A stretch of DNA of 64,000 nucleotides, from NCBI GenBank assembly GCA_017960525.1, contig JAGCZA010000140.1, forward strand, positions 18,302-82,301, in the 5' to 3' direction. Numbering within the stretch: position 1 is the first letter of the stretch; every line of letters begins with the position of its first letter. Of the stretch, positions 1 to 64,000 are shown one piece after another. The notes under the pieces are model-generated. The model had not been told where the DNA came from. It ran no database searches and was given only the letters and a program-made list of their open reading frames with translations. Source of the stretch: Prevotella sp. (GTDB lineage Bacteria; Bacteroidota; Bacteroidia; Bacteroidales; Bacteroidaceae). The position numbers and the translations under genes were made by a program.

Positions 1-2
1 CT

Positions 3-464
3 TATGCTAAGAATATGCAGAAAGGCATAGAAGCCAAAGACGTAAACATCATCGTCTACAGCCCGACATTGCGCCAGATAGACAGCGAAGGCATTGGCAA
101 TATAACCATCGACAGCCTCAACACCCCATCGCTGCATATCGACAGCGAGGGCGTGAGCAACATCAGCATCAAGGATTTGACCACAGAGGTACTGATCGTG
201 GAAAGCAGTGGCGTGGGCAATATCGAACTGAAAGGAAAGGCCCCAAAAGTCTCGTTCACGTCAAGCGGCGTGGGCAACATCATTGCAAGTGAACTGACTG
301 CCGAAGATGTGAAGGCTGACATCAGCGGCGTAGGCAACATCACCTGCTTTGCCTCAAGGCGCATCCAAGGCAATTTGGACGGCGTAGGCTCGCTGAAATA
401 CGGCGGACATCCAGAACAGAAGCACTTGCAGCGCAATGGCATAGGAAAAATCTCGGAAATGTAG
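3..464 (+). CDS. GIN-domain (DUF2807-like) envelope protein, C-terminal part
   Basis: The frame is open through the first base of the window, so the 5' end is missing; the first ATG in frame at 15 is probably internal. The visible ~150 residues carry a short motif about every 20-25 residues: GIGNI, GVSNI, then GVGNI several times, GVGSL and GIGKI at the end. This spacing is typical of the GIN / DUF2807 head domain, a repetitive beta-solenoid found in envelope proteins of Bacteroidetes, often annotated as a putative auto-transporter adhesin. The true role is unknown. The next gene starts 20 bases downstream on the same strand, so the two may be co-transcribed. Confidence 0.75.
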   Translation, partial: YAKNMQKGIEAKDVNIIVYSPTLRQIDSEGIGNITIDSLNTPSLHIDSEGVSNISIKDLTTEVLIVESSGVGNIELKGKAPKVSFTSSGVGNIIASELTAEDVKADISGVGNITCFASRRIQGNLDGVGSLKYGGHPEQKHLQRNGIGKISEM

Positions 465-484
465 GATATTAATCATAAAATGAC

Positions 485-1105
485 ATGCGTGTATTATTGA
501 TCAACGGAAGCCCCAAGGAGAACGGCAACACGATGCTGGCTCTGAGCGAGGTGGCGAAGACCCTGAACGAAGAGGGCATTGAGACAGAGATTATCAGCAT
601 TGGCAAACAGGCCGTACAAGGTTGTATCGCCTGTGGGATGTGCGGTCGGAACGGTGCAAAATGCACTTTCAGAGACGACCTTTACTACAAGGTATGGAGA
701 GCCGTGAAGGATGGCATCGACGGGCTGGTCGTCGGCTCACCCGTCTATTACGGCGGTCCCAACGGTTCGTTGTGCGCCCTACTTGACCGCGTGTTCTACT
801 CTCTGGGTAATGAGCTGCGATTCAAGCCTGGAGCCAGCGTAGTAGTATGCCGCAGGGGCGGAGCTTCAGCTGCCTTCGACCGTCTGAACAAATACTTTAC
901 GATTCTGAATATGCCCGTTGTCAGCTCTCAGTACTGGAATATGGTCTACGGCCAAACACCTGGGCAGGCTGCACGAGACGAGGAGGGTATGCAGACTATG
1001 CGCACCCTCGGTCGCAATATGGCCTGGATGATACGCAAACTGAACGTTACTGAAGAGGGACACCCGCAGTTGGAGAATCCACTTCGCACCAACTTTATCA
1101 GATAA
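485..1105 (+). CDS. Flavodoxin-fold NAD(P)H-dependent FMN reductase / iron-sulfur flavoprotein family
   Basis: A 206-residue protein opening with the FMN phosphate-binding stretch LLINGSPKENGNT (residues ~4-16) of flavodoxin-fold NADPH-dependent FMN reductases. A cysteine cluster follows at residues ~47-60 (CIACGMCGRNGAKC), as in the ISF/WrbA-like group, where it may bind a metal or Fe-S centre. GLVVGSPVYYGGPNG matches the second FMN-binding loop. Predicted cytoplasmic oxidoreductase reducing FMN, quinones or xenobiotics; the physiological substrate cannot be read from sequence. It converges on the leftward gene ending at 1116, with no clear terminator between them. Confidence 0.8.
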   Translation: MRVLLINGSPKENGNTMLALSEVAKTLNEEGIETEIISIGKQAVQGCIACGMCGRNGAKCTFRDDLYYKVWRAVKDGIDGLVVGSPVYYGGPNGSLCALLDRVFYSLGNELRFKPGASVVVCRRGGASAAFDRLNKYFTILNMPVVSSQYWNMVYGQTPGQAARDEEGMQTMRTLGRNMAWMIRKLNVTEEGHPQLENPLRTNFIR

Positions 1106-1115
1106 GTGGAAACTG

Positions 1116-1406
1116 CTAACTGAGGAAATAAATCAGAACAGCGAAGGCAATCAGCAGATAAATACAGCCTTTCCAGATTTTTCCGAAAACGTAGCAGCAG
1201 GCAATCAGCAGCACAATCAAGAGGATGTCGCTAAAATCGATGTGGAGGGGATGATAGTAGTTCATCCCTTCCATTATGTCCATATCCGTATCACTCAAAT
1301 CGCCACGGTCTCTTAGCGGTCTGAATTCATCATCGTCCTGTGCCCACATCCGCAACTGCGTCAGCAGCAGGCAAATAATAGCGTAAATACGTAACGAGAG
1401 ATTCAT
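1116..1406 (-). CDS. Small predicted membrane protein downstream of GH51
   Basis: A 96-residue protein starting at the ATG complementary to 1404-1406, four bases after the stop of the arabinofuranosidase gene. An open frame continues upstream inside GH51, but this start gives a proper hydrophobic leader (residues 1-22, ending MWAQ). A charged acidic segment follows (DDDEFRPLRDRGDLSDTD). Two hydrophobic stretches at residues ~58-72 and ~78-95 look membrane-spanning and reach the C-terminus. No family recognised. The spacing suggests translation coupled to GH51. Confidence 0.6.
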   Translation of the reverse strand: MNLSLRIYAIICLLLTQLRMWAQDDDEFRPLRDRGDLSDTDMDIMEGMNYYHPLHIDFSDILLIVLLIACCYVFGKIWKGCIYLLIAFAVLIYFLS

Positions 1407-1410
1407 CGGA

Positions 1411-3867
1411 CTACTGTTTAATGCGGACAATATTGAGTGAATAGGCGGGAACGTCGACCAATACTGCCGACTCGCAGGCAGGCGTGAGCACTTGTTCCAC
1501 GGGGTGGATATTGGTAGGCTGTTGCAGCGTGTTCTCATCCATACCGTCGTTGGCAGCCAAGCGAATGACACGAGCCTCTCTGGCGCGGAAGTTCTTCAAG
1601 TTCAAGCTGGCGGTGGTCTGCATATCGCCCGTGTTCACCAACTTGACAATAAGCTCGCCTGAGGCTTCGTCTATAGTGGCCGAAGAGTAGACACCCTTCG
1701 ACGTGTCGTGCTTCAGTACGGTGTCGAAGACAAGTTCGTCGCCCAGCCAAGCCTTCACGCTGTCGCCTGCCACCTGCAGTTTGACGTCATACCACTTGCC
1801 CTGCTCTACGCGGCCTCTGCGGATGACAGTCTGCAGCTTACCACCACTGCCAATCTGCTCAATGGCGTGCTGCGTGTTGCCCCATCCGCCAAAGTTGAGC
1901 CAGCAGTAGTTGCGCTCGTCCACATAATTGAACACGATGATGAAACCCTCTGGGCCTCTGTCCTTGCGGGCACGGCACTGGATGGTGTAGTGGTCGGAGT
2001 CAATGACGTGGTTGCATATTGCCAACGGGCCTTCCTCACGTCCTTTGTGTTGCAGGATGCCATCGTTCATCTCCCATTTGCCGCTGACAAACTCAGGCTT
2101 CCCCGTCTTGGGCAGTGGGTCGCAATGGGTGTAACTGGCCTGCGTGCCCCAGGTGGAATAGCCCACGCGGCTCCTCTTGGGCGTGACGGGCTTGCGCTTC
2201 ATGTTCTCGTAGGGGTTTTGCTGGCTGACCTTCACCACTTGCGTGCCAACGTTTCGCGGCATAAGCATCTGAACGTAATAGGAAGGTGTGCCCATCACAC
2301 GACTACTGTTGAAGCGTATCATATCAGGGCGCCACTTGGCATCGTTCTCGTTGACGAAGATGGGGGCATAACTGTTCAGCGGCACGATGTCGCTGTTGTT
2401 CTCCATACCCATCATATAGACGGCCTCACCTAGTGCAGCATTCATATTGCCCAAGTCACCGAAGCCGTTGGTCACAGCATATTCGCCAACGTAAATTTTC
2501 GGTCCCCGACGGTCGTAACGATCATATTTATGGAAAGCCTCGGCAAACCATCCGGGCGTGCGATAGTAATGCTCGTCCAGCAGGTCAACGGGTAACTGGC
2601 TCTCCCACCTGGGGTTGTCGTCGCCCCAGGCCACAACGTTGCCTATGAGTTTGATATTAGGATACTTGGCCTTGATGGCCTTGTAGAACAGGTTGTAGCG
2701 GTCGTAGTAGCGGTCGCTCTGCTGGCGCGGATCGGGCTGGTTGTTCTCATTGCCAATCTCCAGATACTCAATGTTGAAAGGCTCAGGATGGCCGTACTTT
2801 GCGCGCAGAGCACCATATTTCGAGGAGACGGGACCGTTGGCATACTCCAGAGCGCCAAGCGTCTCGTCAATCCAGGGCTGCAGCGAGTCGACAGGGGTCA
2901 GTCCACCGTGCCACAGGCCCACATTGACTACGTAGAGCGGCTTTGCACCCAGGTCTTCAGCCAACTGGAGATACTCGTGGAAACCGATGCCGTCGGTCGT
3001 GCGATAGCCCCAGTTCACGTTCCAGTGTCCCTCGCGCTCCTCAATGGGGCCGATGGTGCGCTTCCAGCGGAAAGCATTGTCAGGACTCTCCTGACCCTCC
3101 ACGAAACAGCCGCCAGGGAAACGCATAAATTTCGGATGCATCTGCCAGAGCATATTGGCCAAATCGGGGCGCATGCCATTTTCGCGGTTGCGGAAAGTCG
3201 GGGGGAAGAGGCTCACCACATCGAGGCAAACCACGCCCGTACCGTCGAAGACGAGCGCAAACTGTGCCTTCGGGTCGTTGTCGTTGGCTTGCAACGTGGC
3301 AGTATATTTCTTCCATTCCTTGGATTTGGTGTCGAGTGTGATGCTGGCCTCGGCATAGATGTCGCCGCCATCCTTTGAGCAGAGCGTGGCCTTCACCGCT
3401 CCACCCTTATACTTCAGAGCCTTGGCCCAGAAAGAGAGGCGGTAGGTGCGTCCCTGCACGGTATTGATGCCCCAAAAGCCTTCGTTGACAAGACAGACAG
3501 GCGATGCCGGCGTGGCGTTGACGGTCAGTTCCAAAGCGTTATGTTGCACAGCGTTGAGCAGCGGAGCCTTCTTGGTGGGCTGAATGAGTTTGGCTTGGAG
3601 TTGCGACGGTGCTGCAGCGTATGTGGTCCAGCCTTGCATATCAGCAGGAGCGCCGTAGCGTGGCCCGTCTTCGAAAGAGCGGTTGCGTATGAGTTCGGCA
3701 TACAGTCCGCCATCGGCAGCATGATTGATGTCTTCAAAGAAGATGCCATAGTGTGTAGGGCTGATGCGCGGCCCACGATTCTGGGCATCAATATCGATAT
3801 TCACCTGTGCCTGAACGGCAGAGTAGGCCATTGTCAACAGCAGTAAAGCGGTCTTAATTTTCATCAC
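1411..3867 (-). CDS. Alpha-L-arabinofuranosidase, GH51
   Basis: An 818-residue secreted enzyme predicted to release terminal arabinofuranosyl residues from arabinan, arabinoxylan or pectin side chains. Signal peptide at residues 1-20 (hydrophobic core, then AVQAQ). GH51 N-terminal strand with HYGIFFEDINHAADGG near residue 40. A carbohydrate-binding-like insert at about 80-220. Catalytic acid/base in EIGNEN (Glu374) and nucleophile in YVGEYAV (Glu462). After the main barrel, residues ~600-740 look like a concanavalin-type jelly-roll, as in several Bacteroidetes GH51 enzymes. A -7 box (TACCTTTG on the minus strand, complement of 3897-3904) lies just upstream. The small membrane gene follows closely. 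Confidence 0.93.
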   Translation of the reverse strand: MMKIKTALLLLTMAYSAVQAQVNIDIDAQNRGPRISPTHYGIFFEDINHAADGGLYAELIRNRSFEDGPRYGAPADMQGWTTYAAAPSQLQAKLIQPTKKAPLLNAVQHNALELTVNATPASPVCLVNEGFWGINTVQGRTYRLSFWAKALKYKGGAVKATLCSKDGGDIYAEASITLDTKSKEWKKYTATLQANDNDPKAQFALVFDGTGVVCLDVVSLFPPTFRNRENGMRPDLANMLWQMHPKFMRFPGGCFVEGQESPDNAFRWKRTIGPIEEREGHWNVNWGYRTTDGIGFHEYLQLAEDLGAKPLYVVNVGLWHGGLTPVDSLQPWIDETLGALEYANGPVSSKYGALRAKYGHPEPFNIEYLEIGNENNQPDPRQQSDRYYDRYNLFYKAIKAKYPNIKLIGNVVAWGDDNPRWESQLPVDLLDEHYYRTPGWFAEAFHKYDRYDRRGPKIYVGEYAVTNGFGDLGNMNAALGEAVYMMGMENNSDIVPLNSYAPIFVNENDAKWRPDMIRFNSSRVMGTPSYYVQMLMPRNVGTQVVKVSQQNPYENMKRKPVTPKRSRVGYSTWGTQASYTHCDPLPKTGKPEFVSGKWEMNDGILQHKGREEGPLAICNHVIDSDHYTIQCRARKDRGPEGFIIVFNYVDERNYCWLNFGGWGNTQHAIEQIGSGGKLQTVIRRGRVEQGKWYDVKLQVAGDSVKAWLGDELVFDTVLKHDTSKGVYSSATIDEASGELIVKLVNTGDMQTTASLNLKNFRAREARVIRLAANDGMDENTLQQPTNIHPVEQVLTPACESAVLVDVPAYSLNIVRIKQ

Positions 3868-3990
3868 AATATGATTAGTCGTCCAATTTGAGTGTGCAAA
3901 GGTATTAATATTTTTGCAAAAAAAGACATTGCTCCGACGCTACTTACCCTTTTTTAGCATATATTAAGATGTTCTACTGACTAGCATAAC

Positions 3991-4025
3991 AAAAAAAGAT
4001 GTGCCTTTGCAAGCACATCTTTTTC
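3991..4025. terminator. Bidirectional-looking rho-independent terminator
   Basis: A stem of AAGATGTGC against GCACATCTT is flanked by A-rich sequence on the left and T-rich on the right, so either transcript gives a hairpin followed by U. It lies 28 bases past the stop of the leftward lipoprotein gene, which it most likely terminates. Confidence 0.7.
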
Positions 4026-4052
4026 AAACTTAGGTTCGCTATAGGGGAAGGA

Positions 4053-4343
4053 TTACTCCTCAGTAGCAGCCTCGACAGCGTCGGCAGCAGCCTCAACAAC
4101 CTCCTCAACCACGCTCTTGGCGGCCAGGATTGAGTCGTAAGCAGCCTGCAGAACGGAATCAGCAACTTCCTGACCCTCGAACATAGCTGCAACAGCGGCA
4201 GAGTCCTCAGCAGTAAGAACAGGAGCAACAGCCTCCTCAATAACCTCAACGGGCTCAGCAACCTCAGCGGCGGGCTTCTGCTCACCAGAACCACATGCTA
4301 CAAACATTGCAGCAGCTGCGAACATAAATGCAATCTTTTTCAT
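4053..4343 (-). CDS. Small acidic lipoprotein
   Basis: A 96-residue protein. The ATG complementary to 4341-4343 is chosen because it begins a lipoprotein signal (MKKIAFMFAAAAMFVAC) with lipobox FVAC, Cys at residue 17. The mature part is almost entirely Ala, Glu and Val with no aromatic core, and ends in acidic repeats (VVEEVVEAAADAVEAATEE), probably helical. A -7 box (TACCTTTG, complement of 4395-4402) lies ~50 bases upstream, and a terminator follows the gene. Function unknown; such short alanine-rich lipoproteins are common and abundant in Bacteroidales. Confidence 0.7.
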   Translation of the reverse strand: MKKIAFMFAAAAMFVACGSGEQKPAAEVAEPVEVIEEAVAPVLTAEDSAAVAAMFEGQEVADSVLQAAYDSILAAKSVVEEVVEAAADAVEAATEE

Positions 4344-4608
4344 TTCTTTGCTTTTTAAAATCTGTAAAACAATCATTGGTTTATTAAAACGCTGCAAAGG
4401 TAGGCATTTTTTTAATACAACGATAATTTTTTTACGATTTTTTTTGGCTCCTTTTTGTAACTTTTACGTAATATACTGAAAAACAGCCATATACTAAATG
4501 TTAAAAAATGGTATCAAATCTACACTCAACCGAATTTTTGGGAAAAAGGCCTCTATTTGCGATTTTTTGAGTACCTTTGCACCCTGTTCCATAATATAAT
4601 AAAAAGGT

Positions 4609-5982
4609 ATGATAGACTCATCGGCATTTCAAGGCAAGTCGGCGGCATTTTTTACGCTGGGGTGCAAACTCAATTTCTCTGAGACGTCCACCTTCGGCAC
4701 TTTGCTGCGGGAGATGGGCGTGCGCACGGCGGCCAAAGGCGAACAGGCCGACATCTGCCTGATAAACACGTGTTCGGTGACCGAGGTGGCAAGCCGCAAG
4801 TGCCGACAAGCCATTCACCGGCTGGTGCGTCAGCATCCTGGAGCTTTTGTGGTGGTGACGGGCTGTTATGCCCAACTGGAAGCCGACGAGGTGAGCGGCA
4901 TTGAGGGCGTAGACCTGGTGCTCGGCTCTAACGAGAAGGCCACGCTGCTGCAATTTCTCTCTGAGGCTTGGAGCCAAAGGGTGCCAACCGGCTCCAACGG
5001 CAAACCGGCAATGGTGGTGAGGCAGTCGCACGTGAAGGACATCAAGACCTTTGCACCCTCTTGCTCTCGCGGCAACCGCACCCGCTACTTCCTAAAGGTG
5101 CAAGACGGCTGCGACTATTTCTGCACCTACTGCACCATCCCCTTCGCACGCGGTTTCAGCCGCAATCCGACCATCGCCTCGCTGGTGGAGCAGGCCAAGC
5201 AGGCAGCCGCCGAGGGCGGAAAGGAGATAGTGCTTACGGGCGTGAACATTGGCGACTTCGGAAAGACTACTGGCGAGCGGTTCATCGACTTGGTGAAGGC
5301 CCTCGACGATGTGGAGGACATCTGCCGTTACCGCATCAGCAGCCTGGAGCCCGACCTCCTCACCGACGAACTCATCGACTACTGCGCCCACCACAGCCGC
5401 GCTTTCATGCCTCATTTCCACATCCCCTTGCAGAGCGGCAGCGACACGGTGCTCAAACTGATGCACCGCCACTACGACCGCCAACTCTTTGCCGACAAGA
5501 TACTGAAGATAAAAAGTGAAATGCCCGATGCCTTCATCGGCATCGACGTGATGGTGGGCAGCAGGGGGGAGACACCTGAGTGTTTTGAGGAGACCCGCCA
5601 ACTGCTCACCGACCTGCCCGTCACGCAGTTGCACGTCTTCCCCTATTCGGAGCGACCAGGCACAGCCGCGCTGAAAATTCCCTATATAGTGACGGCACAG
5701 GAGAAGAGGCTGCGCAGCAAGGTGCTGCTCGACCTCTCCGACAACAAGACGCACGATTTCTACGCCGCCCATATCGGCCAGGAGGCTGAAGTGCTTTTCG
5801 AGAAAGCCCCACGGGGCAAGGCCATGCACGGCTTTACGCGCAATTATATCAGGGTGGAACTGCCTCCTGTACTGGCCCGTCCTGACTACGACAACCAACT
5901 GCTCCGCGTGCGTCTGGGCGACTTCAACGCCACCCGCGACGCCCTCAGGGCCAGCATCATTACCGACGACAACCAACAATAG
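4609..5982 (+). CDS. mtaB: tRNA t6A37 methylthiotransferase MtaB
   Basis: A 457-residue radical SAM methylthiotransferase predicted to convert N6-threonylcarbamoyladenosine at tRNA position 37 to its 2-methylthio form. The N-terminal MTTase domain has its three cluster cysteines in LGCKLN, NTCSV and TGCYAQ. The radical SAM cluster motif is CDYFCTYC (residues ~168-175), followed by TIPFARGFSRN. The barrel (GKEIVLTGVNIG, PLQSGSD) and a C-terminal TRAM-like region are present. The LGCKLN opening and lack of RimO features favour MtaB over MiaB or RimO. A -7 box TACCTTTG lies at 4572-4579. The glycosyltransferase begins 9 bases after the stop. Confidence 0.93.
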   Translation: MIDSSAFQGKSAAFFTLGCKLNFSETSTFGTLLREMGVRTAAKGEQADICLINTCSVTEVASRKCRQAIHRLVRQHPGAFVVVTGCYAQLEADEVSGIEGVDLVLGSNEKATLLQFLSEAWSQRVPTGSNGKPAMVVRQSHVKDIKTFAPSCSRGNRTRYFLKVQDGCDYFCTYCTIPFARGFSRNPTIASLVEQAKQAAAEGGKEIVLTGVNIGDFGKTTGERFIDLVKALDDVEDICRYRISSLEPDLLTDELIDYCAHHSRAFMPHFHIPLQSGSDTVLKLMHRHYDRQLFADKILKIKSEMPDAFIGIDVMVGSRGETPECFEETRQLLTDLPVTQLHVFPYSERPGTAALKIPYIVTAQEKRLRSKVLLDLSDNKTHDFYAAHIGQEAEVLFEKAPRGKAMHGFTRNYIRVELPPVLARPDYDNQLLRVRLGDFNATRDALRASIITDDNQQ

Positions 5983-5991
5983 CAAGCGAAC

Positions 5992-7011
5992 ATGGACAAA
6001 ACAGCCATCGTCATACTCAACTGGAACGGCGCCCACATGCTCCGCCAATACCTGCCCAGCGTGTTGCAATACTCACGCGAGGAGGCCACCGTCTACGTAG
6101 CCGACAATGCCTCGACCGACGACAGCCTCCAACTGCTGCAAGAGCATTTCCCCGACGTGCACCTCATCCGCTTTGACCGTAACTGGGGCTTTGCCGAGGG
6201 CTACAACCGCGCCTTGGCACAGATAGACGCCGAGTACTATCTGCTGCTGAACAGCGACATCGAGGTGACCCACCACTGGCTGACGCCCCTGCTGGAGTTT
6301 ATGGACGCACACCAGGAGGTGGCCGCCTGCCAGCCAAAGTTGCTGGCCATACACGACAGAGATATGTTCGAATATGCCGGAGCCTGTGGAGGCTTCATCG
6401 ACCGCTACGGCTACCCCTTCTGCCGAGGGCGCCTGTTCGAAACCGTGGAGCGCGACGACGGGCAGTACGACTATGTCGCCCCCGTGATGTGGGCCACCGG
6501 GGCCGCTCTCCTCGTACGTGCGCGTATATATAAAGAGGTGGGTGGACTCGACGCCCGTTTCTTCGCCCACAGCGAGGAGATTGACCTTTGCTGGCGTATG
6601 AGACTGCGTGGCTACAAAATCTATTGCCTGCCCGAAAGCCAGGTCTATCACGTGGGGGGCGGCACACTGCCAAAGGGCAACCCCAGGAAGACCTACCTCA
6701 ATTTCCGCAACAACCTGACGATGCTCTACAAGTGCCTGCCAGACAGCGAACTGCGCCACGTGATGCGCTGTCGCTGGTGGCTCGACTATCTGGCCGCCTG
6801 GCAGATGCTGATGCTCAAGGGGAACGTTGGCGACTTCAAGGCCGTCTTCCGCGCCCGCCGCGACTTCAAGCGGTGGCGCGACAACTTCAAGGCCGACCGC
6901 CAGCACATACAGCAGAATCGGACAGCCGAAGACATACCTGAACGGCGCCGTTTCTCGCTGCTCTGGCAGTACTATGTCAAGGGGCGCAAGCACTTCTCAC
7001 AACTCCCTTAA
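5992..7011 (+). CDS. GT2-family glycosyltransferase (rhamnosyltransferase-like)
   Basis: A 339-residue GT-A-fold enzyme. The N-terminus VIILNWNGAHML and VADNASTDDS are the nucleotide-binding signature of GT2 enzymes, and LLLNSDIEV supplies the metal-binding acidic residues. Further motifs are ATGAALLVRARIYKEVGG and FFAHSEEIDLCWRMRLRGYK, typical of WcaA/RfbF-like transferases that build cell-surface polysaccharides. No signal peptide; a weakly hydrophobic C-terminal segment may associate with the membrane. Donor and acceptor sugars cannot be inferred. Nine bases separate it from mtaB, so the two are probably one transcript. Confidence 0.88.
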   Translation: MDKTAIVILNWNGAHMLRQYLPSVLQYSREEATVYVADNASTDDSLQLLQEHFPDVHLIRFDRNWGFAEGYNRALAQIDAEYYLLLNSDIEVTHHWLTPLLEFMDAHQEVAACQPKLLAIHDRDMFEYAGACGGFIDRYGYPFCRGRLFETVERDDGQYDYVAPVMWATGAALLVRARIYKEVGGLDARFFAHSEEIDLCWRMRLRGYKIYCLPESQVYHVGGGTLPKGNPRKTYLNFRNNLTMLYKCLPDSELRHVMRCRWWLDYLAAWQMLMLKGNVGDFKAVFRARRDFKRWRDNFKADRQHIQQNRTAEDIPERRRFSLLWQYYVKGRKHFSQLP

Positions 7012-7155
7012 CACAAAACTTGCCACAAAAATGGGCCAAAAAGTCAATTTTTCGTAAAAAGTTATCGTTGTTTCACAAAATATTAGTACCTTTGCAAGCT
7101 GAATTTGAAAACAATAAGAAAAAATAATAATTAAAAGCAATTTTACTAAAAAGAA

Positions 7156-9315
7156 ATGGCAGCAATTGGAAAAATTAGGAGTTGGGGAACTTTCCTCGTG
7201 ATTATCCTAGGCGTGGTTCTGTTCTTCTTCATTGCAGAACCCTTTGGTGATTTTATCAGGTCGCGCTCGGCAGCCAGCGGACAAGTGGCCGGCAAAGTGC
7301 TTGGCGAGAAGCTTAACATTCAGGAGTACCAGACGCTTGTCGACGAGTATCAGGAACTGCTGAAGATGCAGGGCCGCGATAATTTGGGCGAAGACGAGAT
7401 GAACAGTCTGCGTGACTACATCTGGCAGAACTACGTCCAGAATCAGATTGTGGCAGCCGAGGCTGAGAAGCTGGGCATCACCGTCACCAACGACGAGCTG
7501 GCAGCCATCCTGCAGGACGGCTCAAGTTCCATACTTTCACAGATTCCCCTCATTTCGGAATTTGTCAACAAGCAGACCCGCAAGTTCGACCTCAACCAGG
7601 TTTCATCATATCGTGAGGCTCTGCGCCAGAACGCATCCGTCGACCCACGCTATGGCGAGCAGGCTGCCCTCTTCGAGCGCTGCTGGCAGGTGGCAGAGCG
7701 TATGCTTCGCCAGAACCTGTTGATGAACAAGTACCAAACGCTGCTGGCCGGTTGTGTGTCAACCAACGGCGTTTCGGCAAAGGCCGCTTTCGAGGCACAG
7801 AACACCGAGTCGCAGATTTTGCTCGCTGCCCTGCCCTACTCGCAGGTCAATGACAACGACGTGGAGGTTTCCGATGCTGACTTGAAAGCCAAGTACAACG
7901 AGAAGAAAAACGGCTTCAAGACCTACCAGGAGACCCGCGACATCAAGTACGTGGCCTATCAGGTGGTGGCTTCGCAGGCCGACCGCGACGAGCTTATGAA
8001 GCAGATGGTGGCTGCCGAGAACGACTTCCGCGCCGACAGCATCAGCGTGACTGACATCATCAGAGCAGCCCAGTCAGAGAGCGCATACATTGGACTTCCT
8101 GTCACTCGTGCCGCCCTGCCCCGCGACATTGCCGCTGCTGTTGATTCTATGCAGGTCGGACAAGTGTCGAAGCCCTTCGAGACCCGTTCAGACAACACGT
8201 TCAACGTGGTGAAACTCATCAGCAAGGCACAGATGCCCGACAGCATCGAGTTCCGTATGATTACGCTCGTGGGCCGCAGCACTATCGACGCTTCGGCAAA
8301 GTCGGCCGACAGCATCATGACCGCCCTCAAGCAGGGTGTTCCCTTCGACTCCATCGCAAAGAACTACGGCCAGGCCGGCGCCAAGATTTGGCTCACATCG
8401 GCACAGTATCAGGCTATGCAGAATATCGATGCCGACAACAAGCTCTACTTCCAGACGCTGCTCACTCTGCCCACCAACGAGTTGAAGAACCTGAAACTCT
8501 CGCAGGGCAACGTGGTGCTGCAGGTGACCGACCGCCGTCACAACGTCGACAAGTATGATGTGGCCATCGTGAAGCGCACCATCAACTTCTCCAACGAGAC
8601 CTACAGCGACGCCTTCAACAAGTTCAGCCAGTATGTCAGCGAGAACCAGACCATCGAGGGCCTGCAGGAGCATGCCGCCGAGTATGGCTTCAACATCGTT
8701 GACCGCACTATCGCCAACAACGTGCACAATATCGCCAACATCCACGGCACACACGACGCCGTGAAGTGGCTCTTCAACGACGCCAAGAAGGGCAACGTGT
8801 CACAGGTCTACGACCGTTGCGGCAACAACGACTATCTCGTGGTGGTTGCTCTCGACAAGGTTAATCCCGAAGGATTCCTCGCACAGGATGCCGTGGCCGA
8901 CGAGTTGCGCCAGGAGGTCATCCGCGACAAGAAGTTCGCCAAGCTGAGCGAGAAACTGGCCGCCGTCAAGAGCATCGACGATGCCCAGAAGGCTGGTGCC
9001 AAGGTCGATACCGTGTCGTTCATCACCTTCCGTGCCCCCGTCTATGTGCAGGCCGTGGGTATGCCTGAGCCCGCTCTTAGCGGTGCCGTGGCCGGAACCG
9101 AGAAGGGTGCCTTCAGCAAGTCAGTGGTGAAGGGCCAGGGCGGTGCCTACGTCTTCCAGGTGCTTGACCGCAAGCAGCGCGAGGGCGCACAGTACGACGA
9201 GAAGAAGGAAGCATCGCAGTTGCGCCAGCAGACTGTTCAGCAGGCGCTCGGACTGGCTTTCCAGGAACTGCAGAACCGCGCTAATGTGCAGGATAACCGC
9301 TACCTCTTCTTCTAA
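7156..9315 (+). CDS. Periplasmic peptidyl-prolyl isomerase, PpiD/SurA-type
   Basis: A 719-residue protein with a single N-terminal transmembrane anchor (residues ~12-30, TFLVIILGVVLFFFIAEPF) and a long periplasmic part. Residues ~40-200 resemble the SurA/PpiD chaperone domain (VLGEKLNIQEYQTLVDEYQ), and a parvulin-type rotamase domain lies near residues 230-350. The second half has another degenerate chaperone or rotamase-like region. Family members fold outer-membrane and secreted proteins, which suits the many large exported proteins here. A -7 box TACCTTTG at 7087-7094 lies ~60 bases upstream with only a weak upstream element (TTG at 7068-7070). Confidence 0.88.
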   Translation: MAAIGKIRSWGTFLVIILGVVLFFFIAEPFGDFIRSRSAASGQVAGKVLGEKLNIQEYQTLVDEYQELLKMQGRDNLGEDEMNSLRDYIWQNYVQNQIVAAEAEKLGITVTNDELAAILQDGSSSILSQIPLISEFVNKQTRKFDLNQVSSYREALRQNASVDPRYGEQAALFERCWQVAERMLRQNLLMNKYQTLLAGCVSTNGVSAKAAFEAQNTESQILLAALPYSQVNDNDVEVSDADLKAKYNEKKNGFKTYQETRDIKYVAYQVVASQADRDELMKQMVAAENDFRADSISVTDIIRAAQSESAYIGLPVTRAALPRDIAAAVDSMQVGQVSKPFETRSDNTFNVVKLISKAQMPDSIEFRMITLVGRSTIDASAKSADSIMTALKQGVPFDSIAKNYGQAGAKIWLTSAQYQAMQNIDADNKLYFQTLLTLPTNELKNLKLSQGNVVLQVTDRRHNVDKYDVAIVKRTINFSNETYSDAFNKFSQYVSENQTIEGLQEHAAEYGFNIVDRTIANNVHNIANIHGTHDAVKWLFNDAKKGNVSQVYDRCGNNDYLVVVALDKVNPEGFLAQDAVADELRQEVIRDKKFAKLSEKLAAVKSIDDAQKAGAKVDTVSFITFRAPVYVQAVGMPEPALSGAVAGTEKGAFSKSVVKGQGGAYVFQVLDRKQREGAQYDEKKEASQLRQQTVQQALGLAFQELQNRANVQDNRYLFF

Positions 9316-9395
9316 ATCAGAATTCAGTCTTTATACAACTATCGCAGCCGGCTACCGCTCACAGGAGCAGTGGTCGGCTGTTAATTCAAACAGCA

Positions 9396-10208
9396 ATGGC
9401 CGAATACCAATTCATTGACACGCACACCCATCTGGACGGCGACGAATATGCTGCCGACTGCGACGAGGTGATTGCCCGCGCACAGGCCGCTGGGGTGGGA
9501 ACAATGCTCGTACCCGCCATCGACGTGGCATCGTCGGAGCGCATCCTGCAACTCTGCCAGCAGCATCCGGGCGTGCTCTTCCCTATGGTGGGACTGCATC
9601 CCGAAGAGGTGCGGGCCGACTGGCGCGAACAGTTGCAGACCCTGCGCCCATTGCTCAACGCCCACCGCTCACGGCTGTGTGCTATTGGCGAGGTGGGCCT
9701 CGACTTCTACTGGAGCCGCGAGTTCGAACAGGAGCAGTTGCTGGCCTTCGAGGAACAGGTGCGGTGGTCGGTCGAGACAGGCCTGCCGCTGATGATTCAC
9801 TGCCGCAAGGCACAAAACGAACTGGTGGCCATCATCAAGAAATATGCCGACCGACTGCCTGGCGGCGTGTTCCATTGTTTTACTGGAAACGCGCTGGAAG
9901 CCAAGCAGTTGCTCCAGTTCCCCCGCTTCGTGCTGGGCATTGGCGGTGTGCTCACGTTCAAGAAGTCGAACCTGCCCGAAACCCTCGTGGGCGGCGACCC
10001 GCAGCACCCTACGGTTCCGCTCGACCGCATCGTTTTAGAGACCGACTCGCCCTATATGGCCCCCGTGCCCTTGCGCGGCCAGCGCAACGAGCCTGCCTTC
10101 GTGGCCCACGTGCTACGCCGGCTGGCCGAATGTTACGGCGTGGACGAGGCGGAAATTGCCCGACAGACCAACGAAAATGTAAACCGTGTGTTCAATCTGA
10201 AAACATAA
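9396..10208 (+). CDS. TatD-family metal-dependent hydrolase (DNase)
   Basis: A 270-residue TIM-barrel hydrolase. Metal ligands are visible in FIDTHTHLDGDEY (HxH near residues 8-10), in GEVGLDFYW (Glu), in MIHCRKA (His), in FHCFTG (His) and in LETDSPYMAP (Asp). TatD enzymes are 3'-5' exonucleases or DNA-repair nucleases. Length and motifs are complete. The stop codon overlaps the aroB start by one base (TAATG), so the two genes are translationally coupled. Confidence 0.9.
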   Translation: MAEYQFIDTHTHLDGDEYAADCDEVIARAQAAGVGTMLVPAIDVASSERILQLCQQHPGVLFPMVGLHPEEVRADWREQLQTLRPLLNAHRSRLCAIGEVGLDFYWSREFEQEQLLAFEEQVRWSVETGLPLMIHCRKAQNELVAIIKKYADRLPGGVFHCFTGNALEAKQLLQFPRFVLGIGGVLTFKKSNLPETLVGGDPQHPTVPLDRIVLETDSPYMAPVPLRGQRNEPAFVAHVLRRLAECYGVDEAEIARQTNENVNRVFNLKT

Positions 10209-11260
10209 TGGAACGACAGAAAGTATTCATCGTAGAACGGCTGGAGACGCTGCTTTCCCAGGCCGTCAGCGCCGTCGGTGCCGACCGCACCTTCATCCTC
10301 ACCGACGAGACCACCCGCCGCCTGTGCCTGCCCCTGGTGCAGGGGCTGAAGTGCCTGGAGGGGGCCGAGGTCATCAGCATTGCCGCCGGCGACACCAACA
10401 AGTCGCTCGACAGCGTCAGCCACGTGTGGAGTGAACTGCAGCGCTTGGGGGCCACACGCCACTCGCTGCTGGTCAACCTGGGCGGAGGTATGGTGACCGA
10501 CCTGGGCGGCTTCGCAGCATCGACGTTCAAGCGCGGACTAGCCTACATCAACATCCCCACCACCCTGCTCTCTATGGTCGACGCCTCGGTGGGCGGCAAA
10601 ACGGGCATCAACTTCGGCGGACTGAAGAACGAGGTGGGCGTGTTCAGCGAGGCCCGCAGCGTGTTCCTCGACACGACTTTCCTGTCCACCCTCGACGCCG
10701 AGAATATGCTCTCCGGCTATGCCGAAATGCTCAAGCACGGCCTCATTTCGACCAGTGAGCACTGGGCCGAACTGCTCCGCTTCGACCCCGTGGAGGCCGA
10801 CGGCGCACAGTTGCGCATGCTCCTGGCCAAGAGCGTGGCCGTGAAGGAGCGCATCGTCGAGGAAGACCCCACCGAAAAGGGCATACGCAAGGCCCTGAAC
10901 CTGGGGCACACCGTGGGCCACGCCTTCGAGAGCCTCGCTCTGCAGCGCAAGCCCGTACTCCACGGCTATGCTGTGGCCTGGGGGCTGGTGTGCGAACTGT
11001 ACTTGAGCGTAGCAAAGACTGGCTTCCCCGTCGACAAAATGCGGCAGACCGTCCGTTTCATCTTCGACAACTACGGCCGTATGCCCATCACCTGCGACGA
11101 CTACCCCGCCCTGCTCGAACTGATGACCCACGACAAGAAAAACACCGCCGGCCGCATCAACTTCACCCTCCTCGGCGACATCGGCGACATCCGCATCGAC
11201 CAGACCGCCACACGCCAGGAAATAGAGGAATCACTCGACTTCTACCGCGAGGGCTGCTGA
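10208..11260 (+). CDS. aroB: 3-dehydroquinate synthase
   Basis: A 350-residue enzyme converting DAHP to 3-dehydroquinate in the shikimate pathway. The NAD-binding loop is LLVNLGGGMVTDLGGFAA; substrate and metal motifs include SVGGKTGINFGGLKNEVGVF, SGYAEMLKHGLI and LNLGHTVGHAFES. The ATG at 10208 is chosen because it overlaps the stop of the TatD gene and starts a protein of normal length. A longer open frame upstream is only a shadow inside the TatD gene. A strong 19-bp inverted repeat follows 14 bases after the stop. Confidence 0.95.
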   Translation: MERQKVFIVERLETLLSQAVSAVGADRTFILTDETTRRLCLPLVQGLKCLEGAEVISIAAGDTNKSLDSVSHVWSELQRLGATRHSLLVNLGGGMVTDLGGFAASTFKRGLAYINIPTTLLSMVDASVGGKTGINFGGLKNEVGVFSEARSVFLDTTFLSTLDAENMLSGYAEMLKHGLISTSEHWAELLRFDPVEADGAQLRMLLAKSVAVKERIVEEDPTEKGIRKALNLGHTVGHAFESLALQRKPVLHGYAVAWGLVCELYLSVAKTGFPVDKMRQTVRFIFDNYGRMPITCDDYPALLELMTHDKKNTAGRINFTLLGDIGDIRIDQTATRQEIEESLDFYREGC

Positions 11261-11274
11261 CCGCATCACGCAAA

Positions 11275-11323
11275 GATAGCTCGTCCGAATCGTCGATTTT
11301 TTACACGATTCGGACGAGCTATC
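11275..11323. terminator. Perfect 19-bp inverted repeat after aroB
   Basis: Arms at 11275-11293 and 11305-11323 are exact inverse complements (GATAGCTCGTCCGAATCGT and its complement) around an 11-base loop. On the + strand it could act as the aroB terminator, but the downstream side lacks a clean T run. Related pieces TGTCCGAAT (11334-11342) and TTCGGACGAA (11361-11370) follow, so it may be the edge of a repeat element rather than a simple terminator. Confidence 0.55.
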
Positions 11324-11387
11324 GTTTATTCTCTGTCCGAATCTCATTATTTTTTGCACTTTCGGACGAATAATATTTGCACAATCC

Positions 11388-11882
11388 AAAAACTATTTGT
11401 ACGGCGGCAACCTGACCGAAGTGCTGAAAAACCTGTGCAAATGTGACTTCATCCGCGAATATTCGGCTTACGGCAAAAAGGAGAAGTATGCCTTCGAGCA
11501 AGTTTGCCTCCATCATCTCATCCAAATCCGGGGAGCACTGAGCATCAAGGGCGTGCTTACGAATGTTTGCACATGGGCCTCGCCCAAGCAGACGGACAAG
11601 GACGGAACCGAATGGCCCGGCGTGCAGATAGACCTGTTGCTCTGCCGGGGCGACCACATTATTGATGTCTGTGAAATGAAATACTGTCAGGCGGAATTTG
11701 TGGTGACTGGGAAATATGCAGAACAGTTGCGAGAGAGGAACGCCGTTTTCACTCACTTCACAAAGACGAAAGACACCATCCACACGGTGCTGGTAACCAC
11801 TTACGGGCTGAAACAGAACAACTATTCTGACAGCATCTATTCCACAGTGACAATGGACGACCTATTCCAATTCGAGCGTTAG
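11388..11882 (+). pseudogene. Remnant of an AAA ATPase with C-terminal PD-(D/E)XK-like domain
   Basis: The frame encodes ~164 residues matching only the C-terminal part of a common Bacteroidetes ATP-binding family: a winged-helix-like piece (GGNLTEVLKNL, then CDFIREY), then a restriction-endonuclease-like domain (VQIDLLLCRGDHIIDVCEMKYC, read across the D...ExK positions). There is no ATG at the natural position; the first possible start is TTG at 11397. The P-loop half is absent. From memory of the family, about 40-50 residues are also missing between YGKKEK and YAFEQVCL. It is therefore read as a decayed fragment, though the surviving C-terminal frame is intact to its stop. Confidence 0.6.
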
Positions 11883-11895
11883 GCAGACCTGAAAA

Positions 11896-11954
11896 TCTGG
11901 ACGAACCAAACTCCTGGTTTGGACGAACCAAAGTCATAGTTTGGACGAACCAAA
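11896..11954. repeat. Three 22-bp palindromic tandem repeats
   Basis: Three units with 22-bp period share the core TTTGGACGAACCAAA (complement TTTGGTTCGTCCAAA), itself a TTTGG/CCAAA palindrome with a 5-base loop, separated by a 7-base variable spacer. The first unit is degenerate (TCTGG). The same core occurs five times at 45861-45963 in the opposite orientation. Confidence 0.85.
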
Positions 11955-12103
11955 TTTCTAACCACGAATTGCTTCATTAGTGAAATTAGTGGTGAACCAC
12001 GAATTGCACGAATTACACGAATAGCTGCGCAAAAGTATTGGCGGCAAGAGTCAACTGCTGTTGTTTTGAATGCGGTAGCGCCATTAGCGAAATTAGTGGT
12101 TAT
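11955..12103. repeat. Intergenic AATTCGTGG / AAATTAGTGGT short-repeat region
   Basis: No gene is seen. The stretch holds imperfect direct copies of TTAGTGAAATTAGTGGT and TTAGCGAAATTAGTGGT, plus CCACGAATTGC copies running into CACGAATTACACGAAT. Related AATTCGT runs occur at 41210-41235 and 42272-42302. Confidence 0.55.
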
Positions 12104-13534
12104 TTACTCCCAACATTCGAGCCTGTCTTCCAGTTCCGGCAACTGTCGGCGGTGGAAGACAGGCTCCTTGATGCCTTGGCGCTTCTGGCGGCGATAGTCG
12201 TCGAGCAGACGGAAGGCGTAGCGGCCCAACAGCACGATGGCCACAAGGTTGCAGGCGGTGAGGAATGCCATGAAGAAATCGACAATGCTCCACACCAACT
12301 CAAAACTGGCCAAGGCACCGAACATCACCATCACGCCTGCCGAACAAATGCGATAGACCGTCATCACCGTGGGGTTGGGCGTGATGAAACGGATGTTGGC
12401 CTCGCCGTAATAATAATTACCGATAATGCTGGAGAAGGCGAAGAGCAGGATGGCAATGGCTACGAACACAGGCCCTGCCGCCCCCACCTCACTCTGCAAA
12501 GCCGACTGCGTGAGGGCAATGCCGTTCAGTTCCGGCACTTGGTAAAGGCCGCTGATAAGAATGATGAATGCCGTGCAAGAGCAGACGAGCAATGTGTCGG
12601 TAAAGACGCCAAGCGCCTGGATGAGACCCTGCTTCACGGGGTGGCTCACGCTTGCCGTGGCCGCCACATTGGGTGCGCTGCCCTCGCCTGCCTCGTTGGA
12701 GAAGAGGCCACGCCTCACACCAATCATAATAGTGGCACCAAGTCCGCCACCAACCACTTGCTCCACACCAAAGGCATCAAGCACAATGACCTTCAGCACA
12801 TGCGGAATCAGTCCAATGTTCATCACAACGACCACAACGGCCAGCACCATATAGCCCAGAGCCATCACAGGCACCAGCACGGCGCTGACTTGGGCGATGC
12901 GCTGGATGCCACCAAAGACGATGAACAGAGCGACAGCAGCCAGCACAGCCCCCACCCACGCAGGCGACCAGCCGAAAGCCTCCTGCATGGCGCCGCAAAT
13001 GGTGTTGGCCTGGATGGAGTTATTGGAAAGGCCGAACTGACACGTGATGAGCACGGCAAACAGCACCGCCATCCACCGCTGGCGCAAGCCCCGCTGGATG
13101 TAGTAGGCAGGGCCGCCGATGAAAGAATCCTTGTGCTTCTGCTTAAATAACTGGGCCAGCGTCGACTCCACGAAAGCCGTGGCCGAGCCGACAAGGGCGA
13201 TGACCCACATCCAGAACACAGCACCCGGCCCGCCGATGGCAATGGCCGAGGCCACGCCAGCCAGATTGCCCGTGCCCACACGTGTGGCCACGCTGACGGC
13301 AAAAGCCTGAAACGACGAGATATGCTTTCGCCGGCCTTCACCCTGCTCCCTGACCTGCGACTCCACCGTGTCTACTGCCGAGTCGGCGAGCAGCCGCAGC
13401 ATCTCGCCCACCATTCGGAACTGCACAAAGCGTGTGCGCCACGTGAACCACAGCCCGCAACCCACCAATGCGAAGATGAGCACATAGCCCCACACCGCAT
13501 CGTTCACGGCAGTTATCAGCTCGTTCACCTCCAT
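12104..13534 (-). CDS. Sodium:alanine/glycine symporter (AGCS family)
   Basis: A 476-residue integral membrane protein with about ten to eleven hydrophobic segments, predicted to import alanine or glycine with Na+. Family motifs: GVASAIAIGGPGAVFWMWVIALVGSATAFVES with the preceding TRVGTGNLAG loop, KDSFIGGPAYYIQRG, and RRGLFSNEAGEGSAPNVAATA, the AGCS signature. The start follows the stop of ATPase A2 by seven bases, so it is the last gene of the leftward string headed by ATPase A1. Why a symporter should sit behind a surface-protein/ATPase unit is unclear. Confidence 0.93.
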   Translation of the reverse strand: MEVNELITAVNDAVWGYVLIFALVGCGLWFTWRTRFVQFRMVGEMLRLLADSAVDTVESQVREQGEGRRKHISSFQAFAVSVATRVGTGNLAGVASAIAIGGPGAVFWMWVIALVGSATAFVESTLAQLFKQKHKDSFIGGPAYYIQRGLRQRWMAVLFAVLITCQFGLSNNSIQANTICGAMQEAFGWSPAWVGAVLAAVALFIVFGGIQRIAQVSAVLVPVMALGYMVLAVVVVVMNIGLIPHVLKVIVLDAFGVEQVVGGGLGATIMIGVRRGLFSNEAGEGSAPNVAATASVSHPVKQGLIQALGVFTDTLLVCSCTAFIILISGLYQVPELNGIALTQSALQSEVGAAGPVFVAIAILLFAFSSIIGNYYYGEANIRFITPNPTVMTVYRICSAGVMVMFGALASFELVWSIVDFFMAFLTACNLVAIVLLGRYAFRLLDDYRRQKRQGIKEPVFHRRQLPELEDRLECWE

Positions 13535-13541
13535 CGTTCAA

Positions 13542-15149
13542 TCACATACCCCAGACCATAACGGGATGCCCCGCGTAGGACATAGAGCGGTGCCAGATGC
13601 GCTCGTCCCACGACAGCTGCCCGTCGCGGTTAAACACGACAAGGTGGCCTTCGTCCACGCTGCCCACGGTGTCCATATACTCGGAAGTCTGCTCCAGTCC
13701 CTTCTCTACGAGTGTGTCGAGGCCGTCCTTCAGGCGTTTGATTTTAAGCTCCAGAACGATGCGTTGCACAGGGCCACCGGGCTGGTCGGTCAGCGGCTTG
13801 CGGATGAGCAGGTCGGTGCGCTTGCGTCCGAGTCCATACTCACGGTCTATATAACCTCCACCGCTGACGATTCGCTGCAAGAAAGCCTGTAGCAGCAGCT
13901 GCGGTCCGGCCTCAGCATAGTCGAAGCGGCCTATCCAGGCATCGCTGTTCTCGCGGAAGAACTGCTGGAAGGCCTGCAGCAGCTTCTCCATGTCAATGCC
14001 GCCGTCCTCGCGCTGATACCATTGGGGCTGCTGCAACAGTTGCTGCTGTGTGCTGGCCGTAAGCTCACGGGGGATAATCTCGCGGTAGATGGCATTGCTG
14101 ATACGCAGGGGTTTGCCCCGCTCCTTGACCACCAGCCCCATGTCCTTTACGTACTGTATGTCTTCATCCGACATCTTTTTCTCATCAGGCTCCTCGCTGT
14201 TGGCCAGTATCGGCTCTATGACGCGCTTCACACGCGGCTCCGAGAGCTTGTCAATAAGGATGTCGATGTGGGTGTCGCGGCGGTATATGATGTTCTCAAT
14301 GGCCCGCTCAATCATCTCTTTCGTAATGAGCACCGACCGATTGCGGTTCTCGCGTATCTCCCAAGTTACTTCATAGCCCACCGCGTTCACTAACCATGGC
14401 TGTCCTTCCGTGGCTTGCCACAGCAGAGGGAAACAATCATCGCGGAACTGCTGGCCAGTCTCTTTGGTGTGCTGCATATACAGCTTATGCACTTCCTCTG
14501 GGGTGAAATTGCCTAAACGCAGTGATTTGCTCTTGATGTTGAACGCCGAGCCGCCGGTGACGATGTCCTTGCCACTGGTCTGGATGCGATAGTCGCGCAC
14601 ATCGCGCACACCGCAGAGGATGATGCTGTTGGGGAACGCCTGCGGACGACTCTCATAGCCGGAACGAATCTGCCGCAGCACACTGATGAGCGAGTCGCCC
14701 ACCAAGGCATCTATCTCGTCGATGAAGAGCACTATGGGCTTGGGCAGGGCCTGACTGAGACGCTGCAGGAACACAGTGAGCATGGAGTCGCTCTTCAGCT
14801 TGCGGGTAGACTCACGTATCTCCAATGGCAGATCCGACTGCAATAACTGCCGGAAGCGCTCGGCCAGGGTGTCACACGTTGACCCCACCACCTCTTCTAC
14901 TTTGTCCCTCGAAGCCTGGCCAGCCTCCACGTTGACATACACGGCGATGTAGTCACCTCGCTGGTTTAGCAAGTCGCGCAGGGCCAGCATACACGATGTC
15001 TTGCCCGTCTGCCGAGGGGCGTGCAGTACAAAATACTTCTGCTGACGGATGAGCATCAGCACGTCGTCAAGGTCGAACCGGCTCAGCGGGTCGATGGTGT
15101 AGTGGAGGTCGGGCTTCTGCGGTCCGGCGGTGTTGAAGAATCGTTCCAT
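13542..15149 (-). CDS. ATPase A2: AAA ATPase with C-terminal PD-(D/E)XK nuclease-like domain
   Basis: A 535-residue protein. Walker A is APRQTGKT (residues 44-51) and Walker B IVLFIDEID (139-147). A winged-helix-like segment follows, then a C-terminal domain with the PD-(D/E)XK pattern: RTDLLIRKP, then IVLELKIKR. No signal peptide, so cytoplasmic. It starts five bases after the stop of the 3552-residue gene and is followed at seven bases by the symporter. It is a close paralogue of ATPase A1 (27500-29122), colinear except for a divergent stretch at residues ~82-125. Function unknown; the family is expanded in Prevotella and Bacteroides, usually called AAA-ATPase-like. Confidence 0.85.
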   Translation of the reverse strand: MERFFNTAGPQKPDLHYTIDPLSRFDLDDVLMLIRQQKYFVLHAPRQTGKTSCMLALRDLLNQRGDYIAVYVNVEAGQASRDKVEEVVGSTCDTLAERFRQLLQSDLPLEIRESTRKLKSDSMLTVFLQRLSQALPKPIVLFIDEIDALVGDSLISVLRQIRSGYESRPQAFPNSIILCGVRDVRDYRIQTSGKDIVTGGSAFNIKSKSLRLGNFTPEEVHKLYMQHTKETGQQFRDDCFPLLWQATEGQPWLVNAVGYEVTWEIRENRNRSVLITKEMIERAIENIIYRRDTHIDILIDKLSEPRVKRVIEPILANSEEPDEKKMSDEDIQYVKDMGLVVKERGKPLRISNAIYREIIPRELTASTQQQLLQQPQWYQREDGGIDMEKLLQAFQQFFRENSDAWIGRFDYAEAGPQLLLQAFLQRIVSGGGYIDREYGLGRKRTDLLIRKPLTDQPGGPVQRIVLELKIKRLKDGLDTLVEKGLEQTSEYMDTVGSVDEGHLVVFNRDGQLSWDERIWHRSMSYAGHPVMVWGM

Positions 15150-15154
15150 ATTCT

Positions 15155-18100
15155 TTACTCACTTATTGAGACCCAGACAGATTCGGCAGTTCCGTCAGCA
15201 TTGTACAACTGATAACGAGATTCACCAGTTGTGGCGCTCTTGATGACGTAGTACTTCCTGCCTACCCATTCTTGGTATTGAGGATTGGTGAGCACCAAAA
15301 TCTGCATGTACTCCTTGTTGTCGCTGAAGGTCTCGACGTTGCCAGTAGCGATGGCGGTACCCGTGCTATACTGAGTGCCACCACTTGCTGCACCATACGA
15401 TGTGAACTTGTAGGTCGGACGGATGGCGACCCACAGTCCAGCAGATGTCAAAGTTCCATTTACGTCCTTCTGCAGTTCATACCTTGTACTGCCGTTTGCC
15501 GTTGCACTCTGATTGACATAGAACTTCTGGCCTACGAATTCCGGATAACTGCCGTTGGTCAAGATGACCACCTCAGACAGGCCGTTCTTTGTCTCGCCCG
15601 TGGTTCGTGCCAGACCCGAAGACCAGGCAGTACCATCATTTTCAGCACTATACGATGTGAAGCTGTAGGTCTTAGTGTTGTTGTTCTTGCCGATGACCAC
15701 ATCTGTGTTGCCAGTCACCTCTGCATTGTTACCAGCACCAAAGACATTGCCGCGAATATCGACACCCTCGACAGCAGCAAGCTCGTTGGCCTGCGTTACC
15801 AGCGTGATAGGCTCACCCGCCAATGTACCAACGTTCACATGCGGCGTACCGATGACCTCAGCCGCATTACCGCCGCCGTAGACGTTGTAGATGGCACCGA
15901 TGGTTCCTACTTCGTGGGCAGGAACATATACATCACGACCGTCTATTTTCTTGGTATACCGTTCCTTTCCTGCATTATTAGGATCAGCCTCTTTCGAATA
16001 ATTAGTGAACCGCTCATGTGATGTCTGTTCGCTATACCTACCCTTCACCACGTTGATGTTCAGCGTCGGGTCGGCCACCATCACAGCACCGGCACCATAG
16101 CCGCCGCCGAAGATATTGCCAATGCCCGTGAACGACTTCACGTTGACGACGGGAGAAGCGTATGGAGTTGCAGGGCCAGTACCGGCATCGCTGTCTGACA
16201 GACGAGGTTTCCAGACAGTCTTGCCGTTTTCCGTTACCTGCTTATAGCCATAGATGGAGTAGCCTGCCATGTTGCCGCCGCCGTAGAGCTCGCCGATGAT
16301 GACCGGCTTACAGCCTGTCTCCTCGATGTTCACGGTGATGGAGCCAGCCACACGACCGCCCTTGTTGTTGCCGCCAAACACCTGGCCGAAGGTGCCGTTG
16401 GTGATGTTAAGCACCACATTGTCCAGCACATCGGCATCCTCAGCACCGCCATAGACTTGATTCATACCTTTTATACACCTCATTATCAGCGTGGCCGTAC
16501 CGTCCATGTCGGCATTCTTACCGCCACCGTAAGCCTCGTCGACATTGAAGTCACAATAGCCTTCTTCGCCTTCGGCTACTGCTTCACCGTCGAGCAGGGC
16601 CACAGAAGCCACGCGCACGTTACCTTTCGAGTTGGATCCGCCATAGACGGCATGAACCGTACCGCCATAGATGTTCACTTGAGTCTTACCCGAGCCGTAA
16701 GCGTAGTTGGTCTCACGCTTCTCCTTGGTCGAGGCATCTTTGTCGGCACCTGCCGAGGAGTCAAACTCGAACACCTTGTACGGGTCGGCTGCTGTTCCAG
16801 AACCATGAGTAGAGGCATCATAGCCCGTTTCTCCTGTCGTAACATGGTAGGCGTAGCTACGGTAGCCCACGTTGGCACCAGGGTTCTGGTAGGTCTTGCC
16901 GTCGAGCGTATAGTTGTCGTAGCCGTTACCACCGCCGAAGACCGCGCCAATCTCGTAGGTGCCATAGACGGTGACATTCGTTTCCGGCGTAGAGGCAGCA
17001 TTGCCGCCGCCATAGACGCTCTGGATGCTGGTCAGGTTACACCCGTCGATGATGACGTTGGCCTTGGCCGTTGCCCTTGCCGTGGGATCGTCAGGATAGA
17101 AGGCCGCCAAGTTGCCGCCGCCATAGACGGCTTCCAGCTCGTAGGTATTAGTGTTCTTGGTGGGCTTTGCCTGTTCGGTGCCTCCACTCTTCGTCAACGT
17201 CTTATAGATATGCACAGTGACATCTTTCTGCGGACTTCCGTTCAGATTGTTACAGCCGAAGATGGTGCCCTTCACCACGCAGTCGCCGTAGGTGGAGGTA
17301 GTAGTGGTGGTTGCACTTTCTCCCTCACCCGTAGTTGTGGTAGTAGTTTCTGGTTTGTTCAGTTCCACCAGCACGGTGCCGTAGACCTTGGCCTCGACGG
17401 CAGTGACAGCATCCTTTGCCAGCCTTCCCAAGCCGCCACCATAGACATCGCCCTTCACGGTGCCGCCAGTGAGGTTGACATTGGTGGTGTTAGACTCAGA
17501 CTCACTGACGTTGCTGGTATTCGTGTCGGCCAATGCACCGCCGCCGTAGATGTCTTTGTATACTGTACCGCCCTTCATATTGACCGCCACGCTGCCTTTC
17601 ACCGTACCAGCCTCGCCACCGCCGAAGACTGAGCCTTTCACGTCGGCACCATTCTCGATGTTGATCACAGTATTCTTGACGTTAGCCAAATCAGCAGAAA
17701 CACCCTCGCTGCCACGTGCCGAGCCATAGACATTGCCATTGCCATTGCCGTCCATACCAATGATGCCGCCTTTGACATTGATTGTGGTTTTACCGGAATC
17801 GGTGTCGGAATCATCAGGAGAACCGCCCACCGAACCCATAGCACCGGCACCATAGACATTGCGCACTACATGACCTCCATAAATATTAATTGTGGTTTTT
17901 CCATACACGATACCGGCCAAGGGGTTGAAGGAGTCACCTCCGCCATCGTGGGTCTCTAAGGCATGATTCGAATAATACTTGTCAGTACCGCAACCGCCGC
18001 CATAGACATTGCCACGGTAGGGATAGGCTGCACCGCTGTAGGTCTTTCCGCCAGACGTAACGGTATAGCCGGCATCGCTATTCTCACATATGCCGATAGT

Positions 18101-21100
18101 ACCGCTATGAATGTTCACCTTGGTGTCATTGAAGACGTGTCCGTTCTCACCGCTGCCATAGACAGTACCATTGATTTGAGGCCCAGTCTGAGAACAAGAA
18201 TCACCTATGGTGACATGCGTGTCGTAGACCCAGGCCGTGTAGTCATCGCGCTCGCCCGGCTTGTTGATATCGCCTCGCGACGAGCCGAACACCATGCCGT
18301 TCTCCTTGCCGTCGACGCCGATGGTGCCGCCAGTGATGGTGACTGTTGCAACACCAGAGTTGGGGTGATCTGTATGGAGACCAGAAACACCATTAACCTT
18401 ATCCGTTCCAGCAGCAGCATCATACTTCATGTCGTACGTGAAATCACCCACCGTACCATAGGCGCCACCACCATATACATTATGGTATATATTACCGCCA
18501 CTGATGTTCACGTTGGTATTACCATAAACATGACCGCTTCGCACAGTGTTGTTATGACCGCTGCCGCCGCCATAGACATTACCCATCTTTGCACCACCGA
18601 AATAGCGAAGGCTGCCGCCGGGAAGCGTAACGGGCGCTTTACCGATAGTACCGCCACTGACTATCACATGGGTATCTCCAGTAAAGCCCTCAGTCAGTGT
18701 CTCGTCCAGCGTTTTCGACTCGCCAACGGCAGCCATTTTGCCACCGCCATAGACACTGGCCCGCACCTCGCCAGCCGTCATCTCAACCTTCGTTCCAGCC
18801 ATTACACGTCCGGCAATATACTTGGGATGAGAACTGCCCAACGTTTCCATGAGGCTTCCATAGCCACCACCAAAGACGCTGCCATAGATGAAGCGGGTGT
18901 AATTAGATGTCGAAGCAGGAGTTTCCCCCTGGGCAGGTGTCGTGATAGATTCTTCCATCTCAGTGCCGATGGTACCGCCATTGATAATCACTTCAGTACC
19001 TACATTGACATTTGTATTTGCAGCGTTCTTGGCAATATGATATCCTACCACCTGGCCCAGCTCGCCACCGCCAAAGGCAGTACCCTTGATTTCGGCATCT
19101 TCTTTGATGGTCAGCGTAGTACTCTTGACACAGCCCATTTTCCACCAGTCAACAGATGAAATCGGGGTTGTACCATCCAGCTGATACATGCGTCCCATGC
19201 CACCGGCAAAGACGTTGCCACCCTTGGTGTGGGACACGCGTCCGGTGGTGGTGTCAAACTCCGTATGGGGGATGTTGTTGTGCTCCTTCCACTTATCCCA
19301 ATCCCCACCTGTAGTGGTAGCCCACTTGGTAAAGTCTGTTTCTGATATGGTATTCGGAGTATTGCCGCCTTCACCAGTCTTAGGAATAATGTATTCGTAT
19401 GAATTACCGATGGTGCCGCCACTGATAGTGATGTCGATGTGACCGCGACCGGGTCTGGCAGCTCCCTCAGTGTAGTAGTCGGTGGTTGTTCCGTTGTCAT
19501 CTTTATCATCAGCTTGCATAACACCATAATTAGTGGTATTGGTAGACTCGAAGAGTCCGTAGCCTACGGAGGCGAGTTGTCCACCGCCATAGACAGAGCC
19601 GAGAATATCACCGCCATTGATTACCATCTTGACGCTGCCAGCTACATTACCAGCCGTGTAGGCATTACCAGCGAAGCCACGGCCACCGCCAAACACGTTG
19701 CCGTCTTCGCCGCTGGTGCCAAAGGTGCCAATCTTCGGCTTTGTTGTTGAAGTGGTGGCACTTTGGCCTTCACCTTGCGCAGGAACCGTCACTGTGGTAT
19801 TCTCAATGGTCAGCTCCACATCGCGCATCACGTGGCCATCCTCACCGCCGCCGTAGACGGAGCCGTAGATGGTGCCGCCCGTGACGTTCACCTCAACGTC
19901 TCCCACGTTAGTGCTCTTGTTGAAGAACACGCGCTGGTCGCCCTTGCCCGCACCGAAGAGGTAGCAGGTGACGGGGTGGGCTTCAATCTGCTTCAAGGTA
20001 CGAGGCACACCGATGGTGCCGCCAGACATATTAATGGTACACTTGCCTCCAGACGTAGTCTTTGTTGTCGGCTTGCCATTGCTATCCAGTTCATACGTAC
20101 CCACATCGGTCATCTCATTTCCGCCATAGACGTTGGTCAGGATATGACCGCCCGTGATGTCCACCACGGTATTGCCATAGACTGAACCAGCATCCTCAAA
20201 CCACCGGCCCGGCTTGTAGGGGTAGTAGCCCGAGCCGCCACCGAACACGTTGCCATAGAAGGTATGACCGTCGGAGCCTGTAGAGCGGCCACCTTCAGCT
20301 GTTGAGACTGCTGAACCAGAGGGATAGTTGCCACTTGCATCAGCATCCTTATCGTACGGTGCGTATGGAGTTCCATACTGCCAGCTGGCACATTCGGGAA
20401 GAGAGGTTGTGTAATAGATTGCCGATTCACCAACACCCACTAGAGTTTTCAATTCTTCCCGGTCACCAGCTCCTAATATTAGACGTCCTTCCGTCCACTC
20501 TGTAGTAGTATAGCGACGGTTAACGGCCTTGGGAGTTTTAGGAGATTCCAGTTTGTCCAAGTATGTACCATCATCATCCATCTGAACATATCCGTTGCCT
20601 ATCTGACCGCCCGATATTGTCACATGCGTATCCTGCTGCACGTAGCCATTCTCGCTGCCGCCATAGACGGAACCCTTGATAAAGGGGTTACCGCTGATGG
20701 TCACTTCGGTCTGGGTGGCTAAGGCCAAGGACTTAACAAACTTAACGTAGTCAGCGTCTAATTCTGAAGCAGCACTGTAAGCAGAATATTCTCTATAATT
20801 ATCCACCCAAGAGCCGTCATTCTGTCTTGTGCCATCCATGTGTTTAGGCTTAGCATCTGCTGCATAACCGGCGTATGGCAGAGTTCCCTGACCGGCACCA
20901 AAGACATGACCTGCGTCTGAGGGACCGCCCGACTTTGTCATTTCCATATCGTCAGGACCAATTTCAGCGTTGCCCCGGATATAGACGTAACATTTTCCAC
21001 TATACTCATTTTTGGTATCCACTACCTCTGGCAGTCCATCATTGGCCACTTTATATCTTCCCACTGAAGCTACCTCGCCGCCACCATAGACGCTGCCTCT

Positions 21101-24100
21101 AACCTTGGCATCAGCCTGGACATAGACTGTACTTTTGCCGCGCACCAAAGCAGAGTAACCATGCGTGATTTGACCTGCTCCAGCACCGAACACGTTGCCA
21201 TTGATTTCGGGCGCACTGGTTCCTTTTCCCTCTTCTCCTTCTTTTCCAATTGTTACTAAAGTGTTCTTTTCCACGCGGCCTACCTCGCCACCACCATAGA
21301 CGTTGCCTCTAACAAAACCTTTATAGATGTTGACCGTCGTTCCGCCATCGGGATTATCTATTTTTCCATCGTTATTTGAATCCAATATGCCGTCGCCATC
21401 TTTGCCAATCATGGCTTTAGCACACAAGAATGCTTCTCCAGCTGTTCCGGCGGTCATTTTGGCTTCACCCTTGCCGCCGCCAAAGACATTGCCTCTGATA
21501 TAAGCTCCCAGGACATCTTTCTCACTCAAATCGTAGTCGGCGACACCGACAGCATTCACAGAGTTGATTTTTGTATGCAGTGTCACCTTCGATGTCGTAC
21601 CGATATTCACCGTAGGATTACCTTCAACGTCGGCAGCATTGCCACCACCATAGACATCGCCGATGATGCCCAGATTATTGGGGTTGCCAGAAGCATCGAG
21701 GTGCAAAGCTGACATGACAGCTGGAACGCCATCTTTATGGTACCCCTGAATCATATTGATGTTCACTACAGGGTCGCCATAGATGACAGCGCCTGTACCA
21801 TAACCACCACCGAACACCTTGTCGATGCGGGTACAAGAAGTGATGTTCAGCTCGGGAGCAGCATAAAGATATGTTTTTCCTTCTACTTGTTCATTTATTC
21901 TTCCTATTACTGGTGCAACATATCCTTCATCGCCTACATGAAGACTGGCCATCGCTGCCGTCCTTGGCACGTAGGTCTCTCCATCTGTGTCAAGATAATA
22001 GCCATACTGGGAATACGCCGCCTGGTTACCGCCAAGATAAAGCTCATCAATGATAATGGGGTCACAAGTGCTCGTCTCCTCAATGTTCAGTTTAATGTGT
22101 CCTCTGATGACACCGCCAGCGTTGTTACCGCCGAACACCTGGCCGAAGCTGCCGCTGGTGATGGTCAGCTCCACGTTGCCGTTCACGTTGGCATCGTCGG
22201 CACCGGCAAAGAGCAGCGGAACTCTACTGGTCTTACAGCCCATGATAACAACAAGGTCACCTTCGACATCAGCATTCTTACCAGCAGCCACAACCTTACC
22301 TACATCCAACACACAATCACCACCTTCGCCAAGATCAATGGTCACATTACCAGTAATAGTACCTTTCTTGTTACTTCCACCGTATGCCTCGTGGATCAGG
22401 CCACCCGTCAGTAGCGTATTGGCATTGCCATTAACATTGGCACCTGGGTTGTTTTCCCAAGAGGTCCCATTATCAAGGGTGTACTGGTCCCTACCATTAC
22501 CGCCGCCGAATACAGACTCTATCTGATAGGCACCCTTCACCAAGACATCCGTCTCAGGAACAGCTGCGGCATTGCCGCCGCCATAGACACTCTCAACACT
22601 GACTTCGCAGGTCTCGATGATAACATTCGTCTTCTTGCCAGATGCAGTATAGTTGGCCAGGTTACCGCCACCATAGACAGCAGCAACATCATAAATATGG
22701 GGTTCTGCTACGGTTTCGACTTTTCCAGTAGTGGCATTGCGCGTAATAGCAGTTCTCGCAATATTGTCAAAACGTGTAACAGTTTTCCAGACATCCACCT
22801 TCACGTTGCCCTGCGGCGAGCCGTTCAGATTGTTACAGCCGAACACGCGACCACTCTTCACAATGTCTTTACCATCGTATTCTGTTATATTGAATTGAGT
22901 CGCATCAGTAAGCCCGGCATCGCCCAGCTGTACCGTGATTTCACCATAGACTTTGGCCTCGACGGCATCAACGCCTGTGACTGCAGGAGTCTTAATTGTT
23001 TCAATCGTCACAAAGCCTACATCACCTGAACTTAGATTATGTTCGGTATTATAAGCATTTGCCTCTTCTTGAGTGTAATAAACAGCATTGGCTGCTGCCA
23101 CGCCAATACGTCCCAGTCCACCGCCGTAGGCATCGCCCTTGACTGTGCCGCTGAGGAGGTTGACTGTAGTATTATATAGAGCAAAGTAATCGGTTGTTGC
23201 GTCTGCTGTAGCATCAGCATCTGTGATTTCTGTATATGTATAATTACCCTCTGTTCCTGTCCTTGTGTAAAGACCTGTAGTCGAAGCACCGGGAACGAGC
23301 TGGTAATAATCGATTCCGCTAAGAGCTGTGTCATTCTCACCTGTAGCCGTGTATGTATAAGGTTCGGAATCTCCCGACCTGGTATATAGCCCCGCGACAG
23401 ATCCACCAACAGCCACCTCTGTCTTTATATATGATGGTCTGGAGATTGACGTTTCTTGATGATAAGGATACGAAGAAACCAATGCACCATTTTCCCAGTT
23501 GGCAGTATTCGTATCAGCCAGCGCGCCGCCACCATAGACATCAGTAGTAACAGTGCCACCAAGAATGTCGACCACCACCTTGCCCAAGGTAATACCCATC
23601 TCGCCACCGCCAAAGACTGAGCCATTGACAGTAGCACTATCACTGATAGTCACGTATGGATTGCTGGTCAAGGCCAGCGTCCTGAGGAACCCAAGGTAGT
23701 CATTCTCGGCAGTATATTTTTTCCAAACATATCTATGGTCTTCTTTTCCATTCTCATTATAATATTCCCAAGATGAGCCACGGTTTTCATAGGTCTGCAT
23801 ACTTTTGGATTCACCACTCACAAAAGCTGGTGTGACACCCTTGCAGGCGCCATAGACATTTGTTTCAATTTCTGCATAATCTTGAATTGTAACGGTACAG
23901 ATTCCACCACTTTTGGGTGATGTCGGTAATCCACCAACGACTTCGAATCTACCCACCGAGGCTGTCTCGCCACCGCCATAGACGCTGCCTCCTACCTTTG
24001 CCTTGCCCTGGACGGTGACAAGTGAGTTGCCGCGCACCAGCGCTGAATAGCCGTGCGTATCTAAGCCAGCCCCGGCACCGAACACATCGCCTTCGATGTC

Positions 24101-25813
24101 GGGTTCGTCCGTACCATTCTCTGTCCCGATAATCACTTTCGAGTCATCTTCCACACGGCCTACCTCACCGCCGCCATAGACGGTGCCATAAACCACCGTG
24201 CCGCTTGTGCCGCTTTTTTTGATGGTGACACTTGTGGCGTAGACCATGGCCTTCTCACAATAGTATGAGTCACCCTTACCCTTTCCGGCTCCGAACACGT
24301 TGCCGTGCTCGTTAGGTTCTGAAGTACTCTCAAGGCCTATCGTGCCACCAGTGATTTCAACCTTGCAAATGCCCGTGTTATTGTTGGTGCCAGAGATGGT
24401 GTTGTTGTGAGGGTCGTTGAAGCTATTGCTGCCATCGCTCTTTTTCCACTTGTAATTGTAATCGGTGGTGTTCTTTACGATATTACCCACATCGCCCAAG
24501 CTTCCGCCGCCATAGACGTTGCCCTTGACAGTACCATCACTGATAGTGAGATTGGTGTTAATCCTAACTCGTCCGGCTTCTGCAAAAGAAGCAAGACCTT
24601 TTCCACCGCCAAAGACATCTTGGTTAACAGTGCCTTTCTCGATATTTACTTCGGTGCTATAATACACAAAGCCGCTCTCGCTGCCACCATAGACAGTGCC
24701 CGTGATGGTAGGAGCTTCTGAAGAAGCAGTGATGGCACCTACCGTCTGCCCCACTGCTGGCTCCCCTCTTTTTCCGCCAATGACGACATCGGTCGCGGAG
24801 GCGCGGCCCAGCGTCTCAACGTACTGAAGGTAATCAGCCTCAGTGGCAAAATATTCCCAGACATAACTGTAGTCTACCTTTCCGTCCTCATCTTCATAAT
24901 AATCCCAAGAGTTATGGTTGTTATCATCGTGATTAGCGTTCTTTACCACCATACGCTTAGACCTGTTTACATCACCTACCTCATTGTTGTAAATAGGCGT
25001 GACTCCCTGACCGGCACCAAAGACATCGCCAGAGTCATCTATGTCATCCTTTCCGATGACGGCCTCGTCTTGAATATTGACGGTACATTTTCCACCGGCT
25101 TTCAAAAAGCACGGCATTCCTAACCGTACATGATATTGGTCTGCGAGTGCCTGCGTTGTAGCAACTTCATACCTGCCCACCGATGCCTTTTCACCGCCAC
25201 CATGAACGTTTTGCCATACCTCGGCCTTGCCCTGGATGGTGACAGTAACGTTACCGCGTACCAGTGCCGAGTAACCATGGGTCTCTACGCCCTGGCCGGC
25301 ACCGAACACGTGGCCTTTGACGATAGGCATCAGAGTCGTATTCCCTGCTTCTCCTATCGTCACTATGGTATTTCTTTCCACGCGGCCCACCTCACCGCCG
25401 CCATAGACGTCGCCTTCCACCGTACCGTTGGTGATGGTGACCGTCGTTCCGCCATCTTTCAGCGTGTATCTTGGATTTGCGTCTTCACCGTTATCTATTA
25501 CGCCATCGTCATTTTTATCTATCCCCACCATGGCTTTGTCGCATTCGAAATTGTCGGCCTTACCCTTGCCGCCTCCGAAAACATTGCCGGCGACGGTGCC
25601 GGTACTCATGATCACTGCGGCATCGCCCTCCACGGGAGCCAGGTTGCCGCCGCCATAGACGGAACCGCCTACCCTGACGCCAGTCTGTTGTTCCTCTGCC
25701 ATCGCCGTCGCACTTGTCAGCAGCGACATCGCTGCAATAAGAGCCATACGGAGGGTGTTGCCTTGCTTGACGATATGTCTGATTCTACTATTCATAAGTT
25801 GTATCTGTTTCAT
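15155..25813 (-). CDS. Giant YGGG-repeat surface protein (3552 residues)
   Basis: An uninterrupted 10.7-kb gene. Signal peptide at residues ~1-40 (MALIAAMSLLTSATAMA core). The rest is dominated by VYGGG/VFGGG/VFGAG units spaced ~20-50 residues, usually followed by G-V-G and TxVxIxGGxI strands, suggesting a beta-solenoid. A large module containing THGYSALVRG recurs near residues 178, 586 and 1549. A second block (VYGGGNLA ... VFGGGNG ... YGGSN ... QVFGGNN) occurs near 1035-1255 and 2885-3190. EF-hand-like loops DKNDDGVID and DSNNDGKID occur. The last ~172 residues are two ~86-residue tandem modules (FTSY ... VGxKxYV ... RYxL). No canonical type IX tail is visible. Probable adhesin or structural surface protein. 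RBS unclear. Confidence 0.85.
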   Translation of the reverse strand: MKQIQLMNSRIRHIVKQGNTLRMALIAAMSLLTSATAMAEEQQTGVRVGGSVYGGGNLAPVEGDAAVIMSTGTVAGNVFGGGKGKADNFECDKAMVGIDKNDDGVIDNGEDANPRYTLKDGGTTVTITNGTVEGDVYGGGEVGRVERNTIVTIGEAGNTTLMPIVKGHVFGAGQGVETHGYSALVRGNVTVTIQGKAEVWQNVHGGGEKASVGRYEVATTQALADQYHVRLGMPCFLKAGGKCTVNIQDEAVIGKDDIDDSGDVFGAGQGVTPIYNNEVGDVNRSKRMVVKNANHDDNNHNSWDYYEDEDGKVDYSYVWEYFATEADYLQYVETLGRASATDVVIGGKRGEPAVGQTVGAITASSEAPTITGTVYGGSESGFVYYSTEVNIEKGTVNQDVFGGGKGLASFAEAGRVRINTNLTISDGTVKGNVYGGGSLGDVGNIVKNTTDYNYKWKKSDGSNSFNDPHNNTISGTNNNTGICKVEITGGTIGLESTSEPNEHGNVFGAGKGKGDSYYCEKAMVYATSVTIKKSGTSGTVVYGTVYGGGEVGRVEDDSKVIIGTENGTDEPDIEGDVFGAGAGLDTHGYSALVRGNSLVTVQGKAKVGGSVYGGGETASVGRFEVVGGLPTSPKSGGICTVTIQDYAEIETNVYGACKGVTPAFVSGESKSMQTYENRGSSWEYYNENGKEDHRYVWKKYTAENDYLGFLRTLALTSNPYVTISDSATVNGSVFGGGEMGITLGKVVVDILGGTVTTDVYGGGALADTNTANWENGALVSSYPYHQETSISRPSYIKTEVAVGGSVAGLYTRSGDSEPYTYTATGENDTALSGIDYYQLVPGASTTGLYTRTGTEGNYTYTEITDADATADATTDYFALYNTTVNLLSGTVKGDAYGGGLGRIGVAAANAVYYTQEEANAYNTEHNLSSGDVGFVTIETIKTPAVTGVDAVEAKVYGEITVQLGDAGLTDATQFNITEYDGKDIVKSGRVFGCNNLNGSPQGNVKVDVWKTVTRFDNIARTAITRNATTGKVETVAEPHIYDVAAVYGGGNLANYTASGKKTNVIIETCEVSVESVYGGGNAAAVPETDVLVKGAYQIESVFGGGNGRDQYTLDNGTSWENNPGANVNGNANTLLTGGLIHEAYGGSNKKGTITGNVTIDLGEGGDCVLDVGKVVAAGKNADVEGDLVVIMGCKTSRVPLLFAGADDANVNGNVELTITSGSFGQVFGGNNAGGVIRGHIKLNIEETSTCDPIIIDELYLGGNQAAYSQYGYYLDTDGETYVPRTAAMASLHVGDEGYVAPVIGRINEQVEGKTYLYAAPELNITSCTRIDKVFGGGYGTGAVIYGDPVVNINMIQGYHKDGVPAVMSALHLDASGNPNNLGIIGDVYGGGNAADVEGNPTVNIGTTSKVTLHTKINSVNAVGVADYDLSEKDVLGAYIRGNVFGGGKGEAKMTAGTAGEAFLCAKAMIGKDGDGILDSNNDGKIDNPDGGTTVNIYKGFVRGNVYGGGEVGRVEKNTLVTIGKEGEEGKGTSAPEINGNVFGAGAGQITHGYSALVRGKSTVYVQADAKVRGSVYGGGEVASVGRYKVANDGLPEVVDTKNEYSGKCYVYIRGNAEIGPDDMEMTKSGGPSDAGHVFGAGQGTLPYAGYAADAKPKHMDGTRQNDGSWVDNYREYSAYSAASELDADYVKFVKSLALATQTEVTISGNPFIKGSVYGGSENGYVQQDTHVTISGGQIGNGYVQMDDDGTYLDKLESPKTPKAVNRRYTTTEWTEGRLILGAGDREELKTLVGVGESAIYYTTSLPECASWQYGTPYAPYDKDADASGNYPSGSAVSTAEGGRSTGSDGHTFYGNVFGGGSGYYPYKPGRWFEDAGSVYGNTVVDITGGHILTNVYGGNEMTDVGTYELDSNGKPTTKTTSGGKCTINMSGGTIGVPRTLKQIEAHPVTCYLFGAGKGDQRVFFNKSTNVGDVEVNVTGGTIYGSVYGGGEDGHVMRDVELTIENTTVTVPAQGEGQSATTSTTKPKIGTFGTSGEDGNVFGGGRGFAGNAYTAGNVAGSVKMVINGGDILGSVYGGGQLASVGYGLFESTNTTNYGVMQADDKDDNGTTTDYYTEGAARPGRGHIDITISGGTIGNSYEYIIPKTGEGGNTPNTISETDFTKWATTTGGDWDKWKEHNNIPHTEFDTTTGRVSHTKGGNVFAGGMGRMYQLDGTTPISSVDWWKMGCVKSTTLTIKEDAEIKGTAFGGGELGQVVGYHIAKNAANTNVNVGTEVIINGGTIGTEMEESITTPAQGETPASTSNYTRFIYGSVFGGGYGSLMETLGSSHPKYIAGRVMAGTKVEMTAGEVRASVYGGGKMAAVGESKTLDETLTEGFTGDTHVIVSGGTIGKAPVTLPGGSLRYFGGAKMGNVYGGGSGHNNTVRSGHVYGNTNVNISGGNIYHNVYGGGAYGTVGDFTYDMKYDAAAGTDKVNGVSGLHTDHPNSGVATVTITGGTIGVDGKENGMVFGSSRGDINKPGERDDYTAWVYDTHVTIGDSCSQTGPQINGTVYGSGENGHVFNDTKVNIHSGTIGICENSDAGYTVTSGGKTYSGAAYPYRGNVYGGGCGTDKYYSNHALETHDGGGDSFNPLAGIVYGKTTINIYGGHVVRNVYGAGAMGSVGGSPDDSDTDSGKTTINVKGGIIGMDGNGNGNVYGSARGSEGVSADLANVKNTVINIENGADVKGSVFGGGEAGTVKGSVAVNMKGGTVYKDIYGGGALADTNTSNVSESESNTTNVNLTGGTVKGDVYGGGLGRLAKDAVTAVEAKVYGTVLVELNKPETTTTTTGEGESATTTTTSTYGDCVVKGTIFGCNNLNGSPQKDVTVHIYKTLTKSGGTEQAKPTKNTNTYELEAVYGGGNLAAFYPDDPTARATAKANVIIDGCNLTSIQSVYGGGNAASTPETNVTVYGTYEIGAVFGGGNGYDNYTLDGKTYQNPGANVGYRSYAYHVTTGETGYDASTHGSGTAADPYKVFEFDSSAGADKDASTKEKRETNYAYGSGKTQVNIYGGTVHAVYGGSNSKGNVRVASVALLDGEAVAEGEEGYCDFNVDEAYGGGKNADMDGTATLIMRCIKGMNQVYGGAEDADVLDNVVLNITNGTFGQVFGGNNKGGRVAGSITVNIEETGCKPVIIGELYGGGNMAGYSIYGYKQVTENGKTVWKPRLSDSDAGTGPATPYASPVVNVKSFTGIGNIFGGGYGAGAVMVADPTLNINVVKGRYSEQTSHERFTNYSKEADPNNAGKERYTKKIDGRDVYVPAHEVGTIGAIYNVYGGGNAAEVIGTPHVNVGTLAGEPITLVTQANELAAVEGVDIRGNVFGAGNNAEVTGNTDVVIGKNNNTKTYSFTSYSAENDGTAWSSGLARTTGETKNGLSEVVILTNGSYPEFVGQKFYVNQSATANGSTRYELQKDVNGTLTSAGLWVAIRPTYKFTSYGAASGGTQYSTGTAIATGNVETFSDNKEYMQILVLTNPQYQEWVGRKYYVIKSATTGESRYQLYNADGTAESVWVSISE

Positions 25814-25924
25814 ATTTATATCGTTGTCTGTTAATTTGTCTTAGATTTTCAATAATCCTGTGAGAACCAGAGACGGTATACTGTGCATTTCCTACTTACT
25901 TATAGTAACCTCTGTGTTGAAACA

Positions 25925-27475
25925 TTATATTGTTGCTTCAAATATTCGTTTTCCCATGTTCTCTATCCACTGAGGATTGGCCATCTTCCGTTTTTTGGAG
26001 AAGTCGAAGGTCACCAGGTAACCTTCCGTCGAGCCGCGAGTTGTAAGGTATGCAGCCAGCTGGTCGCGGCCCTGCTCCTCGTACTTCTCGCCTCGCCATA
26101 TCTTCAGTTCGATGATGTATTCCTCGCTGCCGTAGGTCACCACCAGGTCCATGCGCCGGTTGTCGCGTGTCTGCGGCTCCACATAGTAGAAGCCAGTACC
26201 ATTGATGATGGGCTTCAGGAACGTCAGGAACAGTAGGCGTCCTTCCCTCTCCAGGAACGGCACGGTACACTCGCGGTATTCCTCGTGCATCAGGTCGGCG
26301 AAGCGGGTGATGACCAGTTCCATGTCGAGCCGCCCATTGCGTACATAGTTCATCTGGAGGCGTGGACGGCCCAGGTTGTTGATGGTTTGCTCGGCAATGA
26401 AGTAGTTGTTAAGCACCTCTTCGAAGATGATGTTATGGATGCGCACCTTTCGCCTTGCGTCATACCTGATGATGCTGAACATCATGGCGAAGTCCATCAC
26501 GGGGTTGTTCACGTCGTAGGTCACCTCCTCGCTGTTGATAGAGATGGCAAAGATGAACTGCTTCAACTCCAGATAGTTCTCCAGGTTCTTGGTCAGGCTG
26601 GTGAAGAGGGTGTTCTTTTCTAAGATGGTCTGCTTCGTGGCTGTCTGCACGCCGCTGATGGTCCAGTCTTTGTCCAACTGTTCGTCAATCACCTTGCAGA
26701 GTTTACTCACGAGGAAAGGATAGCCGGTGGTGTATTTGTATATCTCCTCGCTCACTGCGGCGATGTCCATGCCTGTGTGCTCGTCCTTTTCGTAGTCACC
26801 AAGCATCTGGGCTATCTCCTCGGGGTGGAAGGTCATGTCGACGTTGAAGTCGGCAGCAATATTCCAGGGAGAGTTGTATTTTTTCTCTGCCTCCGGGCGG
26901 AGTTTCACCTTCAGGTTCTTCACATCGTAGACACCTGCCAGAATAACGCTGTGGAACGTGCTGTCCATGCCCTGCAGATTGCGCTCTAAGTATCTGTTGC
27001 GCAACATTCCCAGGAAATTCAGGAACATCTGGTTGTCGCTGCTCTTGTCCACCTCGTCGATGGTCACAACGACTGGTTTGGGGGCCTTCTTGCAAAACTC
27101 GGTTATCAATAGTGCCAGCTCGTCCATTGACTTTGCCGTGTTGCTCTGCCAGATGCCAGTCAGTGCGTCGTTCTCCTTCTGTGACGAGAGATAGCGGTCC
27201 ATCAAATTTGAGAAGGTTCTGGCGAAAGCCTCTTCCGATTCAAACGGGCTGTCGCCAAGTCCCTCAAAGCTCATTGGTACAACGATATACCTTTCCGACA
27301 GCCGCCGCCAAACCATATACAGCGTCGTCGTCTTGCCATACTGCCGCGCACGGTTGATGGTGAAATACTCGCCAGCGTCAATCAAGTCCTCTATGGCCTT
27401 GAAACGCTTTTCCGAGTCCACCATGTAGTGTCGCTCTGGATTGCAGCTGCCCGTTATATTGAACTTCTTTCTCAT
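25925..27475 (-). CDS. ATPase B: AAA ATPase with PD-(D/E)XK nuclease-like C-terminus
   Basis: A 516-residue protein; the ATG complementary to 27473-27475 is preferred because AGGA lies just upstream, whereas the frame upstream offers only TTG. Walker A is ARQYGKTT (residues 43-50), Walker B VVVTIDEVD. The C-terminal domain has RRMDLVV and YIIELKIWRG, the D...ExK core. It differs clearly from A1/A2 in sequence but has the same plan (AAA-ATPase_like plus PDDEXK_9 type). It follows A1 by 24 bases and precedes the giant gene by ~110 bases. Confidence 0.85.
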   Translation of the reverse strand: MRKKFNITGSCNPERHYMVDSEKRFKAIEDLIDAGEYFTINRARQYGKTTTLYMVWRRLSERYIVVPMSFEGLGDSPFESEEAFARTFSNLMDRYLSSQKENDALTGIWQSNTAKSMDELALLITEFCKKAPKPVVVTIDEVDKSSDNQMFLNFLGMLRNRYLERNLQGMDSTFHSVILAGVYDVKNLKVKLRPEAEKKYNSPWNIAADFNVDMTFHPEEIAQMLGDYEKDEHTGMDIAAVSEEIYKYTTGYPFLVSKLCKVIDEQLDKDWTISGVQTATKQTILEKNTLFTSLTKNLENYLELKQFIFAISINSEEVTYDVNNPVMDFAMMFSIIRYDARRKVRIHNIIFEEVLNNYFIAEQTINNLGRPRLQMNYVRNGRLDMELVITRFADLMHEEYRECTVPFLEREGRLLFLTFLKPIINGTGFYYVEPQTRDNRRMDLVVTYGSEEYIIELKIWRGEKYEEQGRDQLAAYLTTRGSTEGYLVTFDFSKKRKMANPQWIENMGKRIFEATI

Positions 27476-27499
27476 TGTCCTTTGTTCAATGTTCAATCT

Positions 27500-29122
27500 T
27501 CACATTCCCCACACCATCATGGAGCGTCCCTGATATGTCATGAGGCGGTGCCAGATGCGCTCGTCCCACGTCAGCAGGCCGTCGCGGTTGAATATGATGA
27601 GGTGGCCCTCGTCCACGCTGCCCACGGTGTCCATATACTCGGCAGTCTGCTCCAGCCCTTTCTCAATGAGGGCATCCAAGCCGTCCTTCTTACGTTTGAT
27701 CTTCAATTCAAGGACGATACGCTGGGTTGGGGTGTTGGGAGACAGGTCGTTTGGCTGTTTAGGCAGCGGTTTGCGGATGAGCAGGTCGGTGCGCCTGCGG
27801 CCCAGGCCATACTCGCGGTCTATGTAGCCTCCACCGTTCACTATCCTCTGGAGGAAAGCCTGGAGCAGCAACTGCGGCCCGGCCTCGGCATAGTCGAATC
27901 GGCCTATCCAAGCATCGCTGTTCTCGCGGAAGAACTGCTGGAACGCCAGCAACAGCTTCTCCATATCGATGCCGCCGTCCTCGCGCTGATACCACTGGGG
28001 CTGCTGCAGCAACGACTGCTGGGTGCTCCACGTCAGCTCGCGGGGGATAATCTCGCGATAGATACCGTTGGATATACGGATGTTCTGCCCGCGCTCGATC
28101 TTGATGAGGCCCATGTCAGCCACATACTGTATGTCGTCCGACGGAACAAGGCCCTCCACCGGCTCGTCGCTGTTGGAAAGTATCGGCTCAATGACGCGCT
28201 TCACCCGCGGCTCGCTGAGCTTGTCGATGAGAATGTCGATGTGGGTGTCGCGGCGGTAGATAATCTGCTCCTTGGCTCGGTAGATCATGTCGGGCGTAAT
28301 CAGCACAGAGCGGTCACGGTTTTCGCGAATCTCCCATGTCACCTCATAGCCGAGGGCATTGACAAGCCACGGCTGGCCTTCAGTGGCCTGCCAAATCATG
28401 GGAAAACAAGCCTCGTCAAACTGTTGACCCGTCTCCTCGGTATGCTGCATGTATAGCTTGTGAACTTCCTCTGGCGTGAAATTGCCTAAGCGCAGAGACT
28501 TGCTCTTGATGTTGAATGCCGAACCACCGGTGACGATGTCCTTGCCTGAAGTCTGGATGCGATAGTCGCGCACATCGCGCACGCCACAGAGGATGATGCT
28601 GTTGGGAAACGCCTGTGGACGGTTCTCGTAACCGGAGCGTATCTGGCGCAGCACGGAGATGAGCGAGTCGCCCACCAGGGCGTCTATCTCGTCGATGATA
28701 AGCACCAAAGGCTTGGGCAGGGCCTGACTAAGCTTCGACAGGTAGGTGGAGAGCATGGAGTCCGGTCCCTCTCCCTGCACAGTGTCGCGGATATGCTCTG
28801 CCAACGGGTCGCCCATGATCTGCGACACCCTGAGCGCCAGCGTGTCGACCGTCGATTTCACCACGCTCTTCACGTTGTCGCGCGATGCCTGACCACCCTC
28901 TACGTTGGCATAGACGGCAATATAGTCGCCCTGTCTGTTCAACAGGTCGCGCAGGGCGAGCATGCACGATGTCTTGCCAGTCTGGCGGGGGGCATGTAGA
29001 ACAAAATACTTGCGCTGACGGATGAGCATCAGCACGTCATCGAGCTCGAACCGGCTCAGCGGGTCGATGGTATAGTGAATATCGGGCTGTTGCGGTCCGG
29101 CGGTGTTAAAGAATCGCTCCAT
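27500..29122 (-). CDS. ATPase A1: paralogue of ATPase A2
   Basis: A 540-residue protein beginning MERFFNTAGPQ like A2, with the same Walker A (APRQTGKT), Walker B (VLIIDEID) and C-terminal nuclease-like core (RTDLLIRKPL, then IVLELKIKRKKDG). The two proteins diverge mainly in a patch at residues ~82-125 and near 335-360. At the DNA level the starts of the genes (15021-15149 and 29001-29122) match at roughly nine in ten bases. It is the first gene after the promoter at 29194-29225 and so heads the string A1, B, giant protein, A2, symporter. Confidence 0.85.
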   Translation of the reverse strand: MERFFNTAGPQQPDIHYTIDPLSRFELDDVLMLIRQRKYFVLHAPRQTGKTSCMLALRDLLNRQGDYIAVYANVEGGQASRDNVKSVVKSTVDTLALRVSQIMGDPLAEHIRDTVQGEGPDSMLSTYLSKLSQALPKPLVLIIDEIDALVGDSLISVLRQIRSGYENRPQAFPNSIILCGVRDVRDYRIQTSGKDIVTGGSAFNIKSKSLRLGNFTPEEVHKLYMQHTEETGQQFDEACFPMIWQATEGQPWLVNALGYEVTWEIRENRDRSVLITPDMIYRAKEQIIYRRDTHIDILIDKLSEPRVKRVIEPILSNSDEPVEGLVPSDDIQYVADMGLIKIERGQNIRISNGIYREIIPRELTWSTQQSLLQQPQWYQREDGGIDMEKLLLAFQQFFRENSDAWIGRFDYAEAGPQLLLQAFLQRIVNGGGYIDREYGLGRRRTDLLIRKPLPKQPNDLSPNTPTQRIVLELKIKRKKDGLDALIEKGLEQTAEYMDTVGSVDEGHLIIFNRDGLLTWDERIWHRLMTYQGRSMMVWGM

Positions 29123-29193
29123 GTCGTTTAGTCAGTTTCTATAAAAAACGGTCTTTTGTCTTTTGTTCTTACGCGCATGTATATATTTCCTTG

Positions 29194-29225
29194 CAAAATT
29201 ACAACTTTTCTCCAAACTGACCAAA
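29194..29225 (-). promoter_or_regulatory. Bacteroidetes-type promoter for the ATPase A1 string
   Basis: On the minus strand TTTG (complement of 29222-29225), 20 bases, then TAATTTTG (complement of 29194-29201), matching TTTG-N19/20-TAnnTTTG. It lies ~70 bases upstream of the ATPase A1 start in an AT-rich gap. Confidence 0.7.
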
Positions 29226-29343
29226 AAAAATTGCACAAAATAAGCGGAAACAGGCATTTTCTTGCCCATTTCCTGCTTCCGAAAATGAAGAGTCCGACTG
29301 TTGGAATGATTTGGAGTCAGACTGGCAAGGCATAATCTATCAG

Positions 29344-29823
29344 TTACCCCTCACTCTTCATCTTATACCGCTCAGCAACTCGGTGGCCGATGTCTCCTGC
29401 ATCCTGATGTAGGCAAAGAGCTTCTTGCCCGCGTCCTTCAGGCTGGCACCGAAGACGTAGACCTCGTCGTCGATGATATTGTAACTCTATACCTCTTTTG
29501 GTGTTAACACGGAAACCAACGGAAATGATGGCATCGAGGTTATAGAATTCTATTTTCCTTCTGACCATTCTTTTCCCTTCCTTACGAACTAGTTCCAAAA
29601 TGGAACTTGTTGCCTCTTCCTTCAGTTCCCCGCAATCATAGATGTTTTGAAGGTGTTTGGTAATGGCCTGACGTCCAGTACCAAACAACTCAGCCATCTG
29701 CTGTTGAGACAGCCAAACACTTTCATTCTCCACACGAACCTCCAGCCTGACGGTCTCGTCGGGCTGGTAGAGGATGATCTCTCCCTGCTGAGGTGTCAGC
29801 TGCTGTATGGTCTCGTTGGCCAT
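29344..29823 (-). pseudogene. RhuM-family gene with internal deletion and frameshift
   Basis: The start is ATG complementary to 29821-29823. Residues 1-~105 match the RhuM N-terminal region (GEIILYQPDETVRLEVRV, SVWLSQQQMAELFGTGRQAI, YNLDAIISVGFRVNTKRGIE). The frame then turns to nonsense. In another frame the distal part reads YNIIDDEVYVFGASLKDAG and KKLFAYIRMQETSATELL, colinear with the C-terminus of the intact relative at 42306-43229 (LIIDDELWHCGASFKDLG). About 150 central residues are thus missing, with the junction near 29475-29485. The fragment is probably non-functional, though a truncated ~160-residue product could still be made. Confidence 0.75.
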
Positions 29824-29826
29824 TCC

Positions 29827-29878
29827 TTCAATTTTCAACGGTCAATCTTCAATTCTCAATCCTCAATCTTCAATTCTA
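29827..29878. repeat. TTCAAT(C/T)-type low-complexity repeat
   Basis: About seven imperfect copies of TCAATCT/TCAATTT in tandem between the KilA-N and RhuM genes. The same motif occurs at 30680-30724 and, in reverse complement, in the coding region at 50564-50592. Confidence 0.75.
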
Positions 29879-30676
29879 TTTCAGGAGGTTCCGCCCTTCG
29901 TTGCCATTCAGCACCCGCATCTGCTGGATGGCTATCTGGTTGAGCTTCACCAGACGCTCACCCTGCGCCACACCGTCGTTGATGAGCACGGCGTTGATAT
30001 TCTCCATGTTCGACAGGCAGATCAACTCATTGATGGTGGCATAGTCTCGTATGTTCCCCTTCAGCTCCGGGTTAGCCTCACGCCATTGCTTGGCCGTCAT
30101 GCCGAACATGGCAACGTTAAGCACGTCGGCCTCTTCGGCATAGATGATGCTGGCCTGAGCTTTTGTCACTTCTGCGGGAATAAGGTGGCTCTTGATGGCA
30201 TCGGTGTGTATGCGGTAGTTAATCTTCGACAGCTCCCGCTTCGCCGTCCAGCCCAGCAACTCCTGTTCCTTGGCCTTCAGCCGCTGGTATTCTAATGTAA
30301 GAAGAAGCTGGAACTTAGGGCTTATCCACATTCCAAAATGGTATGCTATATCACGATGAGCGTATGTACCACCATAGCGTCCGGCTTTCGAGAAGATTCC
30401 TATAGCCCCCGTCTTTTCAATCCATGTTTTTACAGAGAGAACAAAGTTGTTGCTGCCAGCCGAATTTTTAATTGTACCGAATTCGGTACAATTAAAAAGA
30501 GGGTTAAACAGCATTTCCCATTCTCCGAGGTATTCAATGGTGCTCTTCAAGCTCAGCCAATGAATGATTATATGTTCTTGGAACTGGCTCTTAGCCATGT
30601 CGGTAAGAGATATATAGTCCTCATTGTTATGGGATATTACCGTAATTTCAGTATTCTGAACAGTTATCTTTGCCAT
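29876..30676 (-). CDS. KilA-N domain protein
   Basis: A 266-residue protein; the ATG complementary to 30674-30676 is preferred over an upstream TTG in low-complexity repeat. The N-terminus (ITVISHNNEDYISLTDMAK) and the region ending WIEKTGAIGIFSKAGRYGGTYAHRDIAYHFGMW match the KilA-N DNA-binding domain of phage antirepressor-like proteins. The C-terminal ~130 residues (KINYRIHTDAIKSHL ... FGMTAKQWREANPEL) are the usual partner region in bacterial chromosomal homologues. Probably a DNA-binding protein of phage origin. It lies 57 bases after the 1944-residue gene and before the broken RhuM gene, on the same strand. Confidence 0.82.
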   Translation of the reverse strand: MAKITVQNTEITVISHNNEDYISLTDMAKSQFQEHIIIHWLSLKSTIEYLGEWEMLFNPLFNCTEFGTIKNSAGSNNFVLSVKTWIEKTGAIGIFSKAGRYGGTYAHRDIAYHFGMWISPKFQLLLTLEYQRLKAKEQELLGWTAKRELSKINYRIHTDAIKSHLIPAEVTKAQASIIYAEEADVLNVAMFGMTAKQWREANPELKGNIRDYATINELICLSNMENINAVLINDGVAQGERLVKLNQIAIQQMRVLNGNEGRNLLK

Positions 30677-30679
30677 AGT

Positions 30680-30724
30680 TCTTTCAATCCTCAATCTTCA
30701 ATTTTCAATCTTCAATCTTCAATT
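30680..30724. repeat. TTCAATC-type low-complexity repeat
   Basis: Tandem imperfect copies of TTCAATC/TTCAATT fill the gap between the stop of the 1944-residue gene and the KilA-N start. Same family as 29827-29878. Confidence 0.75.
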
Positions 30725-30733
30725 CTCTTCTCG

Positions 30734-33700
30734 TTATGGGTTCTCGGAGGGCGTTTCCCTGATGTTCACCTCCGTGCTGCCTTCCACGACACCTCTGTCG
30801 CCGCCGCCGAAGACGTTGCCATAGACTTGGGTGTTGCCCTCTATGTAGACGGTGGTGTTGCCAGTATTGGCTATAGGTTGATTATTGCTGTCTTTAGACT
30901 TTGTAACGTAGCTTTCCTCACCACCGCCGAATACATGGCCTTTAGTGGCGTCGCCATCAGTGCCAATCTTACTATCGCCCTTGATGGTCAGGGTCACGTT
31001 GCCCGCCACAGAGCCTAGGTTGGACTTATTAAGATTCTCATTGGTATAGACATAATTACCGTCGTCATTGCTTATCATTCCTGCTTGGCCATTGCCAGGC
31101 ATTGTAGTTAACTGCTTCCATTCATATTCCTCTGTTGTATTTGCCTCACCAGGCTCAAACATACCAATGTTCATGTTCTTTTTGGGCTCTTTGCCTTCTA
31201 TGAATGCCGGAGCCGTCCTCACATCTATCTTTGGGAGGGTAGCCGAATAGCCAGCACCGAAGACATTCCCGTTGACATCACAGTTGGTTAGCATTGTGTT
31301 AACATCACCAGAAACTTTACCCAGGCTGCCACCGCCATAGACATTTCCTGTCACCTTGCATTTTGTCAATTTAGAGGTAACACTATGTGTGGTAGCAAGC
31401 GAGAATGTGATAAATTTTACATAGAAACGTGAACCTGTTCCTCCTGTTGACCAGACGAAAAACTCGTAATCAAAGTCAGTTGCCACGCCCTTACCTTTCT
31501 TACCATAACTTGTCGAACTCGATGTTCCATCGTAATATTTGCCACGTTCGCTTGTATAATTGGATTGTTGACTATTGGGTTCTACATTCTGTTCATCCTT
31601 ATATTTCACTCTATTGTAAGCATTACCTCCGTATCCTGCTCCAAAAAAAGTGTCGAAGTGACAGTCTGTAGCATTAGTAGTTACCTTTTTCTCTTCTGTC
31701 ATATCGCCAAACTTCGGTCCACCACAATAAAGATGAACATGACTATTGGTCATGTCAACGCGAATGTCACCAGTTATCGGGTTTACAGCGTTCACACCTC
31801 CTCCATAGAAGTTGGTGATGTCTGCCCAATTGATATCCCAACGCACATCACCCTGTATTGCCTCCAATGACGCTCCTGCCATTTCACCAAAATGACCTCC
31901 ACTGATATAACACTCTGCATTGTCAGATTGCATATTAGATATGGTAGGCTGATAAGTTCCTGACAAATAAAACTCATCGTAGTCGCCACCAGTAACAGAG
32001 ATAGGAACATGAGGTGTAAACTTGCTTCCATCACTATGTGTTCCCGTACCGAATTTGGCAAACCATGCATTGCTGCCTACATGGATATATTTTGTTCCTG
32101 TACTACACTCAGATTTTTGCGTGGATACTAATTGCTCAAAAGTGCCACCAAGTAAAATCAAGGGAGCGGAAGATTTTGTTACGCCATTTTGTGAATCCTT
32201 ATTATTATCGTATTCAAACTGTGAGAAATTCACTACACAAGTATTTGTAATCTCAAACCACCCCTTCAGATTAAAAATAGACACATTACGTAAGAGAGTT
32301 GCACCATTAGGTATTTGAGCCTCAGCCACCCCCATTATATTAATGAAATCATAGCGAATAGGAGAAATCGGTCGTCTGTTGTCATGAGTGAAAATATAAC
32401 TATAGTCAGGCTCGTTGTCATGATTCATGTCGATGGACATGACCGTATATGGGGTATCAACGTTAGTAGGATTTGCATACTGATGCACATTACCCACCAG
32501 TACCACAGCTTGGTCATAAACAGTTTTATTCGTGTTATTGAAACCAGCAAGGGCAGCGCTTATAGTATTATATACTTTCTGGTCCGTACTGCCATCATTG
32601 TATATATCTATGGTCGAATTATTAGAGTATTGCGTTCCGAACGGAGTGAATGTCTGTATTGCATAATCTTTGTTATACACCACATCGTATGTATCATCAG
32701 ACACATAGTTGGCTATAGCCCAGTATGGCTCAATGGTGATAGCTGTTACACCGTTAGGCACATCCCAGTAAGCACCCTGTGAGAATACACGACCACTCAC
32801 GCTATACTTATCCTTGTTGGTGCAGTTGCGGTCGGCAAAGTTATAACCGCCCCATTCGTCTTCTGGGTTATATGTACCAGCCGTGCCACCCGTAATATCC
32901 GTAATCTTCCAACCCGTCACCACACGATTTTCCGTATAGTTACCTGTACCCACATCGTTGTAATAGGGTAATTGTACTTTGTCATAGTTAAAATTGAAAC
33001 GGACTTCGTCCTTGTCTGTACGTATTAGATTCAGGCTTGTCGTTTGTACATCGCTGGTAGTTGCCGTTGGCCAAGACTGCCCTCCATCGGTCTTCTCACT
33101 TTTGGTTTTAATCGTTACAGCCAAAATCCTACCCAATTTTCCACCCTTCAGTCTTCCTACCAAGGTACTGTCTGGTGCATTCTTGGCATCATAGTTGATG
33201 ATAGAAGGATATTTTCCTTGTTGCTTTAAGACAGGATAAGGATAAGGATTGTCAATAGTCCTATCGGCCGTCTCAAGCACCCATTTTGCCATGTCATCAG
33301 GATTGACTGTCACATCGCTGGTAGAAGCGTATTTTGCAGCCAACTTTTTATTGCTATTAAGCAATAGGCGGTAGCGTTCGAAGCGATTGATAAACTTCTC
33401 TTCCATCGCCAGCGCTCTATTATATTTTGTAATCTTTTTATCTACGCTATACGGTGACCTGTAACGATAGTAATTATAGTTATTCATACCACCCGCCACA
33501 TTATTGATTTCTGTTCCGCCATATACCGGCGATATATTATTCCCATCTGCTATGTTACCATAAAACATGCAGTTCATCACCATCGTAGTCAGGCTTGACT
33601 GTGTGGAGGCCTTATTGTTGTATCCCACAATGCCTCCCTTGTCGGTTCCGCTATTGATATTGGCATAGCTAAAACAGTTGATGACGCGAGAACTGCCGTC

Positions 33701-36568
33701 GAGCAGACCCACCAGTCCTCCTACCTTTGCGCCGCCGCCCACGCTACCACTAAGTATTCCGCAGTTGTAGATGCGGGTACTGCCTGTAGCCTCGTTGCAG
33801 ATGGCACCTACGTTAGTGCCAACACTGATGCTTACATTGTCGAGGATGACATTCTTGATGACGGCTCCATCTGCGTAGCCCACAAGCGAATGGCCTACGC
33901 CGTAGATGGTTTTTAGCTGACCGTCGATGGTTCCTTTGAAGGGGTCTCCTGCTGTACCGATAACCTTTGTAACATCAAAGCCCTCACTTAAAATATAGTT
34001 GCCATACATGTTGGTGATTTCATCCGAGCAGTAAACCAGTCCTCCAGATGACGAGGCTTTAGGTAGGACAAACAGGGTGGTCTGTGTCCCTTCATCGTCG
34101 CTTAATGGGGCTGTAGGCTGCTGGGCGTCGAGGGTAGAGATTGACGTCGCCACGTTATGATGGTCGAATCGGGGCATCAGTCGTATGTTTCCGTTGTCGT
34201 CGCTGACAGCCATAAACGTTGAATTCGTGACATGCAACATCTGATAGCCAGTACCTGTTGTCTTATCCATGTTATAGTAGTCAGATGCAACGAAAGCTTC
34301 GCCATAATCCCCCAACGTCACAGTCTTTGCACCCGTATAGGTCGATCGCATTCCACCACTGCCATCAAGTACAGCATCATCAGCAGTAGTTTTGAAAAGC
34401 TTGCCCGTGTTAACACTTACTATCTGCAGGTTATAGGGGTCGAAGCCATTCTGTCCGTTAGTCTTATCGTAAACAGCGTCGTCGCGATTGGCGAAATAGG
34501 CGGCCTCTGTTTCATCCTTTGTCTTTTCCTCATAGCTTCCACTATAATTGTAGCCCATCTCCGTGTCGATATTGAAGTTTGGCTTGACGTACCAAAGCAA
34601 CCCAGATTCATTGGTGACAGTAGAGACATCAGAAACATTGGCTACAGGCTCAGTAGTGATGGTACTACCGTCGGTGGTCTTGGCGTAATTCGTGCCTTGC
34701 CTGATGAGATATTTAGAATTAGAGGCATCCGTTCCCGCCTGAGTATCTGCGCCGGTATATCGGCCACGATATGTGCCCATCACCTCGTAGGTGACATAGA
34801 TGTCGGCCAGCGTACCAGTAGATGCCACTTCGGGATAGTCGGCCAAAGAGGTGCTCTCTTTCTGATGCTGGGCATTCTTCGAGGCAGTTGCATTACCCCG
34901 GATTGGCTTATATTTTTGATAGCCGGACTCCTTGACGAAGTTCGTCCAGAAATGATACATCTTGACCATCGGGCTGTTATACTTCTTGATTGCAGCATCG
35001 TAAGCCTCCTTGTCAGAAGAACGGTTGGTGATGGGTTTTCGCATCACCTCCCAGCCATGTTGGTCAAGCAGAATCAGCGCACCATCGAGGTCGTATTCCA
35101 CCAGGTCGAAGTCACCGTTATAGTCGCTTCCCACCTTCGTACCCACGCCGATGGTCTGGAACCAGTGTGGACCATAGCCGAAGGCTTTCTTGGAATTGGT
35201 CCATGTCGAACCATTTGCCCATACGTTGTAGGTGTGCCAGCCTATTGCCCCTTCTCCAGTCGTGAGAGCACCTTCTATTTGGCCGTCTGTTGGAGTAGTG
35301 CCAATAGTGTAGGCATTGTACTTTGCGTGGATAACATTAGCTGCCGTAGGATTGGTCTTCCAGTAGTTCTCAAACGAAGTAACTGTATGCCGCACGTCAT
35401 TAGCAGCATTGCCGTCAAGATCGTCCACAACGTCAGAGGTGACCAAACGGAAGTGTGTACCTGTACCTTTAAGAATCATGTAGTCGGTGGGCTTATGACG
35501 CACAGCATGGGCATCGTCTGAGGCATCATAGACCGAAGGATTGTTCGAAATGACACCGGTAACCACTTGGTTGTATCCCTGTGGTTTGTAGGTACGCAGA
35601 TAGGAGTAGTGCGTGTCATCGGTGGTACCGTCGGTTCGTGTTTGCAGTGAAGCAATCCTCAGACGGTAGGGATCGCCGCCTTCCAAGTACCAGGCCCAGC
35701 GGGTGCGGGTGCTGGCTACTGCATCTGCCGTTGCGTCCAACTTGTCCTGACCATAAACGAAAAGGCCGCCCTCACCGTTGATGTAGGGATAGATGCCCGG
35801 TTTTGCTGTAGTCTCAAAACCGTCGCCCGACTCCTGACGGAACGAGGTGCCGCCGGCAAACTTCAGCAGGTATTTCTTGCCATCGACGGCACGCTGTTCA
35901 GAACCGTCAAGGTCGTAGGTACTGCTGGGGTCGTATTTGACATAGATGTCTTTAGGGGCACTGTCGAAATTGGATATCTCGCTTGCTCCAGTTCTCAGCG
36001 TATAAACACCGTCTATGACATTGAAGTCACTTTCCTTATAGAAATGATAGGTCTGCACCAGCGGACTCTGCCACTTTGCCGGCACTTCGAGAGCATCGAA
36101 GTCACCGCTCTGCTCAACGATGATGTGTCCACTCATGTCGATGATATGGATGGTGTAGGCATTGGTGGGCTTGACAGTAAACGTCACGGTGACCAATGCA
36201 CCAGCATAGCCGGTGGGAACTTCAAAAGTGTAGTCGGCAGCAGCGTCTGTTTCATCTGAGCCTGTAACATCAAGCCTGTCTGCAATGGCGGGTGCTCTGC
36301 GGCGTGACTGCGCCTGGTTGAGATTTTGCAGTTTCTGCACGATGATATCCGATTTACTAATCAAATAGCCTTCAGCAGGTGTGACGGTGATGGTTACCGT
36401 CTGCCCTACAACGCTCTTAACCACTACTGATCCTCCTTCAGGAGAAGCTGGGTCGATAATGATATCCGTATCACTTAAAGCCCACGTTTCACTTGCTGCA
36501 CCCATAAAGAGTGCAAGCGTCAAAATGATTGTACGTATAATTCTTCCTGTATTCATATCTCGTTTCAT
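30734..36568 (-). CDS. Large surface protein with YGGG-repeat C-terminus (1944 residues)
   Basis: Signal peptide at residues ~1-30 (IIRTIILTLALFMGAASETWA). Residues ~35-110 form a beta-rich domain (ASPEGGSVVVKSVVGQTVTI). The middle holds several MBG/lectin-like stretches and, at ~880-1010, GLUG-like motifs (GHSLVGYADGAVIKNVIL, VGGLVGLLDGSS). Residues ~1540-1944 hold YGGG/GAGYG units (NFYGGGVNAV, FFGAGYGGNAYNR, VYGGGSLGKV, VFGGGEESYV) like the 3552-residue protein, but stop after VFGGGDRGVVEGSTEVNI plus a few residues, without a sorting tail. The ATG overlaps the stop of ATPase C (ATGA), a sign of coupled translation. Predicted exported adhesin-like protein; function unknown. Confidence 0.85.
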   Translation of the reverse strand: MKRDMNTGRIIRTIILTLALFMGAASETWALSDTDIIIDPASPEGGSVVVKSVVGQTVTITVTPAEGYLISKSDIIVQKLQNLNQAQSRRRAPAIADRLDVTGSDETDAAADYTFEVPTGYAGALVTVTFTVKPTNAYTIHIIDMSGHIIVEQSGDFDALEVPAKWQSPLVQTYHFYKESDFNVIDGVYTLRTGASEISNFDSAPKDIYVKYDPSSTYDLDGSEQRAVDGKKYLLKFAGGTSFRQESGDGFETTAKPGIYPYINGEGGLFVYGQDKLDATADAVASTRTRWAWYLEGGDPYRLRIASLQTRTDGTTDDTHYSYLRTYKPQGYNQVVTGVISNNPSVYDASDDAHAVRHKPTDYMILKGTGTHFRLVTSDVVDDLDGNAANDVRHTVTSFENYWKTNPTAANVIHAKYNAYTIGTTPTDGQIEGALTTGEGAIGWHTYNVWANGSTWTNSKKAFGYGPHWFQTIGVGTKVGSDYNGDFDLVEYDLDGALILLDQHGWEVMRKPITNRSSDKEAYDAAIKKYNSPMVKMYHFWTNFVKESGYQKYKPIRGNATASKNAQHQKESTSLADYPEVASTGTLADIYVTYEVMGTYRGRYTGADTQAGTDASNSKYLIRQGTNYAKTTDGSTITTEPVANVSDVSTVTNESGLLWYVKPNFNIDTEMGYNYSGSYEEKTKDETEAAYFANRDDAVYDKTNGQNGFDPYNLQIVSVNTGKLFKTTADDAVLDGSGGMRSTYTGAKTVTLGDYGEAFVASDYYNMDKTTGTGYQMLHVTNSTFMAVSDDNGNIRLMPRFDHHNVATSISTLDAQQPTAPLSDDEGTQTTLFVLPKASSSGGLVYCSDEITNMYGNYILSEGFDVTKVIGTAGDPFKGTIDGQLKTIYGVGHSLVGYADGAVIKNVILDNVSISVGTNVGAICNEATGSTRIYNCGILSGSVGGGAKVGGLVGLLDGSSRVINCFSYANINSGTDKGGIVGYNNKASTQSSLTTMVMNCMFYGNIADGNNISPVYGGTEINNVAGGMNNYNYYRYRSPYSVDKKITKYNRALAMEEKFINRFERYRLLLNSNKKLAAKYASTSDVTVNPDDMAKWVLETADRTIDNPYPYPVLKQQGKYPSIINYDAKNAPDSTLVGRLKGGKLGRILAVTIKTKSEKTDGGQSWPTATTSDVQTTSLNLIRTDKDEVRFNFNYDKVQLPYYNDVGTGNYTENRVVTGWKITDITGGTAGTYNPEDEWGGYNFADRNCTNKDKYSVSGRVFSQGAYWDVPNGVTAITIEPYWAIANYVSDDTYDVVYNKDYAIQTFTPFGTQYSNNSTIDIYNDGSTDQKVYNTISAALAGFNNTNKTVYDQAVVLVGNVHQYANPTNVDTPYTVMSIDMNHDNEPDYSYIFTHDNRRPISPIRYDFINIMGVAEAQIPNGATLLRNVSIFNLKGWFEITNTCVVNFSQFEYDNNKDSQNGVTKSSAPLILLGGTFEQLVSTQKSECSTGTKYIHVGSNAWFAKFGTGTHSDGSKFTPHVPISVTGGDYDEFYLSGTYQPTISNMQSDNAECYISGGHFGEMAGASLEAIQGDVRWDINWADITNFYGGGVNAVNPITGDIRVDMTNSHVHLYCGGPKFGDMTEEKKVTTNATDCHFDTFFGAGYGGNAYNRVKYKDEQNVEPNSQQSNYTSERGKYYDGTSSSTSYGKKGKGVATDFDYEFFVWSTGGTGSRFYVKFITFSLATTHSVTSKLTKCKVTGNVYGGGSLGKVSGDVNTMLTNCDVNGNVFGAGYSATLPKIDVRTAPAFIEGKEPKKNMNIGMFEPGEANTTEEYEWKQLTTMPGNGQAGMISNDDGNYVYTNENLNKSNLGSVAGNVTLTIKGDSKIGTDGDATKGHVFGGGEESYVTKSKDSNNQPIANTGNTTVYIEGNTQVYGNVFGGGDRGVVEGSTEVNIRETPSENP

Positions 36569-38175
36569 TTTTTTACTATTTTATAACTGTCGATGGTACG
36601 GCGGTCCTCACTTATATTCATGCCTACGGCTACGATGGAGCGGCTATCGGCGGCGAAGCGCACAGCGTAGTCCTTCTTCAGAATCTGGTCGGCGGCCTCA
36701 TCTGCCGACTTGCCGTATTTTAGTTCTATGATGTATATTGTGTCGGGCATCTTCAGGACAATGTCCATACGTCCGTCGGCAGTCTGGTCTTCTGCCTGCA
36801 CGTCGGCTCCCACACCCACTAAGGCGGCATAGATGAGCGACTGATAGAGCTGCTCGTTCTGGTTCTTGTCCGTAATAGAATATGGAATGCCGGCATACCA
36901 GCGGCGTACCACCTCGATAAACTGCTCGATGGAGATTTTTTTGAAGCGAAGGTCGTTGTAGGCATTTGCCAGCGTGTCCTGGCTACCCACGTAGTCCTCC
37001 ATGTAATACTGGTAGAGTGAGTAGGCAAAACCTTCGCGCACCTCTTCATTGGGAAATCCCAAGGTGAATTGTTTAGTGAGTGGGTCGTATTCCTTCAGCG
37101 TCAGGTAGCCGCTTTGGTACAGCACGGGGATGGGGTCGGTGATGCGCTCGGTGGGCGCGTCGAAACGGCGGAGCGGATACTGACAGCCATCTAACTGATG
37201 TATGCTGAGGCTGTGCTGACGCATCACGTTGATGAGCATCGTCGGCGTGCCGGTGGAGAACCAGAAATGCTGGATGTCGCCCATTGCAAAAGCATTGATG
37301 AGGCTCCAGGGACAATAGATGTCGGTCATCTCATTGGAGAAGTGGTAGCCGTCGTAGGTCTGCTTCAGCTTCGCCACCACGTCATCGTAGGTATAGTGCA
37401 GCCCCCAGCGGCCGTAGGTCTTGTTCATCTTCTCCGCCAGCAGTTCTATGTCGGGCTTCATCTGTGTGAGCAGTTCCTCTTCGGTAATGCCGCAGACGGC
37501 CTCGTAGGCAGGGTCGAAGGTCAGCTGCTGCAGGTTGTTCAGCTCGCTGAACACCGACAGCTGGGAGAACTTCGAGATGCCCGTCAGGAAGACGAAGCGC
37601 AGATACTGTGCCTGTGCTTTCAGGGGCGAAAAGAGGTTGCGTATGCGGTCGCGGATATAGTCCTGCAACTCGCGGTTGTTGATGCTGTCGAGCATCGGCG
37701 CGTCGTACTCGTCAACGAGGATGACCACCTTCTCCCCCGTCTCCTTATAGGCAGCCTGGATGATGTTCTTCAGCCTGACATCGTATGCGAAGGCATCGCT
37801 TTCCTGGGGCGCGTTCCAAAGCTGTTCGTAGTCACGCAACATGCTGTTGACAGTGCTGTGCAGCCGCTCTTTCTCGTAATACTTGCCACTCGACATGTCA
37901 AGGCGGATGACGGGGTACTGCCGCCATTCCGTCTCCTTGTCGTAGATATAGAGTCCCTCGAACAGCTCCTTGCGGCCCTCGAAGTAGCAGCGCAGCGTGT
38001 CGACCAGCAGCGACTTGCCGAAGCGGCGCGGACGGCTCAGGAAGAAGTACTGGGCATCGGTCTCCACCATCTGCCACACATACTTCGTCTTGTCCACATA
38101 TACGGACTTCCGCTGGCGTATCCAGTCAAATGTCTGCACGCCCACGGCATAGCCTCGTCTTTTATATTCTTCCAT
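36565..38175 (-). CDS. ATPase C: AAA-ATPase-like plus PDDEXK_9-type nuclease domain
   Basis: A 536-residue protein beginning YAVGVQTFDWIRQRKSVYVDKT, the classic opening of the AAA-ATPase-like (PF09820-type) family. Walker A is RPRRFGKS (residues 48-55), Walker B VILVDEYDAP. The C-terminal region GRMDIVLKMPD then YIIELKYGKSADEA is the PDDEXK_9-type core with D and ExK present. It overlaps the start of the 1944-residue surface gene by four bases and follows the 943-residue surface gene by 43 bases, so it sits between two exported proteins. Confidence 0.9.
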   Translation of the reverse strand: MEEYKRRGYAVGVQTFDWIRQRKSVYVDKTKYVWQMVETDAQYFFLSRPRRFGKSLLVDTLRCYFEGRKELFEGLYIYDKETEWRQYPVIRLDMSSGKYYEKERLHSTVNSMLRDYEQLWNAPQESDAFAYDVRLKNIIQAAYKETGEKVVILVDEYDAPMLDSINNRELQDYIRDRIRNLFSPLKAQAQYLRFVFLTGISKFSQLSVFSELNNLQQLTFDPAYEAVCGITEEELLTQMKPDIELLAEKMNKTYGRWGLHYTYDDVVAKLKQTYDGYHFSNEMTDIYCPWSLINAFAMGDIQHFWFSTGTPTMLINVMRQHSLSIHQLDGCQYPLRRFDAPTERITDPIPVLYQSGYLTLKEYDPLTKQFTLGFPNEEVREGFAYSLYQYYMEDYVGSQDTLANAYNDLRFKKISIEQFIEVVRRWYAGIPYSITDKNQNEQLYQSLIYAALVGVGADVQAEDQTADGRMDIVLKMPDTIYIIELKYGKSADEAADQILKKDYAVRFAADSRSIVAVGMNISEDRRTIDSYKIVKK

Positions 38176-38218
38176 CGTTCAGTTCTTTCGTTACAAATAT
38201 CTTGTGTCAATGCAATAA

Positions 38219-41050
38219 TTATCTCACAACAATCTTCTGGCCGTTCCTCAGGTAGAGACCTTTCTTCATCGGCTTTCCGTTGAGGCGTCGACCGTCGAGA
38301 GTGTACCATGAGCCGGAAGGGTGAGAGGTGAGGGTTGAGAGGTGAGAGTCTTCGATACTGGTGGCCTCGCTCCAGTTGATGGTGAGGCGGGCGGGAGCAG
38401 GACGGCTGCCACTTACTATGGCACTCTTGGGAAGGTAAATTTTCCCTGCTTCCAGGGTGCCGGCAGCATTGAGCACGAACTCGCCATTGTAGAGGATGTA
38501 GATTTGGCCTGCAGTGAAAGATGTTCCTGTTGACACTGCCAGTTTGTTCTCACTTACTGTAGGTGCTGCCCCGCTTGTCGGCTGTGCCATGAATCCGTTG
38601 GAGCTGGCAGTGGAAAGCAGTATCACGGGAACGTCTTCAGGGATATAGCTCAACGATGGTGCCGTCAATACATTGCCGCTGGTGACTCCTGTCACAATAT
38701 GTGCCGTATAGCCCGTCGGTGTGGCGAAAGCCCCCTCGGTGCTACCAATGACGAAGGAGGCAGCCCATTCTGTATTGGCGCTATTGGGATGGAAGTCAAC
38801 GTTCACGAACTTGGCCTTGACCGTTCCAGTATAGTTGTTGACACCTTGATAAATAGCTTCATAATACTTGGTAGTAGCGTCCCCCGTAGTGGTAACGGTG
38901 TAATCATTTCCCGCCCCTACTGTAAGGGCTGTTCCGTTGTGAGAAATGGAAGGAGTGAAGGAATAGGTGTCGTTCCCATTGTCGGTTTTCGTTATATCGA
39001 CGCTGATGCCATTGGCGGGAACATAGGTGCCACTGCCCAGACTCTTCGGGGTGATGGTGAAGTTTGCACCAGTATAGCTGATTGTATAGTTAGAATTAGA
39101 AGCCAATGTTCCCTGTTCGATGGCGTATGTGCCAACATTATTGCCAGCGGCACGAATAAGTGCACCCGACAAAACGCCAGCTGCCGTGTCTTCAAATTTT
39201 AAACCTGTAGTCGTATAAGTCAGCTCAGGATCAGCATCGCCATATCCTTTTGATTTCGCATCGGCTGTGACAGTCAGCACAGCCGGGTCAATGGTGAACG
39301 TCGTAGAGCCGTAAACAATAAAACCGTCATCTGCGCCGCTATCCGTAATGGTGACTGTCGCTGTTCCTGCATTTTGGTTGTTTGTATAAGTCAGCAGATA
39401 GGCTGTTGAAGGAATCGTTGCCGAACTGTATTCAAGGTGGTCTATTGGCTTTTTCTCCGTTCCGTCATAAACGTATGAGAAGCCTGTTTTATATTGAAAG
39501 GAGGGCTCGGTGATAATAGTCTGTGTCGCTGTCTCGGAAGCGAGATAGCCGGCATGAGTGGCTATGGCCTTTACTACGGTATTGGAAGTTACGGAGAAAG
39601 GATCGCTGTAGGCGGTACTACTTGTGGTGGGAGTGCCGCCGTCGATGGTGTAGCGAACAGTAGCCCCGCTGCCAGAATTAATGGTGACCAGAGAGGTAGA
39701 ACTGTTGAAGCTGATGGTCGGAGTATCACATTGTGGCACGTCGTATGTTGTAACATCGGAAGATACTGCACCCACATAGGCGATAGCCTTGATGACCGTT
39801 GCATCGCCCAAGGAGAAGGCCGTAGAATATTCTGTGCTTGTATTGTCTGGAGTATCGCCGTTGGTAGTGTAGTATATCGTGGCTCCGGCAGTGGCAGTGC
39901 TCAAAGAGATAGTGCCGTCGAAGTTGTTGGTAATGGTCGGTGCTTCTACAGCGACATAATCCGTCGCCACAAAAACCCAGTGCCCTTTGTCTGTGTTCCT
40001 ATCACTACGCAAATCGAGTTTCTCATTATTTGCAATACTGGAGGGTGCCATACTGTTGGCAAAGTTGCTTACATCGTATTTAGACATAGCCAACTTGGGC
40101 ATGATGGAATACCAAGAATTTCCCTGGTTATCATAGGAATTCACCATCACAAATTGGAAACGATCAGCATCTCCAGCAACATAATCAGACAGTATAAATT
40201 TATCATTTTGATTGCTTCCATTAATGGTTGTTGCCGTAAACTTCAAATATTTCTCCGTCTGCGCATTCACAATATAGTAATATTTTAGGTTGTCAATCTG
40301 GGCGTCCGTTGCCGCCTCTAAGAAATACCAAACCTTTTTCTTGTCATCCGCAGTTGAGATAGTCACATAATTGTTATCATCGTAGGAAACATTATAGGTT
40401 GAGCTCCTCACATGGTTTATATTGTAATAATGTTTATCGTTGCTAGTTGAAACCACAAACGGTAACCCGGATTGCGGCCATTGCACGTCATTTCTTGCCA
40501 CAAACTTCCATTGTGAGTTTAGATCTCCGACAGGAGTGTTATTCCAATTACTCGCTTTAAGCCAATAACCATTGCCAAATTGGAGATTGCCGCTTCTTTT
40601 GCTCACCCAACCCGTTTGATCATTAGTTCCAGTGTCTTTTGGATAAATCACCCAACTACCTGAGGTGATACCTTGTGGAGTATCAAATGAGAACTTGAAC
40701 TTATCGTCATCAGCAGAGGCATAGGCTGCAACTTGAATAGTATTGTTATCCCCCGCGTTACCAGTTTTTTTCAAATACGTTCCCGTTTCCTTGTTAATGA
40801 TGTAATAGTAGTTAGTTTCACCTGATTCCATAAAATACCACAATGCTCTCAAAGTAGGTGCATTGGTAGTGGAAGCACAAGTGTTATCGGAGTTAGGGAC
40901 AATATAGAAACCTTTGCCACCAACAGATTCAATCCAATAGAATTTCTCAGAATGGTTAGTAACATCATCATCTGTAGTCACTTCAAAAGGAAGGCTTTGT
41001 CCCCACATTTCACCAACTTCCAATGTCATCATCAGGAGCAGGAGGAGCAT
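38219..41050 (-). CDS. Secreted multidomain surface protein with MBG and chitobiase-C-like domains
   Basis: The start at 41050 (MLLLLLMMTLEVGEMWGQ, a good signal peptide) gives 943 residues. The frame stays open upstream to an ATG at 41206, but that extension is encoded by a repeat unit also found where no surface gene follows. Residues ~20-370 form two beta-rich repeats (FYWIESVGGKGFYIVPNS; WYFLEAATDAQIDNLKYYYI). Then come chitobiase/hexosaminidase C-terminal-like modules (ATAGATIYYTTNGDTPDN; GSGATVRYTIDGGTP), and MBG-type domains (YDGTEKKPIDHLEY; KGYGDADPELTY). The tail WYTLDGRRLNGKPMKKGLYL then KIVVR is a Prevotella-type C-terminal sorting signal. Confidence 0.85.
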   Translation of the reverse strand: MLLLLLMMTLEVGEMWGQSLPFEVTTDDDVTNHSEKFYWIESVGGKGFYIVPNSDNTCASTTNAPTLRALWYFMESGETNYYYIINKETGTYLKKTGNAGDNNTIQVAAYASADDDKFKFSFDTPQGITSGSWVIYPKDTGTNDQTGWVSKRSGNLQFGNGYWLKASNWNNTPVGDLNSQWKFVARNDVQWPQSGLPFVVSTSNDKHYYNINHVRSSTYNVSYDDNNYVTISTADDKKKVWYFLEAATDAQIDNLKYYYIVNAQTEKYLKFTATTINGSNQNDKFILSDYVAGDADRFQFVMVNSYDNQGNSWYSIMPKLAMSKYDVSNFANSMAPSSIANNEKLDLRSDRNTDKGHWVFVATDYVAVEAPTITNNFDGTISLSTATAGATIYYTTNGDTPDNTSTEYSTAFSLGDATVIKAIAYVGAVSSDVTTYDVPQCDTPTISFNSSTSLVTINSGSGATVRYTIDGGTPTTSSTAYSDPFSVTSNTVVKAIATHAGYLASETATQTIITEPSFQYKTGFSYVYDGTEKKPIDHLEYSSATIPSTAYLLTYTNNQNAGTATVTITDSGADDGFIVYGSTTFTIDPAVLTVTADAKSKGYGDADPELTYTTTGLKFEDTAAGVLSGALIRAAGNNVGTYAIEQGTLASNSNYTISYTGANFTITPKSLGSGTYVPANGISVDITKTDNGNDTYSFTPSISHNGTALTVGAGNDYTVTTTGDATTKYYEAIYQGVNNYTGTVKAKFVNVDFHPNSANTEWAASFVIGSTEGAFATPTGYTAHIVTGVTSGNVLTAPSLSYIPEDVPVILLSTASSNGFMAQPTSGAAPTVSENKLAVSTGTSFTAGQIYILYNGEFVLNAAGTLEAGKIYLPKSAIVSGSRPAPARLTINWSEATSIEDSHLSTLTSHPSGSWYTLDGRRLNGKPMKKGLYLRNGQKIVVR

Positions 41051-41243
41051 CCGGATTACAAATCCTGATACTTGGTTCTGTCGGATTCTTGCATCTCTTT
41101 GGTAGCAAGCGAACAGAGTTCGAGCGGCAAATCCGACAGAACGGCAGCGCAAGTGGCGGCAGTCAGTTGTCTGTATGTTCCGTTTCATATCGTATGTCAT
41201 ATTCATTCGTGTAATTCGTTAAATTCGCGGTTCTTGTTATATT
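41025..41243 (-). repeat. Leader/palindrome repeat unit, copy 1
   Basis: Read on the minus strand: AATTCGT runs, then a frame MNMTYDMKRNIQTTDCRH, then palindromes around GGATTTGTAATCC, then a signal-peptide-like coding stretch. Here the frame stays open into the 943-residue gene. Copies 2 and 3 lie at 42123-42303 and 43300-43560. Confidence 0.8.
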
Positions 41244-41265
41244 TTGTTAATTCCTTGCAGAATTA

Positions 41266-41297
41266 TTTGGTTCTTATTGGATAAATGCCTATCTTTG
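41266..41297 (+). promoter_or_regulatory. Rightward Bacteroidetes-type promoter facing the Abi gene
   Basis: TTTG at 41266-41269, 20 bases, then TATCTTTG at 41290-41297. There is no rightward gene nearby; the expected transcript starts near 41304 and runs into the hairpin at 41309-41342, convergent with the Abi-family gene ending at 41350. Confidence 0.65.
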
Positions 41298-41303
41298 CAG
41301 TGT

Positions 41304-41380
41304 TGAATCCCATCAGCCCCTGACGCAAGTCAAGCTGGTGGGTATTGTTTTATACTGGTTTTAGTCTGTCTATCTTTTTG
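41304..41380 (+). ncRNA. Candidate structured RNA next to the Abi gene
   Basis: Directly after a promoter, CCCATCAGC (41309-41317) pairs with GCTGGTGGG (41334-41342), one pair being G-U. An inner TGAC/GTCA stem closes a GCAA tetraloop (41325-41328). Beyond the stem the + strand is T-rich (TATTGTTTTATA, later CTATCTTTTTG), which could end a short transcript; the 3' end is a guess. Location beside an Abi-family HEPN gene recalls the reported abiF RNA motif, but no covariance model was run. Alternatively it is simply a terminator for a converging transcript. Confidence 0.45.
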
Positions 41381-42048
41381 CAAACACGATTTACATGGTC
41401 TATGCCATAGAGAAAAACACTACTTTTGATACCCATCCATTCAAGTAACACCTGCATCTTTTGGTATTCATTACGGATGTAGTCAGTGTATATTTGTTCC
41501 CCTTGAGCAGGAAAGCAAATAGGTTCGTGGTGTGCTATGCGATTACGTAGAGTGTTTATCTTGTCCAGTTCATTGAATATGTAAGAGGGGTTATATTGAG
41601 CTTGAGCAGAAGACCGTGGACGATTAGGGAAAATCCGAAGCAGGTCTCTTCCCGTTTGGCGATATTGTATTGGAGAGAACATGTATTTCCATATTCCGAA
41701 TTCCATTTCTGCCAGCAATTTGGTGTGTGAATAGGCATTGTCTCTCTGTAATTTGTTATATGCAAAATAAATTATGTCACGCGTTTTAGATAATATTGGC
41801 AATGTAAAGATGCCATTAGGCATAACGGAATTTTTCAGCCATTCAGTACCAAAACGAGCGGACAAATGACTATTGATTGCATTACGTAGTGCAACTTCAA
41901 AAAAACTGATTATTGCAAAGGCGGTCTGGGCCAGCTCTACGTTATAGCGGTAGAGCGTCATCGCCTTACGGGTATCGCCACAACAGGCCTGTACATAGCG
42001 TGTCATGCGCTCCGCAGAGATAATCCGTTCAAAGTCCTTGTATTTCAT
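41350..42048 (-). CDS. Abi-family HEPN-type abortive infection-like protein
   Basis: A 232-residue protein. Motifs typical of the Abi-like (Abi_2-related) family: RYVQACCGDTRKAMTLYRYN, FEVALRNAINSHLSARFG, and near the C-terminus LDKINTLRNRIAHHEPI, an R-N-x4-H HEPN ribonuclease-like signature. Family members are implicated in phage exclusion or toxin-antitoxin activity through RNA cleavage; activity here is inferred. A canonical promoter lies immediately upstream (42070-42100), and a convergent promoter plus hairpin lies just past its 3' end. The gene is flanked on both sides by repeat units, which suggests an inserted cassette. Confidence 0.78.
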   Translation of the reverse strand: MKYKDFERIISAERMTRYVQACCGDTRKAMTLYRYNVELAQTAFAIISFFEVALRNAINSHLSARFGTEWLKNSVMPNGIFTLPILSKTRDIIYFAYNKLQRDNAYSHTKLLAEMEFGIWKYMFSPIQYRQTGRDLLRIFPNRPRSSAQAQYNPSYIFNELDKINTLRNRIAHHEPICFPAQGEQIYTDYIRNEYQKMQVLLEWMGIKSSVFLYGIDHVNRVCKKIDRLKPV

Positions 42049-42069
42049 ACTGTGGCTCCTTTAAATGTG

Positions 42070-42100
42070 CAAAGTTACGACAATTTTTTGAAATGGCAAA
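42070..42100 (-). promoter_or_regulatory. Promoter of the Abi-family gene
   Basis: Minus strand TTTG (complement of 42097-42100), 19 bases, TAACTTTG (complement of 42070-42077). Both boxes match the Bacteroidetes consensus; the start codon is ~20 bases downstream. Confidence 0.8.
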
Positions 42101-42122
42101 GTTTTTGACGAAATAACTGAGG

Positions 42123-42275
42123 TTACGCTATAGTGGCTTCCACGGTCATTATCAGGAGCAGGATTGCAAATCCTGATACTCGGTGCTGCCGGATTGCAAA
42201 TCCGCCAGAACGGCTGCGCATATAGCGGCCGTCGGTTGTCTGTATGTTCCGTTTCATATCGTATGTCATATTCAT
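42123..42275 (-). pseudogene. 50-codon leader ORF in repeat copy 2 (signal-peptide remnant)
   Basis: The ATG complementary to 42273-42275 opens a 50-residue frame starting MNMTYDMKRNIQTTDGRY, passing through two GGATTTGCAATCC palindromes (read GGFAIRQ and SGFAILL) and ending LLIMTVEATIA before a TAA. It parallels the N-terminal extension of the 943-residue gene and its signal peptide, but no mature protein follows. It is either a remnant of a lost surface gene or a true short leader peptide. Confidence 0.55.
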
Positions 42276-42303
42276 TCGTGTAATTCGTTAAATTCGTGGT
42301 TCT
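42133..42303 (-). repeat. Leader/palindrome repeat unit, copy 2
   Basis: Nearly identical to copy 1 over the AATTCGT run and the MKRNIQTT-coding segment, then a shorter palindrome array (GGATTTGCAATCC twice). It lies between the RhuM gene stop and the Abi promoter. Confidence 0.8.
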
Positions 42304-42305
42304 TA

Positions 42306-43229
42306 TTATAATTGGTTCAGAATGATGTTCTTGTCAATTTGAAGCTTGTCTATGGCGAACAGTTTGCGGCCTAAGTCCTTGAAGGAGGCACCGCAATGCC
42401 ATAGTTCATCGTCGATGATGAGGAATCTGTCGTGGAACGGACGAGTGAACGTTTGCACTGTAACCGTTGCACTGGGATGTTCCTGGTTGTGCAACTGCTG
42501 CAAGCGCTGCAAGCTCGCATCTATGTGCTCTGTGTATATGGCAGCCTGTACACCAACATTCCGCACGTCAAGCATGTCGAAGGTTTTGGCATCAACGTAA
42601 TTGTCGATAAGAACCACCTCATGCTGCGCCGTCTTTATCAAGTCTTCTACGAACAGGCGCGCCGAAAACACCTGTCCATTGCTGAATACCCCCACGACTG
42701 GTGGCAGACTGGTCTGCACGAAGAAGTTAAGTTTCTGCTGATGTTCGGAAAGAGTGGATTGTATTTGACTAATGGTTGCATTTTGTATCGACATTACCTT
42801 TTCCATCTTCGACTCCAAAGCATCTAAACGATGGTTTATAGTAAACCCTTTTAGTAAATGCTCTCTTATTATGCCCGTTGCCCATTGGCGGAACTTTGTA
42901 CCTCGTAATGACTTCACGCGGTATCCTACCGAAATGATAACGTCCAAGTTGTAATAAGCAACTTCATGGGTCTGTTTTTTTCCCTCTATTGCTCCGTGCA
43001 AAGTGGTTGTTCGATTTTTTCGAACTACCACTCTTTCGTCTAATTCCCCTTCCTTGAAAATATTGGATATATGAAAACTTATAGTAGACTTCGCCTTTTG
43101 GAAAAGAACAACAATCTGCGCCTGTGTCAGCCACACAGTCTCGTCCTCCAGCCGGACCTCTAAGCGGATGGTCTCGTCAGGCTGGTAGAGGATGATCTCG
43201 CCTTTATTGTTCTCTATGCTGTTCGTCAT
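42306..43229 (-). CDS. RhuM-family protein with C-terminal PLD-like region
   Basis: The ATG complementary to 43227-43229 is chosen because a promoter (-7 box at 43253-43260) lies between it and a further upstream ATG; this gives 307 residues. Residues ~10-130 match the RhuM virulence-protein family (GEIILYQPDETIRLEVRLED, VWLTQAQIVVLFQKAKSTI, YYNLDVIISVGYRVKSLRG, FRQWATGIIREHLLKGF). A short coiled region follows (~130-170). The C-terminal ~120 residues (VLIDNYVDAKTFDML; FHDRFLIIDDELWHCGASF) resemble a phospholipase-D-like half domain with H-x-R...D. Function unknown; probably phage or island derived. It is the intact counterpart of the damaged gene at 29344-29823. Confidence 0.8.
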   Translation of the reverse strand: MTNSIENNKGEIILYQPDETIRLEVRLEDETVWLTQAQIVVLFQKAKSTISFHISNIFKEGELDERVVVRKNRTTTLHGAIEGKKQTHEVAYYNLDVIISVGYRVKSLRGTKFRQWATGIIREHLLKGFTINHRLDALESKMEKVMSIQNATISQIQSTLSEHQQKLNFFVQTSLPPVVGVFSNGQVFSARLFVEDLIKTAQHEVVLIDNYVDAKTFDMLDVRNVGVQAAIYTEHIDASLQRLQQLHNQEHPSATVTVQTFTRPFHDRFLIIDDELWHCGASFKDLGRKLFAIDKLQIDKNIILNQL

Positions 43230-43252
43230 TTCTGCTTCGTTGCTATTGTGTG

Positions 43253-43284
43253 CAAAATTACCACTTTTAAGCGTAACGGCCAAA
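43253..43284 (-). promoter_or_regulatory. Promoter of the RhuM-family gene
   Basis: Minus strand TTTG (complement of 43281-43284), 20 bases, TAATTTTG (complement of 43253-43260). It fixes the start at 43229 rather than 43283. Confidence 0.7.
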
Positions 43285-43299
43285 TATTTAACAGAAAAT

Positions 43300-43560
43300 C
43301 TAACTCCACGCCCCCGTGGCTCCCACGGTCATCATCACCATCAGGAGTAACATTCGGATTACAAATCCTGATACTCGGTGCTGTCGGATTACAAATCCGC
43401 CAGAACGGGGTACTCGCAGCTGTCGGATAACAAATCCGCCAGAACGGGTACTCGCAGCTGCCGGATTACAAATCCGACTGAACGGCTACGCGGGTGGTGG
43501 CAGTCAGTTGTCTGTATGTTCCGTTTCATATCGTGTGTCATATTTCGTTCAATCCGTTGT
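43300..43560 (-). repeat. Leader/palindrome repeat unit, copy 3, with signal-peptide remnant
   Basis: Minus strand: an ATG complementary to 43539-43541 opens MTHDMKRNIQTTDCHH, which runs through an expanded array of GGATTTGTAATCC-type palindromes with a ~46-bp tandem period and stops within the array. Past the array, 43353-43300 encodes MLLLMVMMTVGATGAWS and a stop, clearly related to MLLLLLMMTLEVG of the 943-residue gene. No mature protein follows. Confidence 0.75.
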
Positions 43561-43611
43561 CAGACGCCTTCATATTGTCTTTAATAGCGCGTATGTACAT
43601 AAATTAATGTG

Positions 43612-43643
43612 CAAAATTACGACTTTTTTATGTAATATCCAAA
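43612..43643 (-). promoter_or_regulatory. Promoter upstream of repeat copy 3 leader frame
   Basis: Minus strand TTTG (complement of 43640-43643), 20 bases, TAATTTTG (complement of 43612-43619). The only frame it could serve is the short MKRNIQ leader beginning at 43541. The rest of 43560-43693 is AT-rich and empty. Confidence 0.6.
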
Positions 43644-43693
43644 TAATTAAGGAAAAAACAGCAGATGAGAGGGGAAATTTAACGCTGCGGGTG

Positions 43694-44338
43694 CTATTTC
43701 TCGAAGTGTTGGTAGTCTTTCAGGGTGCGCCAGCTGCCTCCCCAAGTGAATCCGTGCTGGAGGAAGAGGCGGTGGCAGAGGTCGCCCTTGCTGATGGTGT
43801 AAGGGTGGCGGCGGCGCCTGTCGGCGTAGTTTTTGGCTGTGGCGGGCTGGATGGAAAGGCGGCCGTTTTTGAGTGTGCGCACGCAGGGATTCTGGAGCGG
43901 GTTGATGTCGATGGCCATGCCCTGTGCGTGCTTTGAAAGTTTCTGGCTGCCAGCTATTTGGCGGAAGCAGAAGCACGAGGTGTTGTTGGCTTGCATCGAG
44001 CGCTCATCGTCGGCATCGTAGTCGTCAACCAGGCGTATCTGCGCGATGGGATAGCGGGCGGCGTAGAGTTGGCGGAAGATGTCGACAAGGTCGTCGGCGA
44101 TGGCCTTGTTGCAGACCAGCTCGCCCTCGTGGCTTTGTCCCTTGGCGTCATAGTGCAACACGCGGACATAGCGCAGGTCGGCCCGGCTGACGGTGCACCC
44201 TTCGGGGAAGCTTTTCCCCTGCATCCGCTGGAACACCGCGTCGGTCAGCGTGTCAATGCTGAACGCGCCGTCTGCCTGCGCCAGCAGGGGCGTGAGGCCT
44301 GCGGCGAAGGCGATCAGGACAGACAGGAGTCGTTTCAT
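43694..44338 (-). CDS. M15-family (VanY/CwlK-like) peptidoglycan peptidase
   Basis: A 214-residue exported protein with signal peptide MKRLLSVLIAFAAGLTPLLA. The zinc-ligand motifs of the M15 family are SKHAQGMAIDINP (His and Asp, residues ~135-147) and the final KDYQHFEK (His), with the conserved FTWGGSW between them. Predicted to cleave peptide stems of peptidoglycan in the periplasm. It follows the GH28 gene by five bases on the same strand and so is probably co-transcribed, although the functions are not obviously linked. Confidence 0.88.
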   Translation of the reverse strand: MKRLLSVLIAFAAGLTPLLAQADGAFSIDTLTDAVFQRMQGKSFPEGCTVSRADLRYVRVLHYDAKGQSHEGELVCNKAIADDLVDIFRQLYAARYPIAQIRLVDDYDADDERSMQANNTSCFCFRQIAGSQKLSKHAQGMAIDINPLQNPCVRTLKNGRLSIQPATAKNYADRRRRHPYTISKGDLCHRLFLQHGFTWGGSWRTLKDYQHFEK

Positions 44339-44343
44339 CGCCG

Positions 44344-45753
44344 CTACTCCTTACATTCGTTTTTCAGCAGGCGGACGTTGTCGAGCTTCAGCTGGGCCGT
44401 CTGGCCGTCGATTTCCGCTCCCTGCTTGTCGTAGACGATGGTGCAGTTGGCCAGCTCTATGTCGTGGACGCATTTCTGGCCTTCCATTCCGCTGGCCTTG
44501 ATGGCTGTGCGGCAGCCCCGGCATACGACGTTGCTGATGTGGATGTCCTGGAAGTCGGGCAGGAACTCCAGTGTCTGCTGGGCTTGGGCGTTGTCGTTGC
44601 CGGCGGGGCGGTTCACGTAGTCGCACTGGAAGACGACGGCCTCGTCCTTGATGTCGGTCATCACGATGTCGCTGATGTACATCCGCTCTGTCTTCCCGCC
44701 GCGTCCGGCTCCGCTCTTGAAGCGCAGGCCCACGTCGGTGCCGGCGAAGCGGCAGTTGCGGGCGACGATGCTGCGCATGCCGGCGACCGTCTCGCTGCCG
44801 AGCACAAAGCCGCCGTGGGCGTGGTAAACGGTGCAATGCTGCACCAGGATGTCTTCGCAGCCGCTGATGCTGTTTTTCCTTGGTTTTCCGCTTTTCAGGC
44901 AGATGCCGTCGTCGCCCACATTGACCGTCGCGTTCACCACGAGCACGCGGTGGCAGTCGCTCAAGTCGATGCCGTCGGCGTTCTGCACGTTCCACGGTGC
45001 ACGCACGGTGACGCCGTCGATGATGACGTTCTCGCAATAGCAGGGATGCAGGTGGAAACGTGGCGAATTCTGCAGTGTGACGCCCTCGACGAGCACGTTT
45101 TTACAGTCGGTGAGCCGCACCAGGTCGTTGCGCATACCCTCCTGCCGCTGTGGCGAGTTGGCTATGTCGGGATAGCCGCTCTTCATCTGCCAAGGGTACC
45201 ATAGGTCGCCCTTTTCGCTGACCTGCCCGCCCATATCGAGATAGGCTTTCCACTCCACATCGCTCATTTTGCCGCGCTTCACTGGCCGCCACTGCTGTCC
45301 GTTGCCGTCGATAATGCCCTCGCCGGTGATGGCGATGTTGGTGCATTTTTCCGCAAAGATGCAGGGCAGGACGCGGCTTTGCCGCTTGTCCTGACCGAAG
45401 TAGAGGCGCTTGTCGGGCGAGAAGTAGACGATGGCGTTCTTGTCGAGGTGCAGCTCCGTGTTGCTCTTCAGTCCGATGGGGCCAGTGAGCCATACGCCCT
45501 GTGGCACCACCAGTCTGCCGCCTCCCTTTTCGGCCAGCCGGTCGATGGCTTTGGCAAAGGCATCGGTGCAGAGGGTGACACCATCGCCCACGGCCCCCAT
45601 GTCGGCCAGGCTGATGGTGTTGTCCGGAATATCGACTGGCTCCACAGGGCGCACGCCGGTGGGCAGCTGGGTGTAGTACTTCGAGTAGTCGGCAGCCTGT
45701 ACGGCCAGCGTGGCCATCATCAGGCACAGGTTCAGCATAGTCTTTTTCATCAT
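44344..45753 (-). CDS. GH28 polygalacturonase-family glycoside hydrolase
   Basis: The start at 45753 (MMKKTMLNLCLMMATLAVQA signal peptide) gives 469 residues. The frame is open for another ~100 codons upstream, but that part is promoter and 22-bp repeat sequence. GH28 beta-helix features: ITGEGIIDGNGQQW, CYCENVIIDGVTVRAPWN, NADGIDLSDC, NVGDDGICLKSGK (catalytic aspartates) and HGGFVLGSETVAG. Predicted to act on pectic homogalacturonan or rhamnogalacturonan outside the cytoplasm. No SusC/SusD pair is present in the window. Confidence 0.9.
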   Translation of the reverse strand: MMKKTMLNLCLMMATLAVQAADYSKYYTQLPTGVRPVEPVDIPDNTISLADMGAVGDGVTLCTDAFAKAIDRLAEKGGGRLVVPQGVWLTGPIGLKSNTELHLDKNAIVYFSPDKRLYFGQDKRQSRVLPCIFAEKCTNIAITGEGIIDGNGQQWRPVKRGKMSDVEWKAYLDMGGQVSEKGDLWYPWQMKSGYPDIANSPQRQEGMRNDLVRLTDCKNVLVEGVTLQNSPRFHLHPCYCENVIIDGVTVRAPWNVQNADGIDLSDCHRVLVVNATVNVGDDGICLKSGKPRKNSISGCEDILVQHCTVYHAHGGFVLGSETVAGMRSIVARNCRFAGTDVGLRFKSGAGRGGKTERMYISDIVMTDIKDEAVVFQCDYVNRPAGNDNAQAQQTLEFLPDFQDIHISNVVCRGCRTAIKASGMEGQKCVHDIELANCTIVYDKQGAEIDGQTAQLKLDNVRLLKNECKE

Positions 45754-45783
45754 TTCTGTGTTGTTTTTGTCAGTTATTGCGTG

Positions 45784-45815
45784 CAAAGTTACCCATTTTT
45801 TCAGACATAGCCAAA
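45784..45815 (-). promoter_or_regulatory. Promoter of the GH28 / M15 genes
   Basis: Minus strand TTTG (complement of 45812-45815), 20 bases, TAACTTTG (complement of 45784-45791), ~30 bases upstream of the GH28 start. Confidence 0.78.
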
Positions 45816-45860
45816 TCGTGGCCGCGATTTTTTCCGGGAGGGGTTTTTCCAGCCTGAAAA

Positions 45861-45963
45861 TTTGGTTCGTCCAAACTGGGAGTTTGGTTCGTCCAAAGTG
45901 GGAGTTTGGTTCGTCCAAACTGGTAGTTTGGTTCGTCCAAACTGGTAGTTTGGTTCGTCCAAA
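45861..45963. repeat. Five 22-bp palindromic tandem repeats
   Basis: Core TTTGGTTCGTCCAAA starts at 45861, 45883, 45905, 45927 and 45949, with 7-base spacers CTGGGAG, GTGGGAG, CTGGTAG, CTGGTAG. The core can fold as TTTGG/CCAAA with loop TTCGT. It lies upstream of the GH28 promoter; the same family occurs at 11896-11954. The rest of 45964-46108 holds only a short leftward frame ending AYYKWSDFRQFYTTR (stop near 46022), possibly a gene tail remnant. Confidence 0.88.
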
Positions 45964-46111
45964 CCCCGAAAGCGCCATAGCGGCTGTTTTTGGCGGGTGG
46001 AAATTCACTGCACGCTGTTTCAGCGGGTCGTGTAGAACTGGCGGAAGTCGCTCCACTTGTAGTACGCTTGCTTATTTGCAGCAAAGGTACAAAGAATTTT
46101 CCTAATACCGC

Positions 46112-46141
46112 TTGTTTTTTCAGAATTATTTGCTAACTTTG
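46112..46141 (+). promoter_or_regulatory. Promoter upstream of the AT-rich orphan gene
   Basis: CTTG ending at 46114, 19 bases, then TAACTTTG at 46134-46141. It sits inside a 36-bp sequence (46109-46145) repeated at 48521-48556. The orphan frame begins ~200 bases downstream; the intervening 46146-46261 shows no convincing gene. Confidence 0.55.
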
Positions 46142-46349
46142 CACGCAGAATGTGTAATTAACTGGAAGTTGAACCCTTAAAACCACTTTTGCCAATGACA
46201 TAGAGACAGGACTTCACTTTAAGAGATAACAAACCGAAAAAGACAAAAAGAAAAGATAAGTATGATAAAAATAGTAAAACATATATAAAAAAGAGAATGT
46301 TGCGACATATCCGCAATCATCGGATGTTTCAGTAAAAGCGGTTCCGGTA

Positions 46350-46952
46350 ATGGTATTGATGGCTATGAATCCGGCTTTGTTGAATGCGAATCTGCCGGAA
46401 TACGAAACTAATCCGAATACAACAGAAGTTGCTGCACCTGAACACAATGCAACTCCTGAAAAAGTTTATGTAATGTCCCCGCAGGAAGAGCAACAAACAC
46501 GTCAGCCATTATCATCACACGTAGAACCTGAAAATATTGTATACCAAAGACGTTTTAAAGCCGAAGGCAAAAACTGGACTATGTATTATTATAATGTTTT
46601 AAAAGAAAGACTCCCTGATTATGTTATGAATATTGTTTTAATTCCCGATGATTATAAAAAAATAACTAATTCAAGTAAACATGAGTTATCAATTCCTCCA
46701 ACTGTAAAAAAACTGATATACCATAAAACTGGTGACAGCAGAGAATTTGAGGGGGCATGGATAAATGAGATAATAAAGGACTCTGATGGACAATTTTATA
46801 AAATTGAAAGAGAAATAAAGTTACCGGATGATATTGCAAATGAAATAAATAGTTTATTATCTGATGAAACCCAGTTTAGACCAAATCCAAATCTAGTAAA
46901 ATCATTTACAATAAAATCAACTCTTGATTTAGAACCAACTAAAAAATACTAA
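46350..46952 (+). CDS. AT-rich orphan gene, unknown function (possibly 5'-frameshifted)
   Basis: A 200-residue product from the ATG at 46350. The region is roughly 30% GC, far below its neighbours, with AT-ending codons. No family recognised. The same frame is open upstream to ~46276 and reads NVATYPQSSDVSVKAVPVMV just before MAMNPALLNA. A separate ATG at 46262 opens MIKIVKHI, which would join that frame if one base were restored in the TATATA tract at 46281-46286. The true start may therefore be 46262 with a frameshift. The middle is polar (QEEQQTRQPLSSHVEPENI), the C-terminal half mixed. A terminator hairpin follows. Probably acquired horizontally. Confidence 0.5.
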   Translation: MVLMAMNPALLNANLPEYETNPNTTEVAAPEHNATPEKVYVMSPQEEQQTRQPLSSHVEPENIVYQRRFKAEGKNWTMYYYNVLKERLPDYVMNIVLIPDDYKKITNSSKHELSIPPTVKKLIYHKTGDSREFEGAWINEIIKDSDGQFYKIEREIKLPDDIANEINSLLSDETQFRPNPNLVKSFTIKSTLDLEPTKKY

Positions 46953-46991
46953 ATCAGTTTACTAATGGTATATTAACAAATGTAACGATAT

Positions 46992-47028
46992 AAAACATGC
47001 TGAAAAACAGTAATGAGAGCATGTTTTT
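46992..47028 (+). terminator. Rho-independent terminator after the orphan gene
   Basis: AAAACATGCT (46992-47001) pairs with AGCATGTTTT (47018-47027), followed by further T; 39 bases after the stop. Confidence 0.7.
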
Positions 47029-47287
47029 AATAAGTTATAGTGACATTAAGTATGAGATAGAGAAGTATGGCAATAGAACAGAATCAAAGGGTGGTTCTTC
47101 TTGATTCCAAGACAAATGCCTGCTTTAGTTCTGGAAGCGGGCCTTTGGCATTTCAAGAGGAGGAATAGATTTTGCAATGGCTTCTACCCCGACTTTGGTT
47201 CATGTAAACTGAACGAACAACTGATTCACTGTCACCTCTGACTGCACGATGCCGCTATGGATGTTTTGAGAATTAGCGGATCGGTAT
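47029..47287. other. Gap with a possible gene remnant and a hairpin
   Basis: No convincing gene. A 33-codon frame at 47067-47168 (MAIEQNQRVVLLDSK ...) has no recognisable relatives. GCCTGCTT (47118-47125) can pair with AAGCGGGC (47135-47142). On the minus strand a frame ending SEVTVNQLFVQFT closes near 47206. These may be leftovers of disrupted genes. Confidence 0.3.
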
Positions 47288-48400
47288 TCACGAATGACGA
47301 AGCCATTCTGACATGAATCTGTCATAAACTTCATAGATGCCTTGCAGATTGGTCAGCAACTGCTTTTCCAAGAGGACCTGAGCAGACTTCTGCACACTAC
47401 TGGCAGAAGAGAGATGGTATCGCTTGACAAAAGCCATTCCCGTGATCTGCTTAGCCTTGCCTTCGCGACTGACGGCAACAAGCAGGTCACGCTGACGGGC
47501 AGTCAACTGATAGAGCACGTCTTTATATGCTTCTTCGTTCTGCCTGATGATTTGCTCTACAGCCTTGTCAACGTCGCTGACAACGACGCTATCCCTTGTG
47601 GCGAAAAGCTGGTTGAGCACCTTTTGAAGATACCAGGTCGTACCATCAAAACGTTCGTAGATAGTCCTTACCACACCGTCGTCAATCTGTTTTCCCGCCC
47701 TTTCGAAATGCCTTTTTGCAAAGGCCTCATACTCTGGCAGTGCCACAGGCTTCAGAAACATCATCGACACACTCTGGTAGAAAGGCCTCGCAGGCGAAGA
47801 GAACATCTCGCTCATCATACTTTTCTGCGAACCGGAGAAGACGAAGACGGCATTACGGCAGTCCTGCACGTAGGTGCGCATCAATTCCTCTACATTCTGC
47901 TCAGGATAGTCGGCAATGGCCTGGAACTCATCAATGGCGACGAAGCATTTCCTGTCTGCTGACTTCAGGTAGTTGAATATCTCTTCCAACGTGAAATCGG
48001 GCGATTTGATGTCTCCCAGCCCCAAGTTCCAACTGGCATTACCCTGTCCGTCGAAAGAGATGCCTGTGCGCAATGACGTCACGAAGCGCAGGAAGCCGTC
48101 GATGGCCGACTGTCCACGCGATTTCAGACGGTTCACGATGCCTTGTCCCATGCGATAGACCATATCCTGCAGATTCTTAGTGGCATAGATGTCTATCAGG
48201 AAGGTGTAGTAATTGTCCTGAATCTCCTTTTGTGCAAAGCAGTGGTGAATCAGTCCCGTCTTACCCATACGGCGTGGAGAGATCAGTGCCGCATGATTGC
48301 CATTAGTCAACATAGTTAGCAACTCGCGGGTTTCGGCTTTACGGTCGCAGAAATAGTCCGCCGACTCATAGCCAAAAGTAATGAAAGGATTCTCAATCAT
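47288..48400 (-). CDS. AAA-family ATPase (archaeal-ATPase-like) with C-terminal winged helix
   Basis: The ATG complementary to 48398-48400 is chosen because the promoter's -7 box (48426-48433) lies between it and an alternative upstream start; this gives 370 residues. MIENPFITFGYESADYFCDR is the usual opening of this family. Walker A is SPRRMGKT (residues 41-48), Walker B CFVAIDEFQAI. The C-terminus (LTARQRDLLVAVSREGKAKQ; LQGIYEVYDRFMSEWL) is winged-helix-like. Unlike ATPases A-C it has no nuclease-like domain. Role unknown. Confidence 0.85.
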   Translation of the reverse strand: MIENPFITFGYESADYFCDRKAETRELLTMLTNGNHAALISPRRMGKTGLIHHCFAQKEIQDNYYTFLIDIYATKNLQDMVYRMGQGIVNRLKSRGQSAIDGFLRFVTSLRTGISFDGQGNASWNLGLGDIKSPDFTLEEIFNYLKSADRKCFVAIDEFQAIADYPEQNVEELMRTYVQDCRNAVFVFSGSQKSMMSEMFSSPARPFYQSVSMMFLKPVALPEYEAFAKRHFERAGKQIDDGVVRTIYERFDGTTWYLQKVLNQLFATRDSVVVSDVDKAVEQIIRQNEEAYKDVLYQLTARQRDLLVAVSREGKAKQITGMAFVKRYHLSSASSVQKSAQVLLEKQLLTNLQGIYEVYDRFMSEWLRHS

Positions 48401-48425
48401 ATCCGTTCTCGTCACAATTTGGGTG

Positions 48426-48457
48426 CAAAGATACATCTATTTATTTGAAACGCCAAA
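48426..48457 (-). promoter_or_regulatory. Promoter of the 370-residue ATPase gene
   Basis: Minus strand TTTG (complement of 48454-48457), 20 bases, TATCTTTG (complement of 48426-48433). Confidence 0.78.
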
Positions 48458-48562
48458 CAATTATCCAAAAAAGATTATCCGATTCGGATAAAATATTCTC
48501 ATGAGTACACTGCGGCAAATCGCTTGCTTTTCAGAATTATTTGCTGATTTTGCACGTTTTCC

Positions 48563-48593
48563 TTTGTCGTTCCGAATAAAGTTTGTATCTTTG
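48563..48593 (+). promoter_or_regulatory. Promoter of the carboxylesterase genes
   Basis: TTTG at 48563-48566, 19 bases, TATCTTTG at 48586-48593; the start codon at 48619 is 26 bases downstream. Confidence 0.8.
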
Positions 48594-48618
48594 CGCGTGA
48601 TAATAAACTGCATTGATT

Positions 48619-50202
48619 ATGAGAAAGTGTATTTGTTTATTAGTCTTAGGACTGCTGGCCTTGGCTGTAGACGTGCAGGGCCAGCCATTGTTGAAGACGC
48701 ACGTGGAAACGGGCGAAGTTGAAGGAATCCTTGATGGCTCAGACCTTGCGGTCTATCGGGCCATCCCTTACGCCGCACCGCCTGTGGGCGATCTGCGCTG
48801 GAAGGCGCCACAGCCCGCCAAGGCCTGGGAGGGCGTCAGGAAGTGCGACAAGTTCGGTCCTCTGCCGCCACAGCCCACACGGCCCGGCCGCACTGCCGAC
48901 ATGATGAGCGAGGACTGCCTGTATCTCGGCATTGCCACACCCGCCAAGTCGGCTGCCGACAGGCTCCCCGTGATGGCGTGGATTCACGGTGGCGGTTTCC
49001 AGACAGAGTGGTACGGCGGCGACCTGTGGACGAGCCTTGCCCGTCGCGGCGTCGTCATCGTCAGCATCGAGTACCGCACAGGCGCCCTGGGCTTTATGGC
49101 GCACCCGGAACTCACGAAGGAGTCGCCCGACGGCCATTCAGGCAACTACGGCCTGCTCGACCAAATCTATGCCCTGCAGTGGGTGCAGCGCAACATCCAG
49201 AACTTCGGCGGCGACCCCTCGAAGGTGACCATTTTCGGCGAGTCGGCAGGCGCCATCAGCTGCAGCATGCTCTGTGGCTCGCCCTTGGCCAAAGGACTCT
49301 TTCGCGCCGCCATCAGCCATAGCGGCGGCTCGTTCGCCCCGTGGAGCGACCAGCCGCGCAGCTTTGGCCTCGATGCCTCGCAGAAGGGTGCCGAGCAGCA
49401 GGGTCTCGCCTTCCAAAAGCATCTGAAGAAGAAGAACATCAAGCAGATGCGCAAGATGACGGCAATGGAACTCTGCGACGGCGACGTGGGCTTCGCCGGC
49501 TTCTGGCCCTGCGTCGACGGCTATGTCATCCGCGACGACCAGTATCGTCTCTATGAGCGCGGCGAGTACAACGACGTGCCCGTCATCGCGATGACCAACA
49601 GAGACGAGGGCGCCCTCTTCTCTTCCCCCAACATCAAGGCCGAGGACTATCAGAAATTGGCACGCCAGGTCTTTGGCGACTTTGCCGACGAGGCCCTGAA
49701 GGTCTATCCCGGCAATTCCGACGACGAGGCCTGGCACGGCAACGGCGACGCTTTCCGCGACATGGGCTTCGCCTGGCCGTCCTTCGCCTGGCTGAGCCTG
49801 CAGAGCAGGACAGGCAAGAGCGCCGCCTACGCAGCCTTCCTCGCCCAGCCCTCCACGCGCAGCTTCTCACAGGATCCGCGCCGCAAGGGCGTGGCCCACG
49901 CCGACGACATCATGTATCTGAACAACGAGTTCCTCTCACAGCCAGACAAGTTCCCCCATGAGGCCGCCGTCGCCGAAATACTGCAGCAGTACTGGGTGAA
50001 CTTCGCCAAGACGGGCAACCCCAACGGCAAGGGCCTGCCCTACTGGCCGACATTCGACGAGAGCAAGCCCACCACGATGCAGTTCAGCAACGGTGCCTCG
50101 CTCATCACGGTGCCCAACCGCGACAAAATCGACTTCGTGGACCGCTTCTACAAGGCCAGGCGCGAAGAGACGGAGAGGCAGCGGACGGCTACCGCCAAAT
50201 AA
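48619..50202 (+). CDS. Secreted type B carboxylesterase
   Basis: A 527-residue alpha/beta-hydrolase starting at the ATG at 48619 (an upstream TTG is less likely). Signal peptide MRKCICLLVLGLLALAVDVQG. Type B esterase landmarks: SEDCLYLGIATP, the oxyanion-hole HGGGF, the nucleophile elbow FGESAGA and the His region AHADDIMYLNNEF. Predicted to hydrolyse esters, plausibly acetyl or feruloyl decorations of plant polysaccharides. A second esterase begins 49 bases downstream, so the pair probably forms an operon. Confidence 0.88.
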   Translation: MRKCICLLVLGLLALAVDVQGQPLLKTHVETGEVEGILDGSDLAVYRAIPYAAPPVGDLRWKAPQPAKAWEGVRKCDKFGPLPPQPTRPGRTADMMSEDCLYLGIATPAKSAADRLPVMAWIHGGGFQTEWYGGDLWTSLARRGVVIVSIEYRTGALGFMAHPELTKESPDGHSGNYGLLDQIYALQWVQRNIQNFGGDPSKVTIFGESAGAISCSMLCGSPLAKGLFRAAISHSGGSFAPWSDQPRSFGLDASQKGAEQQGLAFQKHLKKKNIKQMRKMTAMELCDGDVGFAGFWPCVDGYVIRDDQYRLYERGEYNDVPVIAMTNRDEGALFSSPNIKAEDYQKLARQVFGDFADEALKVYPGNSDDEAWHGNGDAFRDMGFAWPSFAWLSLQSRTGKSAAYAAFLAQPSTRSFSQDPRRKGVAHADDIMYLNNEFLSQPDKFPHEAAVAEILQQYWVNFAKTGNPNGKGLPYWPTFDESKPTTMQFSNGASLITVPNRDKIDFVDRFYKARREETERQRTATAK

Positions 50203-50251
50203 CGGTCAGAACATGTTGGAGTTTTTGTAGATAATTGTCAAATTTGGAACA

Positions 50252-52630
50252 ATGAAGAGAATGATAATATTCGTGCTGGCCGTGCTGCCTGCATTGGCAG
50301 GCATGGCGCAGAAAGACCCAATGGTGGTCAAAACGGAGTCGGGACTGGTAAAGGGCATCGACCAGGAAGGGTCGATTGGCTTTTTAGGCATCCCATACGC
50401 CAAGGTGGAGCGGTTTCTGCCGCCAAAGCCTGTCGACAAGTGGAACAACGTCCGCGTGTGCGACCACTGGGGTCCCCAGGCAATGCAGAACACTTGGGGA
50501 CGGAAGTTGAGCGAGGCAGAGATGTCGGAACAGTGCTGCGTGCTGAACGTGTGGACGACCTCGCCATTGAACATTGACCATTCACCATTGAACAAATTAA
50601 AGCCTGTGATGGTCTGGCTGCACGGCGGTGGGTTCGACTCAGGCACTTCGGCGTGGAACCCGGGCATGCAACTGGCCAAGAAGGATGTGGTGGTGGTGAG
50701 TGTGAACCATCGGCTGAACATCCTGGGATTCCTCGACCTCTCGGCGTGTTCAGGGGCGGGGAGCAAATACAAGTTCTCCGGCAATGTGGGTATGCTCGAC
50801 GTGGTGCAGGCGCTGCAATGGGTGCAGAAAAACATCCGGCAGTTTGGCGGCGACCCTGACAACGTCACCATCTTCGGCGAGTCGGGCGGCGGCGGCAAGG
50901 TGGGCACCCTGCTCTGTATGCCGCAGGCGAAAGGATTGTTCCATAAGGCCATCATTATGAGCGGCACCATCCTCAATGTGAACACCAAGCAGATGACCGA
51001 GGAACTGGGCCAGGCCGTGCTGAAGGAACTGCACATCGATGCCGCACATATTGACAACATCAACAAAGTCCCTTACGACACGCTCTACGCCGCCGGCCAG
51101 CGGGCGATGGCTGCCAGCATCGGCACCCGCAAGCCCGGCACGCCGATGATGTGGGGCTTCGGCCCGACACCCGACGGCGAGGTTTTGCTGCAACAGCCTT
51201 TCCAGGACGGTTTTGCTGACATCTCCAACCACGTGCCCATCCTCATCGGCACCACGTTCAACGAGTTGCAACGCCTGCGCTACGACCAGCAGATGACGCA
51301 GGACGAGGCCCGCCGCGAACTGTTCAGGACCTTCGGCTTCGATGCCAACGGCTACCTCGCAGCCTTTGCCGAGGCTTATCCCGACCACTCGCCGCAAGAC
51401 TTGTTAAGCATCGACTGGCTTTTCCGACCGAAAACCATCATCACCGCCGATGCCATCAGCGAGACGCGCCAGGCTCCAACCTATATGTATATGTTCACCT
51501 GGCGGTCGCCCGTGAACAAGGGCAGCGTACACGGCCACGAACTGAAATTCTGCTTCAACACGCTCCACCACGCAGGCAACGAACTGCCCCACCCCACTGA
51601 GGCCGACCAGCGACTGGCCGACACGATGAGCAGCGTATGGGCACAATTCGCCCACAACGGCAATCCGAACATCGACGGCCTGCCCACGTGGCAGCCCTAT
51701 ACGAAGGAGAACGGCGAACTGATGGACTTCAACTATGAGTGCAAAATCCGCCACAACCACGACCGCCGCCTGGCCCAGATTATCGACAAGCACTGCTTCC
51801 AGCAACTTGATGACTTCCGCGCCCAGCAGAGCAGCAAGAAAATCAAGGTGGGCGATGTCACGATGACCGTTTACCCCACGAAGGGCGGCAAGATTATGTC
51901 GCTGAAATACAAGGGACAGGAGGTCATTTCGCAACAGACGGCACCAGAATCCTTCGGCAGCACCTTCTGGACAAGTCCGCAGAAGGAGTGGAACTGGCCG
52001 CCAGTTCAGGAGTTCGACAAGGGAATCTATCAGATGGAGGAGCAGGACGGTCGCCTCATTATGACCAGCGAGGTGTCGCAGAAACTGAAGTACCGTGTCC
52101 GCAAGGCATTTGCCATCGACCAGAAGGACAATGCCATCGTCGTCACCTATTCCATTATCAATGAGAGCGATGAAACGCGCCAGGTGGCTCCCTGGGAAAT
52201 CACCCGCGTGGCCAACGAAGGTGGCGTCATCTTCTTCGACGCACCCCTTGACGGTATCACGCCCGCCAACCTGATGTCGTTCAAGGCGGAGCACGGTGCT
52301 GTGTGGTACCAGCCTGACGAAACTGGCGAAAACCGCAAAATCAATGCCGACGGCAAGGGCTGGCTCGCCTATTGTAACAACGGTCTGCTGCTCCTGAAGG
52401 TTTTCGACGACTTGAAGCCAGCACAGCCCGCCCCTGGCGAAGCCGAAATCCAGGTTTATGTAAACCGCGGAAAGACCTACATCGAACTGGAGAGCCAGGG
52501 TGCCTACACCACGCTCAAGCCTCACGAACAACTCAGTTGGACTGTCCGCTGGTATCTGGTGCCCGTAAAGGGTCAGCCCCAGCCTTCACCAGAGTTGATA
52601 AAGACGGTCAGGAACCTTTTGCACCCGTAA
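50252..52630 (+). CDS. Type B carboxylesterase fused to a DUF4380-like domain
   Basis: A 792-residue exported protein: signal peptide MIIFVLAVLPALAGMAQ, esterase domain to ~residue 510 (HGGGFDSG oxyanion region; nucleophile elbow FGESGGG; His region VHGHELKFCF), then ~270 residues beginning near KKIKVGDVTMTVYPTKGGK. This C-terminal part resembles DUF4380 / galactose-mutarotase-like beta-sandwiches (NWPPVQEFDKGIYQM; ESDETRQVAPWEITRVA), which may bind or position sugar. A short insert SPLNIDHSPLNKLK in the esterase domain is encoded by a low-complexity ATTGAAC/ATTGACC repeat. It converges on coaD 12 bases away. Confidence 0.85.
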   Translation: MKRMIIFVLAVLPALAGMAQKDPMVVKTESGLVKGIDQEGSIGFLGIPYAKVERFLPPKPVDKWNNVRVCDHWGPQAMQNTWGRKLSEAEMSEQCCVLNVWTTSPLNIDHSPLNKLKPVMVWLHGGGFDSGTSAWNPGMQLAKKDVVVVSVNHRLNILGFLDLSACSGAGSKYKFSGNVGMLDVVQALQWVQKNIRQFGGDPDNVTIFGESGGGGKVGTLLCMPQAKGLFHKAIIMSGTILNVNTKQMTEELGQAVLKELHIDAAHIDNINKVPYDTLYAAGQRAMAASIGTRKPGTPMMWGFGPTPDGEVLLQQPFQDGFADISNHVPILIGTTFNELQRLRYDQQMTQDEARRELFRTFGFDANGYLAAFAEAYPDHSPQDLLSIDWLFRPKTIITADAISETRQAPTYMYMFTWRSPVNKGSVHGHELKFCFNTLHHAGNELPHPTEADQRLADTMSSVWAQFAHNGNPNIDGLPTWQPYTKENGELMDFNYECKIRHNHDRRLAQIIDKHCFQQLDDFRAQQSSKKIKVGDVTMTVYPTKGGKIMSLKYKGQEVISQQTAPESFGSTFWTSPQKEWNWPPVQEFDKGIYQMEEQDGRLIMTSEVSQKLKYRVRKAFAIDQKDNAIVVTYSIINESDETRQVAPWEITRVANEGGVIFFDAPLDGITPANLMSFKAEHGAVWYQPDETGENRKINADGKGWLAYCNNGLLLLKVFDDLKPAQPAPGEAEIQVYVNRGKTYIELESQGAYTTLKPHEQLSWTVRWYLVPVKGQPQPSPELIKTVRNLLHP

Positions 52631-52642
52631 GCGGAGCACGGT

Positions 52643-53113
52643 TTACTGCTGGGAGGAAGGCAGGAAGGGGGTGACGTCGAGGCCGTAATGCTGCAGTTCG
52701 CGCACCATCGAGGAGGAAATGCTGCTCAGATGGGGTTCGGCATAGAGCAGAACGGTCTCCACCTCGCCGTTGGAAATCTGGCGGTTGATGTCGGCCTGCT
52801 CGCGCTCGTACTCAAAGTCCTTGACCGAGCGGACACCTTTCACAATGAAATGGGCGTTTTCTTCGCGGGCGAAGTCGATGGCCAGGCCATAGTAGGGCTT
52901 CACCTCCACCTTTTCCTCATCGTGAAAAACGGCCTTGATGGCTTCCACCCTTTCCGTTGCCGACGGCTGGCCTGGCTTTTGCTGTTGCTGCCCCACCACG
53001 CCGATGACCAGTCTGTCGAACAGCGGCAAGGCCCGCTTCACCACTGACAGGTGGCCAATCGTAAAGGGGTTGAAACTTCCGACGAAAATGCCAGTTCTCT
53101 CGTTCTCTTTCAT
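52643..53113 (-). CDS. coaD: Phosphopantetheine adenylyltransferase
   Basis: A 156-residue enzyme of coenzyme A synthesis, transferring AMP to 4'-phosphopantetheine. Nucleotidyltransferase motif TIGH in GIFVGSFNPFTIGHLS, and SISSSMVRE near the C-terminus. The usual GSFDPF is here GSFNPF. Further conserved pieces are VKGVRSVKDFEYE and LYAEPHLSSISSS. The gene is last in a leftward string after ruvB (22-base gap). Confidence 0.93.
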   Translation of the reverse strand: MKENERTGIFVGSFNPFTIGHLSVVKRALPLFDRLVIGVVGQQQQKPGQPSATERVEAIKAVFHDEEKVEVKPYYGLAIDFAREENAHFIVKGVRSVKDFEYEREQADINRQISNGEVETVLLYAEPHLSSISSSMVRELQHYGLDVTPFLPSSQQ

Positions 53114-53135
53114 TTGCGAAATCTGTTAAAAGGTA

Positions 53136-54173
53136 TTACCCGAAGAGGTCTGGCTGCATGACGTTTCCGCTGTAGGGGTTACGTCCGAAGTGCTTGTAGG
53201 CCAGTTCGGTAGCCATGCGGCCACGCGGCGTGCGCTTGATGAATCCCTCCATAATGAGGAACGGCTCGTAGACTTCCTCCAGGGTGCCGCTGTCCTCGCC
53301 GATGGCGGTGGCGATAGTGGTCACTCCGACAGGGCCGCCCTTGAACTTGTCGATGATGGTGAGCAAAATCTTGTTGTCTATCTCGTCCAGTCCGTATTTG
53401 TCAATGTTGAGGGCAGACAGGGCGATGCGCGAAATGTCGGTATCGATGCGGCCCGTGCCCTTCACCTGGGCGAAATCGCGCACACGGCGCAACAGGGCGT
53501 TGGCAATTCGTGGCGTGCCACGTGAGCGCCCGGCAATCTCCATCGACGCCTCGCTGCTGATGGGCACACGCAGGATGGCAGCCGAGCGGGTGATAATCTT
53601 CGAGAGTGTCTCCGGGTCGTAGTATTCCAAGTGCATATTGATGCCGAAGCGTGCGCGGAGCGGTGCCGTGAGCAGTCCGCTGCGCGTGGTGGCCCCCACG
53701 AGCGTGAAGGGGTTGAGGTCTATCTGGATGCTGCGTGCCGACGGCCCTTTGTCTATCATAATGTCGATGCGGTAATCCTCCATAGCCGAGTAAAGATACT
53801 CCTCGACGACGGGCGACAGACGGTGAATCTCGTCGATGAAGAGCACGTCGCGTGGCTCCAGCGAGGTGAGTATACCGGCCAGGTCGCCAGGTTTGTCGAG
53901 CACGGGGCCGCTGGTTATCTTGAACCCCACGCCCAGCTCGTTGGCGATAATGTTCGAGAGCGTGGTCTTCCCAAGTCCCGGCGGGCCGTGGAGCAGGGTG
54001 TGATCGAGCGGTTCGCCACGATATTTGGCAGCCTCGACGAAGACCTCCAGGTTCTCCACCACCTTCTTCTGGCCGCTGAAGTCGCCGAAGTTCAGCGGGC
54101 GCAAAGCATTCTCAAACTCCTTCTCGCCCGCACTGCCCATCTGCTCTGTGCGTATGTCAAACTCCTCGCTCAT
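53136..54173 (-). CDS. ruvB: Holliday junction branch-migration ATPase RuvB
   Basis: A 345-residue AAA+ motor that drives branch migration with RuvA. Walker A GPPGLGKT, Walker [10 protein letters not shown], sensor/arginine-finger region [18 protein letters not shown], and the C-terminal winged helix with [17 protein letters not shown]. Length is normal. Its ATG overlaps by one base the stop of a 56-residue ORF (TGATG), coupling it to the zeta-toxin-like pair upstream. Confidence 0.95.
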
Positions 54174-54343
54174 CAGAACTTTGCCAGCACCTCCTTTGCC
54201 GGAATATATTGAATCTCACCACCGCCAGTGGAAACCACCACGGTTTCATTCCGTAGGGCCTTTTCCTCCAGCATACGTTTCTCTGCCAATTTCAGCCCAG
54301 CCTCCAGTTTTTGGGTAAAAGCCTTTATTTCCTTATTTGACAT
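54173..54343 (-). CDS. Small partner ORF of the zeta-toxin-like kinase (56 residues)
   Basis: Starts at ATG complementary to 54341-54343 with [20 protein letters not shown] and ends [13 protein letters not shown]. The first half is a charged amphipathic helix, followed by [13 protein letters not shown]. Its start overlaps the end of the kinase gene by 11 bases and its stop overlaps the ruvB start by one. Size, charge and overlap fit a small antitoxin or accessory protein; this is inference from context. Confidence 0.65.
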
Positions 54344-54908
54344 AAGCCTTTATTTTCGTAAACAATTCGTTTTCCATAACCTCAGTCTTACTCTCGTTTC
54401 CTCCTGTAGCCACAGTGCGGCGAGGCGTCTCACTATTGTCAAAGATTGCCCAATAATCGACTACGGGCATAAACAGCCTGAAAAGATTGTTGATGCCTGA
54501 CTTGTACCGCCTTGTAATAATATCTACAGGGATGTCGTGCCCACCCTTGCTGACACGCTCTGCCACCCGCCTCTGTGCCAGTTCTGGGCTGCTCAACCAA
54601 AAGTAGAGCAGGCTCACGCGGTAACTTTTCGCCTGCGCCCGTCTAACGAGATTGAGATATGAGCGTGTAGCCAACGTGGTCTCAATAGAGAACGTCTCTT
54701 CACGGGCCAGTAAATCCTCTATGCGCTGCAGCATCAGTCGTCCTGCCTCTATGGCCACACCCTGAGGACAGAAGGGCGACAGACCTCGCGCAATCTCGTC
54801 AGCATTGACAAACTCACGGCACTCCAGAATCTCTGGCAGTACAGTGTAGGAGGCCGTGGTCTTACCGGCCCCATTACACCCGCTGATGATATAGAGGTCT
54901 TTCTTCAT
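54333..54908 (-). CDS. Zeta-toxin-like P-loop kinase
   Basis: ATG complementary to 54906-54908 gives 191 residues; an in-frame TTG lies seven codons upstream. Walker A is SGCNGAGKTT near the N-terminus. FVNADEIARGLSPF matches the substrate-binding region of zeta-toxin/AAA_33 proteins, and ETFSIETTLATRSYL the following conserved strand. LLYFWLSSPELAQRRVAERV supplies the arginines expected near the phosphate donor. Classical zeta toxins phosphorylate UDP-N-acetylglucosamine; whether this one does is unknown. It lies between an MFS permease and the small ORF, all leftward. Confidence 0.8.
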   Translation of the reverse strand: MKKDLYIISGCNGAGKTTASYTVLPEILECREFVNADEIARGLSPFCPQGVAIEAGRLMLQRIEDLLAREETFSIETTLATRSYLNLVRRAQAKSYRVSLLYFWLSSPELAQRRVAERVSKGGHDIPVDIITRRYKSGINNLFRLFMPVVDYWAIFDNSETPRRTVATGGNESKTEVMENELFTKIKAYVK

Positions 54909-54950
54909 TATGGGCTGCAAAAGTTTCAAACTATTCTCTGTTCCTCAATT

Positions 54951-56330
54951 TCACGTCCGTTTCTTTTCAGGATTGAACAGCAGGGCGAAGGACACACCTA
55001 CCGCAAGGGCGAAGGCGGCAAAGATGAACCAGCAGGTCTGCCACTCACCCACCAGGAAGTCGTTCTCCCAATGGCAGAAGTTGTTGATAATCTCACCAGC
55101 GGCCAACGTGCCCACAGTAGCCCCTATGCCGTTTGTCATCATCATAAACAGGCCCTGGGCAGAAGCCTTGATGGACGAGTCGCACTCCTGGTCAACGAAG
55201 ATACCGCCAGAGACATTGAAGAAATCGAAGGCCACGCCATAGACGATGCACGACAGGATGAAGAGCAGTACGCCAGGCATAGCCGGATTGCCCACGCCAA
55301 AAAGGCCGAAACGGAACACCCACGCAAACATCGACATCAGCATAACCACCTTGATGCCGAAACGCTTCAGGAAGAACGGAATCATCAGGATGCAGAGTGC
55401 TTCGCTGATTTGTGAGATAGACGACAGGAGCGTGGCGTTAGTAGCCGCAAACGAGTTGGCAACCGTCGGGTCGGCATCGCCCTGGAAATGACTGATAAAC
55501 GGCCCGGCATACCCATTTGTCACTTGCAAGCACATACCCAGCAAAGCAGAGAAGATAAAGAACAGGGCCATTTTCTTCGTCTTGAACAGTTTGAAGGCGC
55601 TCAATCCCAGCGTGTCCATCAGCGAGGCGCTCTCCTTCTTCACCAGTTTGCAGGCAGGAAGCGTCAGGCAATAGACAAACAGGACGACGCTCAACAGACC
55701 TGAAACCAGGAACTGCATCGAAGTGAACTGGAACTTCAGCAGATGCTTCTCAAGCGTCATACTGAACGAGCCGCTATCCCATACAGCGCAGTTGACGAAC
55801 CACATCGTGGCAATAAAGCCGATAGTGCCCAGCACGCGGATGGGAGGAAAGTCTTTCACCGTGTCCATCCCATTATTCTTGAGAATAGAGAAAGCCGTTG
55901 TGTTGGCCAAAGCAATTGTCGGCATAAAGAAAGCCACACTCAAAGAATAAAGGGCGATGAACAGTGTCTTGTCGGGATAAACCACGTTAATGGGGTTCAG
56001 TTCAACGACATTGCCCGCCGTGTCGCGCACATACTCATACGTAGAAGCCATCTCGGCAGAATAGCCCATCCACCAGCAGCCAATCATAAACGCTCCAGCC
56101 GCCAGATGGCAAAGGCCCAGCAAACGCTGGGGCTGAATCCATTTGTCTGCCACAATACCCATCAGCGTGGGCATAAAAATTGACACGATGCCCTGGATGG
56201 CATAGAACCAGGCGATGTTCTCGCCAAGACCAGCCTTTCCCAGATAGTTACCCATACACGTGAGGTAGGCGCCCCAGACGGCGAACTCCAAGAAGTTCAT
56301 CACCGCCAGTCTAACTTTCAAGTTGTTCAT
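54951..56330 (-). CDS. MFS nucleoside-type permease (NHS/NupG-like)
   Basis: A 459-residue membrane protein with about twelve hydrophobic segments. The start MNNLKVRLAVMNFLEFAVWGAYL and the segment GIVSIFMPTLMGIVADKW match the nucleoside:H+ symporter family, and PACKLVKKESASLMDTLGL is the central cytoplasmic loop. Predicted inner-membrane uptake of nucleosides or a related metabolite. The small gap (42 bases) to the kinase gene suggests one leftward transcript through ruvB and coaD. A guanine deaminase gene elsewhere in the window is compatible with nucleoside salvage but not physically linked. Confidence 0.85.
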   Translation of the reverse strand: MNNLKVRLAVMNFLEFAVWGAYLTCMGNYLGKAGLGENIAWFYAIQGIVSIFMPTLMGIVADKWIQPQRLLGLCHLAAGAFMIGCWWMGYSAEMASTYEYVRDTAGNVVELNPINVVYPDKTLFIALYSLSVAFFMPTIALANTTAFSILKNNGMDTVKDFPPIRVLGTIGFIATMWFVNCAVWDSGSFSMTLEKHLLKFQFTSMQFLVSGLLSVVLFVYCLTLPACKLVKKESASLMDTLGLSAFKLFKTKKMALFFIFSALLGMCLQVTNGYAGPFISHFQGDADPTVANSFAATNATLLSSISQISEALCILMIPFFLKRFGIKVVMLMSMFAWVFRFGLFGVGNPAMPGVLLFILSCIVYGVAFDFFNVSGGIFVDQECDSSIKASAQGLFMMMTNGIGATVGTLAAGEIINNFCHWENDFLVGEWQTCWFIFAAFALAVGVSFALLFNPEKKRT

Positions 56331-56502
56331 ACTATTTGTTTTTTAGTTATTCTCCATTCTACGCTGCAAAGGTAATTATTTCTTTTGAATCCTCCAAATG
56401 CATTGCCAATTATTCACTCGCTTTTTTCAACTTACAGGCCAAATCCTTCACCTGTCTGGTGAAGTTTCCCTCTTACATTACACTCGGAAAAGTTCAAATA
56501 AA

Positions 56503-56533
56503 TTTGGGGTTTCACTCGTTTTTTGTAACTTTG
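56503..56533 (+). promoter_or_regulatory. Promoter of msrC
   Basis: TTTG at 56503-56506, 19 bases, TAACTTTG at 56526-56533; the start codon is 27 bases downstream. Confidence 0.8.
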
Positions 56534-56559
56534 CAGCCAGAATTTAATTTTGTGAGGAT

Positions 56560-57114
56560 ATGGAAAAGAAGAAAGTGGAGAGTTATCGGCTGCTGGTCAG
56601 CCAGGTGAAGGGGTTGGCGGAGGGAGAGACTGATGACATTGGGGTAATGGCCAATGTGGCAGCCGCCATTCACCAGACGATGGGGTTCCTTTGGACGGGC
56701 TTCTACCGCGTGGTGGGCGACGAACTGTGGCTGGGGCCGTTCCAAGGTCCTGTGGCTTGCTATCGCATCCCTTACGGGCGCGGCGTCTGCGGAACGGCGT
56801 GGGCGCGTGGAGAGAGTGTAGTTGTGCCCGATGTGGAGCAGTTCCCCTGCCATATCGCGTGCAGCAGCCTGTCGCGCTCGGAGATTGTGGTTCCCGTGAA
56901 GTCGGCTGACGGCACCGTGCTGGCCGTGCTGGACATTGACAGCCAACACCTCGCCACTTTTGACGAAACTGACCGCATCTTTTTGGAAGAAATCTGCGGC
57001 CAGTTGGCGGAGGTGATGGAAGGCAAAGTTAAAACAACGCCAATGGATGTTAAAACAAAGCCAATGTTTGATAAAACAAAGGCAATGTTTGATAAAACAA
57101 AGGCATTGTTTTAA
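56560..57114 (+). CDS. msrC: Free methionine-(R)-sulfoxide reductase (GAF domain)
   Basis: A 184-residue GAF-domain enzyme reducing free Met-R-sulfoxide. The three expected cysteines are in GPVACYRIPYG, RGVCGTAW and HIACSS. Other conserved pieces are GFLWTGFYRV, SEIVVPVKS and VLDIDSQHLATFDETD. The catalytic domain ends near residue 155. The last ~28 residues are a tandem heptapeptide tail (KTKxMFD-like, four units) coded by 21-bp DNA repeats, which is not part of the family fold and makes the protein longer than usual. Confidence 0.9.
   Translation: MEKKKVESYRLLVSQVKGLAEGETDDIGVMANVAAAIHQTMGFLWTGFYRVVGDELWLGPFQGPVACYRIPYGRGVCGTAWARGESVVVPDVEQFPCHIACSSLSRSEIVVPVKSADGTVLAVLDIDSQHLATFDETDRIFLEEICGQLAEVMEGKVKTTPMDVKTKPMFDKTKAMFDKTKALF
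57031..57112 (+). repeat. Four 21-bp tandem repeats at the 3' end of msrC
   Basis: Units start at 57031, 57052, 57073 and 57094, each AAAACAAAGGCAATGTTTGAT or close; the last is cut by the stop codon. Each unit has a weak AAACAA...TTGTTT dyad. They encode the heptapeptide tail of MsrC. Confidence 0.9.
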
Positions 57115-57148
57115 GTTTTTTGGCGCCATACTGCCTTTTTGTTTGCAG

Positions 57149-59071
57149 TCAGCGGTTCGAGGGTAATGAGATAAAGCCCTCGTCGTAGATGATGGCCTCT
57201 TCGTCGACGAGCCAGCGCAGGGCGGCCTCGATGGACTCGTAGGGCAGGATCATCTGGTGGAGTTCGTCCAAGTGGTGCTGCCTGCCGTCGGCCAGCAATT
57301 GGGTGATTTTTTCCTTGGCTTCGGCAATTGCGTCTTTCGCATTGTCCCCGCCGTTGTGCTGGAGGCACACGTCACAGTGACCGCAATCGTGGGCGGACAC
57401 CTCGCCGAAATAGCGGAGCAACTGGCGACTGCGGCAATGCTGGCCGTCGGTGGCATAGTCGAGCATCGCCTCAATGCGCTCTGCGAACCGCTGTTTCAGG
57501 TCGTCGTAGACAGCGGGCGGGAAAAGCAGGTGCTCCGAGTCCTCGCGCCGTTGCATATAACGTATATAGGGCGTCTTCTTCTGCGGAATGAACTGGACGA
57601 TGCGCTTCTGTGCGAGCGACTTCAGCGTCAGGTAGACCTCGTGCACCTTCAGGTCGGTCTGTTGTGCCAGGAAAGCCTCGTCGATGTAGCCGAAATCGCT
57701 GAACAGTCCACTATAATTGCGCAGTAGGGCCACAATCATCTTGTCCTCTACAGGCGAGTTGCCCTTCAGGCGGTACAGGTCGTCGCGCTCCAGCGAGAAA
57801 CGCAGGCGGGCCTGGCTCTCCTCTTCCTCCATATACTCAATGTATCCGGCACGGTGGAGAATCTTCAAGGCCGACTCCACGCGGATGGGGAAATGGCGGA
57901 AGTTGCGGCAGAACTTGTCGATGGGGAACTCGAAAACGGCGTTGTAGCCGGAGCCTACGCCAATCTGGTAGAAGTAGGCCAGATGGTCGTAGACCTGTCG
58001 GATATAGTCTTTCTCCGGGAAATTGTCATCTATACGCTTCCACAGTTTCTGCTCGTCGCTGCCGTTGAAGAGCAGCACGGCGTAAGAACGCTGTCCGTCG
58101 CGTCCTGCCCGTCCTGCCTCCTGGAAATAGGCCTCGATGCTGTCGGGGCAGTCGATGTGTATGACCAGCCTGACGTCGGGCTTGTCGATGCCCATGCCGA
58201 AGGCGTTGGTAGCCACGATGATACGCGTCTGGTCGGCCTGCCAGCCCTTCTGGCGGATATCCTTCTCGGCGTTGTCCAGTCCGGCGTGGAAATAGGTGGC
58301 GCTGAAGCCCTCGGCAGTGAGCATTTCGGCCACTTCCTTGGTGCGCTGGCGGCTGCGGGCGTAGATGATGGCCGGCCCCGCCACGCTGCGCAGGATGTGG
58401 AGCAGTTGTTCGCGCTTGTCGGCGGCGTGGCGCACGACATACGTCAGGTTCTTCCGCTCGAAACTCATACGGAACAGGCGGAAGTTGTTCTCCTTCACGC
58501 TCAACTTCTCCTGGATGTCGGTCACCACGGCGGGCGTGGCGGTCGCCGTCAGCGCCAGCACAGGCACGCCCGGCAACAGGCGCCTGATGGCGGAAATCTG
58601 CAGATAGGACGGGCGGAAATCGTAACCCCACTGGCTGATGCAATGGGCCTCGTCGACGCAGATGAAGCAGACTTTCATATGCCCCAGTTTCTTCTGGAAC
58701 AACTCCGAACCCAGGCGCTCCGGCGAGACGTAGAGCAGTTTGACGGCCCCGAAAACGGCGTTTTCCAGCGTCTGCACAATGTCGTCGTGGCTCATCCCGG
58801 AGTAGATGGCGGCAGCCTTGATGCGTCGGCGGCGCAAGGCTCCCACCTGGTCCTTCATCAGAGCGATGAGGGGCGTGACGACGATGCAGACGCCCTCCTG
58901 CGCCAATGCGGGCACCTGGAAGGTGATGCTCTTTCCGCCGCCCGTGGGCATCAGCCCCAGCGTGTCGCGGCCTGCGCCTATCGACTCGATGATGTCGCGC
59001 TGGATGCCCCGGAAGTCGTCGTACCCCCAATGGCGCTTGAGTATGTCGCTGTATTTGTCGTTCTTCGGCAT
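57149..59071 (-). CDS. recQ: ATP-dependent DNA helicase RecQ
   Basis: A 640-residue 3'-5' helicase. Walker A MPTGGGKSITFQVPAL, DEAH box VDEAHCISQWGYDFRPSY, motif VI EAGRAGRDGQRSYAVLLF. The zinc-binding RQC region carries CRSRQLLRYFGE and CGHCDVCLQH. The C-terminal ~60 residues form a winged-helix-like domain (LLADGRQHHLDELHQM) rather than a clear HRDC. The gene converges with msrC (34-base gap) and is divergent from guaD. Confidence 0.94.
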   Translation of the reverse strand: MPKNDKYSDILKRHWGYDDFRGIQRDIIESIGAGRDTLGLMPTGGGKSITFQVPALAQEGVCIVVTPLIALMKDQVGALRRRRIKAAAIYSGMSHDDIVQTLENAVFGAVKLLYVSPERLGSELFQKKLGHMKVCFICVDEAHCISQWGYDFRPSYLQISAIRRLLPGVPVLALTATATPAVVTDIQEKLSVKENNFRLFRMSFERKNLTYVVRHAADKREQLLHILRSVAGPAIIYARSRQRTKEVAEMLTAEGFSATYFHAGLDNAEKDIRQKGWQADQTRIIVATNAFGMGIDKPDVRLVIHIDCPDSIEAYFQEAGRAGRDGQRSYAVLLFNGSDEQKLWKRIDDNFPEKDYIRQVYDHLAYFYQIGVGSGYNAVFEFPIDKFCRNFRHFPIRVESALKILHRAGYIEYMEEEESQARLRFSLERDDLYRLKGNSPVEDKMIVALLRNYSGLFSDFGYIDEAFLAQQTDLKVHEVYLTLKSLAQKRIVQFIPQKKTPYIRYMQRREDSEHLLFPPAVYDDLKQRFAERIEAMLDYATDGQHCRSRQLLRYFGEVSAHDCGHCDVCLQHNGGDNAKDAIAEAKEKITQLLADGRQHHLDELHQMILPYESIEAALRWLVDEEAIIYDEGFISLPSNR

Positions 59072-59092
59072 ATATCTGACCGTTTACGGGTG

Positions 59093-59123
59093 CAAAGGTA
59101 TTCATTTCCGCAGAAGAAACAAA
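59093..59123 (-). promoter_or_regulatory. Promoter of recQ
   Basis: Minus strand TTTG (complement of 59120-59123), 19 bases, TACCTTTG (complement of 59093-59100), ~20 bases before the start codon. Confidence 0.8.
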
Positions 59124-59140
59124 AAATATCGGGGGAAAAG

Positions 59141-59171
59141 TTGGCTGATAGGAAAACTATTTGTATCTTTG
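59141..59171 (+). promoter_or_regulatory. Promoter of guaD/uxuA
   Basis: TATCTTTG at 59164-59171 with TTG at 59141-59143, 20 bases upstream (first T of TTTG missing). Divergent from the recQ promoter. Confidence 0.6.
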
Positions 59172-59209
59172 CGGTCAGAAAACGACAATAATCTAAAAGA
59201 AGAACCGAT

Positions 59210-59686
59210 ATGATTAACGAACAAGACAAGCAATTTATGCGTGAGGCCATTCGGCTGGCCAGTGAAAGCGTGAAGAACGGAGGCGGCCCCTTCGGCGCCG
59301 TCATCGTGAAAGACGGAGAAATCATTGCCGGCAGTAGCAACAGCGTCACGCTGGACAACGACCCCACTGCGCACGCCGAAGTGAACACCATACGCCAGGC
59401 CTGCCAGAAACTGGGAACCTTCGACCTGTCGGGATGCACCATCTACACCTCGTGCGAGCCGTGCCCCATGTGCCTCGGCGCCATCTACTGGGCACGCATC
59501 TCGCGCATCTTCTATGGCAACACCCGCAAGGATGCACGCGACATACAGTTTGCCGACGACTTTATCTACGAAGAACTGGACCGCCCATTGGACGAGCGTA
59601 CCGTACCCATTGTGCCGTTGCTGCGCGACGAGGCCCTGAGTTCCTTCCGTCTGTGGAGCGAAAAGGCCGACAAGACCGAATATTGA
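59210..59686 (+). CDS. guaD: Guanine deaminase (cytidine-deaminase fold)
   Basis: A 158-residue zinc enzyme converting guanine to xanthine. Zinc and catalytic motifs HAEVNTI (His, catalytic Glu) and CEPCPMCLGAIYWARI (two Cys). NGGGPFGAVIVKDGEI and the C-terminal FADDFIYEELDRPLDER are characteristic of the bacterial small guanine deaminase. Other nucleoside deaminases of the same fold are possible. uxuA follows by 31 bases. Confidence 0.87.
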   Translation: MINEQDKQFMREAIRLASESVKNGGGPFGAVIVKDGEIIAGSSNSVTLDNDPTAHAEVNTIRQACQKLGTFDLSGCTIYTSCEPCPMCLGAIYWARISRIFYGNTRKDARDIQFADDFIYEELDRPLDERTVPIVPLLRDEALSSFRLWSEKADKTEY

Positions 59687-59717
59687 AAACAATAATAATC
59701 CAAAACAAAAAGAAATT

Positions 59718-60974
59718 ATGGAAAGAACTTGGAGATGGTTTGGCAAGAAGGACAAAATTACCCTTGCACAACTGAGACAAATAGGCGTTGAGGGCATCGT
59801 CACCGCCCTGCACGATGTGCCCCTGGGACAGGTGTGGACCCGCGAGAAGATTCGCGACCTGCGCGAATACATCGAAAGTTACGGCATGCGCTGGAGCGTG
59901 GTCGAGAGCCTGCCCGTGGTCGAGACCATCAAGTACGGCGGCCCCGACCGCGACGAGCAGATTGAGGTCTACAAAGAGAGCCTGCGCAACCTCTCGGCAG
60001 AAGGCATCCACTGCATCTGCTACAACTTTATGCCAGTGCTCGACTGGGCACGCACCGACCTGTTCCACAACAACCCCAACGGTGCCACCAATCTGTACTT
60101 CAACTATGCCGAGTTTGCCTACTTCGACATCTATATACTGAAGCGCCCGGGTGCCCGCGAGGAGTGGGCCGCCTTCAAGTTCCCCGAAGGCTGGGGCGAG
60201 GGCCGCAACGTGCTGGCCGAGTGCGACGAACTGGCCAAGACGATGACGCCGGAGAAAGACCACAAACTGGTGGAGAACATCGTCATCAAGACGCAGGGCT
60301 TCGTCAGCGGCAACTTCTCGGAAAACGACGAGGCTCCCGTGCAGAAGTTCCGCGAGTTCCTCGACCTCTACAAGGGCATCGACAAGGCCCAGTTGCGCCA
60401 GAACATGAAGTACTTCCTCGAGGCCATCATGCCCACGTGTGAGGAGTGCGGCATGAACATGTGCGTGCACCCCGACGACCCGCCCATCGAGATTCTCGGT
60501 CTGCCCCGCATCGTCCGTACCGAGGAGGATATCCAGTGGTTCCTCGACGCCGTGCCCAACAAGCACAACGGCCTGACGTTCTGCGCCGGCAGCCTCTCGG
60601 CAGGAGCCTATAACAACGTGGTGGACCTGGCCAAGAAGTTCGCCCCGCGCACCCATTTCGTCCACCTGCGCTCGTGCCACATCTTCCCCAACGGCGACTT
60701 CACCGAAGCCTCGCACTTGGGCGGACGTGCCGACCTCATCGAACTCTGCCGCATCTTCGAGCAGGAGAATCCCGAACTGCCGATGCGCGTCGACCACGGT
60801 ATGACCTTCACCGACGAGCCAGGCGGCGTCTTCGACGAGTCGAGCCACGGCCACAACGCCGGCTACACGCTACTGGGCCGCATGTTCGCACTCGGACAGG
60901 TGCAGGGCATCCTCGCCACCGTCGACCGCGAGCTGGGCATCCCATACAAGCAGCCAGGCTTCTACGACGCATGA
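59718..60974 (+). CDS. uxuA: Mannonate dehydratase
   Basis: A 418-residue enzyme dehydrating D-mannonate to 2-keto-3-deoxygluconate in glucuronate catabolism. Family pieces: MERTWRWFGKKD, ALHDVPLGQVW, WSVVESLPVVETIK, CYNFMPVLDWARTDL, MCVHPDDPPIEILGLPRI, LTFCAGSLSAG, FVHLRS, MRVDHGMTF and GYTLLGRMFALGQVQGI. The substrate fits with hexuronate use from plant polysaccharides. The stop overlaps the start of the next gene (ATGA). Confidence 0.95.
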   Translation: MERTWRWFGKKDKITLAQLRQIGVEGIVTALHDVPLGQVWTREKIRDLREYIESYGMRWSVVESLPVVETIKYGGPDRDEQIEVYKESLRNLSAEGIHCICYNFMPVLDWARTDLFHNNPNGATNLYFNYAEFAYFDIYILKRPGAREEWAAFKFPEGWGEGRNVLAECDELAKTMTPEKDHKLVENIVIKTQGFVSGNFSENDEAPVQKFREFLDLYKGIDKAQLRQNMKYFLEAIMPTCEECGMNMCVHPDDPPIEILGLPRIVRTEEDIQWFLDAVPNKHNGLTFCAGSLSAGAYNNVVDLAKKFAPRTHFVHLRSCHIFPNGDFTEASHLGGRADLIELCRIFEQENPELPMRVDHGMTFTDEPGGVFDESSHGHNAGYTLLGRMFALGQVQGILATVDRELGIPYKQPGFYDA

Positions 60975-62119
60975 AGATAGCCTATATCTATCCGGCATTC
61001 ATCAACATTGGCGGAGCCGATAAGATCATCATCAGCAAGGCCAACTATATGGCCACCGAGTGGGGCTGGGAGGTCTACCTCATCACCGACTCGCAAAACG
61101 GCCTCGAACCGTTCTTCCCGCTGTCGGAGCGGGTCCATCTGGAGGACCTGGACATCAACTTCTTCCAGCAATACCAGTATGGGCCGCTCCGGCGGCTGGC
61201 AGTTTATCTGCGCCTGATGCGCCGTTATAGGAAAGCAATGGAGCAGAAGCTGGCCGAGCTGCGGCCCGACGTGGTGGTGTCGACCTTCAGCCGCGATGCC
61301 AAGCTGGTGGGGCTGTTCAAGCGATATGCCAAGACCGCCATCGCCGAAGTTCACACGACAAAGAAGAACATCCGCGCCCTGCCCAATCTGCGGCTCAAGG
61401 GCGGGGTGTACAAATTGCTTGCCAACTATATTGAGCACCAGCTGAACGCCTCGGCCAGAAAGTTCGACGAGGTGGTGGTGCTCAACACGCTGGAGGAAGA
61501 ACTTTGGCGGCCCGTCAGGCCGGTAAAGGTCATCAACAACGCCGTGCAGTACTACCCCAAGGAGGAGAATCCGCTGACGGCCAAAAGTGTCATTTACGTG
61601 GGGCGGGCCGAGTATGAGAAAGCTCCCGACCGTCTCATAGAGGTGTGGCAGATAGTGGCACAGCACCACCCTGACTGGACGCTGCGAATGTTCTGCACAG
61701 GAGCGATGCTCGATGAACTAAAGGCGAAAGTCAAGGAGTACGGACTGGAGCGGCAGGTGCGCTTTATGCCACCCACCAAGGATATGGAGCACGAGTATAT
61801 GACCAGCTCCCTCTGCGTGCTCACCTCGCGTTTCGAGGGCTTCCCCGTGGTGCTCCAAGAGGCGATGGGCTGCGGCCTGCCCTGCGTGTCGTTCAACTGC
61901 CCCAGCGGCCCGCGCTACATCATCAACGACGGCAAGGACGGCTACTTGGTGAACGACGGCGACATCCCCGCCTTCGCCGAAAAGGTCTGCCTCTTGATGG
62001 ACGATGCCCCCCTGCGCCGCCAGTTAGGCCGCCAGGCCAAACAGCACATGGCCATCTACTCAAAAGAGCGCATCATGGAGCAATGGCGCCAGCTGTTTAC
62101 GGAAAGGGCGAAAAAATAA
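60971..62119 (+). CDS. GT4-family glycosyltransferase
   Basis: The ATG at 60971 overlaps the uxuA stop and gives 382 residues; a longer open frame reaching back into uxuA is a shadow. The N-terminus MKIAYIYPAFINIGGADKI is the GT-B N-domain of GT4 enzymes. The C-domain has IYVGRAEYEKAPDRLI and the donor-binding stretch SRFEGFPVVLQEAMGCGLP with the family EGFxxxxxE pattern. Predicted cytoplasmic transferase for surface polysaccharide or a glycoprotein; sugars unknown. It ends 11 bases before an inverted-repeat region. Confidence 0.9.
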   Translation: MKIAYIYPAFINIGGADKIIISKANYMATEWGWEVYLITDSQNGLEPFFPLSERVHLEDLDINFFQQYQYGPLRRLAVYLRLMRRYRKAMEQKLAELRPDVVVSTFSRDAKLVGLFKRYAKTAIAEVHTTKKNIRALPNLRLKGGVYKLLANYIEHQLNASARKFDEVVVLNTLEEELWRPVRPVKVINNAVQYYPKEENPLTAKSVIYVGRAEYEKAPDRLIEVWQIVAQHHPDWTLRMFCTGAMLDELKAKVKEYGLERQVRFMPPTKDMEHEYMTSSLCVLTSRFEGFPVVLQEAMGCGLPCVSFNCPSGPRYIINDGKDGYLVNDGDIPAFAEKVCLLMDDAPLRRQLGRQAKQHMAIYSKERIMEQWRQLFTERAKK

Positions 62120-62127
62120 AATTGCAT

Positions 62128-62248
62128 TACCCGGCCCTTCCCCTACAAGGGAGGGGAGTATAAGAGAGTGCCCCACAAGATGGGAGGGGAGTTGCTGCAC
62201 ATACAGTCGGCAATAGCCGCTCCCTTGTAGGGGAGGGGCTGGGGGTAG
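62128..62248. repeat. Long imperfect inverted repeat after the GT4 gene
   Basis: TACCCGGCCCTTCCCCTACAAGGGAG-type sequence at 62128-62153 faces its near complement at 62220-62248, the arms sharing CCCCTACAAGGGAG. Between them ~65 bases include related GGGAGGGGAGT pieces. It could act as a terminator for the GT4 gene or be a small non-autonomous element. No gene is seen in 62120-62353. Confidence 0.65.
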
Positions 62249-62353
62249 GGTCAGTATTGTTATTATCCATATTTGTTTTCGTCTAATCCGATAAAGTTTG
62301 CTGCAAAATTACGCGAGCCGACAAAAAGTTTGGAGCGTTTTCTCTGTGACGAC

Positions 62354-64000
62354 TTAGTTTATCACAAACTTGCAGGCGGCCTTGTTGCCCTTGTTGTCGC
62401 TGACGATGGCCACGTAGATGCCGCTTCGCAACTGACTGACACCCACGTCAGCACGCCCGCCGCTGACACACGACGTAGTAGCCAGCACATTCTGACCCGA
62501 CAGGTTCGCCACGCTGACACGTATGTCAGCGTCAGCATTGATTTCCACCACCAAGCGCCCATTGGCATAACGCACTTGCAAACTGTTGGCAGCGGCTATA
62601 TCGCTGATTCCCGTCACGACAGGATTCTCCTGTTCCACAAAAGTGACATAGCTCGAGGTGATGTTCGCTTTGCCGATGGTGGGGATGTTCATCATATAGA
62701 CATCGTCGGTACCATCAGGATAGCGGCCTGCGGTCTGGTCATCGGTCATCATAGTGTAGGTCAGGCGGTCGCCCCACGACTCGTCGATAGCCGTCAGCAG
62801 CACGTCACCGCCCTCGGCAGCGAGCTTGAACGAGGTGTGAAACTGCGTCAGCGGAACGAGCTTGTCGCACCAGATGACGAGGTAGCCGTGGGCGGGGATG
62901 ACGGTCGGGGATTGCAAATCCCCTCCATCAGTAGTGAGAGGACTGGCTATCTGGTATTTCTTGAGCTTATTCGGGTTGTCGGAGAGATACATTCCCCTCA
63001 CGTCGATGGGGTGGTCGGTGGTGTTGTACAGTTCCACCCAGTCGCCGTGTTTGAAGTACTCATTGACGTAAATGCCGTTGGCGGCACTCACCTCGTTGAT
63101 GCGCACGGGCAGGGTATAGCTGATGATACGCTCTTCCTCGCTCATGGGCTTGAACGTGGCCACAAGCGAGACTTTCGCGTCGGCGGGCAGGCTGATGACC
63201 GGCTCGAAGGACACGTATTCCTCCCCAACATCGCTGACAGTAGTCTGGAGCTGGGCAGCCCAATAGAGGTCGCTCGAAGTGTAGCTTGTGTTGTGGACTT
63301 CTACTGCCACCACATTGCTGCCTTTATGGAACAGCGAAGCCGGCAGTTCAAGGGTGCCCTCCAACGGTGTGCTGCCGGCGTAGGTCTCTGAGAATGTGTC
63401 GTAGTTCACGTCACCTTGTGGCATATTCACTCGACCGGCCTCCTGCCCATTGACATAGACCACACAGCCATCGTCCACCTGATAGTTGAGGACGAAGCTG
63501 TCGTTTGCGGCAGGAGCCTTGGTCAGGCTCACGCTCTGCCGGAAATAGGTTGTGGGATACTTCTGCTGGCTGTTGCCGCCATAGCTGACGGTGGTGGCGA
63601 TGCCGTCCATGGCATAGCCTAACGGAGCCTGCCCCACCTTCCAACTGCTGTCGTCGAAGCCGGCAGTCTGCCAGCCATTGGCGGCCTCTCCGTCGTCGAA
63701 GTAGCGCCAACGTGAAGCGTAATCGGAAATCGCGGTGAGTGCTGCACCGCCCTTCTTCCATCCTGTAAAGGTGTAGCCGGCGGGCGTCCTCGCCTCCAGC
63801 GTCACAGGAGCGAAGAGGTAGCCGTTGAACGAGGCGTAGGGCACGGCCATATCGTTAAGAAGCAGCGTGGCACCATCGGCATCGGCGCTGAGTTGCACGC
63901 TTTGTTTCTGGAGTCCTCCAATCTGGGCTGGCTGATATTCCTGAAGCTGGCTCAAGGCCTCGTCGAAGCGCGAGTCCAACTTCTCCTTTATCTTGTTGGC
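62354..64000 (-). CDS. Lamin-tail-domain surface protein with type IX sorting tail (5' end outside window)
   Basis: The frame is open through base 64000, so the N-terminus is missing; 548 residues are visible. The first part resembles the linker after a CotH-kinase-like domain (MDSRFDEALSQLQEYQP region). Next comes a galactose-binding-like segment (WRYFDDGEAANGWQTAGFDD; VVYVNGQEAGRVNM). A lamin-tail domain follows (PVRINEVSAANGIYVNEY; DWVELYNTTDHPIDVRGMYL; FKLAAEGGDVLL). The C-terminus (VANLSGQNVL ... LRSGIYVAIV ... CKFVIN) is a type A sorting domain for the type IX system. A short palindrome is embedded in the coding sequence at 62908-62924. Confidence 0.8.
   Translation of the reverse strand, partial: ANKIKEKLDSRFDEALSQLQEYQPAQIGGLQKQSVQLSADADGATLLLNDMAVPYASFNGYLFAPVTLEARTPAGYTFTGWKKGGAALTAISDYASRWRYFDDGEAANGWQTAGFDDSSWKVGQAPLGYAMDGIATTVSYGGNSQQKYPTTYFRQSVSLTKAPAANDSFVLNYQVDDGCVVYVNGQEAGRVNMPQGDVNYDTFSETYAGSTPLEGTLELPASLFHKGSNVVAVEVHNTSYTSSDLYWAAQLQTTVSDVGEEYVSFEPVISLPADAKVSLVATFKPMSEEERIISYTLPVRINEVSAANGIYVNEYFKHGDWVELYNTTDHPIDVRGMYLSDNPNKLKKYQIASPLTTDGGDLQSPTVIPAHGYLVIWCDKLVPLTQFHTSFKLAAEGGDVLLTAIDESWGDRLTYTMMTDDQTAGRYPDGTDDVYMMNIPTIGKANITSSYVTFVEQENPVVTGISDIAAANSLQVRYANGRLVVEINADADIRVSVANLSGQNVLATTSCVSGGRADVGVSQLRSGIYVAIVSDNKGNKAACKFVIN

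What the first reader, a model, noticed from the sequence alone, without database searches (positions are those of the whole stretch)
41266..42100. Possible abiF-type RNA beside an Abi-family HEPN gene
A perfect rightward promoter with no gene to serve leads within ~12 bases into a nested hairpin (CCCATCAGC/GCTGGTGGG outer stem, TGAC/GTCA inner stem, GCAA loop). The hairpin lies 8 bases from the 3' end of a gene with an R-N-x4-H HEPN motif and its own promoter. An RNA motif named abiF has been described near Abi genes; this may be a member, or a distinct Prevotella version, acting as RNA antitoxin, guide or substrate.
Basis: partly seen in the sequence, partly recalled or inferred. Interest (0 to 1): 0.75.

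Follow-up and report, generated by a model that had tools for sequence, protein, structure and literature searches.

The report
Small RNA antitoxin beside Abi ribonuclease
Next to a bacterial suicide-type ribonuclease gene lies a tiny RNA gene of its own, a conserved hairpin that relatives often keep even where the ribonuclease gene has decayed, which marks it as a probable RNA antidote of the recently described AbiF type, but of a branch that the RNA database does not recognise.

Summary
In detail: at 41266-41351 (+) a Bacteroidota-type promoter leads into a 34-nt nested hairpin and a U-run, abutting the 3' end of an Abi_2/HEPN gene. It is an RNA gene: the stem covaries in relatives (17 copies: 99.1% paired, 5 of 13 pairs with double changes), the promoter keeps a fixed distance (77 of 81 distinct upstreams), and the RNA lies beside 29 of 29 close homologues in 299 genomes of the genus. 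Its place varies (upstream divergent, downstream same strand, downstream convergent as here), so it is neither leader nor terminator. RNA copies without toxin, or with a broken one, are common; no close full-length homologue with sequenced flanks lacked the RNA. That asymmetry and the AbiF literature make an RNA antitoxin that binds the HEPN toxin the best explanation. Rfam's abiF model (RF03085) does not match, though landmarks are shared and one bridging locus exists: a distinct branch with a short PD-T4-5-like Abi_2 protein. Transcription, toxicity and binding are untested. The boldest lead is solitary copies, one directly behind a phage major head protein gene, as possible counter-defence.

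The parts
41266..41297 (+). promoter of the small RNA, TTTG-N20-TATCTTTG
   Evidence: TAnnTTTG at this distance in 77 of 81 distinct upstreams of relatives
41302..41351 (+). predicted small RNA of about 50 nt (start and end inferred)
   Evidence: R1 match 41302-41355, 77.2 bits; built from relatives including this copy, so the score itself is by construction
41309..41342 (+). nested hairpin: outer stem 41309-41317/41334-41342, CCC and A internal loop, inner stem 41321-41324/41329-41332, GCAA loop
41343..41351 (+). U-rich run after the hairpin, presumed end of transcription
   Evidence: conserved U-run in A2; termination inferred
41350..42048 (-). Abi_2 family HEPN protein, 232 aa, presumed ribonuclease toxin
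   Evidence: Pfam PF07751 34.5 bits, cut-off 25.6; PADLOC PD-T4-5 E 5.2e-14 and AbiD E 1.4e-6; activity not tested
41524..41547 (-). HEPN catalytic motif RNRIAHHE (residues 168-175)
   Evidence: R168, N169, R170, A172, H173, H174, E175 invariant in 43 of 43
42070..42100 (-). promoter of the Abi gene, TTTG-N19-TAACTTTG
   Evidence: read against the recalled Bacteroidota consensus

Best explanation
The locus is a toxin-antitoxin pair. A small RNA of about 50 nt, one nested hairpin that probably also ends its own transcription, is made from its own promoter independently of the toxin gene. It binds the Abi_2/HEPN ribonuclease and keeps it inactive, as RCd22 and AbiFr do for AbiF. When phage takeover or stress stops the supply of the RNA, the freed ribonuclease would cut cell RNA and arrest growth (abortive infection). 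Shown here: the RNA gene, its conserved structure, promoter and partner gene, and the one-sided loss. Inferred: transcription, binding, neutralisation, toxicity, trigger and phage defence.
For: Covariation. Promoter at fixed distance. Partnership: R1 match in 76 of 80 homologous loci, the other 4 cut at the contig start; 29 of 29 homologues of >=150 aa and >=33% identity in 299 genomes. Position shifts between clades, so it acts in trans or on the protein. One-sided loss: 19 of 47 strong RNA hits in the genus have no Abi match within 1.5 kb; Abi fragments remain by L156, L157, L166; in the phylum sample 5 of 9 Abi-linked RNAs sit by a broken or partial Abi gene. RNA and protein distances correlate (r 0.584, n 54, 0 of 999 permutations), though shared descent alone can cause this. 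The protein is a distant relative of PbAbiF 8vz6 (E 0.025) and of the RF03085-linked AbiF of L117 (E 1.9e-6, HEPN motifs aligned). In C. difficile the AbiF-linked RNA neutralises the toxin by direct binding (PMC12373285, sections read).
Against: No transcript, toxicity or binding data. RF03085 does not match. Six more distant homologues in each sample (<33% identity in the genus, 105-163 bits in the phylum) lack a recognisable RNA, and one locus with Abi fragments (G606) has no RNA hit. Five of the 29 linked RNAs score only 24-31 bits, trusted mainly for their place. Some RNAs without a gene lie at contig ends (L123, L131), where the gene may just be missing. The many solitary copies show that the RNA is not always a two-part system.
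Confidence: 0.82

Rival explanations
1. The hairpin is only an intrinsic terminator (perhaps for both genes), or a stray promoter plus terminator, with no function as RNA.
For: Hairpin plus U-run is terminator-like on the + strand and lies at the gene's 3' end; many hairpins of similar stem occur in the window (209).
Against: 67 of 80 homologous loci have it upstream and divergent from the gene, where it cannot end the Abi transcript; the internal loop and inner stem sequences are conserved; own promoter in 77 of 81.
Confidence: 0.06
2. It is an antisense regulator of the Abi mRNA (type I-like), acting by base pairing; in the window it is convergent and its end overlaps the stop codon.
For: Convergent overlap at 41350-41351 in the window and in six homologous loci.
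Against: Duplex energy with its own mRNA start is no better than with those of other loci (-15.87 against -16.19; better than the median in 26 of 54); most loci are divergent, without overlap; the loop is not conserved. Pairing at the 3' end was not tested.
Confidence: 0.05
3. The RNA is a guide or activator that directs the HEPN nuclease to targets, in the direction of Cas13.
For: AbiF is proposed as an ancestor of Cas13 (PMC12373285, section 13; PMC12737573, passages).
Against: There is no variable guide segment: outside the covarying stem only an apical loop of a few bases varies; the RNA persists where the toxin gene is lost.
Confidence: 0.04
4. It is an independent small RNA or repeat family of Bacteroidota that only happens to lie near Abi genes.
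For: 19 of 47 strong hits in the genus have no Abi match within 1.5 kb.
Against: 29 of 29 close homologues carry it, mostly at a gap of 35-113 nt (one, L096, is 1386 nt because a transposase gene lies between); the layout follows the protein tree; in the window genome both R2 matches sit by an Abi homologue.
Confidence: 0.03

Closest known systems
AbiF-RCd22 of a C. difficile prophage with Rfam abiF RNA RF03085 (PMC12373285; abstract and sections 6, 7, 11-13 read)
   Same: HEPN Abi_2 protein with a hairpin RNA beside it; shared RNA landmarks: CCC..GGGU outer stem, CCUCU-like strand, CAA strand.
   Different: There the RNA is an upstream same-strand leader with two motifs, co-transcribed with the toxin; here one motif with its own promoter, convergent. 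No RF03085 match; another pairing order; shorter, distant protein.
PbAbiF-AbiFr of a Prevotellaceae bacterium, PDB 8vz6 (Zilberzwige-Tal 2025, not held; known only from passages in PMC12373285 and PMC12737573)
   Same: HEPN Abi protein with a small antitoxin RNA, one RNA per monomer; only PDB profile match of our family.
PD-T4-5 (Vassallo 2022, PMC9519451, passages seen)
   Same: Best PADLOC model of our protein (E 5.2e-14) and of several relatives; called there a plasmid-borne distant relative of AbiF/D giving abortive defence.
   Different: The passages seen describe it as a gene, without an RNA partner; other phylum; low identity.
Type III toxin-antitoxin systems such as ToxIN (as described in PMC12373285, section 13)
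   Same: RNA antitoxin that would neutralise a ribonuclease by direct binding (presumed here).
   Different: HEPN rather than ToxN-like toxin; single motif, own promoter, no array before the toxin in the window.

Membership tests
Rfam abiF RNA (RF03085) | Match to the covariance model (gathering score 37 bits) | tested here: not met
   No match in the window at gathering or at E<=10 in 41200-42350; none in 18 homologous loci at E<=5
Rfam abiF RNA (RF03085) | Consensus pairing: 6-bp outer stem, AGC/GCU inner stem, CAAAUC bulge on the 3' side | tested here: not met
   Here a 9-bp outer stem and an inner stem CUGA(C)/(G)UCA: 99.4% paired over 80 distinct rows, against the structure
Rfam abiF RNA (RF03085) | Sequence landmarks and link to an Abi_2 gene | tested here: met
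   CCC..GGGU, CCYCU, CAA shared by eye; Abi_2 partner; L118 matches both models at one place (RF03085 30.7 bits, R2 25.5 bits)
AbiF/AbiD (Abi_2) HEPN proteins | Pfam PF07751 above cut-off and HEPN R-x4-H motif | tested here: met
   34.5 bits against 25.6; 43 of 43 homologues match; motif invariant
AbiF-AbiFr / type III toxin-antitoxin | RNA neutralises the toxin by direct binding | not testable with these tools
   Only indirect: one-sided loss and obligate pairing
AbiF-AbiFr / type III toxin-antitoxin | RNA upstream in the toxin operon, with a terminator between | tested here: not met
   Own promoter and opposite strand in the window; 73 of 80 loci purely opposite strand (67 upstream, 6 downstream)
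PD-T4-5 | Match to the PADLOC model and anti-phage activity | tested here: inconclusive
   Model match E 5.2e-14; activity not testable

The most novel reading that the evidence does not exclude
This RNA is one branch of a wide superfamily of small, separately transcribed RNA antitoxins that guard the short PD-T4-5-like Abi_2 ribonucleases in several phyla, and its solitary copies, in host genomes and in phages (one directly behind a major head protein gene), are trans-acting antidotes: anti-addiction or counter-defence RNAs that disarm the host's Abi ribonuclease.
Probability: 0.35. Interest if true: 0.82.

Novelty: new variant of a known kind. Interest (0 to 1): 0.62.

Why it matters
RNA antitoxins of HEPN ribonucleases were reported only recently (2025 papers cited here) and are placed at the root of Cas13. 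A compact family with one hairpin, its own promoter and a movable position shows that such an RNA need not be a co-transcribed leader, gives a natural series of positions and toxin-loss states in which antitoxin logic can be read from genomes, and supplies a model for seeking RNA partners beside Abi_2 genes now treated as single-gene defences. If solitary and phage copies silence the toxin, they would be RNA counter-defence.

Tried and rejected
Membership in RF03085 by score. Terminator-only, antisense, guide and stray-repeat readings (see rivals). The sigma-70-type scan does not suit this phylum. A strict pattern found 4 places in 3 of 398 genomes, each beside an Abi match, and suggested that the RNA occurs only by Abi genes; the covariance model corrected this, since many copies are solitary. 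Neighbours of solitary copies show no partner gene common to most of them: only eight small clusters of two neighbours each among 72. Outside Bacteroidota, R2 with filters off was run on 15 Abi_2 loci from plasmid or phage records (L176-L190): one is supported (L190, 25.1 bits, E 1.5e-4); L186 (14.7 bits, E 0.12) lies at the expected place; L184 (16.5 bits, E 0.026) matches only as a plain terminator hairpin; the rest give nothing convincing. Hairpins seen upstream of those genes by folding and by eye had no control. Two viral pattern hits (L210, L211) are not supported by R2. Structure prediction and fold search could not be done.

Rows dropped before counts: the '29 of 29' leaves out 17 of 52 protein matches shorter than 150 aa and 6 below 33% identity (0 of those 6 has the RNA). 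Of 54 unlinked RNA hits I examined 34 (all of at least 31.9 bits, in 31 loci); 20 weaker ones were not examined on their own. In the phylum sample 5 weak RNA hits (31.4-38.5 bits) were not examined, and of the Abi matches without RNA I fetched only 6 (the near full-length ones of 105-163 bits); weaker ones and fragments (for example G606, G582 and several of 61-80 bits) were not followed. The tree is the quick one; the careful search did not finish. The Mantel and duplex tests used 54 loci with one RNA and an unbroken protein.

Full report
What is there. At 41266-41351 on the + strand a Bacteroidota-type promoter (TTTG-N20-TATCTTTG) is followed after 11 nt by a 34-nt nested hairpin and a U-rich run. 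The hairpin ends 7 bases before the stop codon of a 232-aa gene on the other strand (41350-42048). That protein is Pfam Abi_2 (34.5 bits, cut-off 25.6), has PD-T4-5 and AbiD as its best PADLOC models, and carries a HEPN motif RNRxAHHE that is invariant but for its fourth residue in 43 of 43 aligned homologues, all of which match Abi_2. Single-sequence search finds no PDB relative; a profile finds only 8vz6_A, at E 0.025. Profile comparison with the longer AbiF of L117 aligns RNRIAHH with RNMCCHH (E 1.9e-6).

It is an RNA gene. One of 200 shuffles folds as well. Seventeen copies aligned by sequence alone give 99.1% paired cells, 5 of 13 pairs with changes on both sides and 28 cells with double changes; no shuffle of 500 reaches the observed paired share, double-change cells or covariation score, whereas the number of pairs with a double change (285 of 500) and of further pair types (500 of 500) do not exceed shuffles. 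RNAalifold finds the same structure unasked. A set of 85 copies fitted to the model (80 distinct rows) gives 99.4% paired and 9 of 13 pairs with double changes, and all five measures exceed at least 94% of shuffles; being fitted, it leans towards the structure. The promoter element lies within 12 nt of the model start in 77 of 81 distinct upstreams, against 1.2% of random 20-mers. Of 209 comparable hairpins in the window only this one has the core.

It belongs to the Abi gene. The scan with the window protein kept the best 80 of 102 relatives. R1 finds the RNA in 76 of the 80; in the other four (L053, L066, L073, L106) the gene begins at base 1 to 79 of the contig. In 299 genomes of the genus, 29 of 29 homologues of at least 150 aa and 33% identity have an R2 match (E<=0.1) within 1.5 kb; five of these are weak (24-31 bits) but lie at the usual place. 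The window genome holds two such pairs; in the second the protein match runs over a TAG. Loci on plasmids of Chryseobacterium, Hymenobacter, Phocaeicola and Riemerella have it too (59.9, 58.5, 48.7, 33.4 bits).

Its position moves. Of the 80 loci, 67 have it upstream and divergent, 6 downstream and convergent as in the window, 1 upstream on the same strand, 2 both upstream divergent and downstream same strand, and 4 are the cut ones. A further clade from the genus search has it downstream on the same strand, sometimes as a tandem pair. On a quick protein tree the layouts are clustered (6 changes for six labels, least possible 5; shuffled mean 16.7), and one origin of the convergent layout is not ruled out. 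L033 and L069 keep weak matches upstream as well (20.5 and 20.1 bits), which look like vestiges. A part that may lie before, behind or against the gene is not a leader, attenuator or terminator of it; it most likely acts in trans, on the protein.

RNA outlives toxin. Of 47 RNA hits of at least 50 bits in the genus, 28 have an Abi match within 1.5 kb and 19 do not. Of 31 unlinked loci examined none has an Abi frame of 40 aa or more by HMM. Four keep a trace: L123 is cut by the contig end after 13 residues, and L156, L157 and L166 keep fragments; L131 also lies at a contig end. In 365 genomes of the phylum, 9 of 21 RNA places adjoin an Abi match, and in 5 of these 9 the Abi gene is broken or partial; of the other 12, 7 strong ones show no relic and 5 weak ones were not examined. 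In the reverse direction, no close full-length homologue with sequenced flanks lacked the RNA, but more distant homologues do (0 of 6 in each sample), and fragments in G606 have no RNA hit. One-sided loss is what a poison and its antidote would show.

How it most likely works. In C. difficile the AbiF-linked RNA RCd22 binds the toxic HEPN protein and neutralises it in cis and in trans (PMC12373285: abstract and sections 6, 7, 11, 12, 13 read). PbAbiF forms a dimer that binds one RNA per monomer (passages in PMC12373285 and PMC12737573; the original is not held). By analogy the RNA here silences its HEPN partner, and failure of RNA supply frees it. Binding, toxicity and defence are inferred. 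Pairing with its own mRNA start is no better than with that of other loci (26 of 54). A guide role lacks a variable guide.

What is known and what is new. RF03085 does not match. Its consensus CCCGCCAAGCCUCUCAACGAUGCUCAAAUCGGCGGGU shares a CCC..GGGU stem, a CCUCU strand and a CAA strand with ours, TCCCggtA-gcCcCTGa..tCAAgcTatcGGGTtT.GTTTT, but pairs in another order. L118 matches both models at one place (30.7 bits, below the cut-off, and 25.5 bits). RF03085 itself is rare in the phylum sample: 3 of 247 genomes at E<=0.1, 1 over the cut-off, a same-strand leader of a 299-aa AbiF (L117). So this is a distinct branch of AbiF-type RNA with a short PD-T4-5-like partner. Literature searches (listings and abstracts, plus passages of PMC9519451, PMC8040213 and PMC3710099) showed no description of it; the 2025 Cell paper and one further paper tried by DOI are not held, so an earlier mention there cannot be excluded. 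PMC8040213 predicts many microbiome RNAs; its main text does not mention Abi, its supplements were not seen.

Leads beyond. L209, part of a 142-kb viral contig, has an R2 match of 45.9 bits 7 bases behind a major head protein gene (phrog_11589); L170 has two copies (65.4 and 37.2 bits). No Abi homologue is in the stretches fetched; the rest of those contigs was not seen. Five viral scans gave only these two supported contigs. Outside Bacteroidota one of 15 loci is supported by R2 (L190).

Noticed in passing
L209 2342-2388 (-), IMGVR_UViG_3300005683_000016: Solitary RNA (45.9 bits) 7 bases behind a phage major head protein gene; no Abi in the stretch. Possible counter-defence RNA in a late operon.
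   Followed up: partly
L170 10913-10968 (-) and 11058-11110 (+): Two RNAs (37.2 and 65.4 bits) in a viral contig, next to a gene pair that by eye looks like a toxin-antitoxin pair; no Abi found.
   Followed up: partly
L176-L190, upstream flanks: Short Abi_2 genes outside Bacteroidota often have a hairpin and terminator upstream on the opposite strand; R2 supports L190 only. L179, L180 and L182 share a different motif ending in GGACAAA.
   Followed up: partly
L011, L017, L150, L134, L155: Tandem pairs of the RNA a few to about 40 nt apart, recalling the two motifs of RCd22.
   Followed up: no
L142, L145, L160, L151: Solitary RNAs near other defence or toxin-antitoxin genes: AbiEi by L145, nucleotidyltransferase and HepT by L151; restriction-like genes by L142, by eye.
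   Followed up: partly
L096 505-1944: A transposase gene lies between the RNA and its Abi gene, a natural separation of the pair.
   Followed up: no
   Followed up: partly
window 41158-41238, 42222-42305, 43500-43560: A near-identical stretch (CCGTTTCATATCG..GTCATATTCATTCG and similar) recurs around the Abi gene; seen by eye.
   Followed up: no
window 42306-43283 (-): RhuM-family gene (PF13310; PADLOC PDC-S05 E 1.7e-110) directly upstream of the Abi gene: a possible small defence cluster.
   Followed up: no
L119 1501-1536 (-): RF03085 match below cut-off (30.4 bits) with no Abi-like frame of 120 aa or more in the stretch; a neighbour by eye resembles the 212-aa gene of L170.
   Followed up: no
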